DNA of 64,000 nucleotides from Haloferax sp. Q22 (GTDB lineage: Archaea; Halobacteriota; Halobacteria; Halobacteriales; Haloferacaceae). How positions within the stretch are numbered: position 1 is the stretch's first letter; each line of letters opens with the position of its first letter. Below the pieces are notes generated by a model, which saw only the letters and a program-made list of their open reading frames with translations, was not told the DNA's origin and ran no database searches. The stretch spans positions 186,001-250,000 of the forward strand of contig NZ_LOEP01000027.1 in the NCBI RefSeq assembly GCF_001482285.1, given 5' to 3'. Made by a program: the position numbers and the translations under genes. Positions 1 to 64,000 of this stretch are shown piece by piece.

Positions 1-642
1 GCCGTCAGCGAGGCGGAGCGCCGCGCCGCCGACTGGGCCGAGACGCGCCCCGAGTGGGGACTGGCCGGCAACGCCGGCTTCGTCATCGGCCCTCGCGAAC
101 TGACGAGCGACCTCGACCTCGATGGCCGCGCGTTCCTCCACTCGTATAACCACTCGACGGACCCCGACGGCGACGCGCTCGAAGCGATTCTGACGGGTCC
201 GATGGTCGTCACCCAGTGGATAAACGCGCAGTACTACTTCTCGACGGTCGACAACGCCGTCTACGGGAGCGGGTCGAAGGTGACCCAGAACCCCGTCGGT
301 AACGTCGGCGTCTATCAGGGCAACGGCGGCGACCTGATGACCGGACTCCCGCTCCAGTCGCTGATGGCCGCCGACGACAGGCCGTACCACCAGCCGCTCC
401 GCCTCTCGACGGTCATCCACGCGCCGGTCGACCGCGTCACCGACGTGCTGGCCGACCACGCGGAGCTGACCGAACTGCTCGACAACGACTGGCTCTCGCT
501 GACGGTCGTCGACCCGACGCAGGACCACCGCGCCTTCCACTACGAGGAGGAACTGACGTGGACGCCGGCGTTCGAGCAGATAGCGGCCGAAGCCGAATCG
601 CGCCCGGAAGCACCGACCGCGACCGCCGTCGCGGACGACTAA
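1..642 (+). CDS. dabA: DabA-type inorganic carbon transporter subunit (DUF2309), C-terminal part
   Basis: The reading frame is open from the first base, so this is the last 213 codons of a gene that begins outside the window. The end of the protein has the look of the DUF2309/DabA family: a segment with [12 protein letters not shown], then [20 protein letters not shown], then a glycine-rich stretch containing [17 protein letters not shown]. DabA is a zinc-dependent, beta-carbonic-anhydrase-like protein that works with the membrane protein DabB to accumulate inorganic carbon. The catalytic residues lie upstream and cannot be checked, and DabB is not in view. The stop codon overlaps that of the convergent lipoprotein gene by 3 bases. 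Confidence 0.8.
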
Positions 643-1178
643 TCGTCGGCCCCCGGTAGCTCGCGTCTCGGGTCGGCAGTATTCGTATTCGACAGCAGTT
701 CTCCAGCGTCCGGCTCTCGAAACTCACGAGTCGCGGCCGCGGTCGCCGTCGTCGGACAGCGTTCGCTCGGGTTGCTAGTGTGCCAAATCGTCAACCGTGG
801 CGCGTCTCGCGGGCCGGTATTCACATCGCCAATCTGCAGCCCGATGCTCTCGCTGTCGTACTCGTCGATGTCGATAGCGCGCCACTCCGTTCGCTCGTCG
901 AGGCGGGCTCTCACGACGTATTCACCGGCCTCGGTTCCCCACGCACACGGGATAACCGCACCCCCGGGTCCGATATCGTCTCCAGCCGTCGCGCTGTGGT
1001 CCGCCCAGTAGATTGGTTCACCGTTCCGTTCTATCAGAACGTGGACCGTGTGCGGGCGATACCCGTGGTTGACGACGGATATCTGGCCGAGCGTCGGAGC
1101 TGTGTCCGGGCTATCGGACGACAGACAACCGCCGACGAGTGCCGTTCCGAGTAGAGAGACGAAGTGGCGACGACGCAT
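639..1178 (-). CDS. Putative Tat-exported lipoprotein, function unknown
   Basis: This encodes 179 residues. The start at 1178 is chosen because the N-terminus then reads [18 protein letters not shown], an arginine-rich, Tat-like signal followed by a lipobox with Cys18 as the lipid anchor. A longer frame exists upstream but has no signal-like sequence. The mature part is a compact domain of about 110 residues with alternating beta-type stretches ([20 protein letters not shown]), suggesting an immunoglobulin-like fold on the outer membrane face, followed by a low-complexity tail. I recognise no enzymatic motif. A possible TATA element (ctactt on the minus strand) lies about 30 bases upstream of the start. 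The gene converges on the DabA-type gene. Confidence 0.6.
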
Positions 1179-1494
1179 GCCGATTACCCACCGTTTCCGC
1201 ACAAGTAGCTTTGGCCGTTGTGGACACGTGGTTCGGGGGAGACGGTGCGGTCTGCCTCGTCGTCGCGACTGTGAGAGGCGCAGTCGCACGTCACCCACAT
1301 TCTGTATCGCAGTATTTGATTTATCTCCGCAGTCACCGCCTCAGTCGATATCGCGCCCGGACGGCAGATTTCGCCATCTGGTTGCGGGTTCGTGGTGTTT
1401 TCTTCCACAGCAGAGGGCCAATTCATGCAAGATAGTGAACACACCGAGCGAACAGATACCAAAGCATTACTTATCGCAGTTCGCAGGGGCCTGT
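1179..1494. other. Divergent intergenic region, no gene seen
   Basis: This stretch of 316 bases separates the divergent lipoprotein gene and gcvT. Frames that cross it are arginine-rich, lack haloarchaeal protein composition and start in shadow frames, so I see no gene. The right end carries the gcvT promoter described separately. No inverted repeat or riboswitch-like fold stood out by eye. Confidence 0.5.
1466..1474 (+). promoter_or_regulatory. TATA-type promoter element of the gcv operon
   Basis: The AT-rich word attacttat is centred 25 bases before the gcvT start codon at 1495. That is the spacing expected if transcription starts at or next to the ATG, giving a leaderless mRNA. No purine-rich ribosome-binding site lies just before the ATG, which fits. 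Confidence 0.5.
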
Positions 1495-2586
1495 ATGGGC
1501 CTTCGCAAGCCGCCGTTGTACGACGTCCACGCGGACGCCGGGGCGACGTTCACCGAGTTCGGCGGATGGGACATGCCTGTGGAGTACGACTCCATCAAGG
1601 CCGAACACGCGGCCGTCCGAGAATCGGTCGGCATCTTCGACGTTTCGCACATGAGCGAACTCGAGGTGTCCGGCCCGGACGCGACCGCGCTGATGCAGCG
1701 CCTGACGACGAACGACGTGACGGCCCTCGAACCGGGTGACTCGCAGTACTCGGCCATCGTGAACGACGAGGGCGTCATCATCGACGACACCGTCGTCTAC
1801 CGACTCCCCGACCGCGACGAGCGGGTCTATCTCTTCATCCCGAACGCCGGCCACGACGAGGAGATGTACGACCGCTGGACCTCGTTCCGCGACGACTGGG
1901 ACCTCGACGCGACCGTCGAGGACGTGACCGAGGACTGGGCGATGTTCGCGGTACAGGGCCCCGACGCCCTCGATTCTGTCACCGACGCCGCGCCCGACGC
2001 GGCCCTCGGCGACCTCTCGAAGTTCCAAGCGACGTTCGCCGACGTGGTGGGCGTCGAGTGCTGGGTGGCCCGGACGGGCTACACCGGCGAGGACGGCTTC
2101 GAGGTCCTCTGTCCGTGGGACGACGCCGAGACCGTCTGGTCGGCGCTCGACGCGACTCCCTGCGGGCTCGGCTCCCGCGACACGCTCCGACTGGAGATGG
2201 GCTACCTGCTCTCGGGACAGGACTTCGACCCCGAGACGGAGCCCCGGACCCCCTACGAGGCCGGCATCGGCTTCGTCGTCAAACTCGACACCGAGTTCGT
2301 GGGCCGCGACGCCCTCGAACGACAGCACGAGGCCGGCGTCGACGAGACCTTCGTCGGCTTCGCACTCCTCGACCGCGGCGTTCCCCGACACGGCTACGAC
2401 ATCGCCACCCCGGACGGCGAGGTCATCGGCGTCGTGACGAGCGGGACGATGAGCCCGACGCTGTCGGAGCCCATCGGTCTCGGCTACGTCCCCGTCGAGT
2501 ACGCCGACGACGAGACCGAAATCTCGATTCTCGTCCGCGGCCGCGAGAAGCGCGCAGTAATCGTGACACCTCCCTTCATCAACTGA
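1495..2586 (+). CDS. gcvT: Aminomethyltransferase, glycine cleavage T protein
   Basis: This encodes 363 residues, the usual T-protein length. It transfers the aminomethyl group from lipoylated H protein to tetrahydrofolate, releasing ammonia and 5,10-methylene-tetrahydrofolate in the cytoplasm. The start ATG at 1495 gives [20 protein letters not shown], and the next region, [10 protein letters not shown] and [13 protein letters not shown], is the classic N-terminal signature of the family. [13 protein letters not shown] and the C-terminal [20 protein letters not shown] also fit GcvT. The in-frame extension upstream is Arg/Ser-rich and not family-like, so it is left out. It is the first gene of a four-gene operon, with 2 bases between its stop and gcvH. 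Confidence 0.95.
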
Positions 2587-2588
2587 CA

Positions 2589-2969
2589 ATGTTCGAAATC
2601 CCTGACGACCGGAAGTACCTGGAATCGCACGAATGGACCACCACCGAGGGCGACGCCGTCCGTATCGGCATCTCCGACTTCGCACAGGACGAACTGGGCG
2701 ACGTCGTCTTCGTCGAACTCCCCGCCGAGGGCGACGAACTCGCCGCCGGCGAGGAGTTCGGCGTGGTCGAGAGCATCAAGGCCGTCTCGGACCTCTACGC
2801 CCCCATCTCGGGCACGGTCACGGCCGTCAACGAGGAGCTGTTCGACGCCCCGGAACTCCTCAACGACGACCCCTACGGCGACGGCTGGATGCTCGAACTC
2901 GAACCGGCCGACGAAAGCGAGTTCGACGACCTCCTCTCCCCCGAGGAGTACCGCGAGCAGACGGAGTGA
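2589..2969 (+). CDS. gcvH: Glycine cleavage system H protein
   Basis: This encodes 126 residues, normal for the lipoyl carrier that shuttles the aminomethyl group between P and T proteins. The hybrid lipoyl-domain core is visible: [21 protein letters not shown] near the N-terminus and the lipoylation motif [18 protein letters not shown], where Lys64 is the expected lipoyl site. [13 protein letters not shown] closes the domain. It lies 2 bases after the gcvT stop and 1 base before gcvPA, so it is certainly cotranscribed with them. No lipoate ligase or lipoyl synthase is in the window. Confidence 0.96.
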
Positions 2970-2970
2970 G

Positions 2971-4314
2971 ATGACGGCTGGAAACGGACGGCGGGCCGGA
3001 AGCCCGTACGCCCCACACACCGACGCCGACGAGGAAGCGATGCTGGACGCCGTCGGCGCCGACAGCGCCGAGGAGCTCTTCGACATCCCCGATGAGGTCC
3101 GTTTCGACGGCGAGTTCGGCGTCTCCGGTACCGACGAACAGGAGCTCAGGAACGTCATGGCCGACCTGTTTTCGCGCAACGAGGAGCTGACGGAGTTCCT
3201 CGGCCGCGGCCACCACGCCCACTACGTGCCGGCGTTGGTCGACGACCTCTCGCGACGCTCGGAGTTCCTCACCTCGTACACGCAGTACCAGCCCGAAATC
3301 GCACAGGGCTTCCTGCAGGTGCTGTTCGAGTACCAGTCGATGCTGGTCGAACTGACCGGGCTCCCGGTTGCCAACTGCTCGATGTACGACGCCGCGACGG
3401 CGCTCGCCGAGGCCGCGCTCCTCGCGAACCGCCTCCGCCGCGGCGCGAGCGGCCACCGCGTGCTCGTCCCCGAGCACCTCCACGAGGGTCGCCTTGGCGT
3501 CCTCGAGAACTACCTCGACGGCGCAGAGATGGAGATAGGCGAGTACCCGATGGACGACGGCGCGGTCGATGTCGAGGTCCTCGCGGACCTCGTCGACGAC
3601 GAGACCGTGATGGTCTACGCCGAGACCCCGACGGTCCGCGGCGTCATCGAGGAGCGACTCGCCGATATCGGCGACCTCGCACACGACAACGACGCGCTGT
3701 TCTGTCTCGGAAGCGACCTCGTGGCGCTCGCGCTCCTCGAAGAGCCCGCGAGCGTCGGTGCCGACGTGGTCGTCGGCGAAGCCGGCGCGCTCGGCCTCGG
3801 CACGGCCTACGGCATGGGCCTCGGCATCTTCGCCACCCGCGAGGAGTACCTCCGGCAGGTCCCCGGCCGCCTCGTCGGCGTCTCCGAGGACAGCGCGGAC
3901 ATGCGGGCGTTCACGCTGACGCTCCAGACCCGCGAACAGCACATCCGCAAGGAGCGCGCGACCTCGAACATCTGTACGAATCAGGCGTGGGTCGCGCTCC
4001 GCACCGCCATGCACATGGCGTGGCTCGGCCCCGACCGCCTCGTCGGCCTCGCCGAGCGGGCGGTCACCGACGCGCGCGACCTCGCCGCCCGGCTGGACGA
4101 GCTTTCGGGCGTCAAAGCGCCGCTCTACGACCGCCACCACTTCCGCGAGTTCGTCGTCCGGACGGACCAGCCCGCACCCGCCATCACGAACGACCTCGCG
4201 GGCCGCGGCTTCGCGGTCCACGCCCTCGACGACCACCACCTGCAGGTCTGTATCACCGACGCGAACGCCGACGCCGCGGACGGACTGGTCGCGGCCTTCG
4301 AGGAGGTCATCTGA
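2971..4314 (+). CDS. gcvPA: Glycine dehydrogenase (decarboxylating) subunit 1
   Basis: This encodes 447 residues, the normal size of the N-terminal half of P protein in organisms with a split enzyme. Together with subunit 2 it decarboxylates glycine using PLP and loads the aminomethyl group on GcvH. Visible family features are [20 protein letters not shown] at the start, [13 protein letters not shown], the [15 protein letters not shown] segment and [18 protein letters not shown] near residue 330. This subunit does not carry the PLP lysine. Its TGA stop overlaps the ATG of gcvPB (TGATG), indicating translational coupling of the two subunits. Confidence 0.95.
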
Positions 4315-5735
4315 TGAACTTCGACCAAGCCCGATTCAGCCGCGACGACGAGTACGAACCGCTCCTGTCCGAAAAGGACAGCACCACCGTCGAGGTCGAT
4401 TCCGAGGGTGTCCTCCCCGATGACCTGACCCGCGACGAACTGACGCTCCCGGCGCTGTCGGAGCCCCAACTGGCGCGCCACTACACGCGCCTGTCGCAGA
4501 TGAACTACAGCGTCGAACTCGGACCGTACCCGCTGGGGTCGTGTACGATGAAGTACAACCCCTCGTTCACGGAGGACGTGGCGGCGGACCCCAACGCCGG
4601 GGTTCACCCCGACCGCTCCGACCGGACGATTCAAGGGACGCTCGGCCTCCTGCACGGCCTGCAGGAGTACCTCGCGGACATCGGCGGCATGGACGCCGTG
4701 ACGCTCCAACCCCCGGCGGGTGCCGCGGGCGAGTTCACGGGTATCCTCGTCGCCAAGGCGTACCATGAGTCGCGCGGCGACGACCGCTCGGAGATTATCA
4801 TCCCCTCGTCGGCCCACGGGACGAACTTCGCGTCGGCTGCGATGGCCGGCTACGACGTGGTCGAACTCCCATCCGACGACGACGGCCGCGTAGACATGGA
4901 GGCGCTCGACGCCGCCATCTCCGAGGAAACGGCCGCGCTCATGCTCACGAACCCCAACACGCTGGGGCTGTTCGAGCGCGACATCGTCGACATCGCCGAG
5001 ATGGTCCACGACGCGGGCGGCCTGCTGTACTACGACGGCGCGAACCTCAACGCGCTGCTCGGTCGCGCCCGCCCCGGCGACATGGGCTTCGACATCATGC
5101 ACTACAACGTCCACAAGACGTTCGCCACGCCCCACGGCGGCGGCGGCCCCGGTGCCGGCCCGGTCGGCGTGGTCGAGGAACTCGCGGAGTTCCTCCCGAG
5201 TCCGATGGTCCGCGAGACGGCCGCGGGCTACGAGCAGTACGAACCCGAGTCGTCTATCGGCAAGGTCCACGGCTTCGCCGGCAACTGGCTCGTCCTCGTG
5301 AAGGCGTACGCCTACATCGCCCGCCTCGGCGACGCGGGCCTCGCGGACGCCAGCGCCAAGGCCGTCCTCAACGCCAACTACCTCGCCTCGCAGATCGACC
5401 TCGAAGTGCCCTACGGGCCGTTCCACCACGAGTTCGCGGCGACCTCGGGCGACCGCGACGCCGCCGACGTGGCGAAGCGCATGCTCGACTACGGCGTCCA
5501 CCCGCCGACGACGAAGTGGCCCGAACTCGTCTCGCAGGCGATGCTCACGGAGCCGACGGAAGTCGAGGATAAAGCGTCGCTCGACGACCTCGCACACGCC
5601 TTCAACGCGGCGTACGCCGACTCCGACGAGGCGCTCGAAACCGCGCCCACGAAGACCAGCGCCCGCCGCATCGACCAGGTGTCCGCCGCGCGGAACCCGC
5701 GGCTCTCGTGGCAGGCGCTCGGCGACGACGAATAA
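4314..5735 (+). CDS. gcvPB: Glycine dehydrogenase (decarboxylating) subunit 2
   Basis: This encodes 473 residues from the ATG that overlaps the gcvPA stop. It is the PLP-bearing half of split P protein. The cofactor lysine is Lys268 in YNVHKTFATPHGGGGPGAGP, and the upstream LGSCTMKYNP and SSAHGTNFASAAMAGY motifs are also typical. It completes the operon gcvT-gcvH-gcvPA-gcvPB, so the cell can convert glycine to CO2, ammonia and methylene-tetrahydrofolate, given lipoamide dehydrogenase from elsewhere. A longer in-frame start exists within gcvPA but yields an arginine-rich sequence unlike the family. Confidence 0.95.
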   Translation: MNFDQARFSRDDEYEPLLSEKDSTTVEVDSEGVLPDDLTRDELTLPALSEPQLARHYTRLSQMNYSVELGPYPLGSCTMKYNPSFTEDVAADPNAGVHPDRSDRTIQGTLGLLHGLQEYLADIGGMDAVTLQPPAGAAGEFTGILVAKAYHESRGDDRSEIIIPSSAHGTNFASAAMAGYDVVELPSDDDGRVDMEALDAAISEETAALMLTNPNTLGLFERDIVDIAEMVHDAGGLLYYDGANLNALLGRARPGDMGFDIMHYNVHKTFATPHGGGGPGAGPVGVVEELAEFLPSPMVRETAAGYEQYEPESSIGKVHGFAGNWLVLVKAYAYIARLGDAGLADASAKAVLNANYLASQIDLEVPYGPFHHEFAATSGDRDAADVAKRMLDYGVHPPTTKWPELVSQAMLTEPTEVEDKASLDDLAHAFNAAYADSDEALETAPTKTSARRIDQVSAARNPRLSWQALGDDE

Positions 5736-5755
5736 CGAGAAAACCCCTTTTCGCG
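5736..5755. terminator. Bidirectional hairpin between convergent genes
   Basis: CGAGAAAA, four C residues and TTTTCGCG form an almost perfect 8-base-pair stem with one mismatch. It fills the whole gap between gcvPB and the convergent zinc-ribbon gene, and the A and T runs in the stem would serve termination on both strands. Confidence 0.5.
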
Positions 5756-5756
5756 G

Positions 5757-5933
5757 TTACGCTTCGGCCTTCACGTACGTCTCGATGTCGTCCGTGATGT
5801 GGATGTAGCCGTAGTCGCACTCCGTGCAGTGCCACTTCGTCTTCTTTCCGAGGTGAATCTCCATGCTGGCGGCGAGGTAGAACGTGTCGTTGCCGCAGGC
5901 CGGGCATTCGCGCTGGATTTCGAGGTCGCTCAT
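5757..5933 (-). CDS. Small zinc-ribbon protein, 58 residues
   Basis: The protein has two CxxC pairs, CPAC at residues 10-13 and CTEC at residues 36-39, which would bind one zinc ion as a treble-clef or ribbon fold. Between them lies FYLAASMEIHLGKKTKWH. The start at 5933 gives MSDLEIQRECPACGND, a typical leading strand before the first knuckle; the open frame upstream is compositionally unlike protein. Haloarchaea encode many such small zinc-finger proteins of mostly unknown role. It converges with the gcv operon and shares a hairpin terminator with it. Its function cannot be told from the sequence. Confidence 0.75.
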   Translation of the reverse strand: MSDLEIQRECPACGNDTFYLAASMEIHLGKKTKWHCTECDYGYIHITDDIETYVKAEA

Positions 5934-6195
5934 GGGGTCGAATCCGTGGTAGTCGTTGTTGAAGATATTGGTTCGCGGACGCTGTGCCGGGGGCGATAAA
6001 CTGAATAGCGCGATATGAAATCTGCTTCCGCCGTCAAAACTCGTCAGTCCGCGAGCGTCGGCCGCGTTCCTTGTCGTCCCACGTCGTCCCTCGCCGTTTG
6101 CCACGCCAGCCCCGAGTCGAGCGTCGAAACCGCGGCCGGTCTCCTCCGACGCGAATGTCAAACTGTTATCTTCTTGGCGACCACAGTCACCGACC

Positions 6196-6537
6196 GTGTC
6201 CTCCAAAATCACAGAGCGACCCCGCGTACTGCTGTTTTCCCTCCTCGCCGTCGTCTTAGGCGGCCTGACCGTCCGGGCCGCCGCTCGTGGCCACACCGAC
6301 GTGCAGGTGTTGCTCCTCGCCTCGCTGACGGGGTACGCGGTGACGGGGCTGTTGTTCCACCGGGTTCCGAACGTCGAGCGTCTTGCCGCGGTCCCGCTCG
6401 GCGTCGTCGGCGTCGCCGCCTACGCGGTCGGCACGCCGACGGACCTCCCGGTACTGTTGGTTCTTCTCGGTGTTGGGGGAGCGGTCGACCTCCTGTGGGA
6501 CCCGACCGGGAACGTCCAAGGGAGCCAGTCGGACTGA
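6196..6537 (+). CDS. Small membrane protein, about four transmembrane segments
   Basis: This encodes 113 residues from a GTG start. It has hydrophobic spans at about residues 11-28 (LLFSLLAVVLGGLTVRAA), 37-54, 64-80 and 84-96, separated by short polar turns, and a polar tail. The family is not recognised. It lies 49 bases upstream of the ABC transporter ATPase, on the same strand, so it may be cotranscribed with the exporter and could be an accessory membrane component, but that is inference from position only. The GTG start is the earliest in frame that leaves a hydrophobic first helix with a short basic N-terminus. Confidence 0.6.
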   Translation: MSSKITERPRVLLFSLLAVVLGGLTVRAAARGHTDVQVLLLASLTGYAVTGLLFHRVPNVERLAAVPLGVVGVAAYAVGTPTDLPVLLVLLGVGGAVDLLWDPTGNVQGSQSD

Positions 6538-6586
6538 GCGCGGGCGAGGAGACAGGTTGAATATCGTGACACCCGGTGGACATGAT

Positions 6587-7330
6587 GTGCCGCTAGCAAT
6601 CGAGACCGAGTCGCTCCGGAAGGAGTACGGCGACACCGTCGCAGTCACAGGGCTCTCTCTCCGAGTGGAGTCGGGGAGCGTCTACGGATTCCTCGGTCCG
6701 AACGGTGCGGGGAAGACGACGACGATGCGCATGCTCACGACGCTGACGGCGCCGACGAGCGGCAGCGCGCGCGTCGCCGGGGCGTCCATCGAAGACAGGG
6801 CGTCGGTGACGAGTCGAATCGGATTTCTGCCGGACGTTCCGCCGCTGTACGACGAACTCACCGCGCGCGAGCAGTTGCGGTACGCCGGCGGCATCCGTGA
6901 CCTGCCCGCCGAGACGATTCGCGAACGGGTTTCGGCACTTCTCGACCGGTTCGACCTGTCCGACGACGCCGACCGCCGCCTCGGAGAGTACTCCCGCGGG
7001 ATGCGAAAGCGCGTCGGGCTCATTCAGATACTCTTGCACGACCCCGAGGTTGTGTTTCTCGACGAGCCGACGTCCGGACTGGACCCGCGGTCGGCGCGGA
7101 CGATGCGCCGCGTCATCGAAGACCTGGCCGACGACGAGACCACCGTGTTCCTCTCATCGCACCTGCTCACCGTCGTCGAGGCGCTCGCGGACCGCGTCGG
7201 CGTCATTCAGGACGGGCGGCTCGTCACCGAGGGGCCGCTAGACGCGGTGAAACGCAAAGCGCAGCGGGACGGGGAGTCGGAAGGGCTCGAAGCCGCCTTC
7301 CTAGAGATGACCGAGGGCCGGAGCGAGTGA
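6587..7330 (+). CDS. ABC transporter ATP-binding protein (exporter type)
   Basis: This encodes 247 residues. It has the nucleotide-binding domain of the ABC-2/CcmA type: Walker A GPNGAGKTT at about residues 37-45, signature YSRGMRKRV, Walker B VVFLDEPTSGLD and the H-loop in LSSHLLTVVE. The GTG at 6587 is the start that gives the normal short strand before SLRKEYGDTVAVTGLSLRV. The longer frame upstream overlaps the preceding gene and is not protein-like. It lies 3 bases before the permease gene, so the two form an export system. The substrate is unknown. Confidence 0.85.
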   Translation: MPLAIETESLRKEYGDTVAVTGLSLRVESGSVYGFLGPNGAGKTTTMRMLTTLTAPTSGSARVAGASIEDRASVTSRIGFLPDVPPLYDELTAREQLRYAGGIRDLPAETIRERVSALLDRFDLSDDADRRLGEYSRGMRKRVGLIQILLHDPEVVFLDEPTSGLDPRSARTMRRVIEDLADDETTVFLSSHLLTVVEALADRVGVIQDGRLVTEGPLDAVKRKAQRDGESEGLEAAFLEMTEGRSE

Positions 7331-7333
7331 CCG

Positions 7334-8938
7334 ATGGAGACGATGGCTCGACAGGTCGGACACGTCGTTCGTGTCCGCGCCCTCCGCGGGGTCAGACGAG
7401 CGCGCGACCGCCCGATGGTGTCTGTGCTCTCTCTCGCCGCCGTCTCGTTCGCACTCCTCGCGGTCGTCGGTCGACTCCCGATCTCCGGCTACGAGGCGGT
7501 CTGGAGCGACCCGGGTGCCTACGCCGCCGGCGTCGCCGTTGCGGATGGGAAAGGGGTTGACGCGCTCGGCACCGCGCGCGGGCTGTCGGGACTGTTGGCA
7601 GTCGCGACCTGTTACGGTGTGCTCGTGAGAACGGCCCAACGAGAGGACGACGAACGGACGGACCACCGGCGCCTCGCGCTCTCCCCGACGGCGTTTTTCA
7701 CCGCGGAGCTCCTCGACCAGCTCGCGTTCGCCGGCCGGCTCGTCGGTGTCGTGGGCGTCGCTGGTGGCGTCGCGTTCGCCGTCGGGGCGGCATCACCGAC
7801 GACGGCCGTGACTACGTTCGTCGCCGTCGCGGCGCTGGTCGCGACGGCCGTCGCGGTGACGTTCCCGGTCGCGCTGGGAGTCCGAGCGGTGTTCCGTCAC
7901 TATCCGCGAGTACGACGGCACCGGCTCCTCTTCGGCGCGCTCTTGGTCTCGGTTATGGGCTTCGCGTTCGTTCGAACCCGGTCGTCCTTCGCGCTCCTGA
8001 GCGGGCTCCCAGTCGGTTGGTACGCCGACCTCGCGCTTGTCGGCGCGGACGTCGGTGCCTCGGACGGCCGTGCCGTGGCCGCCCTCCTCGGGACGCCGGT
8101 CGCGTGGTGGCTCGGAATCACGACGGCCCGCCGGATAACTGACTACCAGCGGGCGGACGCTGGAACGGGAGGGGGAACGCGGGGCGACCCGGCAATCGTA
8201 ACCCGGTTGCGGGTCGCCGGCGGCCGCCTCGTCGCCCGCGTCGCCTCGCGGCCGACGGCCGCCGTCGCCCGCGTCGTGTGGCTCCGCCTGTGGCGCGAAC
8301 CGCGCGCACTACTGTTCAGCGGAATCGTCGTCGGAGCCACCGCGGGGGTGGGACTCGTGATCGTCGAGACGCTCCCGACCGCACTTCCGGCGGTCGTCGC
8401 GACGTACGTCGTGGTCGCGACGGGCGCGGGAGTGACGCTCGACCCGCTCGGCACCGAAGGCGCTGCGCTCCCGCTCACGCTCACGGCACCCCACGGGCGC
8501 GAACGAGTCGTGACGGGCTACGCGCTTTCGGCGGCCATTCCGGGGACCGCGCTGTCCGCGGTGGCCGGGCTCGGAACCGCGCTCTCGATTGGCGCTGCCC
8601 CGGCGGCCTGTGTCGGTGCGGCGCTCGTCGGTTCGATACTGGGTGCGACAGCGCCCGTCGTGTCGCTCGCGGCTGGGCTTCGGCTTTCGCCGACTGACGC
8701 GGCGACCGGTTCGCGAGGCGTCGGGATCCCCCCGCTCGGCGCGCTTTCGGCGTTCTCCGTGGTCGTCGCGCTCATCGGGATGCCGGCTATCGGCGCGACC
8801 GCCGCCATCGAGACCGGTTCGATGTCTCTCTCGACGGCCATGACGGTCGCCGTCGCCGCGACGGCACTCCTCGGACTCGGCGTGGGCTGGTACGCGTTCC
8901 GGGACGCGGTCGGGCGACTCGACCGGTACGAACCATGA
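7334..8938 (+). CDS. ABC transporter permease, multi-spanning membrane protein
   Basis: This encodes 534 residues rich in Ala, Val and Gly with roughly 10 to 12 predicted membrane helices, first near residues 29-43 (SVLSLAAVSFALLAVVG) and last near 505-520 (LLGLGVGWYAFRDAV). An arginine-rich N-terminus (RVRALRGVRRARDRP) would stay in the cytoplasm. Its length and the adjacent ATPase gene fit an ABC-2-type exporter permease. The family cannot be named more exactly by eye. It starts 3 bases after the ATPase stop and its own stop overlaps an ATG (ATGA) that opens a short frame, see findings. Confidence 0.75.
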   Translation: METMARQVGHVVRVRALRGVRRARDRPMVSVLSLAAVSFALLAVVGRLPISGYEAVWSDPGAYAAGVAVADGKGVDALGTARGLSGLLAVATCYGVLVRTAQREDDERTDHRRLALSPTAFFTAELLDQLAFAGRLVGVVGVAGGVAFAVGAASPTTAVTTFVAVAALVATAVAVTFPVALGVRAVFRHYPRVRRHRLLFGALLVSVMGFAFVRTRSSFALLSGLPVGWYADLALVGADVGASDGRAVAALLGTPVAWWLGITTARRITDYQRADAGTGGGTRGDPAIVTRLRVAGGRLVARVASRPTAAVARVVWLRLWREPRALLFSGIVVGATAGVGLVIVETLPTALPAVVATYVVVATGAGVTLDPLGTEGAALPLTLTAPHGRERVVTGYALSAAIPGTALSAVAGLGTALSIGAAPAACVGAALVGSILGATAPVVSLAAGLRLSPTDAATGSRGVGIPPLGALSAFSVVVALIGMPAIGATAAIETGSMSLSTAMTVAVAATALLGLGVGWYAFRDAVGRLDRYEP

Positions 8939-8989
8939 GCGACCTCGAAACCGCCGAGCTGACGGACAAGGCGAAAAGCGCGAGCGACG

Positions 8990-9985
8990 TTACAGGTCGG
9001 AAGACTCGATACTCCCCAGTTCGGGCGTCGCATCGTCGCCGGCGCGCGCCTGTATCTTGCCGATGGCGACGGCGACGACGTAGATACCGACCGCGAAGAG
9101 GACGATGACGCCGCCCGCGGTCGCCTCGCCGTAGTAGGACGCGCCGATGCCGAGGAGCACGGCGAGTTCGGCGAGGACGACGGAGACGAGAAGCGACTCC
9201 GAGAAGCTTCGGGAGACCTGCGCCGCGCCGGCGACGGGGACGACGAGCATGGCGGCGACGAGGATGACGCCCATAATCTGCATCGCGCCGACGACGACGA
9301 GCGCGGTCAGCATGACCATCACGCGGTTGTACCACGTGACCGAGATGCCCGAGACGGCGGCGGCCGTCTCGTCGAACGTCACGTAGAGCAGTTGGTTGCG
9401 CGTGAGCGCGACGGTGCCGACAATGACGGCGAACAGCACGAGCAGGATGGCGGCGTTCTCCGCCGAGACGGTCGAGAGATTGCCGAAGAGGTACTGGTTG
9501 ATGCCGACCGCGAGGCCGCCCGCGTTGAGGCTGATGAGGACGGTCCCCAGCGCGAACCCGGTCGAGAGCACGATTGCCATCGACACGTCGTTGTAGGCGT
9601 CGGTCGCCTCAGAGATGAGTTCGATGAGGAGCGCCGCGATGACGGCGACGACGACGGCGGTCAGGTACGGCGAGACGCCGAGGCTGAACACGCCGTTGAG
9701 AAAGAGGCCGACGGCGACCCCGGCGAAGGCGGTGTGGGCGAGCGCGTCGCCGATGAGCGCGAGTTGACGGTGGACGAGGAACGTCCCGATGAGGGGGGCC
9801 ATCACGCCGATACAGAGACCGACGAGGATAGCGCGGTGCATGAACCGGTAGTCGAGGAAGCCGAGGCCGGTCGCGTCGCCCACAACGAACAGCAGATCGG
9901 ACCATAGCGCGAGGAACCAGTAGAACGGCGCGAGGACGGCGTCTAACGGGCCCGCCTGCAACACGGCGAACAGTTCGACGGGCAT
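8990..9985 (-). CDS. znuB: Zinc/manganese-type ABC transporter permease
   Basis: This encodes 331 residues from the ATG at 9985; a GTG one codon upstream is an alternative. The protein is an ABC-3 family permease with about nine hydrophobic spans. The family hallmark GTFLVHRQLALIGDALAHTA at about residues 67-86 is clear, as is ATDAYNDVSMAIVLSTGFAL, in place of the usual SLLFG-type region. It forms the membrane channel for zinc or manganese import with the ATPase and lipoprotein encoded just upstream. Its start overlaps the ATPase stop. The symbol is assigned by family; zinc rather than manganese is likely but not proven. Confidence 0.85.
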   Translation of the reverse strand: MPVELFAVLQAGPLDAVLAPFYWFLALWSDLLFVVGDATGLGFLDYRFMHRAILVGLCIGVMAPLIGTFLVHRQLALIGDALAHTAFAGVAVGLFLNGVFSLGVSPYLTAVVVAVIAALLIELISEATDAYNDVSMAIVLSTGFALGTVLISLNAGGLAVGINQYLFGNLSTVSAENAAILLVLFAVIVGTVALTRNQLLYVTFDETAAAVSGISVTWYNRVMVMLTALVVVGAMQIMGVILVAAMLVVPVAGAAQVSRSFSESLLVSVVLAELAVLLGIGASYYGEATAGGVIVLFAVGIYVVAVAIGKIQARAGDDATPELGSIESSDL

Positions 9986-10815
9986 CACGCGCGACCACCG
10001 CCCGAACCGCCCGTGAAGGAGGCCGCTGTGCCAAAGGCCCGCGCGAGCGCGTCGCTCTCGGCGAACTCGTCGGTCGGGCCGTCGAAGTAGACCTCACGGT
10101 TGAGACAGACGACGCGCCGGGCGTGGTTGGTGACCGCGCCGAGGTCGTGTTCGATGAGGAGAATCGTGATACCCTCCTCGTTGAGCGCTTCGAGCAGGTC
10201 GTAGAAGGCGTCGACCGACTCGGCGTCGACGCCGACGGTCGGTTCGTCCAAGACGAGCAGGTCGGCCTCGCCGGCGAGCGCGCGGGCGATGAAGGCGCGC
10301 TGGCGCTGGCCGCCAGAGAGCTTCGTCACCCGGCGGTTGGCGAAGTCGGTCATGCCGACCGTGGCGAGCGCCTCGTCGACGATGCGGTGGTCCTCGGCGG
10401 AGAGCCGACCGAAGCCGACGTGGGGGAACCGACCCATCTTCACCACTTCGCGGACCGTGATGGGCATCTCCTTGGAGGCGCTCGCGTGCTGGGCGACGTA
10501 GCCGATGCGCGCGCCGTCGTCGAAAGCGTGCGAGGGCTCGCCGAACAGCCGCGCGGACCCCTCGTCGAGCCGGAGCAGGCCGAGGATGAGCTTCATCAAC
10601 GTGGACTTGCCCGACCCGTTCGGTCCGACGATGGCGACGTACTCGCCGGGGTCGATGCGGAGCGAGATGTCCTCCACGACGGGCGTCGCGGTGTAGCCGA
10701 ACTCGATGTCGGTGAGTTCAACGAGCGGGCCGGACGAGCCGCGGCCGTCGTCGGCGACACCGGTGTCGGCGGACTCAGCGGACTCCGCGGACTCTCCGTT
10801 CCGGAGGGCGCTCAT
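9985..10815 (-). CDS. znuC: Zinc/manganese-type ABC transporter ATP-binding protein
   Basis: This encodes 276 residues from the ATG at 10815, which overlaps the stop of the binding-protein gene (ATGA). An N-terminal Ser/Glu/Ala-rich stretch of about 30 residues precedes a complete ABC domain: Walker A GPNGSGKST at residues 64-72, Q-loop GYVAQHAS, signature LSGGQRQRAFIARALA, Walker B LLVLDEPTVGVD and the switch histidine in LLIEHDLG. It powers metal uptake through the neighbouring permease. A start five codons upstream is possible, but the ATGA overlap fits the tight coupling seen through this operon. Confidence 0.88.
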   Translation of the reverse strand: MSALRNGESAESAESADTGVADDGRGSSGPLVELTDIEFGYTATPVVEDISLRIDPGEYVAIVGPNGSGKSTLMKLILGLLRLDEGSARLFGEPSHAFDDGARIGYVAQHASASKEMPITVREVVKMGRFPHVGFGRLSAEDHRIVDEALATVGMTDFANRRVTKLSGGQRQRAFIARALAGEADLLVLDEPTVGVDAESVDAFYDLLEALNEEGITILLIEHDLGAVTNHARRVVCLNREVYFDGPTDEFAESDALARAFGTAASFTGGSGGGRA

Positions 10816-11918
10816 TCGAAGTTCCTCCACTCGTCCGCCCAGCCGTCGTGGCCGACCTCCTCGGGCGACTTGTTGCCGAGGACGACTTCGAACGTGGGCA
10901 TGTTGATGTTGTAGGCGATTTCCTCGTAGCCCCAGTCGTTTTCCACCCAGTCCTCACGGACGCCCGCGTACGGGGTGACGGGGAAGTACGCCTCGACGGG
11001 CGTCTCGGCGATGAGCTGTTTCGCGGGGCGGCGCGTCTCGAAGACGCCCGCGCCGATGTACTTGATGTCGTTGTCCTCGATGACGCGCTTCGCCTCGGTG
11101 ATGTCCGAGGGCTTCACGTCGCCGCTGGCGGCGAGGTTGACGACGAGCGGGCGCATCTCGACGCCGTAGCGGACGCCGATGTACTGGAAGGCGTTGTGGG
11201 CCGCCAACTGGACGACCTTGCGCGACGCCCGGTCGAAGATGTCCTGGTAGTCGCGGTCGATGCGGTCGAGCACGTCGGCTTTGTACGCGTCGGCGTTGTC
11301 GCGGAACGTCTCCTCGTGCTCGGGGGCGAGTTCGATCAACCCCTCCGTGATGTTGTCCACGGCGGTCTTGGCGCGTTGGGGGTCGAGCCAGAAGTGGGGG
11401 TCTTTCCCGCGGCCCTCGCCGACGCCCTCCTCGTCGCGGTCGAGACTCGCGGCGAGTTCCACGAGTTCGACGCCCTCGCGGACGTTGATGAGTTGGGTGT
11501 CCACGTCGTCGTCCTTCAGCGTCTGGATGGCGCGGTCGGCCCACGGCTGGAAGTCCTTCCCGACGTGGACGAACGCGTCGGCCTCGATGATGTCGCGCGT
11601 GACGCTCGCGTCCGGCTCCCAGCCGTGACCGTGAAGCCCGGTCGGGATGAGGTTCTTCAGCGTCACCGGGGTGTCGGCCGCGACCTTGCGCGCGAAGTCG
11701 TAGAAACTGAAGAACGACGCGACGACGACGTACTCGTCTTCCGACTCGGACCCGCCGGAGGCGTCGTTCGAACCGGTGTTCGAGCCATCACTTTCGCTTC
11801 CTGCTCCGCCGCCACCGCCGAGACAGCCGGCGAGGCCGGCCGTCAAGAGACCTGAACCGGCCGCAACGACCGACCGCCGAGAGAGTTTGGGGTCGGACGA
11901 ATCTTCGTTAGTGTTCAT
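10812..11918 (-). CDS. znuA: Metal ABC transporter substrate-binding lipoprotein (ZnuA-like)
   Basis: This encodes 368 residues. The N-terminus has a Tat lipoprotein signal, SRRSVVAAGSGLLTAGLAGC, with Cys32 as the lipid anchor, followed by a Gly/Ser-rich linker. The mature part is a cluster A-I metal-binding protein. Candidate metal ligands are the histidines in GLHGHGWEPD, KDPHFWLDPQ and QLAAHNAFQYIG, plus a late acidic residue. It captures zinc (possibly Mn) outside the cell and passes it to the permease. It is the first gene of the leftward operon. The ATG at 11918 is preferred over the GTG one codon earlier. Confidence 0.88.
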   Translation of the reverse strand: MNTNEDSSDPKLSRRSVVAAGSGLLTAGLAGCLGGGGGAGSESDGSNTGSNDASGGSESEDEYVVVASFFSFYDFARKVAADTPVTLKNLIPTGLHGHGWEPDASVTRDIIEADAFVHVGKDFQPWADRAIQTLKDDDVDTQLINVREGVELVELAASLDRDEEGVGEGRGKDPHFWLDPQRAKTAVDNITEGLIELAPEHEETFRDNADAYKADVLDRIDRDYQDIFDRASRKVVQLAAHNAFQYIGVRYGVEMRPLVVNLAASGDVKPSDITEAKRVIEDNDIKYIGAGVFETRRPAKQLIAETPVEAYFPVTPYAGVREDWVENDWGYEEIAYNINMPTFEVVLGNKSPEEVGHDGWADEWRNFE

Positions 11919-11943
11919 CACTATGTGAAGTAGATGCAGGCCA

Positions 11944-11952
11944 CCATATAGA
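11944..11952 (-). promoter_or_regulatory. TATA-type promoter element of the metal importer operon
   Basis: On the minus strand the word tctatatgg is centred about 30 bases before the ATG at 11918, consistent with a leaderless or very short-leader transcript. The region around it, with further AT-rich stretches to about 11990, is the likely place for a metal-responsive repressor site, but I see no clear long palindrome. Confidence 0.45.
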
Positions 11953-12106
11953 TTTGTTGCTCTAAGGTTGAATTTTGACGCATCTAAAACTGGCGAGTGA
12001 TGAGCCGCAGTAGGTCTCAGGGCGTCGACGACGGGGCGACCGTACCGCGGGAACCGGACCCACCGGCGTGCAAATCTCTTTGGGTCGGCGCGCCCAACGG
12101 CGGGAC

Positions 12107-12346
12107 ATGGGAATCGAACTCTACGCGCTCGACGGCTGTCCGTACTGCGAGAAGGTCCACGACGCGCTCTCTGAGGCGGGCGTCGACTACGAGACGCAGT
12201 GGGTCGACGCGCTCCACTCGGACCGAAACGAGGTCAAGCGCGTGAGCGGCCAGCGCGGTGTTCCCGTTCTCGTTGACGGCGACCGCGGCGTGACAATGTC
12301 CGAGAGCGAGAACATTCTCCGGTACGTCGACCAGACGCTGGCATGA
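12107..12346 (+). CDS. Glutaredoxin-like thiol-disulfide protein
   Basis: This encodes 79 residues, the size of a minimal glutaredoxin. The active-site motif CPYC lies at residues 10-13 (MGIELYALDGCPYCEKVHDA). The cis-proline region QRGVPVLVDGD and the terminal MSESENILRYVDQTLA fit the glutaredoxin/GST N-terminal fold. The start at 12107 is chosen because the sequence before it is not family-like. Haloarchaea use gamma-glutamylcysteine rather than glutathione, so the partner thiol is probably that, by general knowledge. The stop overlaps the next ATG (ATGA), coupling it to the cobalamin adenosyltransferase gene. Confidence 0.85.
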   Translation: MGIELYALDGCPYCEKVHDALSEAGVDYETQWVDALHSDRNEVKRVSGQRGVPVLVDGDRGVTMSESENILRYVDQTLA

Positions 12347-12876
12347 AGATATACACCGGCCGCGGCGACGAGGGAATGACCGACCTGCGAGACATGACCC
12401 GCGTGTCGAAGACGAGCCACCGCATCGAGGCCTACGGGACGGTCGACGAGGTGAACGCCCTCGTCGGAACGGTCCGCCCGACCGGCCACGACGACGTGGA
12501 CGACGTGCTGGAAGCCGTCCAGAACCACCTCCACATCGTGCAGGCCGACCTCGCGAACCCCGACCCCGACGAGGACGACCCGCAGATAGCCGCCGACCAC
12601 GTCGACGAACTCGAAGCGTGGATAGACGAGGCCGACGAAGAACTCGACCCGCTCACGTCGTTTATCCTCCCCGGCGGGAGCGAAACTGGGGCGAAACTCC
12701 ACCACGCCCGCGCGGTGTCGCGGCGGGCCGAGCGCCGCGTCGTCTCGCTCGCGGCCGAAGAACCGGTCAACGAGGAAGTCGTCGCGTACCTCAACCGCCT
12801 TTCCGACGCGCTGTTCGTCTTCGCGCGACTGGTCAACAAGCGCGACGGCGTCCCCGAGGAGTCGCCGACGTACTGA
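12343..12876 (+). CDS. pduO: ATP:cob(I)alamin adenosyltransferase, PduO type
   Basis: This encodes 177 residues, normal for the PduO/CobO-like trimeric adenosyltransferase that transfers the 5'-deoxyadenosyl group from ATP to cob(I)alamin to make coenzyme B12. The N-terminal ATP-binding motif is seen as KIYTGRGDEGMTDL. Also typical are HRIEAYGTVDEVNALVG, the FILPGGSETGAKLHHARAVS segment, which contains the conserved catalytic Arg, and RRAERRVVSLA. It overlaps the upstream glutaredoxin gene by 4 bases; a redox link to cobalamin reduction is possible but only inferred. Confidence 0.92.
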   Translation: MKIYTGRGDEGMTDLRDMTRVSKTSHRIEAYGTVDEVNALVGTVRPTGHDDVDDVLEAVQNHLHIVQADLANPDPDEDDPQIAADHVDELEAWIDEADEELDPLTSFILPGGSETGAKLHHARAVSRRAERRVVSLAAEEPVNEEVVAYLNRLSDALFVFARLVNKRDGVPEESPTY

Positions 12877-12989
12877 GTCCGAGCGCCCGCTGCACCCGCC
12901 GGTGTCGGCGCGGTCGCTCGCGAGGATAATGGGACCAGGACGGACGAATCGTGCCCACGGTATCGCCGTCCCGGAAGGGGCCAGACGCT

Positions 12990-13033
12990 AACTGGGACCG
13001 ACCACGAAGCGTGGCCTGCGTTCCCAGTTTTAG
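12990..13033 (+). terminator. Strong nested hairpin followed by T residues
   Basis: AACTGGGA at 12990-12997 pairs perfectly with TCCCAGTT at 13022-13029, and inside the loop CCACG at 13002-13006 pairs with CGTGG at 13010-13014. A short T run follows directly. It lies 114 bases after the cobalamin adenosyltransferase stop, so it could be a transcription terminator for that unit, or the fold of a small RNA. Confidence 0.5.
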
Positions 13034-13043
13034 GTAGGCCTAA
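13030..13043. promoter_or_regulatory. Possible DtxR/SirR-type metal-repressor box
   Basis: TTAGGTAGGCCTAA is a near-palindrome with TTAGG and CCTAA half-sites, the pattern known for DtxR/IdeR family iron and manganese repressors. It lies about 90 bases before the small gene at 13136. The link to any regulated gene is inference. Confidence 0.3.
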
Positions 13044-13135
13044 GAATCACTAAAGTGTATCGCTCTTTCTCAAAGGTATGACTCTCGGTACCGCGTGACA
13101 TAACCGTTTTCTCGTCGCCGGGACTATCCGGAGGT

Positions 13136-13387
13136 ATGAACCGACACTTCACCGACGCGCGGTACTACTTCCGACGGGGATTCGAGCACCTGTACGCCGG
13201 GCTCGACGAGGAGACGGCACCCCTCCGTCGCCGCCTCATGGCGGCGCTCGGGCGAGAGATAGAAGACGAAGCGGAGCCCGAGCCGCAGACGCGGCGGGAG
13301 CGCGTCGAGTACGGCGCGCGCCGGGCGGCGACGCGGAGTCGCCGGGCCGCCGGGCGGGTTCGCAGTCGCGTGCGGCGACCCGAGTAG
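13136..13387 (+). CDS. Small basic/acidic haloarchaeal protein, function unknown
   Basis: This encodes 83 residues starting MNRHFTDARYYFRRGFEHLY. The first half is a likely amphipathic helix with an ETAPLRRRLMAALGREIEDE segment, and the last 30 residues are arginine- and alanine-rich (RRAATRSRRAAGRVRSR), unusual for an acidic haloarchaeal proteome and suggestive of nucleic-acid or membrane-surface contact. I recall short haloarchaeal proteins opening with a similar NKHFEDARYY motif, but no function is known to me. It sits alone between a hairpin region and tRNA-Val. Confidence 0.6.
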   Translation: MNRHFTDARYYFRRGFEHLYAGLDEETAPLRRRLMAALGREIEDEAEPEPQTRRERVEYGARRAATRSRRAAGRVRSRVRRPE

Positions 13388-13459
13388 ACTCGTTTGTGCC
13401 CCCGAATCGGGGCACAACGTAAGTCTTAATTGGCGGCGCGGGAAATCGAAATCGTAGCC

Positions 13460-13534
13460 GGGTTGGTGGTCTAGCCAGGTTATGACGGCTCCTTCACACG
13501 GAGCAGGCCGGCGGTTCGAATCCGCCCCAACCCA
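13460..13534 (+). tRNA. tRNA-Val (anticodon CAC)
   Basis: The full cloverleaf can be drawn. The acceptor stem GGGTTGG pairs with CCAACCC, with discriminator A at 13534. The anticodon stem GCTCC pairs with GGAGC around the loop TTCACAC, giving anticodon CAC. The T stem GGCGG pairs with CCGCC around TTCGAAT. No intron is present and CCA is not encoded. A T run follows as a likely terminator. The 3' part is repeated 123 bases downstream. Confidence 0.95.
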
Positions 13535-13758
13535 TTTTCTGATTCCTCGCAACGACGAGCGACAGCGAGGAGTCCGTGGAATCGAAAATTGTCACGGCGG
13601 ATTCGAAGCAGGGAGCGAACGGAGTGAGCGACCGAGGTTCGAATCCGTCCCAACCCACTTCTCTTCGACACCACCGACGAGCGACAGCAAGGCGTCCACG
13701 GCACTAAACCGGCCACTAGCAGTCAAACATCAAAAACAGAAACCCGCCCACCGAGCAC
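13535..13758 (+). repeat. Duplicated tRNA-Val 3' tail, probable integration scar
   Basis: From about 13636 to 13657 the sequence repeats the tRNA T-arm and acceptor end (ggttcgaatccg, then cccaaccca) with one mismatch to the tRNA at 13513-13534. Similarity continues weakly beyond it, for example gacgagcgacagc occurs after both copies. Such a partial tRNA copy is what remains at one end of an element that integrated by an integrase into the tRNA gene. No integrase or cargo lies between the copies, which are 123 bases apart. There is no gene in this interval. Confidence 0.6.
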
Positions 13759-13947
13759 CTACGCGATGTCGTCGAGCGAGACGGCGCTCCCGCGGTCGAC
13801 CGTAATCCACGACGTCGTCAACTCCTCTGACTTCGGAGAGAAGACCGTCAGTTCGGTCGGGTTCTCCGGGTCGTCATAGATGCATTCGAGGTCGAACACC
13901 GGCGCGTCGGCCAGCTCGTCGGAACTGTGGGGTGCGGCCGTACTCAT
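13759..13947 (-). CDS. Small acidic protein, 62 residues, haloarchaeal family of unknown function
   Basis: The protein begins MSTAAPHSSDELADAPVFDL and consists of a short beta-rich domain: FDLECIYDDPENPTELTVF, then LTTSWITVDRGSAVSLDDI. The tryptophan and the ending VDRGSAVSLDDIA recall a family of tiny haloarchaeal proteins that I know only as an uncharacterised domain. The ATG at 13947 overlaps the stop of the upstream zinc-finger gene (ATGA), so the two are translated together. A longer in-frame start at 14115 would read through the neighbouring gene and is rejected. Confidence 0.65.
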   Translation of the reverse strand: MSTAAPHSSDELADAPVFDLECIYDDPENPTELTVFSPKSEELTTSWITVDRGSAVSLDDIA

Positions 13948-14096
13948 CAGATGGATACGTCCGTCTTGCAACTCGCACACAGCGCGTCGGCGACCGCCTC
14001 CTTCGGGACGGACGTCCCGCATCGAGGGCACCGCGAACGGGTGCGCGAGTACTCCGTGTACGGTGCGATCCGCGAATTCTCGTTGGATTCGCTCAT
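13947..14096 (-). CDS. Micro zinc-finger protein, 49 residues
   Basis: The sequence MSESNENSRIAPYTEYSRTR is followed by two knuckles, CPRCGTSVPKEAVADALCASC, that is CPxCG and CxxC, which together would bind one zinc. The arrangement is a rubredoxin-like or zinc-ribbon microprotein. The start at 14096 is chosen because the frame upstream looks noncoding. It overlaps the following small acidic gene by 4 bases. The pair lies just beyond the tRNA-Val tail duplication, so it may be a leftover of an integrated element or a pair of regulators; the sequence does not decide. Confidence 0.65.
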   Translation of the reverse strand: MSESNENSRIAPYTEYSRTRSRCPRCGTSVPKEAVADALCASCKTDVSI

Positions 14097-14596
14097 ACAC
14101 GTCCAAATACGACACGAGTACAAGAAGTTTTGGATATTATGAATGTGATACCCCAGATTAGAACCCGAATGTAACGACAATCGGGACAGTAGTTTGTACT
14201 CCTCAACGTCGTGGGGGAATCGGTACCGGGGTTGGAAGTCGACCACGGCGACTCTCAGTACCCTGCGAGACAGCCAGCGATTCGACACCGTCCCGCTTTC
14301 GAAACGCTCAGCCGACCGCGTCACTCAAACTGTCAAGAACTTCGAATAAACGAGAAACTACCCCGTTAGCTTCGGCGACGAACTCGCTTTTCTGACAGTT
14401 AAAGCGTAGCGTCTCGCGTGAAACATCGTGTTTCGTGAACTGTTGCGGAAAAACTGGTCAACAAGCCCCCAGTATCGAAATCAGAGACAGACTAACCGTC
14501 TATACCATCAGGTAAGTTGACAGCCTCCACGCGAAACTATTAAAACTATCTCGTCAGCTTTTGCCCACGGCATTGGTAGACTGTCACCGCAGACAC
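14097..14596. other. Gene-poor AT-richer segment with a relic reading frame
   Basis: These 500 bases contain no convincing gene and are visibly richer in A and T than the surroundings. On the minus strand, 14308-14457 is an open frame without a start codon whose peptide (QFTKHDVSRETLRFNCQKSE and on to SRLFEVLDSLSDAV) looks protein-like but uses AT-rich codons, so it may be a gene relic. AACTGTCA at 14328-14335 and TGACAGTT at 14393-14400 are a perfect inverted repeat. A TATA-like tattaaaac near 14537 is the likely promoter of the secreted-protein gene at 14597. Confidence 0.5.
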
Positions 14597-16054
14597 ATGA
14601 ATACACGAACACGTATCGCCGGCGTTCTCGTCGTCGTCGCCCTCGTCGCGGCGGCGGCGACGGGGACTGGACTGGCGGCGTCCGACGGCGTGCAGTCGGT
14701 CGCCCAGCCGAACACGCCGGCGGTCGACACACGGCAGGCACAGGTACAGCAACAGACACAGACGCAGATGCAGGCGCAGTACTGCACGTATCCGAGCAAC
14801 GGAACCTACGAGTCGTTCGGGGTGAGCAACCTCTCCGCGCCGGCCGGCGTCGAAGCCGGTGAGACGGTAACAGTGTCGGCGGACATCACGAACCCGAACG
14901 ATGTGCCGATGATTCAGTGCGTCGAGTTCCGACTCGAAGGCGACGTGGTCGTCCGCACCGGGTGGGCGCTGAACCCGAACGAGACCGAGACCATCGCGTT
15001 CGAGGTCAACACGACGGGCCTCGAAGACGGCACGTACATCCACGGCGTCGAGACGCGCGACTTCGGCGAGCTGACGACGCTCACCGTGGGCGAACAGCCC
15101 GAACCCGAGGAGCCGACCGCGACGCTCCAGTTCGACGACCAGGAGTCCGACGGCAGCAACGTGACCGTCGCGAGCGCGAACCTCTCTGAGGGTGGCTACA
15201 TCGCTATCCTCGACGAGAACGGGTCGGTCATCGGCGCGACCGACTACCTCGAACCCGGCGAACAGGAGAACGTCACCGTGCCGCTCCTCGAATCGCTCAA
15301 CGAGAGCGCCACCCTGACCGCGCAGGCGCACCTCGACACCAACGACAACCAGACGCTCGACTTCCTCACATCCAACGGGACCGAGGACGGCCCGTACACG
15401 GTCAACGGCACACCCGTCACCGACGACGCTGAAGTGACCGTCGGTGAGGAGCCGACGCCGGAAGAACCGATTGCGTCGCTCCAATTCGACGACCAGGAGT
15501 CTGATGGAAGTAGCGTGACCGTCGCGAACGCGAACCTCTCTGAGGGTGGCTACATCGCCGTAATCGACGAGAACGGGTCGGTCATCGGCGCGACCGACTA
15601 CCTCGAACCCGGCGAGCAGGAGAACGTCTCCGTGCCGCTCCTCGAACCGCTCAACGAGAGTGCGACGCTGACTGCACAGGCGCACCTCGACACCAACGAT
15701 AACCGGACGCTCGACTTCCTCACGTCTAACGGGACCGAGGACGGTCCGTACACGATGGACGGCACGCCAGTCACCGACGACGCGGTCGTGACTGTCGGTG
15801 AGGAGCCGACCACTGACGAACCAACCACTGACGAACCAACCACCGACGAACCAACCACTGACGAACCAACCACTGGCGAACCAACCACTGACGAACCAAC
15901 CACTGACGAACCAACCACTGACGAACCAACCACTGACGAACCAACCACCGACGAACCAACCACCGACGAACCGATGAACGAGACGGAGACGCCGCCACCG
16001 ACGGAGACTCCGCCGCCGACCGAGACGCCCATCCACAACGGAACGGAGAACTGA
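14597..16054 (+). CDS. Secreted surface protein with two repeated domains and a Thr-Asp-Glu-Pro tail
   Basis: This encodes 485 residues. A Sec-type signal (MNTRTRIAGVLVVVALVAAA and on to GLAAS) is followed by a domain at about residues 60-165 and two nearly identical domains at about 168-285 and 290-405, each with DDQESDGSxVTVAxANLSEG, GATDYLEPGEQENV and AQAHLDTNDN. I associate this repeat with haloarchaeal secreted proteins of unknown function. The tail is about ten TTDEP pentapeptides and then a Pro/Thr segment, a likely O-glycosylated stalk. No PGF-type sorting signal or C-terminal membrane helix is seen, so the anchor is unclear. The start at 14597 is the one that gives the signal peptide. 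Confidence 0.75.
   Translation: MNTRTRIAGVLVVVALVAAAATGTGLAASDGVQSVAQPNTPAVDTRQAQVQQQTQTQMQAQYCTYPSNGTYESFGVSNLSAPAGVEAGETVTVSADITNPNDVPMIQCVEFRLEGDVVVRTGWALNPNETETIAFEVNTTGLEDGTYIHGVETRDFGELTTLTVGEQPEPEEPTATLQFDDQESDGSNVTVASANLSEGGYIAILDENGSVIGATDYLEPGEQENVTVPLLESLNESATLTAQAHLDTNDNQTLDFLTSNGTEDGPYTVNGTPVTDDAEVTVGEEPTPEEPIASLQFDDQESDGSSVTVANANLSEGGYIAVIDENGSVIGATDYLEPGEQENVSVPLLEPLNESATLTAQAHLDTNDNRTLDFLTSNGTEDGPYTMDGTPVTDDAVVTVGEEPTTDEPTTDEPTTDEPTTDEPTTGEPTTDEPTTDEPTTDEPTTDEPTTDEPTTDEPMNETETPPPTETPPPTETPIHNGTEN
15808..15974 (+). repeat. 15-base tandem repeat encoding TTDEP
   Basis: The unit gaaccaaccactgac and close variants are repeated about eleven times within the secreted-protein gene. 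Because the unit is 15 bases, gain or loss of copies keeps the frame and changes only the stalk length. Copies differ by single substitutions (actgac, accgac, actggc). Confidence 0.85.
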
Positions 16055-16144
16055 GACGACGACTGCCGACCGACCCGGTCCCACCGCCGAGTCGGCTCGA
16101 GCTATTTTTGACGGGACGCGCCGGTCCGACCGACCCGGCCGCAG

Positions 16145-16516
16145 TCAGCGACCGAGCGCCGCGAGCAGGCCGTCGGGAACGGTGAGAACCCCGAGCCAGA
16201 CCAACAGCACCACGAGCCCGGTGTAACCGACCGAGATGGCGAAGTCCTTGGCGAACCGCCGGGCTGTGTACGGATGGGCTTCGGCCGACACCGCGTCGAC
16301 AGCGCCCTTGTGGAGCAGTACGAACCCGATGACGTTCGTCAGCCAGTAGCCCGCGACGACGCCCGGAAGGAACCAGCTTCTGGAGATAAGGCTCACCGCG
16401 ACGCCGAACGCGTAGGCCAGTGGGAGGTTGACCACGAGGTCGTTCCACCACGAAAGCGGAGACAGAACGAAGCCGATAGCAGCCAGAATCCCGCCTTTCA
16501 CGCGCCGGCGTTCCAT
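16145..16516 (-). CDS. Small membrane protein with about four transmembrane segments
   Basis: This encodes 123 residues. The start at 16516 gives the basic leader MERRRVKGG before the first hydrophobic span (ILAAIGFVLSPLSW). Further spans are near residues 28-45, 50-70 and 95-118. Motifs such as LSPLSWWNDLVVNLPLAYAF recur, in my memory, in uncharacterised prokaryotic membrane proteins, but I cannot name a family with certainty. It lies convergent to the secreted-protein gene and codirectional with the HAD gene 81 bases upstream, with which it may be transcribed. Confidence 0.6.
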   Translation of the reverse strand: MERRRVKGGILAAIGFVLSPLSWWNDLVVNLPLAYAFGVAVSLISRSWFLPGVVAGYWLTNVIGFVLLHKGAVDAVSAEAHPYTARRFAKDFAISVGYTGLVVLLVWLGVLTVPDGLLAALGR

Positions 16517-16597
16517 CCGACTAGATGAACGGCCAGCGACAATAGTATTGTGAGTATATGGCACGCAGCGTCTGCGAACGGACCGGAGCCGGGAGGG

Positions 16598-17302
16598 TCA
16601 GTTGGCCGCGCTTGGGTCGTCGCCGACGAGCGCGTCGACAAGCGTCGTGAGGTCGGGGGCGGTGAGGTCGGGTTCCGGCCCGAACGGTTCCCACGGCGAG
16701 TCCTTGCGGTCGACCCAGACGCCCTGCATCCCGGCGTGTTGTGCCCCCATCACGTCGAACCAGCCGGCGGTCGCGTGGGCGATCTCGTCGATGGGCGTCC
16801 CCGTCCGGGCGGCCGCGTGGCGGTAAATCTCCGCGTCGGGCTTGAACACCCCGACCTCGTCGGCGCTGACGACGCCGTCGAGGAGGTCCCGGATGTCCGC
16901 GTGGTCGACCATCGAATCGAGCATCTCCGGGTTCCCGTTGGAGACGACGTAGCAGTCGTAGCCGGCGTCGCGGAGGCGACCGACCGCATCGCGCACGTCG
17001 TCGAACACGTCGAGCTCGTGGTAGACCGAGAGAATCTCGTCGCGCTCGGTCGCCGAGACCGACGCGCCGTGGGCCTCCAGCGCGTACTGGAGCGCCGCGC
17101 GGTTGATCTCGTAGAAGGGCTCGTACTCGTCGATGTGGTTGCCGACGAACGTGTATTCGAGCGACCGTGACCGCCAGAGCTTCGAGACGGGTTCGGGGTC
17201 GTCGACGCGCTCGGCGAGCGCCTTCTCGGCGGCGTCGACGTCCACGAGGGTGCTGTACGAGTCGAACGTGACCGTCGAGACGCGGTCCGGGTCGAACGAC
17301 AT
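16598..17302 (-). CDS. HAD-superfamily hydrolase, haloacid dehalogenase type II
   Basis: This encodes 234 residues, close to the usual 220-230. Motif I is FDSYSTLVD with the nucleophile Asp14; the 2-haloacid dehalogenase subgroup normally has DxYGT, so a Ser replaces Gly here. Motif II is CYVVSNGNPEML, motif III contains Lys in GVFKPDAEIYRHAA, and motif IV is HATAGWFDVMGAQHAGMQGVW. The subgroup hydrolyses (S)-2-haloacids to 2-hydroxyacids, but many archaeal members have other or unknown substrates. No transporter or related pathway gene lies nearby. Confidence 0.8.
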   Translation of the reverse strand: MSFDPDRVSTVTFDSYSTLVDVDAAEKALAERVDDPEPVSKLWRSRSLEYTFVGNHIDEYEPFYEINRAALQYALEAHGASVSATERDEILSVYHELDVFDDVRDAVGRLRDAGYDCYVVSNGNPEMLDSMVDHADIRDLLDGVVSADEVGVFKPDAEIYRHAAARTGTPIDEIAHATAGWFDVMGAQHAGMQGVWVDRKDSPWEPFGPEPDLTAPDLTTLVDALVGDDPSAAN

Positions 17303-17425
17303 GCGCGACCCTACGGGGACGTGGGTGTTAACGATACGCCGGTCGTGCGAACCCGGCGAGAAAAAGACCGAAGTGTGGAATGGGTCGGCGCTCCTGACGA
17401 GCGCGGCGGGAGGGAAGCGGCCTCC

Positions 17426-19228
17426 TCAGTCGTCCTCCCAGAGGGTCACGAGGATGACCACGTCCTGCATGTCGAACGCGCCGCTGTTCGTGTTCGTCGT
17501 CCCGAGTTCGAACAGGAAGATGGCTTGGTTGCTGTCGAGCGCCATCGTCTGCCCGTCGTCGCTGATGTAGGGGGCGACGAACTCGGCGGCGTCGTCCTGT
17601 CCGTTGTAGCCTTTTATCTCCGGCACCGGGTCGCCGTCGCGGAGAACCGCGACCTGCCGGTGGTCGACCGACGAGTCGGCCGTGACGTAGCCGTCGGCCG
17701 CGGCGATGATGGAGAGCGCGTTACCGGCATCGCCCGCCACGTTGAACGAGTGCGACGCGCCGTCGTTCACGTTGTCCCAGTCGAACGGGCTGTGCGACAC
17801 GCCGTCGACGACGAACGTCACGGAGACGGGCACGTCGTACCGCCCGTTCTTGATGGCGCTGCCGAGCAGTTCGAACTCGCCCGTGAAGTCGTTGGACGGA
17901 ACGACCTCGCCGTCGTCGATGCTGAAGTCATCTTCGGGCTCCGGCGTTGGCGTCGGAGTTGGCGTCGGCGTTGGCGTTGGCGTCGGAGTTGGCGTCGGCG
18001 TTGGCGTTGGCGTCGGAGTTGGCGTCGGCGTCGGCGTAGCCATGTTTCTGACCTCGTAGGTCTCGCCCATCCCGCGGACTTCCAGCGGGAAGGTGACGGT
18101 CGCACCGGGGCCGGACGCCCCGTCGAGGGTGACGGTGACGGTGTCGTGTTTGATTTCGGTCACACCGTCGGGCGCGGTGTACGTGAAGCTCGCGCGGCCC
18201 GACTCGTCGGTGACGGCGGTCGCCCCGTTGGTGGGGGCGACGGTGCCGCCGAGCGAGGTCGGCGATGCGACGGTCAGCGTTGCGCCCGCCGCGGGCGCGC
18301 CGTACCGGTCGAACGCGCGGACGACGAGCGTCTCGCGGCCGCCGGAGGGGACCGCGGCGTCCTCGCCTTCGACCGCGATGGCGTAGGCGGCGGGGTCGGG
18401 TTCGACAGCCTCGCCGACGCCGAGGCGAGCGACGCGGAAGTCGTAGCGGACGCCCGCGTCGAGTTCGATAGTGACGACCGCGTGGTCGCCGCTGGAGGTG
18501 TAGGAGACGACCCGCGCGTGGGGTTCCTCGGCCATGAGGTCGACCCACGCGTCCTCGGAGAGGTAGGTCGGCACCGAAATTCGAACCGGGTCGGTGGCGT
18601 TGTAGACGGGCAGCGACTCGGTGCGGACGGAGACGGGCGCAAGTGCCACGGTGTCGCCGGCGGTCGTGTGGCCGTCGAGGTCGCCTTCGAAGAAGACGAG
18701 CGTGACGGTCGTGCCGCGGACGAGCGACTGGCGGTGGACGACGGGGGTGCCGTCGGTGTCGAGGTACGAGACGCCGCTTTCGAGCACCATCCGGGCCTCG
18801 TCGCGCTCGGCGTAGTCGGGTTCGTAGACGATGGCCCCGGTCGCGTAGGTGTGCGCCGAGCCGTTCCAGAAGACCCGCTCGGGGCCGACCGCGGAGACGC
18901 CCGTGACGGTCACGGCGTCCGCGCCGTCGACCCGGAACGTCCCGACGCTATCGGGCGGTGAGACCACGAGGTAGCGCTCGGGGTACGATACGTCGGAATC
19001 GACCGCGACGCGACTGCCGGCGTCGACGCCGGAGGCGCGGAAGACCTGCGAGTCGAGCGACGCGAGGTCGGTCGAGACGCTGGCGCTGTGGTCGGCCTCG
19101 TCGCCGGCGGTCCAGACGGGCGTGCCCGCGAGTTGGACCATGGCGATGACCGACACGACGAGACCGAACGCGAAGACGAGCCCGAGGATTTCGGACACGC
19201 CGCGAGAGTCGAGAGAGAGGCGAGACAC
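17426..19228 (-). CDS. Large pilin-like surface protein A with Ig-like domain and Pro-Thr linker
   Basis: This encodes 600 residues from a GTG start. The N-terminus SRLSLDSRGVSEILGLVFAF is a class III-type leader (SRG before VSEILG) followed by the hydrophobic helix of archaeal pilin-like proteins. A domain of about 250 residues follows, then an Ig-like domain with GRASFTYTAPDGVTEIKHDT at about residues 330-370. A run of Pro-Thr dipeptides occupies about residues 396-430 and a beta-rich C-terminal domain ends in VVILVTLWEDD. The first about 370 residues are paralogous to the next protein upstream (shared VRISVPTYLSEDAW against ITISVPTRLSEDAW). It is the last gene of the pil-type operon, 3 bases after its paralogue. 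Confidence 0.75.
   Translation of the reverse strand: MSRLSLDSRGVSEILGLVFAFGLVVSVIAMVQLAGTPVWTAGDEADHSASVSTDLASLDSQVFRASGVDAGSRVAVDSDVSYPERYLVVSPPDSVGTFRVDGADAVTVTGVSAVGPERVFWNGSAHTYATGAIVYEPDYAERDEARMVLESGVSYLDTDGTPVVHRQSLVRGTTVTLVFFEGDLDGHTTAGDTVALAPVSVRTESLPVYNATDPVRISVPTYLSEDAWVDLMAEEPHARVVSYTSSGDHAVVTIELDAGVRYDFRVARLGVGEAVEPDPAAYAIAVEGEDAAVPSGGRETLVVRAFDRYGAPAAGATLTVASPTSLGGTVAPTNGATAVTDESGRASFTYTAPDGVTEIKHDTVTVTLDGASGPGATVTFPLEVRGMGETYEVRNMATPTPTPTPTPTPTPTPTPTPTPTPTPTPTPTPEPEDDFSIDDGEVVPSNDFTGEFELLGSAIKNGRYDVPVSVTFVVDGVSHSPFDWDNVNDGASHSFNVAGDAGNALSIIAAADGYVTADSSVDHRQVAVLRDGDPVPEIKGYNGQDDAAEFVAPYISDDGQTMALDSNQAIFLFELGTTNTNSGAFDMQDVVILVTLWEDD
17941..18041 (+). repeat. 30-base repeat encoding a Pro-Thr linker
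   Basis: About three copies of a 30-base unit built from the hexamers ggcgtt and ggcgtc plus ggagtt lie inside the surface-protein gene (read as Pro-Thr on the minus strand). Slippage by 6 or 30 bases would lengthen or shorten the linker without changing the frame. Confidence 0.8.
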
Positions 19229-19231
19229 GGC

Positions 19232-21403
19232 TCAGGCCTCCACGTCGGGGGCGTTCAGTTCGGGCGAGTCCTTGTCCTCGATGGCGGAGTTGGGCAGGTA
19301 GATGCGGGTCGCCGCGGTGATGACCACGTCGTCCTCCGCGGAGATGGCGGCCTCGCGGCCGCTGACCATGCCGTTGTTGGAGGTTATCTCCACATCCGTC
19401 TTCGCCGAGGCGATGTTCGCGCCGACGACGAAGATGTTGCCCTCGGCGTCGACGAGGATGTCGCCGTCGCCGAGCATGACCACGCCGTTGAGGTTGGCTC
19501 CGCCGCGTGCGGAGACGATTTCGAGGTCGGCGTTGTCCTTGACACCCGAGAGGCCGGCCCCGGAGAGGTCGACGCCGTGCGCGCCGTCGATGCGGACGTC
19601 GCCCTTGCCGCTGATGTCGGCGCTCCGGGCGCTGACGAAGCCGTTCGTCGAGGTGACAGCGAGGAGGTTGCGGTCCTGCGTGAGCGTCACCCCGGCGTTG
19701 TCGATGTCGATGTCGCCGCCGGCTTCGATGGTGAGGTCGGCGTTGCTTCCCTGCGTGACCGACGCGCCGGAGAGGTCGATTTCGTCGCCCGCGGTCACGT
19801 CGATGTTCTTCCCCGAGACCGAGGTGACGCTCACGCCGACCGCGGCCAAGGAGCCGCTTCCGGCGTCGATGTCGATTCGGCTGTTCGAGCCGGTCGCGAC
19901 GATGTCGACGTGGAGCGAGACGCCCTCGCCCGCGAGGGTGATGTCCTCGTTGGAGACGATGGTGCGGACACTCGGCGGGACGACGAGCCGGTCGGAGCCG
20001 GCGTCGTAGACGATATCGCCGCCCGTGCCGGTGTTGTTGACGCGGTAGTCCGCGCCGTCGAACTCGCCGTTGCCGTCCACGTCAGCGTAGACGAAGCCGG
20101 GGTCGCCGATGGCGGCCACGAGCCCGCGGAGCGGGTCGGTGACGCCGCCCTCGCGGAGTTGCACGTCGAAGGTCACGCGGTCGACGTTCGCGCCCGCGGA
20201 GTCCTCGACGACCACGTCGAACTCGTCGGAGACGACGCCGTCGACGCTGCTCGTCGCGGTGTAGACGAAGGTCGCGCGGCCGTCGCCGTCGGTGACAGTC
20301 GAGATGGTGCCGGTGTCGCGCGCGACGATGCGCCCGCTCTCGGCGGTCAGGCCGGGGCTGGCCTTGACGACCGCGTTGGGGACGGGGTTGTTCTGTGCGT
20401 CGCGGACCTCGACGACGGCCCGGTGGGTCGCTCCGGGCGGGACGACGGCGTTGTCGCCCTCCACGTCGATGATGTAGGCGGGCTCTTGGAGCGCGCCGGG
20501 GGTGTCGATGCCGACCCGCGAGAGCCGCAGGTCGTACGTCTTGCCGGGCGCGAGTTCGACCGTCAGGGTGTTGTAGTCGGCTCCGGTCGCGTACGAGATA
20601 GAGCGGACGTTGGGTTCGTCGGCCAGCAGGTCGCGCCACGCGTCCTCGGAGAGCCGAGTGGGGACCGAGATGGTGATGGGCGTGCCCGCGTCGGTGACCG
20701 TGATGTAGTCGGTGCCGGCGCTCAGGGGGACGACGCTGAAGGTCGTCGCCTCGCCCGTCGCGGTGTCGATGTCGCCTTCGAGGAAGACGAGAGACACCTT
20801 GGTTCCGTCGACGAGCGACTGGGTCGCGCCGACCTCGCTGCCGCCGTAGGCGGTGTACTGCGCGGTTCCCTCGTGGACGAGCGAGGGCTCGCTCTGGAGG
20901 TACCGGTAGTCGGGGCGGTAGACGAACTGCTGGGTGTCGAACGCGTGTTCGGAGCCGTCCCAGTAGGTGCCGGTCTCGCCGGTCGCGACCGCGCCGGAGA
21001 TGCGGGCCGTCGCGGGGTCGGTCGTCCGGAGGCTGCCGGAGCCGGCCGCGGGCGAGACGAACAGCGCGCGGGTCGGGTAGTCGACGCCGGCGTCGAGGGT
21101 CGCGCGGGTCTGCCGGCCGTCGACGGCCTTCGCGACGCTCTCGTCGAACGCGGCGAAGTCGGTCTCTGCGGCCGTGAGGTGTTCGAATTCGGTCTGTTGG
21201 TTCCACGCGGGGACCGCCGAAACCTGCACCATCGCGACGAGCGAGACGACGAGCGCGAACGCGAGCATCGTGCCGAGGATGGCCGAGGCTCCGCGGCGGT
21301 CACCGCGGAGGTACGAGCCGCGGCGGGCCTCGCCCGCGACGAACCCGCGCAGTACGTGCCTGAGGGGCGATTGCGTGTGTTTGTTGGGAGTGTTGTGAGT
21401 CAT
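19232..21403 (-). CDS. Large pilin-like surface protein B with dockerin-like loop and beta-solenoid
   Basis: This encodes 723 residues. A basic leader of about 35 residues ends in GDRRGASAILGTMLAFALVV, a class III-like cleavage region (RG before ASAILG) plus hydrophobic helix. Residues to about 400 are paralogous to protein A, including an Ig-like region (DGDGRATFVYTAT). At about 438-450 is the calcium-loop-like DVDGNGEFDGADY, as in dockerins. The last about 240 residues are irregular repeats of the type DVRIDGAHGVDLSGAGLSG and DILVDAEGNIFVVGANIAS, suggesting a right-handed beta-solenoid. It starts 4 bases after pilC, so it is part of that operon and probably a cargo or tip component. Confidence 0.75.
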   Translation of the reverse strand: MTHNTPNKHTQSPLRHVLRGFVAGEARRGSYLRGDRRGASAILGTMLAFALVVSLVAMVQVSAVPAWNQQTEFEHLTAAETDFAAFDESVAKAVDGRQTRATLDAGVDYPTRALFVSPAAGSGSLRTTDPATARISGAVATGETGTYWDGSEHAFDTQQFVYRPDYRYLQSEPSLVHEGTAQYTAYGGSEVGATQSLVDGTKVSLVFLEGDIDTATGEATTFSVVPLSAGTDYITVTDAGTPITISVPTRLSEDAWRDLLADEPNVRSISYATGADYNTLTVELAPGKTYDLRLSRVGIDTPGALQEPAYIIDVEGDNAVVPPGATHRAVVEVRDAQNNPVPNAVVKASPGLTAESGRIVARDTGTISTVTDGDGRATFVYTATSSVDGVVSDEFDVVVEDSAGANVDRVTFDVQLREGGVTDPLRGLVAAIGDPGFVYADVDGNGEFDGADYRVNNTGTGGDIVYDAGSDRLVVPPSVRTIVSNEDITLAGEGVSLHVDIVATGSNSRIDIDAGSGSLAAVGVSVTSVSGKNIDVTAGDEIDLSGASVTQGSNADLTIEAGGDIDIDNAGVTLTQDRNLLAVTSTNGFVSARSADISGKGDVRIDGAHGVDLSGAGLSGVKDNADLEIVSARGGANLNGVVMLGDGDILVDAEGNIFVVGANIASAKTDVEITSNNGMVSGREAAISAEDDVVITAATRIYLPNSAIEDKDSPELNAPDVEA

Positions 21404-21407
21404 TGCC

Positions 21408-23540
21408 TTACACCAGTGCGAAGGCGACGAGCGCCAGCGCGGACAGTCCGAGGGCGTACTTCAGCCCGCTGAGGGCGCTGTTGTCGGCCAGTTTTCCGGC
21501 GAGGAGTCCGCTTCCGACCGCCTGAATCAACGCGGAGTGGAAGAACACCACGTGGAAGTTCGCCAGCGGCACCGACGAGATGCCCATGGGGAGCGACTGT
21601 CCGTCCATCGATGCGGACGTCGACGGCGCGGACATCTCGGCGAGGGGGCCGAGGTAGCTCGCGCCGAGCATCAGGATGACGAACAGGTACACGAAGTACC
21701 CGATGACGACGATGGCGATGTAGGAGCCCATCGCGCGACGGCGGGACTTTTCCAGTTTGTACCGGTTGCGGGTGTCTTCCGCGGCGACGCTGAGGACGCG
21801 CGAGAGGTCGCCGCTGGTGCGGCCACCGCTGGCGATGAGCCGGATGACCCGCGAGAGCTGCGGAACGTTGAGCCGGGTGGCGAACGCCATGAGCGCCGCG
21901 TGGGCGTCGTGGTTCCAGCGGATGTCGTTGCGGAGCGCGCGGAGTTCGTCCGCGAGCGCGCCGGTCGACCACCGCGAGACGAGCGCGAGCGCCTCGACCA
22001 GCGAGATACCCATCTGGTTGGCGCTCGACAGCAGGTTCAGCGTGTCGGGGAAGCGCCGTTCGAGCGTGCGCTCGCGGCGGGTCCGAAGCTCGTGGAAGAC
22101 CGTCAGGGGGACCGCGACGATGGCGAACGGGAGGACGACGAACCAGACCGTCGTGTTGTACGGGTTCGCGAGCATGGCGTCGAGCGTCGGCGTCGCGAGG
22201 CCGAGCACGAGGACGCCGACGACCGACAGGACCGCGAGGGGCACCGTGACGACCGCCGAGAAGTACGGCTGGCGGCGCATGATGTCGAGCGGGTCACCGA
22301 TGAGCGTCCGAAGCTCGTACACCGCGTTTTCGCGGCGGTAGTCGTCGAGTCGTTCGTCGACGAAGCCGCCGTCGGAGGCGACGCGGTCGCCGCCCCAGCG
22401 GGCCTCGCGGGCGCGCTGGACCTCGCGGCGCATCGCGCCGAGGAAGTTGGCCACGACCGTCCGAATCTCTTCGAGGACGGTTACGTCGTGTTTCGTCCGC
22501 ACCGTGTCCTGCGTGTACGGCGAGGAGAGCACGTCCACGAGGAGCAGGAACAACGCCATCCCCAGCGGGAAGATGAGGTAGTTCAGGGCGTACAGCTGGA
22601 CGAGCGTGTCGCCGCCGAGGAAGCTGATGACCATCAGGGTGACGATGAGCAGCAGCGGCGCGGCGACGAACGCGGCGACGAACACCTCAGAGAGCATCGA
22701 CAGCGTCTCGATGAAGTCCTCCTGTTCGTCGCGGGCCTCTTCGAGGTACGTCGCGGACTCGCGGTCGAGGAAGGCGGCCACGTCGCCGCCGGAGTCGAGG
22801 ACCGAAAGGAGGTCGTCGAGGAACTGCTCGAAGTTGATCGAGGGCGTCAGGTTCCGGGAGTTGCGGAGCGCCGTGAACAGGTCGTTGCCGAACAGGTCCA
22901 TGTCGCGGGCGATCATCTCGAACTCGCGGGACACCTCGCCGTAGTCGGGCGCGTCGGCGACGGAGCGGATGACTTCGAGGAAGCTCATCCCGCCGTGGCT
23001 GAGCGCGTACATGTAGACGATGGCGTGCGGGAGCAGGATGTCGATGCTCCGGCCGCGCATCTCGGCACGGCTCTTGGGGAGGTAGTACCGTGCGTAGTAG
23101 GTCCCAGCGGCCGCCAGTCCACCGACGAGGACGACGAGGCCCGCGCCGAGGATGGGCACCTTGTAGGGGAGCAGCGGGACGACGTACTGCGCCGCGATGC
23201 CGAAGCTCACGGGGCTCGACGCGTCCGCCAACACGCCCATGCGGGCGAGGACGAACGTGAGCGCGAGCCCGACGAGCGAGCCGAACACCGCGGTGACGAA
23301 CGCCAGTTTGAGCGACTGCGTGAGGTACAGGTCGTAGGTCGTGCCCACGCGGGTCTGGTTCAGCCAGCGCTGGAGGTCACGGTGGCCCGCCGGGTTGCGC
23401 TTGAAGTACGTGCGGACGTACCCGTAGCGCTGGCGGAGCCGCTTGACCTCCTCGGGCGACTCGTCGAAGTGCTCGCGCGGGAAGTACTGCTCGACCTCGT
23501 AGTCGGGCAGGGGAACCGAAGTCGACGAATCACCGGGCAT
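21408..23540 (-). CDS. pilC: Type IV pilus/TadC-type membrane platform protein
   Basis: This encodes 710 residues, the length of archaeal double T2SF-domain proteins. Membrane spans cluster near residues 80-105, 115-150, 280-335, 435-480 and 605-690. Cytoplasmic domains carry typical features such as HGGMSFLEVIRSVADAPDYGE and the second copy NQMGISLVEALALVSRW with IASGGRTSGDLSRVLSVAAED. It is the inner-membrane core on which the PilB-type ATPase acts to assemble pilin-like subunits. It overlaps the ATPase gene by 11 bases. The symbol is given by family; the operon's number within a Haloferax-like pil series cannot be told. Confidence 0.9.
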   Translation of the reverse strand: MPGDSSTSVPLPDYEVEQYFPREHFDESPEEVKRLRQRYGYVRTYFKRNPAGHRDLQRWLNQTRVGTTYDLYLTQSLKLAFVTAVFGSLVGLALTFVLARMGVLADASSPVSFGIAAQYVVPLLPYKVPILGAGLVVLVGGLAAAGTYYARYYLPKSRAEMRGRSIDILLPHAIVYMYALSHGGMSFLEVIRSVADAPDYGEVSREFEMIARDMDLFGNDLFTALRNSRNLTPSINFEQFLDDLLSVLDSGGDVAAFLDRESATYLEEARDEQEDFIETLSMLSEVFVAAFVAAPLLLIVTLMVISFLGGDTLVQLYALNYLIFPLGMALFLLLVDVLSSPYTQDTVRTKHDVTVLEEIRTVVANFLGAMRREVQRAREARWGGDRVASDGGFVDERLDDYRRENAVYELRTLIGDPLDIMRRQPYFSAVVTVPLAVLSVVGVLVLGLATPTLDAMLANPYNTTVWFVVLPFAIVAVPLTVFHELRTRRERTLERRFPDTLNLLSSANQMGISLVEALALVSRWSTGALADELRALRNDIRWNHDAHAALMAFATRLNVPQLSRVIRLIASGGRTSGDLSRVLSVAAEDTRNRYKLEKSRRRAMGSYIAIVVIGYFVYLFVILMLGASYLGPLAEMSAPSTSASMDGQSLPMGISSVPLANFHVVFFHSALIQAVGSGLLAGKLADNSALSGLKYALGLSALALVAFALV

Positions 23541-25656
23541 TGTCGGCCTCCCGGTCGTCGTCGTCGCTCACGGCTTCGTCCGCGTCCGAGGCGTCATCGG
23601 CCGGCGCGGGGCCAGCCTCCGCGATATCGTCGAACTCGGTGGCGTCGTCGCTGTCGCCGACTTCCGAGCCGTCGGCGGCGTCAGCGTCGTCGTCTGCCGC
23701 GTCGGCGTCCGCGTCGTCGTCCAACTCGATGTCGAACAGGTCGGCGAGGAGTTGCTCGGTCTCGGGCGAGACCTCGATTTCTTCGTCGTCGAGGTCGTCC
23801 GCCGCGTCGTCCTCGTCGGTCTCGTCTTCGACGGAGACCAGCGAGGTCTCGGCGTAGACGTGCGCGAGGAGGCCTTCGCGGTCGCGCTCGAAGCGGCGAA
23901 TCATCGCCGACACGGTCAGGTAGTCGTCGACGCCCGAGGCGGCGATGTACCGGAGCACGTCGGCGCGAATGTCGAGTTCGTACTGCAGGTCGGCTTTCGT
24001 CCAGCCGCGCTCGGCGGCGATTTCGTCGAGGACGACCGAGTCGCCGACGCGCTCGTGGGCGTCGTTCTCGGGGTTGCGCTTGAACACGTCGCGGAGTTCG
24101 ACCTCGCCGTCGTCGTCGACGCCGGCGATTTCGGTGACGGCGATGTTCCGGCGGGTCCGGTCGCCGTCGAGGTGGATCTGTTTTTGCACCGAGATGATGT
24201 CGAGGTCCGAGAGCATCTGGGCCGGCACCCCGAGGGGCTCGTTGCGCATGCGGTGGACCACGCCCTCCGAGGAGTCGGCGTGGAACGTCGTGTACGCGGT
24301 GTGGCCCGTGGCGATGGAGTGGAAGAAGGTCAGGGCGACGCGTTCTTCCGTGCGAATCTCACCGACCAGCAGGTACTCGGGGCGCTGTCTGAGCGCGGCC
24401 TGCAGGAGCGCGTACATCGACACCTCGCCGCGGCCGTCGGCCGTGAACGTGTCGCGGGTGACGGACTGAATCCAGTTGTCGTGCGGGAGGGTGATTTCGC
24501 GCGTGTCCTCGATGGAGACGACCTTCGCGTGGCCGGGAACGAAGAAGGACACCGCGTTCATCGAGGTGGTCTTCCCGGAGCCCGTGCCGCCCGCGAAGAT
24601 GAGCGACCGGTTGTTCTCGATTGCGAGCCAGAAGTACGCCATCTGCTCGACGCTGAAGGTGTTCCAGCGCACGAGGTCGACCGGCGACAGCGGCACGTCC
24701 GAGAACTTCCGGATGGTGAAGTTCGACCCGCGGGTGGCCACGTCGGAGCCGAGGGTCAACTGGATGCGGGAGCCGTCCGGAAGGCTCGCGTCGACGAGCG
24801 GATCGGAGACGGTTACCTGCTTGCCCGCGCGCTGCGCGAGGCGGATGGTGAACGACGAGAGGTCGCCGTCGTCGAAGACGACGTTCGTCGGCACGTCCCG
24901 GTAGACGCTGTGGAAGACGTAGACTGGCACGTCGTCACCGTCGCAGGAGATGTCTTCGATACTGGGGTCCCGCATCACGGGGTCGATGCGGCCGAAGTGG
25001 ATGAAGTCGCGGAGCAGGAAGTAAAACAGCTTCCAGAGCGACCCGTCTTCGACCGTCGCCGCGTGTTCGGTGATTATCTCGCGGGCCTCGTCGTCGAACA
25101 CGTCCTCGCGGTCGCCGTCGGCGTCGAGGTCGCGGTACAGCAGGCTGTTGCGCAGAATCTTCGTCAGGTCGTCGCGCACGAAGTCCTCGAAGTCGTCGAG
25201 GCGCGGTTCGCTCACGTGGTACTGGTGTTCGCGCTTCTCGTGGTCGTACAGGATGGAGACGAACGCGAAGGGCTTGTTCACCCAGTAGTGTTCGACGGCC
25301 TCGACGCCCTCGAGGAACGAGAAGTCGAAGAAGTTGTCTTCGATGAACGCCTCGGAAGGCGTCGGCGCGAACGCCGTCTCGTCGTCGATTTCGGCGAAGA
25401 ACGCCTTCACCTCGCGGAGGACGGCCTCCCGGAGCGTTTCCGGGCGGTCTTCGTCCGCCGCTTCGTCGACAGCGAGGTCTTCGACGGGGCCGTATTCGAT
25501 GCGGTCCGACGCGGGGACCGGTAGTTCACTCGCGCGGGCGGCCATCGCCTTCGGACCGGTCGTGGGGACCAGTTCGGCGGTGCCGGCACCGTCTGCTCGG
25601 AACGATTCTTCGCCATCGCGGCGGTCAGTCTGGGAATTCTTGTCAGGAGACGCCAT
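23530..25656 (-). CDS. pilB: Type II/IV secretion system ATPase (PilB/TadA-like)
   Basis: This encodes 708 residues. The core ATPase shows Walker A FAGGTGSGKTTSMN at about residues 353-366, the Asp box region VVSIEDTREITLPHDNW, Walker B-like EYLLVGEIRTEE and the His box TTFHADSSEGVVHRM. A long N-terminal domain precedes it, and the last about 100 residues are an extremely acidic low-complexity tail of Asp, Glu and Ala, which is an addition to the usual family length. It drives assembly of a pilus-like filament in the cytoplasm. It is the first gene of the leftward operon. A TATA-like element lies about 35-40 bases upstream. Confidence 0.92.
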   Translation of the reverse strand: MASPDKNSQTDRRDGEESFRADGAGTAELVPTTGPKAMAARASELPVPASDRIEYGPVEDLAVDEAADEDRPETLREAVLREVKAFFAEIDDETAFAPTPSEAFIEDNFFDFSFLEGVEAVEHYWVNKPFAFVSILYDHEKREHQYHVSEPRLDDFEDFVRDDLTKILRNSLLYRDLDADGDREDVFDDEAREIITEHAATVEDGSLWKLFYFLLRDFIHFGRIDPVMRDPSIEDISCDGDDVPVYVFHSVYRDVPTNVVFDDGDLSSFTIRLAQRAGKQVTVSDPLVDASLPDGSRIQLTLGSDVATRGSNFTIRKFSDVPLSPVDLVRWNTFSVEQMAYFWLAIENNRSLIFAGGTGSGKTTSMNAVSFFVPGHAKVVSIEDTREITLPHDNWIQSVTRDTFTADGRGEVSMYALLQAALRQRPEYLLVGEIRTEERVALTFFHSIATGHTAYTTFHADSSEGVVHRMRNEPLGVPAQMLSDLDIISVQKQIHLDGDRTRRNIAVTEIAGVDDDGEVELRDVFKRNPENDAHERVGDSVVLDEIAAERGWTKADLQYELDIRADVLRYIAASGVDDYLTVSAMIRRFERDREGLLAHVYAETSLVSVEDETDEDDAADDLDDEEIEVSPETEQLLADLFDIELDDDADADAADDDADAADGSEVGDSDDATEFDDIAEAGPAPADDASDADEAVSDDDDREADNAR

Positions 25657-26046
25657 TCTCTGGAAATACTGAACGGTAGGAACGGCTGTAAGTATGGAGC
25701 GACTAGATGTGCAAATTCGGCCGGTTAGGCCCGAACTACCGCCGAATTCAGGGACTTATCTGGTCAGCCCTCGGTTGGGGTGCGGACCGAGTTACGCCGC
25801 GGATTTCCCCGACCAGGGCTGACAACCGAATGATAGTACGGCGTCCCGCGCGCCACAGTCACGGCCGACGTGTCGGTGAAAAACAGTGACATTCGCCGAG
25901 AGAAGAGTGTTAACAATAGTCACAGACCGTCTGTCGGCGGAATTCGCCCCTTCAGACCCGGCGTGGCCTTGCGATTTCGGTCCTTCCTAGCGGGTGGAAA
26001 CGGGACGAACCTTCAAGAGAAGCGGCGTTGTATGTAAGGATGTATT
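25657..26046. other. Divergent intergenic region with nested inverted repeats
   Basis: These 390 bases between pilB and the CBS gene contain no gene I can support. AATTCGG at 25714-25720 pairs with CCGAATT at 25742-25748. GTCAGCCCT at 25763-25771 pairs with AGGGCTGAC at 25815-25823, and between them CTCGGT at 25770-25775 pairs with ACCGAG at 25786-25791. This could be a small structured RNA or a cluster of operator sites. Promoters for both flanking genes must lie in this interval. Confidence 0.5.
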
Positions 26047-27189
26047 ATGGATATTGCTGATATCGCCACTCCTGATTTCATCGAGGTCGACGTTGACGAG
26101 CGATTAGGCAAGGTCCGCTCAATCTTCGAGCGGGAAAACCCTAAGGGCATCATCGTCCAGGACGACGGCGAGTACGCGGGCGTCATCGGTGAGAAGCAGC
26201 TCATCAACTCGCACGTCGAAGACAACACCAAAGCGGCCGCGCTGACGAAGGCCGTCCCCAAGATAGACCGTCACGAGAACGTGCGGGAGGTCGCGCGCAT
26301 GCTCGTCGAGGGCGACACGAAGGTCGCGCCGGTCTACGAGGGCGAAAAACAGTACGGCATCATCACGCAGGACGCTATCCTCGAGGCCGTCCTCGACCAC
26401 CTCGACGCACTGACCGTCGAGCAGATTTACACCGACGACGTGGTCACCATCGGCGAGCGCGACCACCTCGGGCAGGCCATCAACCGCCTCCGCGAACACG
26501 GCGTCTCGCGGCTGCCGGTCCTCGACCCGGACGGCCGCCTCACGGGCATCCTGACCACCTACGACCTCGTCGAGTTCATGGTGCGCGACGAGGGTCGGCA
26601 GGGGAAACAGGACCGCCGCGGCGACACCGACCGGATGCTCGACCTCCCGGTCTACGACCTCATGACCAGCCCGGCGCGCACGGCGACGCCCGAAGAGAGC
26701 GTCCGCGACGCGGTCGCGCGCATGCTGGAACACAACATCGCCGGGCTCGTCGTCACGCCCGCCGACGACGACGGTGAGGTCCTCGGCGTGGTGACCAAGA
26801 CCGACGTGCTCCGCGCGCTCACCTACACCGAAGAAGAGCAGATGGACGTGCAGGTCACGAACATCGGCCTCCTCGAAACGCTGAGCCGCGCCGACATCAA
26901 CTCGGCCATCACCGAGGTCGCGGACAAGTACCAGCGGATGAGCGTGCTTCACGCTCACGTCCGCTTCCACGAGCACAAGGAGAAGCTCCGCGGCACGCCG
27001 CTCATCCAGTGCCAGATTCGGCTCCGCACGAGCCACGGCCAACTGGCCGGCAGCGGCGAGGGCTACGGCGCTGAACACGCGTTCCACGTCGCGCTCGACA
27101 AGCTCGAACGCAACGTGCTCGAAGTCAAGGGCTTCGAGGCCGACGAGCGCTACCGCGGCCAGCTGCTCCGGAAGCTGAACGAACTGTAA
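26047..27189 (+). CDS. Four-CBS-domain protein with ribosome hibernation factor-like C-terminus
   Basis: This encodes 380 residues. Four CBS motifs occupy about residues 1-60, 60-120, 120-185 and 200-265, for example VREVARMLVEGDTKVAPVYE, INRLREHGVSRLPVLDPDGR and MLEHNIAGLVVTPADDDGEV. They would form two adenine-nucleotide-binding Bateman modules. Residues from about 275 on resemble the S30AE/HPF fold: helix INSAITEVADKYQRM, strands VLHAHVRFHEHKE and IQCQIRLRTSHGQL, and the final helix FHVALDKLERNV, matching the family pattern of a DKLER helix. This suggests an energy-sensing protein that acts on ribosomes. The stop is followed by a clear hairpin terminator. Confidence 0.8.
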   Translation: MDIADIATPDFIEVDVDERLGKVRSIFERENPKGIIVQDDGEYAGVIGEKQLINSHVEDNTKAAALTKAVPKIDRHENVREVARMLVEGDTKVAPVYEGEKQYGIITQDAILEAVLDHLDALTVEQIYTDDVVTIGERDHLGQAINRLREHGVSRLPVLDPDGRLTGILTTYDLVEFMVRDEGRQGKQDRRGDTDRMLDLPVYDLMTSPARTATPEESVRDAVARMLEHNIAGLVVTPADDDGEVLGVVTKTDVLRALTYTEEEQMDVQVTNIGLLETLSRADINSAITEVADKYQRMSVLHAHVRFHEHKEKLRGTPLIQCQIRLRTSHGQLAGSGEGYGAEHAFHVALDKLERNVLEVKGFEADERYRGQLLRKLNEL

Positions 27190-27260
27190 CGCCGCCGACT
27201 CACCGGAACTCACCGGGACGCCCGAAATCGAAACGCGAACGGAACACAGGAGCGGGATTC

Positions 27261-27295
27261 GGCCGGGACGTCCGCCCGGCCGCGTCGACCTTTTT
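27261..27295 (+). terminator. Intrinsic-type terminator of the CBS gene
   Basis: GGCCGGG at 27261-27267 pairs perfectly with CCCGGCC at 27275-27281 across a 7-base loop, and TTTTT follows at 27291-27295. It lies 72 bases after the CBS stop and directly before the end of the convergent radB gene. Confidence 0.65.
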
Positions 27296-27985
27296 CTATA
27301 CGTCAGTCGCGGAGAGCCCGCGGTCCGTTATCTTGAACGTCGCCGTCTCCCCGGCGGGTTTCGCGCGGTGCTTTTCGAGCGTCGCCCGGCGGTTGCCGCC
27401 GCGGAAGCGGTCGAGGCGGACGACGGTGCCGGTCCAGTGTTCGAGGGTATGGCCGCCGAGCGCCCGCGTCCGGTCGGTGTCGGGGTCGGAGTACACCTGG
27501 TTCGTCAGGACGACCGCGAGGTCGTGTTTGCGCGCGAGCGACAGCAGGTGCGTGACCTGCCGGGCGACTCGGCGCAGCGCCTCGCCGCCGTCGCCCTCAG
27601 CGGTTCGTTCGAGCCGGTAGAAGCCGGTCGCGGAGTCGAGGACGATGAGGTCGGCGTTGGGGGCGAACTCCTCGGCGTCGCGGACGGCCTGTTCTTGGTC
27701 CTCGAAGTCGTACGCCTCGCTTATCATCAGTCGCGAGGTCACAGACTCCACGTCCTCGGGGGCGACCGCCTCCGCGAGTTGCTGGAAGCGGTCGACCGAC
27801 AGCCCCTCGGTGTCGATGTAGACGACAGTGCCGCCCGCGGCGGCGACCCGGACCGCCGCCGAGAGCGCGACGTTGGTCTTGCCGGCCGCGGAGGGGCCGT
27901 ACACCTGCGTGACGGTGCCGCGTTCGAACCCGCCGTCGAGGAGGTCGTCGAGCGCCGTGCACCCGGTGGAGACTGACTCTGTCAC
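27296..27985 (-). CDS. radB: DNA repair and recombination protein RadB
   Basis: This encodes 229 residues, the normal RadB length; it is the RadA paralogue that assists RadA filament formation in euryarchaeal homologous recombination. The GTG start at 27985 gives VTESVSTGCTALDDLLDGGF, the standard N-terminus. Walker A is GPSAAGKTN at residues 30-38, and Walker B is LIVLDSATGFYRLE. LGGHTLEHWTGTVVRLDRF near the C-terminus is also typical. An in-frame extension upstream is Arg/Pro-rich and rejected. It is divergent from the RNase H-fold gene, 139 bases away, and convergent with the CBS gene. Confidence 0.93.
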   Translation of the reverse strand: MTESVSTGCTALDDLLDGGFERGTVTQVYGPSAAGKTNVALSAAVRVAAAGGTVVYIDTEGLSVDRFQQLAEAVAPEDVESVTSRLMISEAYDFEDQEQAVRDAEEFAPNADLIVLDSATGFYRLERTAEGDGGEALRRVARQVTHLLSLARKHDLAVVLTNQVYSDPDTDRTRALGGHTLEHWTGTVVRLDRFRGGNRRATLEKHRAKPAGETATFKITDRGLSATDV

Positions 27986-28124
27986 GTCAGGTGGTGGGTG
28001 CCACCGGCCGAAAAAGACCCCGGTCGCCCGCGGCGGCCCGGGCCGCCGCTTCGGCGACAGTCCGCGACCGTCGAAGGCGACTCGCGCACGACGGTTTATT
28101 CGTCGCCGTCGCCAAGGGAGGGAC

Positions 28125-28871
28125 GTGATAGTCGTCGCCACCGCGGACTTCGACCTCTACCACGAGGCCGTGTCCGAACTCCGGAGCCGAGGAGTCGCCT
28201 TTACCACCGTCGAGCCGGGCGACCCGCTTCCCGAGCGGACGCGGGTCCTCCTCACCGGTCCCGACGACGACCTCGACGGTACGGGTTCAGACGGAAACGT
28301 GACTCGCGTGACCGCGACGGGCGACGACGTGCGCCGCGCCGTCGACGAGGCGCTCGCGAGCCTCCGCGGTGGTAGCGGACGGACCGTCGTCGGCGTCGAC
28401 CCCGGGACCAGACCCGGCGTCGCCGTCCTCTCGGGCGAGACGGTCGTCGCCGCGTTCCACGTCCCGCTTTCGGACGCCGTCGAAGTCATCCGCCGCGAGA
28501 CGGAAGACGCGGTCGACCCCGTGGTCCGCATCGGCGACGGCGCGCGCCTGCAGGGCGCGAAGCTCATCAACGACCTCGACGACGTCGCGGTCGAACTCGT
28601 CGACGAGACCGGGACGACGCCGTACCTCGGAAGCGGCGCGCGCGGCATGGGCGACGTGCTCGCCGCGGTGAACATCGCCCGCCGGGACGGCGAGCGTATC
28701 GAGTCCCGCGAGATCGAGCCGACCGAGGGCGAACTCACGCGCATCAAGGCGCGCTCGCGCGAGGCGTCCGATGACAACCGAACCATCGACGACGGGCTCG
28801 CCCGCCGCGTCGCCGGCGGGGAACTGAGCATCGACGAAGCGCTGGACGAACACCGCTCGCGCGAGGAGTGA
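28125..28871 (+). CDS. Predicted RNase H-fold (RuvC/YqgF-like) protein
   Basis: This encodes 248 residues from a GTG start. Residues 1-50 form a small alpha/beta domain (VIVVATADFDLYHEAVSELR). From about residue 85 there is an RNase H-like opening, RTVVGVDPGTRPGVAVLSGE, whose DPGT motif is shared with RuvC, YqgF and COG2433-type nucleases. Conserved acidic positions further on are not certain: RIGDGARLQGAKLINDL and GMGDVLAAVNIAR could supply the second and third Asp. The C-terminal 60 residues are charged and helical. Divergence from radB hints at a role in recombination or DNA repair, but that is inference. Confidence 0.65.
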   Translation: MIVVATADFDLYHEAVSELRSRGVAFTTVEPGDPLPERTRVLLTGPDDDLDGTGSDGNVTRVTATGDDVRRAVDEALASLRGGSGRTVVGVDPGTRPGVAVLSGETVVAAFHVPLSDAVEVIRRETEDAVDPVVRIGDGARLQGAKLINDLDDVAVELVDETGTTPYLGSGARGMGDVLAAVNIARRDGERIESREIEPTEGELTRIKARSREASDDNRTIDDGLARRVAGGELSIDEALDEHRSREE

Positions 28872-29054
28872 GCGTCCACGGCGGCGGTTTCGACGCCGTT
28901 AACGGCCGCCTAACGGTGCTCTACGCGACCGGTGGAGGGTGCCTGTGCTTCGAGTTGTCGGGGCGAAAAGAACGCAATTAACGGGACTCTCGGTTTATGA
29001 GACGCACCGTGGCCGGTTCATAGCTACGTTTCCCCGACGCGTATCGCATGTCAC

Positions 29055-29594
29055 ATGAGCACATCACGCACCCCTGAACTCGGGCGACGGACGTATCTGA
29101 AGGCACTCGGCGTCGGCGCGCTCTCGGTCGGCGCGTTCACCGCGCCCGCGGCGGCGCACCGCGGGGCGCTCCAACGCGAAATCGCATCGGTTCGGGCGGC
29201 CACGTCGAAGTACGCGGACGTTCGGAAGGCCATCGAAGACGGCTACGTCCTCGGCAGTCCGTTCGTGCCGGGCATGGGCTACCACTACGTGAACCACGAG
29301 TACGTCATCGAGAACTACGATGACGAGGTCGATATCACGAAGCCCACCGCGCTCGTCTACGGGAAAAACGAAGGCAACGGTAAGGAAGAACTCGTCCTCG
29401 GCGCGGTCGAGTATCTGTTCGACGAGGGACCGGACTACACCGGCCCGTTCCCGGACCTGTTCCACGGCGACAGCGACGACGGAATGTGGGGCTTCGCGGC
29501 GGGGCACTGGGGCCTCCACGCGTGGATACACGTGAACAACCCCGCGGGGACGTTCGCGCCGTTCAACTCGCGGCCGCAGTTCAACGAGAGGTGA
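29055..29594 (+). CDS. Tat-exported histidine-containing protein, possible metal binder
   Basis: This encodes 179 residues. A Tat signal (GRRTYLKALGVGALSVGAFT) ends near AAAHRG at about residue 35, with no lipobox, so the product is secreted or loosely bound. The mature part has MGYHYVNHEY at about residues 75-84 and GHWGLHAWIHVNNPAGTFAP near the C-terminus. I recall bacterial exported proteins with the same MGxH-x-N and LHxWxxxxNPxG blocks; the clustered histidines suggest a metal site, but no function is established as far as I know. It stands alone with divergent or distant neighbours. Confidence 0.65.
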   Translation: MSTSRTPELGRRTYLKALGVGALSVGAFTAPAAAHRGALQREIASVRAATSKYADVRKAIEDGYVLGSPFVPGMGYHYVNHEYVIENYDDEVDITKPTALVYGKNEGNGKEELVLGAVEYLFDEGPDYTGPFPDLFHGDSDDGMWGFAAGHWGLHAWIHVNNPAGTFAPFNSRPQFNER

Positions 29595-29688
29595 CCGGCG
29601 AATAGCCGATTCGGATTTTTCCCTCGATAATCGCCCAGTCGAGAAGTCGGCCGACTCAATTTATCCCCTCCGGCGACGCGTCTCTCGG

Positions 29689-30086
29689 ATGGATCCGTGA
29701 ATCACGGTCGTGACGCTCGGCGTTTCGGACCTCGACGAGTCGATTCGGTTCTACCGCGACGGCCTCGGTTTACCGCTCCGCGACCGCGACCCGGACAGCG
29801 ACATCGCGTTTTTCACGCTCGAGGGGGCGTGGCTCGCGCTCTACCCGCGCGAGTCGCTCGCCGAGGACGCGACCGTCCCCGCGGACGGAAGCGGTTTCGC
29901 GGGCGTCACGATTGCGCACAACGTCGCCGAACAGTCAGAAGTGGACGCGTTCTCGACGCGGCGCGCACGGCGGGCGGAGAGATAGTCAAACCCGCACAGG
30001 ACGCGTTCTGGGGCGGCTATTCGGGCTACTTTTCGGATCCGGACGGGCATCTCTGGGAGGTCGCGTACCCGCCGTTGACGGAGTAA
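29689..30086 (+). pseudogene. Broken glyoxalase/VOC-family gene (nonsense and frameshift)
   Basis: The natural start ATG at 29689 reads Met-Asp-Pro and then TGA at 29698-29700, followed in frame by ITVVTLGVSDLDESIRFYRD, the standard VOC N-terminus. Related proteins have Arg at the stop position, so CGA to TGA is likely. Near 29951-29954 one base is missing: gcgttctcgac should be gcgttcctcgac. After the shift the frame continues as LDAARTAGGEIVKPAQDAFW, then YFSDPDGHLWEVAYPP to the stop at 30086, the classic family end with the metal Glu. Two separate lesions argue for real decay rather than one read error, though a restart at GTG 29710 could give a short product. Confidence 0.8.
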
Positions 30087-30115
30087 TCGAGTCGCGTCGG
30101 CGGAGACGGCGCGAC

Positions 30116-31606
30116 TCACTCGCCGTCGTCCGACGCCACCGTATCGACGGCGCGGCGCATGACCTCACGGACCGGAAGCCCCGTCTCTTTCGCCACCGCC
30201 AGCGCGTCGTCGTACTCGGCGCTTCGGTCGTAGACGACGCCGTCGGCGTCGCTTCCGATCTTGACGCTCACCTCGTAGTCGTCGCCGTCGATAGCGAGCG
30301 TCGCCGTCTCGAACTCGCGGCGGGCGGTCCAGCGGTGGCCCGCGCCGTGTTCGCGGATTCCGAGCGTGCCCGTTTCGACCGCGAGGCGGTAGGCGACGCG
30401 CTCGGCGTCTTCGGGCTTGACGACGACTTTGACGAGGTGGCCGGGGCGGGACTTCTTCATCGTCGTCGGGATGATGGTCACGTCGCGCGCGCCGGCGTCC
30501 TTCAGGGTCTCCTGTAACCCGCCGAGGACTTCGGGCGTCGCGTCGTCGAGGTTCGTCTCGAGGACGGAAATCTCGTCGCGGACGAGCCGCGAGCCGCCGT
30601 CGCCGACGACCGCGCGGAGGACGTTCGGCCGGTCCGGGAAGTCCCAGCCGCCGGCTCCGTAGCCGGACGACTCGACCGACATCGATGGGAGCGTCTCGAC
30701 GCCCTCGGCGAGGTGCGCGAGGATGGCCGCGCCCGTGGGGGTAAGCAGTTCGGCCTCGACGGGGCCCCCGCGGACCGACCAGTCGGCCGCCGCGGTGATG
30801 TTGAGGACGGCGGGCGCGGGCACCGGGTAGGACCCGTGGCTCATCTCGGCCTCGCCGCCGCCGACGGCGACCGGGCCGGTGACGACGCGGTCCACGCCGA
30901 GGTCGTCGAGGAGGAGACAGACCCCGACCACGTCGGCGATGGCGTCGTCTGCGCCGACCTCGTGGAAGTGGGTCTCGTCGAGGTCCGTGCCGTGGACCTC
31001 GGCCTCGGCCTCGCCGAGCACGCGGAAGATGGCCGTCGCGTCCTCGACGACGCCCGCGGGCAGACCCATCGACTCGACGAGTTCGACGACCTCGGGGAAG
31101 GTCCGGTGCGGGCCGTGACCTTCGGCGTGGGTGTGGTGGTCGTGGGAGTGTGAATGGTCGTGGTGGTCGTGGGAGTGTGAATGGTCGTGCGAGTGTCCGT
31201 GTCCATCACCGCCGCCGTGCGAATGACCGTGCCCGTCGTCGTGGTCGTGCCCGGCCTCGTCGTGAGCGCGGTCGTGGTGGTGATACTGGTGTTGGTGGCT
31301 GTGTTCGGCGTCGTCGCCGTCGCCACCGTCGTCGGAGTCTCCCCCGTCGTCGCCGTCGGCGCGCAGGCGTCGGTGGTCGTCGCCGTGGCCCTCTCCGCGG
31401 GGGTCGCCGCCGTCGGTCTCCGCGAGGAGCACGTCCACCTTGGTCGCGAGGATGCCGTTTTTGTCGACCTCGTGGACGCGGTAGGTCACGTCGAGGGCGT
31501 CTTCGACGGGCGAGAGGGCGGAGGGGTCGGCACCGGCGGCGACGAGCGCGCCGAGGAGCATGTCGCCGCTGGCACCCATCCGGCCGTCGAACGCGAGGAG
31601 TCGCAT
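30116..31606 (-). CDS. larC: LarC-type nickel insertion protein with His-rich insertion
   Basis: This encodes 496 residues, about 80-90 longer than usual. The start at 31606 gives [20 protein letters not shown], the typical N-terminus. Residues about 102-167 are an insertion dominated by His and Asp (many DHSHSHDHH units). [25 protein letters not shown] near residue 270 and [19 protein letters not shown] are LarC marks. LarC is a CTP-dependent cyclometallase that inserts nickel in the pincer cofactor of lactate racemase-type enzymes. LarA, LarB and LarE are not in the window, so its client is elsewhere. The His-rich loop probably stores or collects nickel. Confidence 0.88.
31135..31188 (-). 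repeat. Two perfect 27-base repeats in the larC His-rich region
   Basis: A 27-base unit at 31135-31161 is repeated without change at 31162-31188 and encodes nine residues of His, Asp and Ser. Identity at the DNA level points to a recent duplication, as expected for a repeat that grows and shrinks. Confidence 0.85.
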
Positions 31607-31799
31607 GCGTGAACCGTGGTGTTCGAGCGTAAAAACGCCAGCCATCGACGCGCCGACGCCTGTCCAGTCGGTAGGGATTAGTAGCCGCCCGCCCTACGCT
31701 GTGCTAGGCTGTAACCACGAGAGGACGGTGCCTCGGACCGACCGGGGAAGGACTTATCCGATGGCCTCTCACAGGTATCAGCATCCCCGCGAGGTAATC

Positions 31800-34031
31800 A
31801 TGAACGAAGTCCAACTCGAAGTGGCGAAAGCGTACCCGAACGACTCGGGGCGCGGTATCGCCCGTCTTGATCCGGACACCTTGCTCCATCTCAAGCTCTC
31901 GCCGGGAGACATCATCGAGATCGAGGGAGGAAAAACGACCGCCGCGAAGGTGTGGCGGGCAGACCGGCAGGACTGGAACACGGATACGGTCCGTATCGAC
32001 GGGTTCACGCGGCAGAATGCCGACGTGGGCATCGGAGAACGGGTCACTATCCGCAAGGCAGAGGCCACGAAGGCCGACAAACTCGTGCTGGCGCCGCCCG
32101 AAGAGGCGAGTGTCCAGTTCGGGTCTGACGCGGCCGGCATGGTCAAACGGCAGATTCTCAAGCGGCCTGTGGTCGAACGCGACATCGTCCCGGTGATGTC
32201 GAGTACGAACCACCCGTTCATGCGGTCGCCCGGACAGGCGATTCCGCTCATCGCCGTCGAGACGAAGCCGGAGGGCGTCGTCCTCGTCACCGAGGACACC
32301 GACGTCGAACTCCGCGAGGAGCCCATCTCCGGCTTCGAGAAGGCCGGCGGCGGTATCACCTACGAGGACATCGGCGGCCTGACCAACGAGATTCAGCGCG
32401 TCCGCGAGATGGTCGAACTGCCGATGAAACACCCCCAGATATTCAAGAAACTGGGCATCGAGCCCCCGCAGGGGGTGTTGCTCCACGGCCCGCCGGGCAC
32501 CGGGAAGACGCTTCTCGCTCGCGCGGTCGCCAACGAGACCTCGGCGAGTTTCTTCTCTATCGCAGGGCCGGAAATCATCTCGAAGTACTACGGCGAGTCC
32601 GAACAGCAACTCCGCGAGATATTCGAGGACGCCAAAGAGGAGTCGCCGAGCATCATCTTCATCGACGAACTCGACTCCATCGCGCCCAAGCGCGAGGACG
32701 TGACCGGCGAGGTCGAACGCCGGGTCGTCGCCCAACTCTTGACGATGATGGACGGGCTCGAAGCCCGCGGACAGGTCATCGTCATCGCGGCGACGAACCG
32801 TGTCGATTCGGTCGACCCCGCGCTCCGCCGTCCCGGTCGGTTCGACCGCGAAATCGAAATCGGCGTGCCGGACGAGGAGGGCCGCAAGGAAATCCTCCAG
32901 ATTCACACCCGCGGCATGCCGCTTTCGGACGACGTCGACCTCGACGACCTCGCCGACGACACCCACGGCTTCGTCGGTGCCGACATCGAGGCGCTGACGA
33001 AGGAAGCCGCGATGAAGGCGCTGCGGCGCTACCTCCCCGAAATCGACCTCGACAGGGAGGACATCCCGCCGAGCCTCATCGACCGCATGGTCGTCAAGAA
33101 CGACGACTTCGGCGGCGCGCTCGGCGAGGTCGAACCCTCGGCGATGCGCGAGGTGCTCGTCGAGATCCCGAAGGTGACGTGGGAGGACGTCGGTGGTCTC
33201 GAAGGGCCCAAACAGAAGGTCCAAGAGAGCGTCGAGTGGCCGCTGACGACCCCCGAGAAGTTCGAGCGGATGGGTATCGAGGCCCCGAAGGGTGTGCTCC
33301 TCTACGGGCCGCCCGGCACGGGCAAGACCCTGATAGCGAAGGCCGTCGCCAACGAGACCAACGCGAACTTCATCTCGGTGCGCGGCCCGCAGCTGCTCTC
33401 GAAGTGGGTCGGCGAGTCGGAGAAGGCGATTCGGCAGACGTTCCGCAAGGCGCGGCAGGTCTCGCCGACCATCATCTTCTTCGACGAGCTTGACGCGCTC
33501 GCCCCGGCCCGCGGCAACGACATGGGCAACAACGTCTCCGAGCGCGTCGTCAACCAGCTCCTGACGGAGTTAGACGGCCTCGAAGACGCAGGCAACGTCA
33601 TGGTCATCGCGGCGACCAACCGCCCGGACATGATCGACCCCGCGCTCATCCGCTCGGGCCGGTTCGACCGCCTCGTGCTCATCGGCCAGCCCGAAGAGGA
33701 GGGCCGCGAACAGATTCTCGACATCCACACGCAGCGGAGCCCACTCGCCCCCGACGTGAGCCTCCGCGAAATCGCGGAGATAACCGACGGCTACGTCGGC
33801 TCCGACCTCGAATCCATCTGCCGCGAGGCGGCCATCGAGGCGCTCCGCGAGGACTCCGACGCCGAGGAGATCGAGATGCGCCACTTCCGCAAGGCGATGG
33901 AGTCGGTCCGGCCGACCATCACCGAGGAGCTGATGCGCTACTACGAGGACATCCAAGACCAGTTCAAGGGCGGGTCCCGCGAGGGCCTGTCGCCCGACAC
34001 CCGCGACGGCGGCCGCATCGGCTTCCAGTAA
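31800..34031 (+). CDS. cdc48: Cdc48/VAT-type AAA ATPase
   Basis: This encodes 743 residues, the size of archaeal VAT/p97. The N-domain ([20 protein letters not shown] onwards, to about residue 180) is followed by D1 with Walker [10 protein letters not shown] at about 230-238 and Walker B IIFIDELD, and D2 with Walker A at about 503-511 and Walker [11 protein letters not shown]. Both have R-finger regions (RRPGRFDRE and RSGRFDRL). It unfolds substrates for the proteasome and other quality control. A GAGGT ribosome-binding site lies 4 bases before the ATG at 31800, which decides this start over an in-frame ATG at 31761. Confidence 0.95.
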
Positions 34032-34032
34032 G

Positions 34033-34060
34033 CTGGGGGCGGCTCTTCGGGTTTTTTCGC
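34033..34060 (+). terminator. T-run terminator after cdc48
   Basis: A G/C-rich stretch is followed by TTTTTT at 34052-34057, starting 20 bases after the cdc48 stop. The stem is weak, so this is probably an archaeal T-run terminator. Confidence 0.45.
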
Positions 34061-34153
34061 TGCGCAAACCGTGTCAGCCAGCGGCTTTGATTTGGGCGCA
34101 CATCCAGAATGACAACCAGAAAACATACTTCGGGGCGTCGTCAGTACAGTTGT

Positions 34154-34432
34154 GTGTCCGCCCACATCGACCGACGGCTCACCAGCGGGTTCCTCGTCGT
34201 CTGCGCTGGTGCCCTCGCGCCCCACATCGCCGAAGCATTACTGGCGCACCGCCTATCGCTTGAGGGGATGCCCGTGGTGTACGGCACGCTCGGCATTTCG
34301 CTCGTCGCGGCCGCCGCCGCAGCCTGGTACGCGTCAGCGTACTCGCTGAAGTACGTCCTGCTCTACAGTGCTGTGGCTGTCGGAACTGCGGGGCTGATGT
34401 TCGGGTATCTGTTCATGCAGACGTCCGCCTGA
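34154..34432 (+). CDS. Small membrane protein with three transmembrane segments
   Basis: With the GTG start at 34154 the protein is 92 residues beginning VSAHIDRRLTSGFLVVCAGA. Hydrophobic spans lie at about residues 10-25, 40-58 and 63-85. An in-frame ATG at 34109 would add 15 polar residues, but an AT-rich aaacatactt sits about 25-30 bases before the GTG, which fits a leaderless start there. The family is not recognised. It lies between cdc48 and the convergent phoU gene with no functional clue. Confidence 0.55.
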   Translation: MSAHIDRRLTSGFLVVCAGALAPHIAEALLAHRLSLEGMPVVYGTLGISLVAAAAAAWYASAYSLKYVLLYSAVAVGTAGLMFGYLFMQTSA

Positions 34433-34523
34433 CCCGTTCGGAAAATGCGGAGAACGCCGGGATTCGGTCTGACCCGCGTTGACCGACCCGCGGCCGACCG
34501 AGCCACCCGAGCGCCGACGTGCC

Positions 34524-35204
34524 TCAGAACAGCAGCGAGTCGTCGTTGTCTATCATGTAGAGCGTCCGCGCCGCGACGTTGACGGCGTGGTCGCCGATGC
34601 GTTCGAGGTCGCGCACCGTCAGCAGGAGGCGGCGCACGTCGACGAGCGCGGTCTCGGGTTCGAGGTCGCCGTCGCCCTCGAAGTCGTCGCCGCTCATGAG
34701 GTCGCGGACGATGCTCTGCGACGCGTTGTCACACATCGTGTCGAGGCTGTCGTCGCGCTCCGCTACGGACTGACAGAGGTCGGTGTCTTCGGTCTCGTAG
34801 GCGTCCATCGCCTGGTCGACCATGTCGAGTGCGGCGTCGCCGATGCGGCGGATGTCGACTTCGGTGTAGACGTCGTTTTCGGCGTCGATGGCGTACTGCG
34901 CGAGGTTGGTCGCGAGGTCGCCGATGCGTTCGAGGTCGGTGATGATCTTGAACGACGCCGCGATGAACCGCAGGTCGCCCGCGACTGGCTGTTGGAGCGC
35001 GAGCAGGTCGATACAGTCCTGCTCTAAGTCGAGGTAGATGCGGTTGATTTCGTGGTCGCCCTCGATGACTTCCTGTGCCTTCCGCTCGTCTTTGTCTTCG
35101 AGCGCGTCGAGGGCGTGCCGAACTCGCTCCGAGACGAGTTCGCTGAGATACAACACGTCCTCTTCGAGCTGATTGAGGCGAGACTGGTACGTGTTTCTGG
35201 CCAT
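34524..35204 (-). CDS. phoU: Phosphate signalling protein PhoU
   Basis: This encodes 226 residues, the standard size for two three-helix PhoU repeats. The repeated metal-binding motifs are seen as DLERIGDLATNLAQYA at about residues 90-105 and DLERIGDHAVNVAARTLYM at about 200-218. PhoU restrains phosphate uptake by the Pst transporter and links it to regulation. It lies downstream of pstB, on the same strand but 174 bases away, so it may be cotranscribed or have its own promoter. Confidence 0.93.
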   Translation of the reverse strand: MARNTYQSRLNQLEEDVLYLSELVSERVRHALDALEDKDERKAQEVIEGDHEINRIYLDLEQDCIDLLALQQPVAGDLRFIAASFKIITDLERIGDLATNLAQYAIDAENDVYTEVDIRRIGDAALDMVDQAMDAYETEDTDLCQSVAERDDSLDTMCDNASQSIVRDLMSGDDFEGDGDLEPETALVDVRRLLLTVRDLERIGDHAVNVAARTLYMIDNDDSLLF

Positions 35205-35378
35205 ACGTGACGTTCCAACAGGCGAAGTGAAATTCCTTGTGATGGTTTCGGTGGTCGAGTCGCCGATACGTCCCGAACGACCGTGTCGAATGCGCGACGC
35301 CGAAACGCGGGCGTCGAGTCGGCGGTGCGAACCGAGCGTGGCACAAAACGAGCCGCGAGCCTCGCGAGCGAGAACGGG

Positions 35379-36269
35379 TTATCCGAACTTACCGGTGATG
35401 TAGTCTTCGACGCGCTGGCTCTCGGGGTTCTCGAAGATTTTCTGGGTGTCGTCGAATTCGACGAGTTCGCCGCCCGTGAGGAAGACGGCGGTCTTGTCGG
35501 AGATACGCGCCGCCTGTTGCATGTTGTGGGTGACGATAACGACGGTGTAGTCCTCGGCGAGTTCCTCGACGAGGTCTTCGATTTGCGAGGTCGCCACGGG
35601 GTCGAGCGCCGATGCGGGCTCGTCCATGAGCAGCACCTCGGGGTCGGTGGCGATGGCGCGGGCGATACAGAGGCGCTGTTGTTGGCCGCCGGAGAGGTCG
35701 AGACCGGACTCGTGGAGGCGGTCTTTCACCTCGTCCCAGAGGGCGGCGCGCTTGAGCGACTCCTCGACGACCTCGTCGTAGTCGGCGTCGATACCCTGAA
35801 TCTTCAGGCCGTAGACGACGTTCTCGTAGATGCTCTTCGGGAACGGGTTCGGCTTCTGGAACACCATGCCGACGCGGCGGCGGAGCGCGACGGGGTCGAC
35901 GTCATCGTCGTAGACGTTCTTGCCGCGGAGCGTGAGTCCCCCTTCGACGCGGGCGACGTCGATGAGGTCGTTCATGCGGTTGATACAGCGGAGGAACGTG
36001 GACTTCCCGCAGCCAGAGGGACCGATCATGGCGGTCACGCTGTTCTCGGGGATGTCCATCGAGATGTCGGTGAGCGCGTGGTCGTCGCCGTACCAGACGT
36101 TGATGTTATCCGAGCTGATGACGGTCTCGGCGTCCCGCCCCACCGAACTCTCCGACGCAGAGAGCCCGTCGCTCACGTCGGTTTCGACGAGCATCTCGTC
36201 GTTCGTCGGGTCCTCTGTTCCGTTCATGGCTTGCTGTTCTCCCTCGGGTGCTTTGTCTCTTTGGCTCAT
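35379..36269 (-). CDS. pstB: Phosphate ABC transporter ATP-binding protein
   Basis: This encodes 296 residues. About 50 acidic residues precede a normal PstB domain, [20 protein letters not shown]. Walker A is GPSGCGKST at residues 83-91, the signature is [16 protein letters not shown], Walker [13 protein letters not shown] and the H-loop [13 protein letters not shown]. It energises phosphate import through PstA and PstC. It follows pstA by 9 bases and belongs to the leftward order pstS-pstC-pstA-pstB. Confidence 0.96.
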
Positions 36270-36278
36270 TGATGGTGT

Positions 36279-37907
36279 TCAGTTTTCACTTTCGAACTTG
36301 TTGCGCAGGACGATGGCGATGGAGTTCATCGCGAGGAGGACCGCCAGGAGGACGACGACGCCCGCCGGGACGGCCTTCGTGTAGAAGTCCTCGCTGGCGA
36401 ACAGGCTGGACCACGCGTACACCTGCAGGGGCATCGCGCTCACCTTCGAGGAGAGCTCCGTCGGCAGGTTGAAAAGCACGTTCGGCGCGCCGATCATGAT
36501 GAGCGGCGCGGTCTCGCCGATGGCCCGGCCGAGCGCGAGGATGGTCCCGGTCAGGATGCCGGGGAACGCCTCCGGGAGGACGACGTTCTTCACGGTCTGC
36601 CAGCGCGTCGCGCCCATCCCGTATGACGCCTGCCGCATGTCGCCGGGCACGGCCCGGATCGCCTCGCGCGAGGAGATGATGACGATGGGCAGGATGAGGA
36701 GCGCGAGCGTCGCGCCGCCGATGAGGACCGTCCCCGTCGGCTGGCCGAGATAGGTGACGAACACGCCGAGTCCGAGCAGCCCGTAGACGACCGAGGGGAC
36801 GCCGGCGAGGTTCGAGATGTTCACGTCGATGAATCGGGTGAAGGCGTTGTCGGGGGCGTACTCTTCGAGGTACACCGCCGCGCCGACGCCGAGCGGGAAC
36901 GAGAGGGCGGCGACCGTCGCCATCAGCAGGATGGAGCCGCCGATGGCCGGATAGAGGCCGGCGTTCTCCGCGGTCCCGCTGTGGGCGCTCGTGAGGAACT
37001 GCCAGTCGACCCACGACTGCGGGCCGGCGAAGCCGAGCGCGTCGACCGCGACCGCGCCGACGAGCGAGCCGCCGATGACGGCGGCCGCGAGCAGGAGGCC
37101 GATTCGCTCCTGTTCACGGGTGACCGCCGCGCCGCCGGCGTAGGCCACCGTGGGAACGAACGCGACCGACGTGACGACGGCGGCGGCGTTGGCGTCGACG
37201 CCGAGCATCGGGCCGACGACGGCCGCGAGACCGGTCAAGACGACCGTTGACGCGCCCGCCGCGAGTCCCGCGGTGGTGTTCTCACGGATGCGGGCGACGT
37301 ACTGGCCGACGACGACTGCGGCCGCGCCGCCGAGGACGAGCGTCAGAATCATCCAGTCGGCGGGGACCACGGGGAGTTGCCGGACGATTTCGGGGATACT
37401 GTGGAAGTAGCCCGGGACGCCGACGAGCGAGAGAACGAACGCGGCGCCGGTCGCGGCGACGCGGAGGGTGAAGGGAATCTGCTGTTCGTACTTCGTCAGG
37501 ACGACGACGAGCGCCGCCGGGACGAGGAGGCCGACGACGTACGAGAGGCCGGTCAGCGGCGGGATGATGTCGACGAAGACGATGGCGACGCCACCGCTGA
37601 ACATCAGGAACACGGCGAGCATCCCGACGACCATGCCGCCGAGTTTGAGCGCCGGCACGTTGCGCCGGGCGAGGTAGCCGCCGACGACCGTCGTGGGGAC
37701 GACGAGCGTCAGGAAGAAGGTGAGATGCCAGCCGAGGTCGGCGGTGAGCGGGCGAATCGCGTCGTTGGCGACGTAGACGAGGAGGACGGCGAGGGTGACG
37801 ATGCCGAACATCGTCGCGGCCAACAGCAGGTACCGGAAGACCGTCCCGGTGGTTCGGCTGACCTGTCCGAAGCTGTCGATGTAGCCGGAGTCGGTGTCGG
37901 TCGCCAT
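36279..37907 (-). CDS. pstA: Phosphate ABC transporter permease PstA, long form
   Basis: This encodes 542 residues, nearly twice the size of bacterial PstA. The last about 280 residues form the classical permease with LYPAIGGSILLMATVAALSF and the cytoplasmic loop EAIRAVPGDMRQASYGMGAT, which contacts PstB. The first about 260 residues hold seven or so additional hydrophobic spans (first at about 24-48) that have no transporter signature. Long PstA forms are known in haloarchaea as far as I recall. It starts 1 base after the end of pstC. Confidence 0.92.
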   Translation of the reverse strand: MATDTDSGYIDSFGQVSRTTGTVFRYLLLAATMFGIVTLAVLLVYVANDAIRPLTADLGWHLTFFLTLVVPTTVVGGYLARRNVPALKLGGMVVGMLAVFLMFSGGVAIVFVDIIPPLTGLSYVVGLLVPAALVVVLTKYEQQIPFTLRVAATGAAFVLSLVGVPGYFHSIPEIVRQLPVVPADWMILTLVLGGAAAVVVGQYVARIRENTTAGLAAGASTVVLTGLAAVVGPMLGVDANAAAVVTSVAFVPTVAYAGGAAVTREQERIGLLLAAAVIGGSLVGAVAVDALGFAGPQSWVDWQFLTSAHSGTAENAGLYPAIGGSILLMATVAALSFPLGVGAAVYLEEYAPDNAFTRFIDVNISNLAGVPSVVYGLLGLGVFVTYLGQPTGTVLIGGATLALLILPIVIISSREAIRAVPGDMRQASYGMGATRWQTVKNVVLPEAFPGILTGTILALGRAIGETAPLIMIGAPNVLFNLPTELSSKVSAMPLQVYAWSSLFASEDFYTKAVPAGVVVLLAVLLAMNSIAIVLRNKFESEN

Positions 37908-37908
37908 T

Positions 37909-38868
37909 TCAGTATGCCTCCCGGTAGCGCCGCGAGACGTAGTCGCTGATGACGTTCATGATGAGCGTGATGACGAAGAGCACGAGGCCGATTGCGAACA
38001 GACTGCGGTAGGCCAGCCCGCCACCGGTGATGTCACCGGTGAGAAGCTGGACCATCGCGGCGGTCATGGGCAGCGCGCCTTCGAGATACGACGCGGGGTT
38101 CAGCGGATTGAGGAACTTCGCCTGCGCGCCCGCGGCGACGGTGACGGCCATCGTCTCGCCGATGGCGCGCGAGAGCGCGAGGATGAAAGAGGAGAAGATA
38201 CCGGAGAGCGCGGCGGGGACGACGATGCCGGTCGACACGTCGAACTTCGTCGCGCCCATGCCGTAGCCCGCCTGTCGGAGTTCGTCGGGGACGGCGGACA
38301 TCGCGTCCTCGCTGATGGAGGCGACCATCGGGATGATCATGATGCCGACGACGATGCTCGCAGAGAGCATGTTGAACGTCCCGATGCTGGGGAAGACGAC
38401 TTCCAGCGCCGGCGTGATGTAGATGAGCGCGAAGAAGCCGTAGACGACGGTCGGGACGCCAGCGAGGATTTCCAGCGCGGGTTTGAGAATCGAGCGCGCC
38501 TGTGCGCTCGCGTACTCGCTGAGGTAGATGGCGGTGGCGACGCCGAGCGGGAGCGCGATGACAGCCGACCCGATCGTGACCATCAGCGTCGCCGACACGA
38601 GCGCCAGCACGCCGAACTCTTGGCTGTGTATCTGCCACGTGGTTCCGGTGAGGAAGTCGACGATGGACGCCGTCTCCCCCGCGACTCCCATCAGCGGGGC
38701 TGTCAGCGTGAAGAACTTGGACGCCTCCGTGATGAGAAGGCCGACGATACTGAGGGTCGTCACGACGGACAACGCCGCGCACAGGAAGAAGAACGACCGC
38801 GTCAGTAGCTCACGCGGCGAATTCTCCGTGTTCCGCGTGAGGTCGGTTTCGAGGTCATCTGTGCTCAT
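37909..38868 (-). CDS. pstC: Phosphate ABC transporter permease PstC
   Basis: This encodes 319 residues, the usual PstC length, with about six membrane spans. The first is at about residues 26-50 and the binding-protein-dependent transport signature is seen in AMSAVPDELRQAGYGMGATK at about residues 205-224. Also typical are VPLGVATAIYLSEYAS-like (ALPLGVATAIYLSEYA) and KPALEILAGVPTVVYGFFAL. It pairs with PstA to form the phosphate channel. It lies 63 bases after pstS in the same operon. Confidence 0.95.
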   Translation of the reverse strand: MSTDDLETDLTRNTENSPRELLTRSFFFLCAALSVVTTLSIVGLLITEASKFFTLTAPLMGVAGETASIVDFLTGTTWQIHSQEFGVLALVSATLMVTIGSAVIALPLGVATAIYLSEYASAQARSILKPALEILAGVPTVVYGFFALIYITPALEVVFPSIGTFNMLSASIVVGIMIIPMVASISEDAMSAVPDELRQAGYGMGATKFDVSTGIVVPAALSGIFSSFILALSRAIGETMAVTVAAGAQAKFLNPLNPASYLEGALPMTAAMVQLLTGDITGGGLAYRSLFAIGLVLFVITLIMNVISDYVSRRYREAY

Positions 38869-38931
38869 TGGTTGGATTGAATCGTGGTATATGAAAAAGC
38901 GCTTCGTTAGCTGATTCTGTCGGGAGAGCGG

Positions 38932-39969
38932 CTAGTTGGCTTCCTCGATGGCCGCGTTGAGCGTGTCGAGCATCTCCTGTTGCTCGTCCTCGCTGAGCGG
39001 GACGTAGCCGACCTCTTCGGCGACGATTTCGCGGCTGGTGGCGTTGTCAATCCAGTAGCGAGCGAACTCGGCGACGTGGTTCTCCGCGAGCGACTCGCGG
39101 GCGGGGTAGGTGAAAAGCGGGCGGGAAAGCGGGTTGTACTCGCCGGACAGGGCCGTGTCGAGCGACGGTTCGACGAATTCGCCGGCGTCGTTCTCGATGG
39201 CGACCGCCTGCACGGCGTCGGTGTTCTCACTGTAGTACGCGAAGCCGAGGTAGCCGATGGCGTACTCGGAGCCCTGAACGCCCTGGATGATGGTGCGGTC
39301 CTGCTCGGTCGCGGAGTAGTCCTGGCGGTGGCCCGGACCCTCCTCGCCGAGGATGGCCTCGATGAAGTAGTCGTACGTACCGGAGGCGTCGGTGGGACCG
39401 TAAATCTCGATTTCCTCGTCGGGCCACTCGGAATTGACGTCGGACCACGTCGTCGGCGTCGACTCGGCCGAGAAGATGGTCCGGAGCTGTTCGACGGTGA
39501 GGCCCTCGCCGATGAAGTCGTTGTCGTTGTTGACGATGACCGTCAGCGCGTCGGTGGCGACCTTGAGTTCGACGGGGGTCACGTCGTTGTCCTCACACTG
39601 CGTCTCTTCTTCGCCCTTGATGGGGCGGGAGGCGTTGTTGAAGTCGGTCTGACCCGTACAGAAGTAGTTCGCGAAGCCGCCACCGGAACCGGTGGACTGG
39701 AGGTTGATGTTGACCTCGGAGTGCTCGGTCTGGAAGCGCTCACCCATCGCGGTTGCGAGCGGGAACACCGTCGAGGAGCCGGCGATGTCGATGGTTCCCG
39801 AGAGCTCGTTGCTCCCGTCGCCCGACGAATCCTCACCCTCGGAGTCGCCGCCGGAGCCACCGTTGTCGGTGTTGTTCTCCGTACACCCGGCGAGTCCAGC
39901 GAGACCGGCCGCGCCCGAGGCAATCAGGAACTTACGCCGCGAAAGACCACTGTCCGAGTTACGCGTCAT
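38932..39969 (-). CDS. pstS: Phosphate-binding lipoprotein PstS
   Basis: This encodes 345 residues. A Tat lipoprotein signal, SRRKFLIASGAAGLAGLAGC, puts the lipid anchor at Cys29, followed by an acidic Gly/Ser linker. The mature domain has IDIAGSSTVFPLATAMGERF with the phosphate-binding Ser/Thr region, STGSGGGFANYFCTGQTDFN, and SRPIKGEEE, all typical of PstS. It captures phosphate outside the cell for PstCAB. It is the first gene of the operon, and the divergent AbrB-PhoU gene begins 345 bases away. Confidence 0.95.
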   Translation of the reverse strand: MTRNSDSGLSRRKFLIASGAAGLAGLAGCTENNTDNGGSGGDSEGEDSSGDGSNELSGTIDIAGSSTVFPLATAMGERFQTEHSEVNINLQSTGSGGGFANYFCTGQTDFNNASRPIKGEEETQCEDNDVTPVELKVATDALTVIVNNDNDFIGEGLTVEQLRTIFSAESTPTTWSDVNSEWPDEEIEIYGPTDASGTYDYFIEAILGEEGPGHRQDYSATEQDRTIIQGVQGSEYAIGYLGFAYYSENTDAVQAVAIENDAGEFVEPSLDTALSGEYNPLSRPLFTYPARESLAENHVAEFARYWIDNATSREIVAEEVGYVPLSEDEQQEMLDTLNAAIEEAN

Positions 39970-40314
39970 CGATTTTGACGAGCCGATTTTGTCGTAAATA
40001 CCCTGCTATGACGACTATATAGTGGTACGTTCCGGTATATCCACAACGATTGATAACGTGTGACAAGAACGGGCCAAAATCGACGAAAGCAGCCGATTGT
40101 TCCATTCGCGGCCGTCTCGTGCGCGGTCTTTCCCCAACGTGTCAGGAAACGCGGGACGCACGGCCGACTGGGACGGCGCAAAACAACTACTGAGTGGGCG
40201 GTGTTTCGAGCCCGAATCGGCACGAGTCACGTTCGTCCGCGCCCATCACATAAAATATGGCTTCAATATATAGAGATAGACAGTTTTATTGTGTATTGAG
40301 AACCACCCACGGAC
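39970..40314. promoter_or_regulatory. Divergent control region of pst and the AbrB-PhoU regulator
   Basis: This region of 345 bases holds no gene. For pstS, the minus strand has a TATA-like gtatttac about 28 bases before the ATG, and the perfect palindrome ACTATATAGT at 40014-40023 about 50 bases before it, which may be a second TATA element or an operator. For the regulator gene, TTTTATT at 40284-40290 lies about 28 bases before the ATG at 40315, and aatatatagag lies further up near 40265. The middle part is ordinary GC-rich sequence. Phosphate control is expected here but no box can be proven by eye. Confidence 0.55.
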
Positions 40315-41316
40315 ATGGTCGAAACCCGAAAGGTGCAGGTGACGGGTGGTTCCACCTACACCGTCTCGATTCCCAAAGACTGGGCGACGGACAACGGCGT
40401 CTCGGCGGGGAGCGAAGTCGAGTTCTATCCGGAGGGCGACTCGCTGTTCTTGACGCCCCGCTCGGAAGAAGAACGCACTGAGGGAACCCTCGACATCGCG
40501 ACCCTCGAAGGCGACGAACTCACGCGCGCCGTCATGACGATGTACGTGAGCGGGTTCGACATCATCGCGCTGGAGAGTTCGCGCATCACGACCGACCAGC
40601 GGCGGACCATCCGCGAGGCGACCCAGAGCCTCGTCGGTCTCGAAGTGCTCGAAGAGACGCGCGACCGGGTCGTCATCCGCGATCTGCTCGACTCCTCCGA
40701 GCTATCCATCCACAACGCGGTCACCCGGATGCGACTCATCTCGCTTTCGATGCTCGAAGACGCTATCGCGGCTATCGCCGAGCAGGACGACGACATGGCC
40801 CGCGACGTCATCCAGCGTGACGACGACGTCGACCGCCTCTGGATGGTCGTCTCCCGCATCTTCCGCGCGACGCTCCGGACCCCGAAGGCCGCCGAGGAAC
40901 TCGGTCTGCCCCGCGAAATCTGCTTCGACTACCAGTCCGCCGCCCGGCAACTGGAGCGCATCGGCGACCACGCGACCAAAATCGCCCACCTCTCGTTGAA
41001 CTTCGAGGAGCCGGTCGACGACGAAATCGTCGAGGCGATTCAGGAGCTGTTCGAGGAGGCGAAGGCCGTCGTCAACGGCGGCATGGACGCGCTGTTCGCC
41101 GAGGAGAGCGACGAGGCGAGCCGCCTCGCCAACGAGTCCCGCGAAGCCGTCCAGGCCATCGACACCAGCGCCCGCGGCATCGACGAGCTCCTCCGCGGCC
41201 TCGACCCGGCCCGCGCGCAACTGCTCGGCCTCATCGTCGACTCCGTCTCCCGGAGCGCCGACTACGGCGGCAACATCGCCGAGACGGCGCTTCAGAAGGC
41301 CGCGCCGACGCCCTGA
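40315..41316 (+). CDS. AbrB-type DNA-binding and PhoU-domain regulator
   Basis: This encodes 333 residues. The first about 50 residues are a SpoVT/AbrB-like swapped-hairpin domain, VETRKVQVTGGSTYTVSIPK and VSAGSEVEFYPEGDSLFLTP. The rest is PhoU-like with repeated helices, including the metal-binding AARQLERIGDHATKIAHLSL at about residues 206-225 and SVSRSADYGGNIAETAL at the end. The fusion suggests a transcriptional regulator that senses phosphate status, and the divergent position to pstSCAB supports control of that operon. Direct binding is not shown. Confidence 0.88.
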   Translation: MVETRKVQVTGGSTYTVSIPKDWATDNGVSAGSEVEFYPEGDSLFLTPRSEEERTEGTLDIATLEGDELTRAVMTMYVSGFDIIALESSRITTDQRRTIREATQSLVGLEVLEETRDRVVIRDLLDSSELSIHNAVTRMRLISLSMLEDAIAAIAEQDDDMARDVIQRDDDVDRLWMVVSRIFRATLRTPKAAEELGLPREICFDYQSAARQLERIGDHATKIAHLSLNFEEPVDDEIVEAIQELFEEAKAVVNGGMDALFAEESDEASRLANESREAVQAIDTSARGIDELLRGLDPARAQLLGLIVDSVSRSADYGGNIAETALQKAAPTP

Positions 41317-41479
41317 CCGGTCAGCCTACTCGCTGACAGCGGCTCGTCGCACGGTTCGATTCAGTATCGTCCAGTCTCGTTTTCGACTTCGACCGTACCA
41401 CGTCCGCGAGCGACGGCCGCGGGGCTCACCGGCGTAAAACAGTCAGACCGCGCCGAAACGGCGACGCGGGGAGAGAAAC

Positions 41480-41857
41480 TTACTCCTCGTCGACGACGAC
41501 GGCGTTGACCTGCCCGTCCTGACCGGGGCGGGAGGTGACGCGGGCGCGGCCGGCGCTCGTCTCGATGATGGAGCCCTTCGTGATGATGTTCCGGCGGGCG
41601 TAGTTGACGTTCGACGGGTTGTCGACGACGCCTTCGATGTCGGCCTGCGTCACGTCGGCACCGTCGGCGACCTGCGCGACGTTCGTCGAGAGGGCGCGGA
41701 GCTTCTCGTTGTTCCCGCGGGAGTCGATGATCTGGAACCGGGGCTCGCCGACCGTCGTGGCGGCGGGTTCGCGGCCCAGCTGGTAGCGCTTCTTGTTTCG
41801 GGACGGCTTGCGCCGACCGCCGGTCCGCTTCCGCTTGGAGCGTCCTTGGTCCTTCAT
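41480..41857 (-). CDS. rps8e: Ribosomal protein S8e (eS8)
   Basis: This encodes 125 residues, the normal archaeal length. The N-terminus is basic as expected for an rRNA-binding protein (MKDQGRSKRKRTGGRRKPSR, then NKKRYQLGREPAATTVG), and the rest holds NVNYARRNIITKGSIIETSA and the ending DGQVNAVVVDEE. It is a small-subunit protein of archaeal and eukaryotic type. It is divergent from the DUF2240 gene, 129 bases away. Confidence 0.96.
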   Translation of the reverse strand: MKDQGRSKRKRTGGRRKPSRNKKRYQLGREPAATTVGEPRFQIIDSRGNNEKLRALSTNVAQVADGADVTQADIEGVVDNPSNVNYARRNIITKGSIIETSAGRARVTSRPGQDGQVNAVVVDEE

Positions 41858-41986
41858 ACGGGGTAAAAACCTCGGTGACTACTTGAATCGCTCGAATCGG
41901 TGCTCCGCGGAGGCGGGTGCCACCACGCCTCTCGGGCGCGATAGCAACGCAAACCGTTTAGTTCGCCCGCGCCCGCCGTCGAACCG

Positions 41987-42433
41987 ATGAGTCTCGACGT
42001 TACCGTCGCCGTCCCCTTCCGGCAACACGGCTCGACCCGCCTCGGCGAGGGCGAGTTCGTCGTCGCCCTGTCGCTCGACCGCGACTGGTTCTCCCCGGAC
42101 CAGGCGAAGCGCCTCATCGACCTCGCGGCGGGCCGCGGCCTCGTCGAACGCGACGACGGCGAGGTCGTCGCGACGTTCGACCCCGCCGGCGTACAGATTC
42201 CCGAGGAGTTCGAACCCGACGCCTCCGTCCTCCGCGAGCAGTCGGCGTTCGAGCAGATTCTCGACGCCTGCGTCGCCGCCGGCATCGAAAAACAGGCCGC
42301 CGTCGCCGGCATCAACGAGCGACAGTCCCGCCTCGGCGTCACCGCCGAGGCCGCCGCGGTCCTCTTCGCGCGCGCGAACGACGTGAACGTAGACGACGCG
42401 GCCGAGAAAGCAAAGCGGTCGCTGGCCGAGTAG
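41987..42433 (+). CDS. DUF2240 family protein
   Basis: This encodes 148 residues. I recognise the haloarchaeal DUF2240 pattern: MSLDVTVAVPFRQHGSTRLG, then LSLDRDWFSPDQAKRLIDLA, and a helical C-terminal half with INERQSRLGVTAEAAAVLFA. The N-terminal half looks like a small winged-helix domain and the protein may bind nucleic acid, but no function is established to my knowledge. It lies upstream of another small conserved gene on the same strand, 80 bases apart. Confidence 0.75.
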   Translation: MSLDVTVAVPFRQHGSTRLGEGEFVVALSLDRDWFSPDQAKRLIDLAAGRGLVERDDGEVVATFDPAGVQIPEEFEPDASVLREQSAFEQILDACVAAGIEKQAAVAGINERQSRLGVTAEAAAVLFARANDVNVDDAAEKAKRSLAE

Positions 42434-42513
42434 CGTCCTCCCGCCTTTTCCCTTCGCCCCTCTGCTCGCCAGCGAAGCGACACCCCGAAACCGTCCGGGC
42501 GCGAACGTCCGGC

Positions 42514-42918
42514 ATGGTCGTCGATTCGCTCTCCGACGGGACACGCATCGCTCAACTGCTCGCCTCGGAGGTCACGGGCCACGAGGACGCCTTTTCTGTT
42601 CTCTCCATCGTCGATTCCAACCCCGACGTGGAACCGACCGACGACGGCGCGCTCGCCTACGCCGTCGCCGCCGACGGCGAACGCGTCGCCGAGGTGTACG
42701 TCCAACCGGACCGCGCCCGCGTCGAGTTCATCGCCCACCCCGACGTGACCGCCGAGGCCGCGTCCGAGGAGGGGCTTCGCGTGCGCCCGAAGGCGGTCCG
42801 CCCGCCGCGGACGCTCGTGTTCGTCGAGGACGGCGCGCAGGTGAAGTGGACGCTCCCGGCGTTCCGCGCGCTGGTCGCGGCGCTCGAAGCCGGAGACCGA
42901 GACCGAGACGAAGAATAG
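42514..42918 (+). CDS. Conserved haloarchaeal protein of unknown function, 134 residues
   Basis: The protein has a mixed alpha/beta make-up: helix SDGTRIAQLLASEVTGHEDA, strands FSVLSIVDSNPDV and AYAVAADGERVAEVYVQPDR, then VRPPRTLVFVEDGAQVKWTL and a helix before an acidic tail. No catalytic motif is visible and I do not recognise the family. It is codirectional with the DUF2240 gene and convergent with the HAD gene that ends 20 bases away. Confidence 0.65.
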   Translation: MVVDSLSDGTRIAQLLASEVTGHEDAFSVLSIVDSNPDVEPTDDGALAYAVAADGERVAEVYVQPDRARVEFIAHPDVTAEAASEEGLRVRPKAVRPPRTLVFVEDGAQVKWTLPAFRALVAALEAGDRDRDEE

Positions 42919-42938
42919 ACGCTCGTCGCGCGACCGAC

Positions 42939-43598
42939 TCAGAGGTCCGCGACGAGTTCAGGAAGCGCCGTCGGCAGGTCGTCGTGGTGGATGTGGGCGA
43001 CCGCCCGCGGGTCGGGGTCGTCACAGCCCTCGCCGAGCACCTGCACCGGGAGCATCCCGGCGTCGTGCGCGCCGGCGATGTCGTGGTGGACGCTGTCGCC
43101 GACGTAGACGGTCTCCTCGGGTTCGGTCCCAAGATCGTCGAGGAGGGCGCGGAACGCCCGCCCGTCCGGCTTTCCGGCGGGGAGCGCCCCGGTCACGAGG
43201 GCTGTGTCGAAGTGGTCGCGCCACCCGAGTTTGTCGATTTTCGCCTCCTGGGCCACGACCGGCCCGTTGGTGAGGAGGCCGACGCGGTAGGTCGTCCGCA
43301 GGCCGGCGAGCATCGCCTCGACGCCCTCGACGGGGACGACCGCGTCGGTGATTCGCTCTCTGTACGCCGTCGCGACGCGCTCCGGGTCGACGGGAGAGCC
43401 GTGCTCGTCGAGGAGCGTCTCGAAGATGGGCGCGCGGGTCTCGCGCGTGAGGTTCTCTTGGTGTGCCCGGAGATACGCCTCTCGGGTCAGCGGGGGCGCG
43501 CCCGCCGCCGCCGCCGCCTCCGAGAGAATCGTCTCGCGGTCCCGCGTCGGGACGGCGAGTGTGTAGTCGAGGTCGAACCCGACCGCGCTGACAGACAT
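42939..43598 (-). CDS. HAD-superfamily phosphatase-like hydrolase
   Basis: This encodes 219 residues. Motif I is FDLDYTLAVP with Asp9 as nucleophile and Asp11 as acid/base. Motif II is GLLTNGPVV, motif III the Lys in GALPAGKPDGRAFRALL, and motif IV VYVGDSVHHDIAGAHDAGM. A helical cap lies between motifs I and II, placing it with the phosphoglycolate-phosphatase-like group. The substrate is unknown. The start at 43598 gives the standard MSVSAVGFDLD; the very long frame upstream antisense to nurA is a shadow. Confidence 0.85.
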   Translation of the reverse strand: MSVSAVGFDLDYTLAVPTRDRETILSEAAAAAGAPPLTREAYLRAHQENLTRETRAPIFETLLDEHGSPVDPERVATAYRERITDAVVPVEGVEAMLAGLRTTYRVGLLTNGPVVAQEAKIDKLGWRDHFDTALVTGALPAGKPDGRAFRALLDDLGTEPEETVYVGDSVHHDIAGAHDAGMLPVQVLGEGCDDPDPRAVAHIHHDDLPTALPELVADL

Positions 43599-43748
43599 CG
43601 TCGGTGAAGCGTTGGCAACGGAGCGGTATGAGCGTGCCGGGACCTGTCGAGGGGGCGACCCGTCGCGCGTCGGCTTGCCGCAGGCCAGTCCAAACAACCG
43701 CCCACTGACGACGGCAACCACTATACCCGTCGGCGACGACGCCGAGAT

Positions 43749-45023
43749 ATGACCCTCGACCCCGTCCACGTGGACGACATCGCGTCCATGGCGAGTTCCA
43801 TCGCTGACTCGGTCGACGACGCCGACTACGACGACCTCGCGCGGACGGTCTGGGAATCGTGGCTGGACCCCCTCGAATCGCCCGACGGAGGACTCCCAAT
43901 CGTCGAGCCGCTCGGCGAACAGCGCCTCCACGCCGCCGCCATCGACGACGTCGCGCTCACGGAGTCGCCGTTTCCGACCGTCCACGGCCTCGACTCGGGG
44001 ACCATCAACCCGACGACGTTCAAAAACGGGCTCGTCCTCGACGTGGCTCACGCCGCGATGGCGTCCGAGCCGTCCGACCTCGACCTCCACCGACACCGCT
44101 CTATCGTCATGGCGGCCCACACCCACGACCCGGTCCAGTTTTTCGACACGGACGAGTGGCTCCAGTCCGACGAGGGCTACGGCCGCCGGCGCGTCCTGAG
44201 CGTCCCGCGAGTCAACCGCTACGCCGAGGGCGTCGTCCACGCGCTCGCGCTTTACCTCGCCGAGAGCGCCCACGCGCTCGAACACGCCGACGCCGTCTCC
44301 GACCTGCTCATTCTCGACGGGCCGGTGTACCCGAAGGAACTCCTGAACTGGCGCGACCGCGACGCCGAACTGAAAGACCTCGCGCGCGACGCGAAGCCGA
44401 AGGCCGTCGTGGAGAACTACATCCGCCTCGTCGAGCGATTCGTCGAGCGCGACGTGCCCCTCGCCGGCTTCGTGAAGAACCCCGGCGCGAAACACGTCGT
44501 CCGCACGGTCAGAAAACAGCTCGACGGGACCGACGCCGGCAGGCGGCCGTGGGTCGACGACGCCGCCTTCTTCGTCAACCTGCTCGAACGCCGGGAGGGC
44601 CCCGACGGCGACGAGCGCCGCACCGAGGAGCTCACGTTCACGAGCTGGTTCGTCTCGCGCGGCGGGTCGGACCGCCAACTGAGCGCCGAGGGCGAGGCGT
44701 TCGGCATCGAGCGAACGCTCGACCCCGAGGCGTACACGGTGACGTTCTTCGTGCTGTACGACCCCCGAACCGACGTGTGCTACCGGGTCGAAGCGCCCTA
44801 CGCGTTCACGAAGGACCCCGACCGACGCGCCGACCTGATGCACCACGTCGTCCGCGACGTGGCCGCCACGCGCGGGCCGCCGCTGGCGGTCGAGAAGGCC
44901 GACGAACTCGCGCGGGTGAGCGTCGGCGAGAAGGCCGCGCTCAGGCGGAAGCTCTCGGAGAAACTCGACTCTGACCAGATGAAGAGCTACGACAACATCC
45001 GCTGGGTCGACGCCGACGAGTAA
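43749..45023 (+). CDS. nurA: NurA-domain 5'-3' nuclease
   Basis: This encodes 424 residues. The NurA domain begins with the metal-binding Asp in VHGLDSGTINPTTF at about residues 79-92. YPKELLNWRDRD with LILDGPVYPKE before it supplies the second acidic motif, and further conserved parts are VPLAGFVKNPGAKHV and the late PLAVEKADELARVSVGEK. NurA works with the HerA translocase to resect DNA ends in archaeal double-strand break repair. HerA is encoded 590 bases downstream on the same strand, with one gene on the other strand in between. Mre11 and Rad50 are not in the window. Confidence 0.88.
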   Translation: MTLDPVHVDDIASMASSIADSVDDADYDDLARTVWESWLDPLESPDGGLPIVEPLGEQRLHAAAIDDVALTESPFPTVHGLDSGTINPTTFKNGLVLDVAHAAMASEPSDLDLHRHRSIVMAAHTHDPVQFFDTDEWLQSDEGYGRRRVLSVPRVNRYAEGVVHALALYLAESAHALEHADAVSDLLILDGPVYPKELLNWRDRDAELKDLARDAKPKAVVENYIRLVERFVERDVPLAGFVKNPGAKHVVRTVRKQLDGTDAGRRPWVDDAAFFVNLLERREGPDGDERRTEELTFTSWFVSRGGSDRQLSAEGEAFGIERTLDPEAYTVTFFVLYDPRTDVCYRVEAPYAFTKDPDRRADLMHHVVRDVAATRGPPLAVEKADELARVSVGEKAALRRKLSEKLDSDQMKSYDNIRWVDADE

Positions 45024-45063
45024 GAGTGGCCCGACCGAAGCGCGCCCCGGCGACCGACCTCCC

Positions 45064-45477
45064 TCAGAGCGACGCGTCGCCCTCGGGAGAGCCCTCGTCC
45101 GCGGAGCGGTCCGCCGCATCCGGCTGTTCGTCCTCCGGCGTCCCCTCCTCTTCGGGTCTGACGACCTCGACCCGCACATCGTCGGCTGGGACGCCGACCC
45201 GCGCGAACTGCGTCCTGACGTGTTCTTTGGCCGCCGACAGCGCCTGCTCACGGGTGTCGAAGCCGCGGGGAAGCGGCGTGTCGAAGGCGACGCGAATCGT
45301 CCGCCCGTCGATTTCGGTCTCCGAGCCGCCGCTTTCGACCTCGTAGAACTCGTCGCAGACCCAGACGTAGGGCGCGTCCTCGTCCGGCGCGCCGCGGTAG
45401 GTCGGCGCTTGCTCCCCCCGTTCGAATATCGTACCGGTGAGTGCCGTGCCGCCGCCGTGACCGCGGACCAATAACAT
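45064..45477 (-). CDS. Conserved haloarchaeal protein between nurA and herA
   Basis: This encodes 137 residues: MLLVRGHGGGTALTGTIFER, a central region VWVCDEFYEVESGGSETEID followed by REQALSAAKEHVRTQFARVG, and a very acidic tail of about 30 residues. The core looks like a single alpha/beta domain; no catalytic motif is visible. I have a faint memory of this family as an uncharacterised haloarchaeal domain. It lies antisense in the gap between nurA and herA, which need not mean a shared function. Confidence 0.65.
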   Translation of the reverse strand: MLLVRGHGGGTALTGTIFERGEQAPTYRGAPDEDAPYVWVCDEFYEVESGGSETEIDGRTIRVAFDTPLPRGFDTREQALSAAKEHVRTQFARVGVPADDVRVEVVRPEEEGTPEDEQPDAADRSADEGSPEGDASL

Positions 45478-45612
45478 AGCCGGGCTAGGTGCGCGACACG
45501 GAAAAGTCGTACGCGACGGCCCGAGAGCGCGTCATCTGGGACCGTTCGACAGGGGAACCGCGCACCGTCGCCGACGCGTGGCTTTTTACTCGCCGCCCGC
45601 AAGCGTTGGAAC

Positions 45613-47583
45613 ATGACCGATTTGGGGGATTTCAGCGACTTCGCCGGCGACGACCCCGACGACTCGTCCGACGCGGACCGAGACGAGCCGACCGCTGACG
45701 CCACCGGAAACGGGCGCTCCGCGCGTTCCGAATCCGTCTCGGAAACTGAGAGCGCGACCGCCGCGAGTTCAGCCGACGGCGACGCCGTCGATATCGACCG
45801 CGACGGGCGCGACGACCGCGACGGCGGCGATTCGACCGATGCGACCGGCCCGACCGACGAGGCGGACGACCTGCAGTTCGACGAGTACGACGCCGAACCC
45901 GTCGGCGACGAGCGGGGCGTCGGCGCGATTGCGGTCTCGCAGGGCCTGCGCGTGTCGGAAGACCCCGAGCGGACGGCGCTTCGGGCGTTCGTGACCGCGG
46001 GAAATCGTGAGCGCGTCCGCCTCGGCAAGTACCTCATCGTCCCCTACCCGGACGACGAACTGCTGTTCTGCCGCATCGTCGGCCTGGAGTACGCCCAGGA
46101 GTTTCAGGCCGACGACGCGACTGAGATTCACGCCCGCCGGGCGATGCGCCGCCCCGCAGACGAGTTCGAGGAGCGCGATTTCAAGTTCATGGCCGAACTC
46201 GAACCCATCGCCGTCCTGTTTTCGGACCGCGGCGAACTCAAGCGCCGGATGGTCGACCGCGTGCCGAAACCGCAGGCGACGGTCGGTGAGGCCACCGACG
46301 CGACCCAGATTAAGACCGGGCTGAAGATTCCCGAGGAGGGCGTCTTCCTCGGCCACCTCTCCGTCGGCGGCGAGAAGGTTCGAACCGCGGCACGGCCGCC
46401 AACCATCGACTACCGACTGAACGACGACTACACCGACGGCGACCCGCTCGTGTTCCGCCACACGCTCGTCGCCGGCGGCACCGGGTCTGGCAAGACCCAC
46501 GCCTCGAAGAACATCCTCCGGCAGTACCTCTCGGAGGAGCGGAGCTACGAGATGGACGACGGCCGTGAAGTCCAGACCGCGGTCGTCCAGTTCGACCCGC
46601 AGGACGAGTACGCCCAGATGCACGACGACAACCCGGACATGGACGAAGAGACGGCCCGGCGCTACGAGCGCGAGGGCGTCGCTCACGGCGGCCACGACGA
46701 CACCGTCGCGCTCGTCCCGAAGATGGCCGGGTCGTCGTACCCCGGTACGAACCACCGCGCCGAGCAGTTAGAGTTCACCATCCCCTTCTCGATGGCGCGG
46801 GACCTCCCGTGGCTCGTCGCCGGCAGCAGCCTCAACGACAACCAGTACCCGGCGCTCACCGAACTCCTGAACCGCTTCTTCCGGAATTACGGCGACTCGG
46901 GGACGTACAAGCAGTTCCTCCAGTTCCTCGACGACCCGGCGCTGAAAGAGGAACTCCACGAGTCGGGGCGGGTCCACGAGGCGACCTTCGACGCGGTGAA
47001 ACGTCGGGTCCGCGGCGTGCCGAGCGGCGTGTTCGACCAGGACGCCCGCCCGATAACCGAACTCGACCACCAGCTCGTCCGCCCCGGCGGGCTGACGGTC
47101 GTGCCGACCTACCACCTCTCGTCGAGCCGGGCGAAAGAGCTGTTCGTCCTCGCGGTGTCGGCGTTACTCATCGACGACAAGCTCTCGAACGACCCCGCGA
47201 GCGACCGCATCAAGGAGACGCCGGTCGTCCTCGGGATGGACGAGGCGCACAACTTCCTCACCGACGCCGACACCGTACAGGCGCGGAAGGTCATCCAGAA
47301 GTTCACTGAGGCGGCCAAGCAGGGCCGAAAGGAGCGACTCGGCCTGTTTCTCATCACGCAGGACCCACAGGACATCGCCGATCCGGTGTTCAAGCAGGTG
47401 AACACCAAGGTCGTGCTCAACCTCGGCGACGAGGACGCCATCAAGAGCGTCAACATCCCGCCGAACCTCGAAGACAAGGTGCCGTACATGGAGAAGGGCC
47501 AGATGGTCGTCTACTCGCCCGACAACTCCGAACCCGTCGAGCTGACGGGGCTTTCGACCTGCGTGACGCGACACGGCGACTGA
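45613..47583 (+). CDS. herA: HerA-family DNA translocase/helicase
   Basis: This encodes 656 residues. The first about 100 residues are an acidic Ser/Asp/Glu-rich extension. The HAS-barrel region leads to Walker A AGGTGSGKTHASKN at about residues 286-299. Walker B is VVLGMDEAHNF, and LGLFLITQDPQDI follows with an Arg/Gln sensor. HerA is a hexameric FtsK-like ATPase that moves DNA and feeds NurA during end resection. The nearby nurA gene supports this assignment. The extension is longer than I expect for HerA. Confidence 0.9.
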   Translation: MTDLGDFSDFAGDDPDDSSDADRDEPTADATGNGRSARSESVSETESATAASSADGDAVDIDRDGRDDRDGGDSTDATGPTDEADDLQFDEYDAEPVGDERGVGAIAVSQGLRVSEDPERTALRAFVTAGNRERVRLGKYLIVPYPDDELLFCRIVGLEYAQEFQADDATEIHARRAMRRPADEFEERDFKFMAELEPIAVLFSDRGELKRRMVDRVPKPQATVGEATDATQIKTGLKIPEEGVFLGHLSVGGEKVRTAARPPTIDYRLNDDYTDGDPLVFRHTLVAGGTGSGKTHASKNILRQYLSEERSYEMDDGREVQTAVVQFDPQDEYAQMHDDNPDMDEETARRYEREGVAHGGHDDTVALVPKMAGSSYPGTNHRAEQLEFTIPFSMARDLPWLVAGSSLNDNQYPALTELLNRFFRNYGDSGTYKQFLQFLDDPALKEELHESGRVHEATFDAVKRRVRGVPSGVFDQDARPITELDHQLVRPGGLTVVPTYHLSSSRAKELFVLAVSALLIDDKLSNDPASDRIKETPVVLGMDEAHNFLTDADTVQARKVIQKFTEAAKQGRKERLGLFLITQDPQDIADPVFKQVNTKVVLNLGDEDAIKSVNIPPNLEDKVPYMEKGQMVVYSPDNSEPVELTGLSTCVTRHGD

Positions 47584-47687
47584 GTACCCGGAACGCCCCG
47601 CGCCGTCCGTCGCAGGGACCGGGTCGCGGCTGTTCGGGGGCGCACCCGCCGGGCGGATTTTTAGCCCGCGGCCGAGTAGGCCGAAAT

Positions 47688-48119
47688 ATGGCCGAACACG
47701 TGCTCGTTCCGACCGACGGGTCGCCGCAGTCAGTCGCCGCGGTCCGCTTCGCCGCCACGGAGTGGCCGGACGCGGAACTCACGCTTTTGAACGTCATCAA
47801 CCCCGCCGACGCCGACTATCGAGAACGGGCGCTCAGCGGCTCCGAAGAGTGGTTTCAAGCGGAGAAACGGAAGGCGAGAGAGACGTTCGCCGAGGTGAAA
47901 GCCGAGGTGGGGCTCGTCGACACCGACAGGACGATCACCGACCGCATCGAGGTCGGCAGCCCACAGAAAGTCATCGTCGAGGTGCTGGACGACGACGCCG
48001 ATTACGACCACGTCGTGATGGGGAGCCACGGCCGAACCGGCGTCTCGCGCATCCTGCTCGGGAGCGTCGCCGAGGAGGTCCTCCGCCGGTCGCCCGTGCC
48101 GGTGACCATCGTCAGATAG
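47688..48119 (+). CDS. Universal stress protein (UspA family)
   Basis: This encodes 143 residues, the usual single-domain UspA length. It opens with EHVLVPTDGSPQSVAAVRFA and ends with the ATP-binding signature VVMGSHGRTGVSRILLGSVA followed by RRSPVPVTIVR. Such proteins bind ATP or AMP and respond to stress. It stands alone, with an AT-rich stretch (ggatttttag) about 25 bases before the ATG that may be its promoter. Confidence 0.92.
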   Translation: MAEHVLVPTDGSPQSVAAVRFAATEWPDAELTLLNVINPADADYRERALSGSEEWFQAEKRKARETFAEVKAEVGLVDTDRTITDRIEVGSPQKVIVEVLDDDADYDHVVMGSHGRTGVSRILLGSVAEEVLRRSPVPVTIVR

Positions 48120-48156
48120 GTTCGGAGCGGTTCGAGGGCGGAAGGCCCAAGCCCGG

Positions 48157-49695
48157 TTACACCGCCACCCCGAAGGTCTCACGAAGCGTCGCGTCTTCTC
48201 GTTGGCCGATGTCGCGAAGCGTCTCGAACGTGCGGTCGATGTCGTCGGTCGTGGTCCGGTGGCTACAGACGGAAAGTCGCAGGACCGTCCTGTCGTGTAT
48301 CGACGTCGTCATGACGAACGCGACGTCGCTGAGTTGGATTTCGTCCGCGATTCGCTGGTTGAGCGCGTCGAGGTACTCGTCGACCGCTTCGCGAACGTTC
48401 GCATCGGCCGCGGCGGCCGCCCGGAGGTCCGGCGGGGCGTACTGGAACGAGTACAGGTAGAGGTTCGGTTCGTGGAGTGCGACGAAGTCGTCGGCGGCGC
48501 GGACCCTGGCGTCGAGATGCTCCGTGCACCGGACGGTCCGAGAGAGGCGCGCCCGATACCCCTCGACGCCGAGGTGTTTCAGACTCATCCAGACTTTCAG
48601 CGCCCGGAACCCCCGTGACATCTGTGGGCCGAGTTCGTAGTAATCCAGTCCCTCGTAGGGGGTCCGCTCCGTACCCTCCAAGTAGGAGGCGTGCATCGCG
48701 AACGACCGTTCCATCGCCGCCGGGTCACGCACGAGGATACACCCGCACTCGTAGGGGATGGACAGCCACTTGTGCGGGTCCAACGTGACGGAGTCCGCGC
48801 GGTCCAATCCGGCGTACTGCGGGCGCTTTTCGGGGAGAATCGCGCCGACTGCACCGCACGCACCGTCGGCGTGGAACCAGATATCGCGTTCGGCACAGAC
48901 GTCCGCAATCGCCTCCAGCGGGTCGATTGCACCGACGTTTATCGACCCGACCTGTGCGACGACGCAGAACGGCACGTCGCCGTTGGCCTCGTCACGGTCG
49001 AGTTGGTCGACGAGGGCGTCGACATCCATCGTGAAGTCGTCGTGACTCGGGACGAGTCGAACCGCCTCCGCGCCGAGGCCGATGATTTCCGCGACTCGGA
49101 AGACAGACGAGTGGCCCTCGTGGTCGGCCATGTAGATGGTGAACTGGCCGGGACGGTCGTCGGATTGGAGGCCACGGGATTTTGTATCGTACCCCGCCGT
49201 CGAACGGAGAGCGGTGAGGATCCCCGTCAGATTCGCCATCGTGCCACCGCTCGTGAACATCCCCCCGCAGTCGGTTGGATAGCCAATCATCTCGGCGACC
49301 CACTCGATAGTCTGTCGTTCGATTTCGGTCGCCGCCGGCGCGGGTTTCCACCCGCCGACGTTCATGTTGACCGAGGCGGCGAGCGCGTCTGCGAGAACGC
49401 CCATCGTCGTCCCAGAGCCCATGACGTACCCGAAGTACCGCGGCGACCCCACGTGCGTCGAGTTCGGGAGAATCCGCTCCGGCCACTCGTCTAGAATCTC
49501 GTGTGGACGCTGCCCGGTCTCCGGTAGCGGTTCGTCGAACATCGCCTCGATAACTGATTGCGGTTTGGCCGGGAAGACCGGCAGTTCGTCCACCTGTTCG
49601 AAGTACTCCGCGATGATGTCGACCGTCCGATATCCGAGGTCACGAAACTCGTCGGGGTCGAAGTCGGCTGGGTGGGAGTCTACTGCGGTCACCAT
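48157..49695 (-). CDS. PLP-dependent group II amino acid decarboxylase
   Basis: This encodes 512 residues, typical of aromatic-L-amino-acid or diaminobutyrate decarboxylases. The cofactor lysine is Lys309 in SVTLDPHKWLSIPYECGCIL. HADGACGAVGAILPE supplies the Asp that contacts the pyridine nitrogen, and FGYVMGSGTTMGVLADAL and GGMFTSGGTMANLTGI are also typical. The substrate cannot be read from the sequence: tyrosine, tryptophan, glutamate or diaminobutyrate are all possible. No amine-using or siderophore genes are next to it. Confidence 0.85.
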   Translation of the reverse strand: MVTAVDSHPADFDPDEFRDLGYRTVDIIAEYFEQVDELPVFPAKPQSVIEAMFDEPLPETGQRPHEILDEWPERILPNSTHVGSPRYFGYVMGSGTTMGVLADALAASVNMNVGGWKPAPAATEIERQTIEWVAEMIGYPTDCGGMFTSGGTMANLTGILTALRSTAGYDTKSRGLQSDDRPGQFTIYMADHEGHSSVFRVAEIIGLGAEAVRLVPSHDDFTMDVDALVDQLDRDEANGDVPFCVVAQVGSINVGAIDPLEAIADVCAERDIWFHADGACGAVGAILPEKRPQYAGLDRADSVTLDPHKWLSIPYECGCILVRDPAAMERSFAMHASYLEGTERTPYEGLDYYELGPQMSRGFRALKVWMSLKHLGVEGYRARLSRTVRCTEHLDARVRAADDFVALHEPNLYLYSFQYAPPDLRAAAAADANVREAVDEYLDALNQRIADEIQLSDVAFVMTTSIHDRTVLRLSVCSHRTTTDDIDRTFETLRDIGQREDATLRETFGVAV

Positions 49696-49870
49696 GCTAG
49701 ATAAACGCTGCCATTCGAGATAGCGTTATCTCGTGGTGTCGCATCGGCCGCCCCAGTAACACGAGTGTAACCTAGTGAAAGCGGTGGTACGAGTGCTGCG
49801 AACACACCGGAATCGGCCGATTCACCCGGATTGCAACGCCCTATTTCCGTGCCGCCCCTCGCGGGAACCG

Positions 49871-50542
49871 ATGGAATTCACGGAAGTCGCGACGACCCGT
49901 CGCTCGGTCCACGACTACGCCGACGAGTCGCTTGACGACGGGACCCTCCAGACGATATTCGAAAACGCCGTGCAGGCCCCGTCGAGCTACAACCTCCAGC
50001 CGTGGGAGTTCGTCGTGCTGCGGGAAGACGAGACACAGCAGGCGCTCCGCGAGGCGGCCTACGACCAGGAACACGTCACCGGTGCCGCCGCGTCCGTCAT
50101 CGTACTTGGCAACAAAGACCCCGAGGCCCACGCCGAGACCGTCACCGACGACATGCTGGAGAAGGGCTACCTGCCGAACGAGGAGGTCCGCGACGGCATC
50201 CTCGAGAACATCGCCGGCATGGCCGACCTCCCCGAACAGGAGCGCCGCGTCTGGACCGTTCGCTCGACGTCGCTCGTCGCCATGTCGCTCATGTACGCCG
50301 CGTGGGACGAGGGCGTGGCCACCTGTCCCATCGGTGGCTTCGACGCCGACGCCGTTCTCGACGCGTTCGACATCGACGGCGAGCAATACGAGCCCGTGAT
50401 GCTCCTGACGATGGGCATCCCCGCCGACGACGCCGGCGAGTTGCAGGCGGAGCGCAAGTACCGCCGCCCCGTCGACGAGGTCGTCCACTTCGAGGGCTTC
50501 GAGTCCGAACAGTCGGCCGAACCGGCGCCCGCCGACGACTGA
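49871..50542 (+). CDS. Nitroreductase-family FMN oxidoreductase
   Basis: This encodes 223 residues. The FMN-binding N-terminus is EFTEVATTRRSVHDYADESL and then NAVQAPSSYNLQPWEFVVLR, typical of the family. YAAWDEGVATCPIGGFDADA forms the second FMN loop, and the dimeric fold is expected. Members reduce nitro compounds, quinones or flavins with NAD(P)H; the natural substrate is not known. It is divergent from the decarboxylase gene, with 175 bases between. Confidence 0.88.
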   Translation: MEFTEVATTRRSVHDYADESLDDGTLQTIFENAVQAPSSYNLQPWEFVVLREDETQQALREAAYDQEHVTGAAASVIVLGNKDPEAHAETVTDDMLEKGYLPNEEVRDGILENIAGMADLPEQERRVWTVRSTSLVAMSLMYAAWDEGVATCPIGGFDADAVLDAFDIDGEQYEPVMLLTMGIPADDAGELQAERKYRRPVDEVVHFEGFESEQSAEPAPADD

Positions 50543-50635
50543 GACGGCCGTAACTGACGAATCGCGTTTAGCCCTCTCACGGGAACGATACAGTCGGACA
50601 CAGACCCTCCGTGAGCCGCGCGGCGAAACGCGGGC

Positions 50636-51745
50636 TCAGAAAATATTCGCCTGCTGGTAGACGCTGATGCCCTCGTTCGTGAGTTCGTAGGGCTTGGTCT
50701 CGCGGGAGTGGTTGGCGTCGCGTATCTTCTGAATCTCGATTGCGAGCCGCGTCTCGCGGAAGTCGTCGTTTCGGACGTACTGGAGAACGAACACGGCGTC
50801 GGAGAGGTACTCGACGATACCGTGTCTGGAGACGTAGGGGTTGGACTGGTCCGCCTCGGAGGTGAGCATCGTCGTCACGCCCGCGTCCTTCAGCGCCCGC
50901 GTGAAGTTGAACACCTCGCTGCGGCGCTTCGAGGGGTGGTCGTACATCATCTCCAAAAGCGAGACGGAGTCGAGGACGAGTCGGTCGGCACCGAACTCCT
51001 CGACCAGCCGCGGGAGGTCGTTTCGGATGCTCGACAGGCTGTTCGCCATCTCCACGGGGTCGAGGTCCACGACAGACAGTCGTCCCTCGGCCTCGTGTTT
51101 CGAGAACTCCCACCCCTTCTCGTCGGCGGTGTCGAGGATGCGCTCGCGACTCTCTTCGAGCGTAATGTAGACGCCGCTGTCGCCGTCTTCGAGCGCCTTC
51201 CGGAGGAACTGCAGGCCGAACGTCGTCTTGCCGGTCCCGGCGCTCCCGATAGTGACCATGAGCGACCGGTCAGGGACGCCGCCGAGAATCATGTCGTCGA
51301 GACCTTCGATACCGATGTCGATGCGGTCGATATCGGAATCGAACTCCTCGTCGTCGAACGCCGGCGGCTCCGACTCTCCCGGGTCGGAGCTGAATCCGAA
51401 CTCGTCGCCGGACTGCTCGTCGCCGAAGCCGCCGCCCGGGTCGGGCATCGGCGCGTTCTCGAACGCCGTGGCGAAGTCGGTCGAAAAGGGGTCGTCGTCG
51501 AAGGAGTCGCCGCCGTCGAACGGGTCGCCGTTCTCGAACGACAGCGACTCTCCGCCGCTGTCCCCGGTCTCGGTGTCGTCTTCCGACGGTTCGTCCGCGG
51601 GGTCCACGACCGCATCGCTCTCGGGAGACCCGTCGGTCTCACCATCGCCGCGCTGCTCGCTTTCGTCCGGGTCCGCGTCGTCTGCGTCGGTCTCGCCGTC
51701 GTCGCGCTCGCGGAGTGCCCGCTCGAACCAGTCGTCGTCACTCAC
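50636..51745 (-). CDS. KaiC-like RecA-fold ATPase with acidic N-terminal extension
   Basis: This encodes 369 residues from the GTG at 51745 (VSDDDWFERALRERDDGETD). The first about 140 residues are an acidic low-complexity region. The KaiC domain starts at IDIGIEGLDDMILGGVPDRS, with Walker A GSAGTGKTT at about 166-174, catalytic Glu pair VYITLEESRERIL and Walker B RLVLDSVSLLEMM. Single-domain KaiC-like proteins in archaea are signalling or regulatory ATPases. The GTG four codons upstream is an alternative start. It is divergent from the NAD kinase gene. Confidence 0.85.
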   Translation of the reverse strand: MSDDDWFERALRERDDGETDADDADPDESEQRGDGETDGSPESDAVVDPADEPSEDDTETGDSGGESLSFENGDPFDGGDSFDDDPFSTDFATAFENAPMPDPGGGFGDEQSGDEFGFSSDPGESEPPAFDDEEFDSDIDRIDIGIEGLDDMILGGVPDRSLMVTIGSAGTGKTTFGLQFLRKALEDGDSGVYITLEESRERILDTADEKGWEFSKHEAEGRLSVVDLDPVEMANSLSSIRNDLPRLVEEFGADRLVLDSVSLLEMMYDHPSKRRSEVFNFTRALKDAGVTTMLTSEADQSNPYVSRHGIVEYLSDAVFVLQYVRNDDFRETRLAIEIQKIRDANHSRETKPYELTNEGISVYQQANIF

Positions 51746-51918
51746 GGGAGCCACCACCGAACGACAGCGCGGCCGGCGTCCGTGCCTGCCATCACCTCAA
51801 GGTAGGCAGGCGTCGTGATGAACGTTTCCCGTGCGCGGAGCTACCGCGCGGCGTCGAGCGGAGACGGGCCGGGCGACGTGACGGTGGGCTTTTGGCCGGG
51901 GACGCCAAATCGCGGTGC

Positions 51919-52740
51919 ATGAAGGTCGGCATCGTCGCACAGAAGGGCAACAGCCGGGCCGCGTACCTCGCCGCGGACGCGAGCGAGGCGCTCGCCGAAG
52001 TCGACGCCGAGGCGGTCGTCGACGCGGCGACCGCCGAGAAGTTGGGCGTCGAGGGCGTCCCCGTCGAGTCGCTGGACGACTGCGACCTCGTGGTGAGCAT
52101 CGGCGGCGACGGAACGTTTCTCTACGCCGCCCGCGGTGCCGACGGCGTCCCAATTCTCGGCGTCAATCTCGGCGAGGTCGGCTTCCTGAACGCCGTCTCG
52201 CCCGACGACGCCATCGACGAGGTGCTGGCCGAGGTCGCCGCGTTCCGCGAGGGGAACCAATCGATTCGGGAGGTCCCCAGAATCGTCGCCAGCGGCGACG
52301 GCTGGGAGATGGACCCGTCGATGAACGAGGTCGTCGTCCACGGCCCGCGCCGGGGTCACGGCGGCGGCGCGGACTTGGAAGTCCGCGTGAACGGCTCCGT
52401 GTACTCCGGCGGCCACGCCGACGGCGTGCTCGTCACGACGCCCGCGGGGAGCTCCGCCTACAACCTCAGCGAGGGCGGGCCGCTCGTCCACCCCGGCGTC
52501 GAGGGACTCGTCATCACCGAGATGGCTGCCGACGCGGGGATGCCGCCGCTCGTCGTCCCGTTGGATGCTGCGGTGACCGTCAGCGTCACCGGCGCGCCGT
52601 CGTCGGTCGTCGTCGGCGACGGCCGGACCCGACGGACGGTGTCGCCGCCGACGGAAATTCACATCGAGCGGTCCGACTCGCCGGTCCGACTCGCCGGTCC
52701 GACCTCCGACTTCTTTGAAGCGCTCGGAAAACTCGACTGA
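51919..52740 (+). CDS. nadK: NAD(+) kinase
   Basis: This encodes 273 residues, normal for archaeal NAD kinase, which makes NADP from NAD and ATP or polyphosphate. The GGDG motif is at residues 62-65 in VVSIGGDGTFLYAARG. The substrate region is PILGVNLGEVGFLNAV, then NEVVVHGPR, and the second glycine-rich part GVLVTTPAGSSAYNLSEGGP. The start ATG at 51919 gives MKVGIVAQKGNSRAA, as in other members. It lies between a divergent KaiC-like gene and a convergent SDR gene. Confidence 0.93.
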   Translation: MKVGIVAQKGNSRAAYLAADASEALAEVDAEAVVDAATAEKLGVEGVPVESLDDCDLVVSIGGDGTFLYAARGADGVPILGVNLGEVGFLNAVSPDDAIDEVLAEVAAFREGNQSIREVPRIVASGDGWEMDPSMNEVVVHGPRRGHGGGADLEVRVNGSVYSGGHADGVLVTTPAGSSAYNLSEGGPLVHPGVEGLVITEMAADAGMPPLVVPLDAAVTVSVTGAPSSVVVGDGRTRRTVSPPTEIHIERSDSPVRLAGPTSDFFEALGKLD

Positions 52741-52758
52741 CCGCGCTGCCGCGGTCGG

Positions 52759-53511
52759 CTACTCCGCGAGTTCTCGTTTGCCCTCGTCGCCCGACGCCTC
52801 AGCGCGGGGGAGCGGCGTCCAGTCGATGTCGACCACGTTGTCCGCCCGCCCGCGGAGCCCTGGCCGAGAGACGACCTCGAACGTCCGGTTTTCGGTCTCG
52901 CGGGTGAAAAGCGAGTGCGCGAGGACGTTCGCCACGTCGGCGCGGGGGACGCTTCCGCAGACCGAGTCGCCGCCCTCGCCGACGACCACGTCGGCGGTCG
53001 CGGGGGCGTCGGTGAGCGCGCCGGGCCTGATAATCGTGTGGTCGAGCGGCGCGTCTCGAAGCCGATTCTCGCTTCGTTCCTTCGCCGAAAGGACGCCCGA
53101 CGCGGTAAGAAGCGCGCGGAGCGACAGCGGGAGTCCGCCCTTCGAGTCGCCGACGCCGATGGAGGACATGAGAACGAACCGCTGTGCGCCGGAGGCGGTC
53201 GCGGCGTCCACGAGGTTGACGACGCCCGCGCCGTCGACGAGGTCGCCGCGGATGGTTTCGAGCCCCGCCGAGACGCCGACTGCGGAGACGACGGCGTCGG
53301 CGTCGAGAACCGCCCGCCGGGCGTCGTCGGGGTCGAGGAGGTCGCCGACGACGACCTCGTCCGCACCGCGCGCTCGGAGGTCGGATTCGGCGTCGGCGTC
53401 GCGGGTCAGCGCCCTGACGACGAGGGGAGTGTCCGCCAACGCGTCGAGGACGTGTCGGCCGGTCCGACCCGTCGCACCGGCGAGGAGGACGCGACCGCGA
53501 TTGCGTGCCAT
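52759..53511 (-). CDS. NAD(P)-binding Rossmann-fold (atypical SDR) protein
   Basis: This encodes 250 residues. The dinucleotide-binding motif is VLLAGATGRTGRHVLDAL at the N-terminus, followed by GADEVVVGDLLDPDDARRAV, VLMSSIGVGD and LDHTIIRPGALTD. The motifs match the NmrA/atypical SDR group that binds NADP but often lacks the catalytic Tyr-Lys pair. Roles in this group range from redox sensing to quinone or flavin reduction. It converges on nadK, which may be coincidental. Confidence 0.85.
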   Translation of the reverse strand: MARNRGRVLLAGATGRTGRHVLDALADTPLVVRALTRDADAESDLRARGADEVVVGDLLDPDDARRAVLDADAVVSAVGVSAGLETIRGDLVDGAGVVNLVDAATASGAQRFVLMSSIGVGDSKGGLPLSLRALLTASGVLSAKERSENRLRDAPLDHTIIRPGALTDAPATADVVVGEGGDSVCGSVPRADVANVLAHSLFTRETENRTFEVVSRPGLRGRADNVVDIDWTPLPRAEASGDEGKRELAE

Positions 53512-53658
53512 ACCCGCGCATGGGTGCGGGGCTCAATAACCTTCGGGAACGCGTCAAAAGTCCGGGTCGGCGTCGGCCGCCAGTCGGGAGCACAGACGGG
53601 TCGAGTCGGCGGTGAGTCGAAGAATCGGGTCGGGTGGGTCGCGCGCCGTACTGGTTCC

Positions 53659-56600
53659 TTACTGGCCCCAGTTGGCGACGACGCGCGGGCGCTCGCCGAC
53701 CGGGAGCACGTCGATGTCCTCGTCGGCCGCGCCGCGGGCTTCGAGGGCCGCCTTCGCGGAGGCGTACGTCGAGAAGTAGCTGACCTCCTCTTCGACGCAG
53801 TCGATGAGCGTCTCGCGGTCGCGGGAGACGACGAAGTCGAAGTTGTCCTCGCGGAGCATGGTGAGGAAGTCGTCGACGTCCTCGGGCGTGAGCACCTCGT
53901 AGTACTCGCCGAAGGCGTCGAGCAGTTCCTGTCCGGCCTCGCTGTCGGCGTCGGGGAACTCGGGGTCCGCGAGGTCGACGTAGATGGTGCCGTCGGCCGG
54001 AATCGGGTCGTTAGCCGCCGACTGAGCCTTCTCGTAGGCCTTGCCGAACGAGGTCGCGGTGCCCATGACCTCGCCGGTGGACTTCATCTCCGGGCCGAGA
54101 CGCGGGTCCGAACCCGGCAGGCGATCGAACGGGAGGACGACCTCCTTGACCGACACCTGCTCGGGAATCTGCTCGCTCACGTCGAGGTCGGCAAGCGAGT
54201 TGCCGGCCATGACCTTCGCCGCGAGCTTGGCGATCGGGACGCCCGTCGCCTTCGAGACGAACGGGACGGTGCGCGAGGAACGCGGGTTGGCTTCGAGGAC
54301 GTACACGTCGTTCGAGCCCTCCTCGTTCTGCTTGACCGCGAGTTGGACGTTCATCAGGCCGACCGTGTCGAGGGCGCTGGCGATGTCCTCCGTGACCTCG
54401 CGGACGCGGGCCATCGTCTCGTCGTCGAGCGAGCGCGGCGGAATCATACACGCGGAGTCGCCGGAGTGGACGCCGGCGGCCTCGACGTGTTCCATCACGC
54501 CGCCGATGAGGACGTTTTCGCCGTCGGAGACGGCGTCAACGTCGAGTTCGACGCCGTCGGCGAGGAACTCGTCGATGAGGATGGGCTTGTCGGGGGAGAC
54601 GCGAACGGCCTCCTCGATGTACTCCTTGAGGTCCGCGTCGGAGTGGACGATTTCCATCGCGCGACCGCCGAGGACGTACGACGGGCGAACGAGCACGGGG
54701 TAGCCGAGGTCGTTGGCGAGGTCGAGCGCCTCTTTCTCGCTGGTCGCGGAGCCGCCTTCGGGCTGGAGGATGCCGAGGTCGTCCATCAGGCGGTTGAAGC
54801 GGTCGCGGTCCTCGGCGAGGTCCATCGCGTCGATGGTCGTGCCGAGAATCTCGCAGTCGACGCCGCGGCGCTTGAGTTCCGATTCGAGCGGGTGACCGAT
54901 GTTGACCGAGGTCTGCCCGCCGAACTGGAGCATGACGCCGTCGGCGTCGATGGCCTCGATGACGTCGGCGACCTCTTCTGCCGTGATGGGCTCGAAAAAG
55001 AGGCCGTCGGAGGTGTCGTAGTCGGTCGACACCGTCTCGGGGTTGTTGTTGACGACGTGCGCGTCGATGCCCATGTCGCGGAGCGCCTGCACCGCGTGGA
55101 CCGAACAGTAGTCGAACTCGACGCCCTGCCCGATGCGGATGGGACCGCCGCCGACGACGACGACGCTCTCCATGTCGCGGTCGACGCGGAGTTCGTTACC
55201 CGCCGAGTCGCCCTCGAAGGGGCCGCGGAAGAACTCGGGCTTGCGCGCGGAGTAGTAGTACGGCGTCTGCGCGGCGAACTCGCCGGCGCAGGTGTCGACC
55301 TGCTTGTAGGTGCGACCGGGGACGTTCTGTTCGACCTCGCCGACGCTCGTGCCGGTCGCCGCGGCAATGCTGGCGTTGGTGTGGCCGGCGGAGGCGGCGG
55401 CGGCGAAGTCGCCGTCGGAGGCGGCCTCGACCGCCTCGACGACGCGGCCGAAGCGCTCGACGTACCACTCGTGGATGTCGGTCAGTTCGACCACGTCCTC
55501 CGTGGTGTAGCCGCGCTCGAACGCCTCGAAGATGGCGTACGGGCGGTCGGGGGTCGGCGTTTCGAGGTACTCGGCTTCGAGTTCCTCGTCGGACACCTCG
55601 TCCCAGTCGGCGGCGGGGTCGTACTCGGACGAGCGGAGCGCCTTCAACAGCGACTCCTCGAAGGTGCGACCGATGGACATCGCCTCGCCGGTGGACTTCA
55701 TGGCCGTCGAGAGCTCGAAGTCCACGTCGGTGAACTTGTCCTTGGGCCACCGCGGGACCTTCGTGACCACGTAGTCGATTGCGGGTTCGAAGGCGGCGGT
55801 GGTCTCGCCGGTGATTTCGTTGGTAATCTCGTGGAGGCGCTTGCCGAGTGCGACCTTCGCCGTGACGCGGGCGATGGGATAGCCGGTCGCCTTCGAGGCG
55901 AGCGCGGACGACCGCGAGACGCGCGGGTTCACCTCGACGACGCGGTACTCGCCGCCGGGAGTGCCGTCGTCGTGCCACGCGAACTGGATGTTACAGCCGC
56001 CCTGAATGCCGAGTTCGCGGATGACTCCGAGCGCGGCGTCGCGCATCTCCTGGTGGCCCTCGTCGGGGATGACCTGCGAGGGCGTGACGACGGTGGACTC
56101 GCCGGTGTGAATCCCCATCGGGTCGATGTTCTCCATGTTGCAGATGATGATACACGAGTCGTCGGCGTCGCGCATCACCTCGTATTCGAGTTCGACCCAC
56201 CCGGAGATGGACTCCGTGATGAGCACCTCGCTGTTGCGCGAGAGGCGGAGGCCCTTGCGGACGCGAGAGATGAGTTCGTCCATCTCGTGGACGACGCCGG
56301 AACCGGAGCCGCCGAGCGTGTAGGTCGTCCGCGAGATGACCGGCAGGCCGCCGACGGCGTCGACGGACGCCTCGACGCGCTCTTCGAGGGCCTCCTCGGT
56401 GATGTTCTCGACCGCCTCGCCTTCCTCCAGCGAGATGGTCGTCGATTTCGGGACGGGCTGGCCGATCTTCTCCATGCGCTGGCGGAAGAGGTCGCGGTCC
56501 TCCGTCGCGTAGATGGTGTCGAGCGGCGTGCCCATGATGTCCACGTCGAACTCCTCGAGGACGCCTTCCTCTGCGAGTTCGGCCGTGACGTTGAGTCCGG

Positions 56601-56907
56601 TCTGACCGCCCAGTCCGGCGATGACGCCGTCGGGGCGCTCGCGTTCGATAATCTCGGAGATGGCCTCGGTCGTGATGGGTTCGATGTAGACCTTGTCGGC
56701 CATCTCGGGGTCGGTCATGATGGTCGCGGGGTTCGAGTTGACGAGGACAACTCGCGCGCCTTCCTCTCGGAGCGCGCGGCAGGCCTGCGCGCCGGAGTAG
56801 TCGAATTCCGCCGCCTGTCCGATCTGGATTGGGCCGCTTCCGATGAGCAAAATCGTCCGGTCCTCCGTGCCTTGCTGAGGTCCGGTCGAGGTGTCCTCGT
56901 CAGTCAT
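53659..56907 (-). CDS. carB: Carbamoyl-phosphate synthase large subunit
   Basis: This encodes 1082 residues, the full length of CarB. Two ATP-grasp halves are visible, the first beginning with RTILLIGSGPIQIGQAAEFD, and the second with SVVVVGGGPIRIGQGVEFDY near residue 580. Other marks are GGQTGLNVTAELAEEG, VEVNPRVSRSSALASKATGY and VLEANPRSSRTVPFVSKATG. An MGS-like domain at the end (residues about 960-1082) would hold regulation. The enzyme makes carbamoyl phosphate from bicarbonate, glutamine-derived ammonia and ATP for pyrimidine and arginine synthesis. carA is not adjacent. Confidence 0.97.
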   Translation of the reverse strand: MTDEDTSTGPQQGTEDRTILLIGSGPIQIGQAAEFDYSGAQACRALREEGARVVLVNSNPATIMTDPEMADKVYIEPITTEAISEIIERERPDGVIAGLGGQTGLNVTAELAEEGVLEEFDVDIMGTPLDTIYATEDRDLFRQRMEKIGQPVPKSTTISLEEGEAVENITEEALEERVEASVDAVGGLPVISRTTYTLGGSGSGVVHEMDELISRVRKGLRLSRNSEVLITESISGWVELEYEVMRDADDSCIIICNMENIDPMGIHTGESTVVTPSQVIPDEGHQEMRDAALGVIRELGIQGGCNIQFAWHDDGTPGGEYRVVEVNPRVSRSSALASKATGYPIARVTAKVALGKRLHEITNEITGETTAAFEPAIDYVVTKVPRWPKDKFTDVDFELSTAMKSTGEAMSIGRTFEESLLKALRSSEYDPAADWDEVSDEELEAEYLETPTPDRPYAIFEAFERGYTTEDVVELTDIHEWYVERFGRVVEAVEAASDGDFAAAASAGHTNASIAAATGTSVGEVEQNVPGRTYKQVDTCAGEFAAQTPYYYSARKPEFFRGPFEGDSAGNELRVDRDMESVVVVGGGPIRIGQGVEFDYCSVHAVQALRDMGIDAHVVNNNPETVSTDYDTSDGLFFEPITAEEVADVIEAIDADGVMLQFGGQTSVNIGHPLESELKRRGVDCEILGTTIDAMDLAEDRDRFNRLMDDLGILQPEGGSATSEKEALDLANDLGYPVLVRPSYVLGGRAMEIVHSDADLKEYIEEAVRVSPDKPILIDEFLADGVELDVDAVSDGENVLIGGVMEHVEAAGVHSGDSACMIPPRSLDDETMARVREVTEDIASALDTVGLMNVQLAVKQNEEGSNDVYVLEANPRSSRTVPFVSKATGVPIAKLAAKVMAGNSLADLDVSEQIPEQVSVKEVVLPFDRLPGSDPRLGPEMKSTGEVMGTATSFGKAYEKAQSAANDPIPADGTIYVDLADPEFPDADSEAGQELLDAFGEYYEVLTPEDVDDFLTMLREDNFDFVVSRDRETLIDCVEEEVSYFSTYASAKAALEARGAADEDIDVLPVGERPRVVANWGQ

Positions 56908-57051
56908 CGTCGGAATCCAATCCGCACATCGTAATAAGTCCGGCGAAAAATTACGAGGTCCGAAACTCGATTGCGAATTTCGAAAATGTTGCCGAACGCC
57001 GCTGTCGCGGCCGGGGAAGGCTTTTGACGGGTATCCGAGTACCGGCTACGC

Positions 57052-58074
57052 ATGCCCGCGGTATTCACGACGCCGCCGCCGCTCGACTCCGGGAGCCGGG
57101 TCGCGGTCGTCGCGCCGTCGCGCCCCATCGACGAATCGCACTTGGACCGCGCGTGCGAGCGACTCCGCGACGTGTTCTCGCTCGACCCCGTTGTCTTCGA
57201 GTCGGCCCGCCGCGACTGGGAGTGGCTCCGGGACAACCCGGCGGCGCGCGCGGAGGACGTGATGGCGGCCTTCGAGGACCCGTCGATACGCGGCGTCATC
57301 GCCGTCACCGGCGGCGACGACCAGCTTCGAATCCTCCCGCACCTCGACCCGGCGCGGTTGACCGCGTCGCCGACGCGCTTCTTCGGCTTCAGCGACAACG
57401 ACAACCTCCGGCTGTTCCTCTGGAACCACGGCGTCGTGAGCTACGGCGCGACGCTCCACCCGACGCTTACCGTGGACCCCGAACTACACCCGTACGTCGA
57501 GCGGTACCTTCGGCAAGCGTTCTTCGAGCGCTCCATCGGCGTCGTCGAACCCGCGCCGGAGTGGACCGACGACTGGTTCGACTTCGACACCGAAGAGCCG
57601 AGAGAGTGGCACGACAACCCGGGTCGGACGTGGCGGGGCGACGACCGCGTGACGGGTCGGCTCTGGGGCGGCAACTTCAGCATCCTGAAGTGGCATCTCC
57701 AGACCGGTCGCTATCTCCCCGACCCCGAGGAACTAGACGGGACAGTGCTCGCGCTCGAAACTTCGGAGGACGTGCCGCTGCCCCGAGAAGTCCGGTACAC
57801 CCTGCGGGCGATGGGCGAACGCGGGCTGTTAGAACGATTCGACGGCGTCGTGGTCGGTCGCCCGCGAACGTACTCGCCCGGACTGGAGTGGGAGCCGCCG
57901 GCCGACTACGGCTCGCAGCTCCGCGCGGAGGTGCTGTCGGTCCTCGACGCGTACAATCCCGACGCGACCGCGGTGTTCGACGTGGAGTTCGGCCACGCCG
58001 ATCCGACGGTGCCGCTTCCGCTCGGCGCGAAGGCGACGCTGGACCCGACGGTAGAGCGGCTTCGAATCGATTGA
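57052..58074 (+). CDS. S66-family peptidase (LD-carboxypeptidase/MccF-like)
   Basis: This encodes 340 residues. The catalytic triad of the family can be placed: Ser114 in RFFGFSDNDNLR, Glu236 in VLALETSED and His315 in FGHADPTVPL. SRVAVVAPSRPIDESHLDRA and VIAVTGGDDQLRILPHLD are typical N-terminal features. Bacterial members trim murein peptides or cleave microcin C; archaea have no murein, so here a peptide or nucleotide-peptide detoxifying role is more likely, by inference. The gene is divergent from carB. Confidence 0.85.
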   Translation: MPAVFTTPPPLDSGSRVAVVAPSRPIDESHLDRACERLRDVFSLDPVVFESARRDWEWLRDNPAARAEDVMAAFEDPSIRGVIAVTGGDDQLRILPHLDPARLTASPTRFFGFSDNDNLRLFLWNHGVVSYGATLHPTLTVDPELHPYVERYLRQAFFERSIGVVEPAPEWTDDWFDFDTEEPREWHDNPGRTWRGDDRVTGRLWGGNFSILKWHLQTGRYLPDPEELDGTVLALETSEDVPLPREVRYTLRAMGERGLLERFDGVVVGRPRTYSPGLEWEPPADYGSQLRAEVLSVLDAYNPDATAVFDVEFGHADPTVPLPLGAKATLDPTVERLRID

Positions 58075-58096
58075 AAACGGGCGCTCGGTCCGCGCG

Positions 58097-58627
58097 CTAC
58101 ATGTACGGTTCGGGGTCGAGGTCGCGCTGGGCGCGGTACTGGTCGACGAACTCGCTCACGTCGAACTGGAGCATCTTCGACTCGAACTCCGAGACGACCT
58201 CGTCGTCGTCGGCGTGGCTGACGGCGTGTTCCATCAGTTCCACGACGAGTTCGACGATTATCTCGTGGAGCCGTCGAGAATCGAAATCGGTCACCCAGAC
58301 GATGCCCGCGCCGAGTTCGCCGTCCTCCGAGACGTCCTCGGAGACGACGGCCTCGGGGAACTCCTCGAGGACGATGCCCATGAGGTGGGCCGTCCCGAAC
58401 TCGGGCATGTCGTCGCTCGTGGTCTCGATGGTCTCCTGAAGGATTTCGACGAGGAACTCCGGGAGGAAACGGTCGGGCGGGTGAACGTCCATGACGACAG
58501 CGTGGCTGTCGCCGCACGGACAGTCGAACTCCCGTTTGCCCAAGTCGAGTTCCCGGACGCGCTTCGTCTCGCCGCAGGGGAGGTCCAAGACGGCCCCGCG
58601 GCCGCCGGGAACGCTCGGTTCAGACAT
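58097..58627 (-). CDS. Conserved haloarchaeal protein with cysteine pair (DUF5815-like)
   Basis: This encodes 176 residues. Near the N-terminus is LPCGETKRVRELDLGKREFD followed by CPCGDSHAVVMDVHPPDRFL, with cysteines in CG and CPCG that suggest a zinc site. The rest is helical and acidic, with MPEFGTAHLMGIVLEEFPEA and WVTDFDSRRLHEIIVELVVE. I recall this as a haloarchaeal family without function. The start at 58627 is chosen because the sequence before it is not protein-like. Confidence 0.7.
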   Translation of the reverse strand: MSEPSVPGGRGAVLDLPCGETKRVRELDLGKREFDCPCGDSHAVVMDVHPPDRFLPEFLVEILQETIETTSDDMPEFGTAHLMGIVLEEFPEAVVSEDVSEDGELGAGIVWVTDFDSRRLHEIIVELVVELMEHAVSHADDDEVVSEFESKMLQFDVSEFVDQYRAQRDLDPEPYM

Positions 58628-58784
58628 ACCCGTGGGTTGCGTTTCTCTCCGTTTAAACGTCGCGTTCTTCGGAATCGTCGCGAGCGAAAAACGAGTCGCG
58701 GACCGTCGGTTGCGGTCAGTCGGTCCGTCGTACTGTCGGCGAAAAACGGCGGTGAGTCGGGCGAAACCGCCCGTCGGCGTCCCC

Positions 58785-59036
58785 TCAGCGACGGCCCGAG
58801 ACGTAGACGATGGGGCCGACGATGAGGAGCGCAATCCCGAGGAACAGGTAGTGAGCCTTGCCCAGCGACACCGGGGTCAGAAGGAAGATGAGCCCGAACA
58901 CCGTGGTGTTGATACCGAGGACGTGCCGGGACTTCAGCGGCAGCGTTCCAACCGTCGACAGGATGAACACGAGCAACAGCGCCTGCCCGATGTTGTAGTC
59001 GAGCAGGAAGGTGTCTACGAGCTGAAGGGGAAGCAT
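58785..59036 (-). CDS. Small membrane protein, 83 residues
   Basis: Hydrophobic spans lie at about residues 16-32 (IGQALLLVFILSTVGTL), 40-57 (LGINTTVFGLIFLLTPVS) and 61-79. The protein ends in SGRR. Its short polar loops and length suggest three helices. It is not recognised, and neighbours give no clue except another small membrane protein upstream on the same strand. Confidence 0.65.
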   Translation of the reverse strand: MLPLQLVDTFLLDYNIGQALLLVFILSTVGTLPLKSRHVLGINTTVFGLIFLLTPVSLGKAHYLFLGIALLIVGPIVYVSGRR

Positions 59037-59200
59037 TCTTGTTTTCTCGGTCGGTTCGAATCGACTATCAAAGTTCCGTTATTCTCGTTGGAAACCAGCG
59101 GTCGGACCCCCCGATATTGGGGCGACCGGGCTGTCGGGGCGGTTCCCCCCGGGGTCTGAACCGCTGTCGGCACGGAGCGGCCTCCGATGGTCGGCGCGCG

Positions 59201-59422
59201 CTACTCGGACGGGCCGGTGATGTCGAGCGGTCGAATCCACCCGTACCAGACGACGAAGACCATGCCCGCGTAGCCGAGGACAAACACGACCATTCCGAGG
59301 TCGTTGTAGCCCGCCTCGCCGAGGAGGCGGCGCGCCACGCCCGGGATGACGATGCCGAGCGTCACGACGGCCGCGAGGAGGAGGTTCCCCCGCGATACCA
59401 ACGACTGCTTCGTCTCACTCAT
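59201..59422 (-). CDS. Small membrane protein, 73 residues
   Basis: After a polar lead (MSETKQSLVSRGN) come two hydrophobic spans at about residues 14-32 (LLLAAVVTLGIVIPGVARR) and 42-60 (LGMVVFVLGYAGMVFVVWYG). No motif is known to me. It lies 164 bases upstream of the other small membrane gene and divergent from the acetyltransferase gene. Confidence 0.65.
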   Translation of the reverse strand: MSETKQSLVSRGNLLLAAVVTLGIVIPGVARRLLGEAGYNDLGMVVFVLGYAGMVFVVWYGWIRPLDITGPSE

Positions 59423-59561
59423 GTGCAGGGCTCGGGACCGAGGCGACGTGAATCGTACGGTTCGGGAAGCGGCCCACGAAGGAAGTTTTCGTCGCGCCGT
59501 CGGTCTCCGCCGTCGGTGTTATCGCATCGTAATCGACCGCTTCCGAGCCCGCGGCACCGAA

Positions 59562-59570
59562 AACATATAC
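59562..59570 (+). promoter_or_regulatory. TATA-type promoter of the Eis-like gene
   Basis: The word aacatatac is centred 27 bases before the ATG at 59593, the spacing of a leaderless haloarchaeal promoter. Confidence 0.45.
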
Positions 59571-59592
59571 GGTCCCCCGACGCACCGCGGGT

Positions 59593-60816
59593 ATGAACCT
59601 CCGTCCCCTCCCCGAGGAGCACCGCGAGACGTACCGCGAGTTCCTCAACTACGCCTTTCGCCCCGAGAACGGCCCCGACTGGTCGGACGAGCGACTGCCC
59701 GACCCGGAGAGCTACCGCCCGCGGGGGTTCTACGACGCCCCGCCCGACGCGCCCGTCGAGGACCTCGACGCGGCCGACCTGCGGACGGTGTGTGCCTTCT
59801 ACGACTTCACGGCTCGCGTCCGCGGCGAGTGGCACCCGCTCCCCGGTATCTCAGCGGTCGCGTCGCCGCCGGAGGCGCGCCGACAGGGCCACGTCGGCGC
59901 GATGCTCGACGACCTCCTCGCGGAGTTCCGCGACACCGGCCGATATCTCTCGGCGCTCTGGCCGTTCGAGTACGCCTTCTACCGCCGGTTCGGCTGGGCG
60001 ACGGCGAACAACTACGCGAAGACGACGGTGCCGCCCGACGAACTCGGGGCGGTCGCCGCCGACCCGGCCGGGGAGTTCGTCCGCCTCGACGCCGACGACT
60101 GGGCCCGGGTCAAGGACGTGTACGCGACCGCGGCGACGGAAGACCTCGCGGTAGACCGAAGCGAGGGCTGGATTCGTCACCGACTGTTCCGCGGCTGGGA
60201 CGGCGACCCGTTCGTCTACGGCTGGGAACGGGACGGCGACCTCCGCGGCTACGTCGTCTACGACGTGAGTGGCGACTGGGAGTCGCGGACGCTGTCCGTG
60301 GGCGAACTCGTCGCGGTCGACGCCGAGGCCCGCGCACAGCTGTTTCGGTTCCTGCGGGACCACGACTCGCAGGTCGACGAGGTCGTCCTCTCGTCGGAAC
60401 ACGAGTCGACCCGGCTCATCGACGGCCTGGCCGACCCGCGGGCGGCGACAGTCGAACTCAAGCCCGGCCCGATGGTCCGCATCGTGGACGTGCCGGCGGC
60501 CCTCGAAGCCGTCTCGTTCCTCGGCGACGCCGCCTGCGACCTCGTTCTCGCGGTCGACGACGACCGCTGCGACTGGAACGACGGGTCGTTCCGGGTCACC
60601 GTCGTCGACGGCGCGGCGAGCGTCGAATCAGTTGGTGGCGACATCAATCCGGACGCGACCGTCGAAATCGGGGCGCTCTCGCAACTCCTCGTCGGCGCGC
60701 GGACCGTCGAGGCGCTCGCCCGCACCGACCACCTCTCGGTCGCCGGAGAGGAGGCGGCCGACGCCCTCGCCTCGGTGTTCACGGAACGGGACCGCTACCT
60801 GCGCGAGGGGTTCTGA
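59593..60816 (+). CDS. Eis-like GNAT acetyltransferase
   Basis: This encodes 407 residues, the size of Eis-type proteins with a GNAT pair and a sterol-carrier-like C-terminal domain. The first GNAT part shows SAVASPPEARRQGHVGAMLD, the acetyl-CoA pyrophosphate loop, and WPFEYAFYRRFGWATANNYA, a marked Eis feature. The C-terminal region from about residue 300 (LVLAVDDDRCDWNDGSFRV) matches the SCP2-like domain. Mycobacterial Eis acetylates lysines and aminoglycosides; haloarchaeal substrates are unknown. A likely T-run terminator follows at about 60862-60868. Confidence 0.88.
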   Translation: MNLRPLPEEHRETYREFLNYAFRPENGPDWSDERLPDPESYRPRGFYDAPPDAPVEDLDAADLRTVCAFYDFTARVRGEWHPLPGISAVASPPEARRQGHVGAMLDDLLAEFRDTGRYLSALWPFEYAFYRRFGWATANNYAKTTVPPDELGAVAADPAGEFVRLDADDWARVKDVYATAATEDLAVDRSEGWIRHRLFRGWDGDPFVYGWERDGDLRGYVVYDVSGDWESRTLSVGELVAVDAEARAQLFRFLRDHDSQVDEVVLSSEHESTRLIDGLADPRAATVELKPGPMVRIVDVPAALEAVSFLGDAACDLVLAVDDDRCDWNDGSFRVTVVDGAASVESVGGDINPDATVEIGALSQLLVGARTVEALARTDHLSVAGEEAADALASVFTERDRYLREGF

Positions 60817-60892
60817 GCGGACGGGTCGAGCCGAAATCAGCCGACGAAGCCAGTCGGGTCGGTTTTTTCCCACCGGCCGCCGAAGTGCGGGC

Positions 60893-61915
60893 GTGGCATC
60901 AGTTCCGGTTCTCGTCGCGTTCACAGCCGCCGGCGCGATTCTCGCGTGGAAGGGCGGCGACATGCTCGTGCAGGCCTCGGACCGTTTGGGCGCGTACTAC
61001 GGACTCCCCGCCATCGTGCAGGGAGCCATCATCGCCGCCGTGGGGTCGAGTTTCCCCGAGCTATCGAGCATCGTCATCGCGACGGTCCGGTACCAGTCGT
61101 TCGACATCGGCGTCGGCGCGGTCGTCGGGTCGGCCGTCTACAACATCCTCATCATCCCGTCGGTGTCGGCGATGGTCGGCGAGGGCGGACGGCTCGCCTC
61201 GAACCGCGACCTCGTCTACAAGGAGGCGCAGTTCTACCTGCTTTCTATCGCCGTTCTCGTGCTCACCTTCTCGCTCGCGGTCATCTACCGACCCGCCGTG
61301 GACACCGCGAGCCTCGACGGGTTCGTGAGCCCCGCGCTCGCGCTCATCCCGCTATCGCTGTACGGCCTGTACCTGTTCATGCAGTACCACGACACGCTGG
61401 AGCACCGAGCCGGACTCACCGCGGTCGTCAACGACGTGAACCCGAAACGCGAATGGGTCGCTCTCGTGGCGTCGCTCGCGGTTATCCTCGTCGGAGCCGA
61501 ACTGCTCGTCCGCGCGGCGGTCGGTCTCGGCGACGCCTTCGGCACGTCGCCGTTCCTCTGGGGGCTGACGGTCGTCGCCGCCGGGACGAGCCTGCCGGAC
61601 ACGTTCGTCAGCGTCGCGGCCGCCCGGCAGGGCAACGCGTCGATGAGCCTCGCAAACGTCTTCGGGAGCAACGTGTTCGCGCTCCTCGTCGCGCTCCCGG
61701 TCGGCATCCTTGTCGCCGGGGGTGCGGTCATCGCCTTCGAGGAGGTCGTCCCGATGATGAGCTTCCTCACGGGCGCGTCGGTCGTCTTCTTCGCCGTCCT
61801 CCGGACCGAGATGGCGCTGACGCGCGGCGAGTCGTACCTCCTCCTCGGAACCTACGCGCTGTTCGTCGCGTGGCTGGTCGCAGAAAGCCTCGGCGTGACG
61901 AGCGTCCTCGGCTGA
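60893..61915 (+). CDS. Sodium/calcium exchanger family antiporter
   Basis: This encodes 340 residues from a GTG start (VASVPVLVAFTAAGAILAWK) with about 10 membrane spans in two inverted halves. The two alpha-repeat motifs are visible: AVGSSFPELSSIVIATVRYQ near residues 48-67 and AAGTSLPDTFVSVAAARQGN in the second half. Each carries the acidic residue that binds the cation. It exchanges Na+ for Ca2+ or a similar ion across the cytoplasmic membrane, fitting salt-adapted life. The upstream frame that precedes GTG 60893 is the shadow of the Eis-like gene. Confidence 0.92.
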   Translation: MASVPVLVAFTAAGAILAWKGGDMLVQASDRLGAYYGLPAIVQGAIIAAVGSSFPELSSIVIATVRYQSFDIGVGAVVGSAVYNILIIPSVSAMVGEGGRLASNRDLVYKEAQFYLLSIAVLVLTFSLAVIYRPAVDTASLDGFVSPALALIPLSLYGLYLFMQYHDTLEHRAGLTAVVNDVNPKREWVALVASLAVILVGAELLVRAAVGLGDAFGTSPFLWGLTVVAAGTSLPDTFVSVAAARQGNASMSLANVFGSNVFALLVALPVGILVAGGAVIAFEEVVPMMSFLTGASVVFFAVLRTEMALTRGESYLLLGTYALFVAWLVAESLGVTSVLG

Positions 61916-61955
61916 GAGGCCGACCGGTCGCGAGCGCGACCGCCGCGACGTCGGC

Positions 61956-63701
61956 TCAGTCCGGCGGGTCGACCCAGACCGGGCCCGCCCACGCGGTCCC
62001 GGGGAACTCGCAGTCACGCGGGACCTGCGTGACCCGGAGATAGTACGCGTCGGCCGCCGAGCGCCGGTCGTCGTCCCAGACCGTCCCCTCGACCGGGTCG
62101 TCGTCGGTCCACGAGACAGCCGTCGTGTACGCCGAAAGCGGCGCGTCGGGGTCCGAAGTAATCGCCTGCGACCGCCACGTCTCGCCGTTTTTGACGACCT
62201 CGACGCGTTCGAGCGGGGCGGTCCCCGCGACCTCGACGTCGACCTCGCGGGGGTCGTCGCGGGCATCGAGGCGGAGTGAACTGTCGTTCTCGCCGGGTTC
62301 GACGCCGCCGACGGAGAGGGACGCGAGGATGCGGTGCGGCTGGGTCGTCCCGTAGACGCGGCGGCTCCGGAGGCTCTCGAACACCGCCTCGCGGGTGAGT
62401 TCGGGCGCGCGGAACGCCGAGAGGCCGCCGGGGTAGCTCCGTTCGTTCCAGACGCGCCAGATGCTCGACCAGCCGACGCCGTCTTCGACCCACTCGCGGA
62501 CGGAGGGGAGGTGCGGGTCGGCGTGGATGAGCGAGTGGCCGGGGTGCGGGCCGTGGTAGTCCGCGCCCGCGACGAGACCGACTCGATGGCCCATCGAGAG
62601 GGCGTCGCGGACGAAGTGACCCGGCTCGTCGGTCTCGCCGCGCCCCATCGCCAGCGGGAACGGGTTCCCCTCGTCGCCCGGGCGTTCGCCGGACCCCCAC
62701 TGCGAGTACACCTCGACGAGCGGCGCAAGCTCGTCGTCGTACTCGACGGCCGAGAAGTCGAAGGGGTACATGCGTTCCGTCGGGTGGTGCGGGATCGTCA
62801 CGACCCGCGAGTCGCGGGTCGACTCGAACTCGCGGAGGCGACTCCAGAGCTTCTCGTAGGTGTCCGTCGTCCCGCCGCGAGAGTCCAGAAGGACGGCGTC
62901 GTCGGCGTCCTCGAAGTAGACGTTGACGTGGCCGCCGCAGTTGGGCTGTTTCGTCCACTCGTAGCCGACGAGCGTCACGAACTCGTCTGGGTCGTAAAAC
63001 CGGTCGACGACGCGGCGCGACCGGTCGAAGTACCACCCGTGCATGAGGGCGCGCTGGAGCGACGGCGGGATGAAAAACCCCATCGTGTCGTGGTCGGTGT
63101 AGGCGACGACGTCGAGAGCCATCGCGTCGCGGCCGAACCGATACCCCTTTTTCAAGTTCCCCGTGCCGTCCGAGAGTCGCGAGTGCAGGTGGATATCGCC
63201 CCAGTAGACGCGCTCGTCGGGGGAGTCGGCGGAGACGGAAACGGGGTTCGAGACGTACCGTTCGTCGAATCCGGGCCGCGAGAAGGTCAGGTAGTGGACG
63301 CCGGGCGACTCGAAGGAGACGGCGTCGGCGAGCCTGACGTATCCCTCGTCGTCGCCGGCGAGGGAGATGCGGTCTGGATACGTCGCGCTATCGTCGGTCG
63401 CAGACACCCGCAGGTCGCCGTCGTACGCGCTGTGCAGCCGCTCGTACTCGTCCCACACCTGCACCGTGAGGTCGAGGGATTCGCCGGCCGCGACGGTCGA
63501 CGGCAGGACCGCGTGGGCGCGGTCGAACGACCCGGTTCGACTGTGCAACAGGTCGCGGATGGACGGCCGCCGCTCGGCGAAGACGCGCATCGTCTCCGCG
63601 AACTTCCCGAGGGTTCCGGTGGGTTCGGCGTCGAACACGCGAGAGGCTACGGACGCGTCGCTAAAGAAGGACGAGGGCGACGAGTACGGCGGCGAAACCA
63701 C
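61956..63701 (-). CDS. PHP-domain protein (DUF3604-like)
   Basis: This encodes 581 residues from a GTG at 63701; a start at 63590 (MRVFAERRPSIRD) is also possible. An N-terminal beta-rich part is followed at residue 167 by WGDIHLHSRLSDGTGNLKKG, the PHP metal-binding motif with His171 and His173. DVVAYTDHDTMGF and RVVTIPHHPTERMYPFDF add ligands, and GADYHGPHPGHSLI another. The fold is a metal-dependent phosphoesterase; DUF3604 proteins have no established substrate. The C-terminal 120 residues (from SVGGVEPGENDSSL) look like an added beta-sandwich domain. Confidence 0.82.
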   Translation of the reverse strand: MVSPPYSSPSSFFSDASVASRVFDAEPTGTLGKFAETMRVFAERRPSIRDLLHSRTGSFDRAHAVLPSTVAAGESLDLTVQVWDEYERLHSAYDGDLRVSATDDSATYPDRISLAGDDEGYVRLADAVSFESPGVHYLTFSRPGFDERYVSNPVSVSADSPDERVYWGDIHLHSRLSDGTGNLKKGYRFGRDAMALDVVAYTDHDTMGFFIPPSLQRALMHGWYFDRSRRVVDRFYDPDEFVTLVGYEWTKQPNCGGHVNVYFEDADDAVLLDSRGGTTDTYEKLWSRLREFESTRDSRVVTIPHHPTERMYPFDFSAVEYDDELAPLVEVYSQWGSGERPGDEGNPFPLAMGRGETDEPGHFVRDALSMGHRVGLVAGADYHGPHPGHSLIHADPHLPSVREWVEDGVGWSSIWRVWNERSYPGGLSAFRAPELTREAVFESLRSRRVYGTTQPHRILASLSVGGVEPGENDSSLRLDARDDPREVDVEVAGTAPLERVEVVKNGETWRSQAITSDPDAPLSAYTTAVSWTDDDPVEGTVWDDDRRSAADAYYLRVTQVPRDCEFPGTAWAGPVWVDPPD

Positions 63702-63719
63702 TCACGGGCACAGTCGCTC

Positions 63720-63766
63720 AGAAAACGGAAAACGGACTCGCCGCAAACAGGGCAAGTTGCGGCGAG
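63720..63766 (-). terminator. Intrinsic-type terminator of the 45-residue gene
   Basis: CTCGCCGCAA at 63737-63746 and TTGCGGCGAG at 63757-63766 form a perfect 10-base-pair stem with a 10-base loop. Read on the minus strand it is followed by a T-rich stretch (ccgttttccgttttc). It lies downstream of the small gene at 63822. Confidence 0.65.
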
Positions 63767-63821
63767 CGGGGTTGATGATGACCGCACGCGCGGTCAGGGG
63801 TCGAGGGAGGTCCGAATCCTG

Positions 63822-63953
63822 TCAGTCGCCGGGCGTGTTACCGCGCTGGTACCGGCCGACCATCTTCCACATCGCCGCGTCGAGGTCCTCACCGTCGGCG
63901 GCGGACTCAATCTGGCGGTACAGGTGTTCGGAGACGTCGATGGTTGGTATCAC
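63822..63953 (-). CDS. Microprotein of about 43 residues, leaderless
   Basis: Read on the minus strand from a GTG at 63953, the product is VIPTIDVSEHLYRQIESAAD followed by GEDLDAAMWKMVGRYQRGNT and PGD. A GTG two codons upstream at 63959 is an alternative and would give 45 residues. A TATA-like gtattaaac is centred about 25 bases before 63953, fitting a leaderless start there. The pattern of a short strand and a helix with a conserved DVSEHLYRQIE opening resembles antitoxin-like or DNA-binding ribbon-helix-helix microproteins of haloarchaea. The gene ends with a strong hairpin terminator. Confidence 0.65.
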   Translation of the reverse strand: MIPTIDVSEHLYRQIESAADGEDLDAAMWKMVGRYQRGNTPGD

Positions 63954-64000
63954 CAACACGTATGGCGTGTACGGGTTTAATACTACTGGGATACAGAACT

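Follow-up and report, generated by a model that had tools for sequence, protein, structure and literature searches.

The 64-kb window of Haloferax sp. Q22 (the whole stretch of DNA that was analysed) contains a pst phosphate-transport operon and, facing away from it, a gene for a protein in which an AbrB/MazE DNA-binding domain is joined to PhoU. The best explanation of the locus as a whole, held with reasonable confidence, is that the fusion would be a one-component phosphate regulator acting on pst and on its own gene, with boxes in both promoters and a probably activating role at low phosphate. The observed basis of this explanation comprises the domain make-up of the protein, the divergent layout, a box present in both promoters with fixed spacing across the class, and the absence of a PhoB-type domain. 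The locus bears on how archaea sense phosphate in the absence of PhoR-PhoB, for it offers a short, exactly placed candidate operator together with a candidate regulator. A phosphate-sensing transcription factor without a two-component system would, if true, differ from the bacterial model.

The pst locus and the fusion protein

The genes of the locus, in window coordinates, are as follows.

34524..35204, minus strand: phoU, stand-alone, without a DNA-binding domain (TIGR02135, 174 bits, over the cut-off of 130.25)
35379..36269, minus strand: pstB, ATPase (TIGR00972 score over the cut-off)
36279..37907, minus strand: pstA, permease (PF00528; named by operon position)
37909..38868, minus strand: pstC, permease (PF00528; named by operon position)
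38932..39969, minus strand: pstS, phosphate-binding protein (TIGR02136 score over the cut-off)
40315..41316, plus strand: fusion of AbrB/MazE, middle alpha/beta and tandem PhoU parts, 333 aa, candidate regulator

The fusion reading frame and pstS diverge and are 345 bp apart. A preliminary description of the DNA had reported, within 39970-41316, an AbrB-PhoU fusion divergent from pst and distinct from the PhoU at 34524, and this layout is confirmed. The coordinates are correct, PF04014 and PF01895 both match the fusion, the genes pstS, pstC, pstA, pstB and phoU all lie on the minus strand, and the stand-alone phoU at 34524-35204 is a separate gene. Named Haloferax species have fusion proteins up to 99% identical to that of the window.

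The N-terminal part of the fusion matches PF04014 (MazE_antitoxin, the Pfam name of the AbrB-like domain) over residues 8-52 with 41.8 bits, against a cut-off of 24.7, and the same model matches 26 of 26 aligned members of the family at E up to 1. Among these 26 diverse members, R5, V7, Q8, T10, G11, G12, S13, T14, T16, S18, P20, K21, W23, and A24 are invariant, which gives the signature RxVQxTGGSTxTxSxPKxWA. The PhoU model PF01895 matches residues 136-225 with 73.5 bits. The PhoU equivalog TIGR02135 aligns with residues 130-324 at 55.8 bits, below its cut-off of 130.25, and this indicates that the fusion is not a canonical PhoU. The first PhoU bundle has D169, D173, E214, R215, D218, and H219 invariant in the 26 members, including the motifs D169xxxD173 and E214xxxD218, while in the second bundle DSxxRxADYGGNIAE replaces the usual ExxxD-type motif. 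The DxxxD/ExxxD motifs of PhoU presumably have a metal role.

An AlphaFold2 model of the whole fusion, built from 30 aligned sequences, has a mean pLDDT of 79.6. Residues 130-330 of the model form six helices arranged as the two three-helix bundles of the PhoU fold, and they resemble the PhoU crystal structure 1t72_G (Z 26.0, rmsd 2.0, 193 aligned). Between the AbrB and PhoU parts, residues 56-123 comprise a conserved beta-alpha-beta-alpha-beta-beta domain that is covered by no Pfam model. Its best fold match (residues 54-125) is Alba 2z7c_D, with Z 9.2, rmsd 2.2 and 72 aligned, and TsuB, SirA-like, and Smr domains tie with Alba within 1 Z unit. Because of this tie, the likeness of the modelled domain to Alba, an archaeal chromatin protein, may reflect no more than a common arrangement. 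The fold matches of this domain are also described as Alba/TusA/Smr-like, with Z up to 9.2. The AbrB part has low confidence in AlphaFold monomer models of both the whole protein and residues 1-128 alone, perhaps because AbrB-type domains fold as swapped dimers. Searches with the full model by Foldseek and VIA list PhoU structures throughout, and the absence of AbrB from them is uninformative.

Conserved boxes in the pstS and fusion promoters

The promoter elements between the two genes are the following.

39995..40000, minus strand: TATTTA, probable TATA box of pstS by its position, 26 nt before the ATG
40006..40011, minus strand: TCATAG, the pstS promoter's second repeat, whose ATAG is 9 bp from that of the first; it abuts the BRE region
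40015-40021, minus strand: TATATAG core of ACTATATAGT, upstream box of the pstS promoter
40025..40030, minus strand: ACGTAC, possible third, degenerate upstream repeat
40267..40273, plus strand: TATATAG box of the fusion promoter, 48 nt before the ATG and 18 nt before TTTA
40284..40290, plus strand: TTTTATT, probable TATA box of the fusion gene, assigned by position

The pstS promoter has the pattern TATATAG-N3-TCATAG-NAG-GG-TATTTA, in which ATAG recurs each 9-10 bp. The box begins 21 nt upstream of TATTTA, and the second repeat lies in between. Within the window, TATATAG occurs in this intergenic region only, at 40015-40022 (on both strands of a palindrome) and at 40267-40273.

The palindrome is the perfect 10-mer ACTATATAGT at 40014-40023, to which the preliminary description had drawn attention as a feature of the pstS promoter. 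Its position is exact. The 64-kb window contains it once (none in 100 shuffles), and so does the whole genome, for which 3,977,555 bp in 56 contigs with 99.88% completeness were searched. The special status given to it stands as regards uniqueness and the conserved TATATAG core. It does not stand as regards palindromy, since the window contains 105 perfect 10-nt palindromes, equivalent to 0.57 expected per 345 nt, and palindromes that common are by themselves no evidence. Palindromy was also rejected as a conserved property of the operator. The outer A..T pair is variable (A 0.34, T 0.26 in the promoters of 61 genera), and the left C is less conserved than the right G, both in the pstS promoter (0.61 vs 0.80) and in the fusion promoter (0.28 vs 0.82). 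The candidate operator is instead the directional repeat TATATAG ... TCATAG, 9 bp apart, which would be palindromic here by chance. Its significance comes from the conservation of the TATATAG core and of its distance to the TATA box.

The comparison across haloarchaea used 130 loci oriented on the fusion gene, 76 of which have a divergent PstS match of at least 150 bits. One locus per genus gave 77 genera, and in 61 of these the divergent promoter matches a 17-nt TATA-side pattern with up to 3 mismatches; column frequencies were taken from these 61 promoters. Their consensus is C(0.61)-T-A-T-A-T-A-G(0.80)-N3-T-C/A-A-T-A-G-N-A-G-N-G-T-A-T/C-T-T-A. The ATAG starts cluster at columns 28 (18 promoters), 38 (45), and 47 (56), a spacing of 9-10 bp, or about one helical turn. 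The column of the third repeat reads ACATAG in other genera, with ATAG there in 18 of 61. Some genera (loci L165 and L168-L177) have one or two extra TATATAG-like copies upstream of pstS, within the 30 nt that precede the two conserved repeats and at intervals of about 10 and 20 bp.

In 56 of 77 genera, a 25-nt pst-type pattern with up to 3 mismatches lies divergently within 700 nt of the fusion gene, compared with 0 of 77 on the other strand and 0 in 20 shuffle sets. At up to 2 mismatches, 263 of 391 class genomes contain it (3 contain the reversed pattern) and 128 lack it, including most of the Halorubrum-like g2 genomes, which have TATATAT-like words in the fusion promoter instead (L072-L074). 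Among the 30 best matches listed, a non-random selection, PstS is downstream in 28, pstB in one, and a PstS-like ORF without a match in one; the fusion is divergent in 29 of the 30.

The preliminary description had overlooked the second TATATAG copy, in the promoter of the fusion gene itself. Of the 77 genera, 51 have TATAG at -60..-38 relative to the fusion gene (shuffles: mean 4.4, maximum 10) and 33 have TATATAG there (mean 0.5, maximum 2), and the commonest TATAG start is -46, with 24 occurrences. Variants of the TACATAG type take the same position in several genera that lack the strict word. A looser score, which had no shuffle control, places a box before the fusion gene in 76 of 77 genera; by this score 52 of the 76 have their first TTTA-like word 18 nt from the box, and 7 have no such word. 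The two promoters thus have the box in common and differ in geometry. Because TATATAG precedes the fusion gene, the copy implies autoregulation, as judged from sequence.

The fusion family is present in 292 of 292 class genomes and in 362 of 392 phylum genomes, haloarchaea included. Outside the haloarchaea, 72 fusion loci comprise 45 with a pst gene within about 4 kb and 27 with none; the 45 pst-adjoining loci are divergent in 26 cases, on the same strand in 17, and otherwise arranged in 2. Nine genomes carry the fusion in duplicate, and a divergent pst-type site accompanies 15 of these 18 copies (up to 3 mismatches; shuffles 0). Protein, box, and transporter thus seem to travel together. Before the non-haloarchaeal fusion genes, in 150-nt windows that are approximate since some start codons are badly guessed, CTATATA has 35 copies in the 72 loci against 5.5 in shuffles. 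Other TATA words are likewise enriched there (TATATAC 23 vs 5.5, GTATATA 16 vs 4.5), so the CTATATA enrichment is only suggestive of a box conserved outside the haloarchaea.

A larger regulon in the Q22 genome was considered and rejected. With up to 3 mismatches the 25-nt pattern is found at the pstS promoter only, and TATATAG-N9-16-TTTAT has a single match, in the fusion promoter, against 2 for the reversed control; this word is rare, not enriched. At five other CTATATAG places in the genome, no matching promoter layout was seen by eye (reversed control 10).

Proposed regulation and alternative explanations

The fusion is predicted to bind the box. Its AbrB/MazE domain, as a dimer or higher oligomer, would bind the pstS promoter at its TATATAG/TCATAG repeats and also the single TATATAG box before the fusion gene. 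The PhoU part would supply the phosphate signal, and it may read the phosphate state by touching the PstB-containing transporter or by way of a metal/phosphate site of its own. At low phosphate, the bound fusion would most likely help TFB/RNA polymerase start at pstS, and the fusion would adjust its own level via its own box. The output of bacterial PhoU is indirect; with PhoU and a DNA-binding domain in one protein, it could be measured directly. The preliminary description had already proposed that the fusion regulates phosphate uptake directly. The sequence comparison supports such a role, whereas the operator is corrected to the directional repeat, and regulators of this kind are already in print. 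Several observations count against the model: the second Haloferax pst operon lacks the box although it is starvation-induced in H. volcanii, about one third of class genomes are without the strict pattern, TATATAG-N9-16-TTTAT is rare and not enriched in the genome, and the AbrB part is poorly modelled as a monomer.

Activation by the fusion is favoured over repression. Archaeal activators usually bind upstream of the BRE and TATA box, and the boxes here lie upstream of both, which fits an activator. The NAGGG stretch between the repeat and the TATA box is a poor-looking BRE when judged against the BRE consensus. In Halobacterium salinarum, pho-boxes are reported to be essential for pst upregulation (PMC6560208, citing Furtwangler et al. 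2010), and this too favours activation.

A repressor is a possible but clearly less probable alternative. The fusion, its PhoU part engaged by Pst at high phosphate, would block TFB at the adjoining BRE, and shortage would release it. The TCATAG repeat touches the BRE region, and bacterial PhoU proteins are negative regulators, but the strongest box lies further upstream, in the position usual for archaeal activators. In the available part of the account of HVO_2374 of Haloferax volcanii, a transposon mutant shows hypochlorite tolerance, attributed by the authors to raised phosphate or polyphosphate (PMC6267482). The mutant behaves as they expect from raised phosphate uptake, and its phenotype leans to repression. 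Against this, the pho-boxes of H. salinarum are reported in the available text to be essential for induction (PMC6560208).

It is unlikely that a different transcription factor, either a paralogue of the fusion or an unrelated protein, binds the boxes while the fusion acts on the transporter only. The genome encodes three AbrB-PhoU proteins, and in some genera the box is present although no PstS match lies beside the fusion in the stretch read. However, 51 of 77 genera also have the box before the fusion gene, it follows the fusion in duplicated loci, and the N-terminal DNA-binding signature is invariant. It is highly improbable that the conserved sequences are mere core promoter elements (BRE/TATA and their spacing) of strong haloarchaeal promoters, for although most of the conserved words are TATA-like and each promoter has an ordinary TATA box as well, TATATAG is confined to this intergenic region in 64 kb, the 25-nt pattern has a single match in 3.98 Mb (up to 3 mismatches) and almost only at pst across the class where checked, and 18-21 nt separate the box from the TATA box downstream of it.

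The one-component regulator favoured here may be part of a wider scheme, which is proposed tentatively. In it, an ancient archaeal switch, the counterpart of PhoR-PhoB, would hold DNA-binding and PhoU parts in one protein, would be wired to pst and to itself by one ATAG-repeat box, and would have been kept phylum-wide, from haloarchaea to methanogens.

Known systems and the second pst operon

The locus shares with the bacterial PhoR-PhoB system the Pst genes and a PhoU-domain protein, and in both a direct-repeat operator, the pho box in bacteria, lies near the pstS promoter. In contrast, the DNA-binding and PhoU parts form one protein here, and the box is unrelated to the bacterial pho box. 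The OmpR/PhoB-type DNA-binding domain PF00486 has 0 matches in the 99.88% complete genome; as a control, it was found in 10 of 14 genomes, all bacterial, and in none of 4 archaea. The lack of a two-component system put forward in the preliminary description is thus upheld for the OmpR/PhoB type, which is the scope of the search.

The closest described protein is HVO_2374, or 'PhoU2', of H. volcanii, a predicted regulator with an N-terminal DNA-binding domain and PhoU that adjoins pst1 (PMC6267482). It has the same genus-level context and locus arrangement as the fusion, to which it is likened by description and layout. An operator, conservation of the box, and autoregulation are absent from the available portion of that account. 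In haloarchaea, PhoU transcription factors and pho-boxes control pst, according to the accessible text of a further paper (PMC6560208). The pho-boxes or P-boxes of H. salinarum are, like the present box, pst promoter elements, and they are reported to be needed for phosphate-dependent induction; they are cited for both pst operons, whereas the box described here is at pst1 only. For a phoU mutant of H. salinarum, differential growth is reported both in standard conditions and under stress (PMC5605881). TK2245 of Thermococcus kodakarensis, annotated as 'SpoVT/AbrB family, containing PhoU domain', was detected by mass spectrometry in isolated chromosomes (PMC7325993). It has the same described domain pairing and is likened to the fusion by description only; in the part of the paper available, the chromosome fraction also contains ribosomal and membrane proteins.

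The domain pairing, the place beside pst, and the predicted role are already in print for H. volcanii, as are PhoU factors with pho-boxes for haloarchaea. The class-wide box, the repeat geometry, the copy in the regulator's own promoter, and the phylum-wide synteny are new, none of them having been found in the open-licence literature. The same search, outside which most subscription papers lie, gave no report of the fusion protein bound to DNA. The box as it occurs in H. salinarum may already be described by Furtwangler et al. 2010. The candidate regulator has a relative in every haloarchaeal genome examined (292/292), which makes the proposal testable in H. volcanii.

The genome has a second operon, pst2 (L389, G000:C56:127000-138500), at whose end lies a divergent AbrB-PhoU paralogue of its own (2518-3531), 28% identical to the fusion. 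The pst2 core promoter has no TATATAG box in H. alexandrinus, H. mediterranei, and the Q22 genome, the three examined. A TATATAG-like word about 120 nt upstream at pst2 stands before the divergent gene with a different spacing and was not counted. In the available text, pst2 of H. volcanii is described as starvation-induced (PMC6560208). Since pst2 lacks the box and yet is induced there, it must be served by another factor, perhaps its AbrB-PhoU paralogue. The pst2 promoter (CTCTGATAGAACTAAA...GTATTATAAACGC) is common to the Q22 genome, H. alexandrinus, and H. mediterranei.

The third AbrB-PhoU fusion (L390 4557-5624, G000:C52) is also 28% identical, with no Pst match within the 10 kb read. 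A gene for a 'halo transducer protein' adjoins pst2 on plasmids of H. alexandrinus and H. lacusprofundi (L386 626-1621, L398 9036-9983). This neighbour may link phosphate uptake to taxis.
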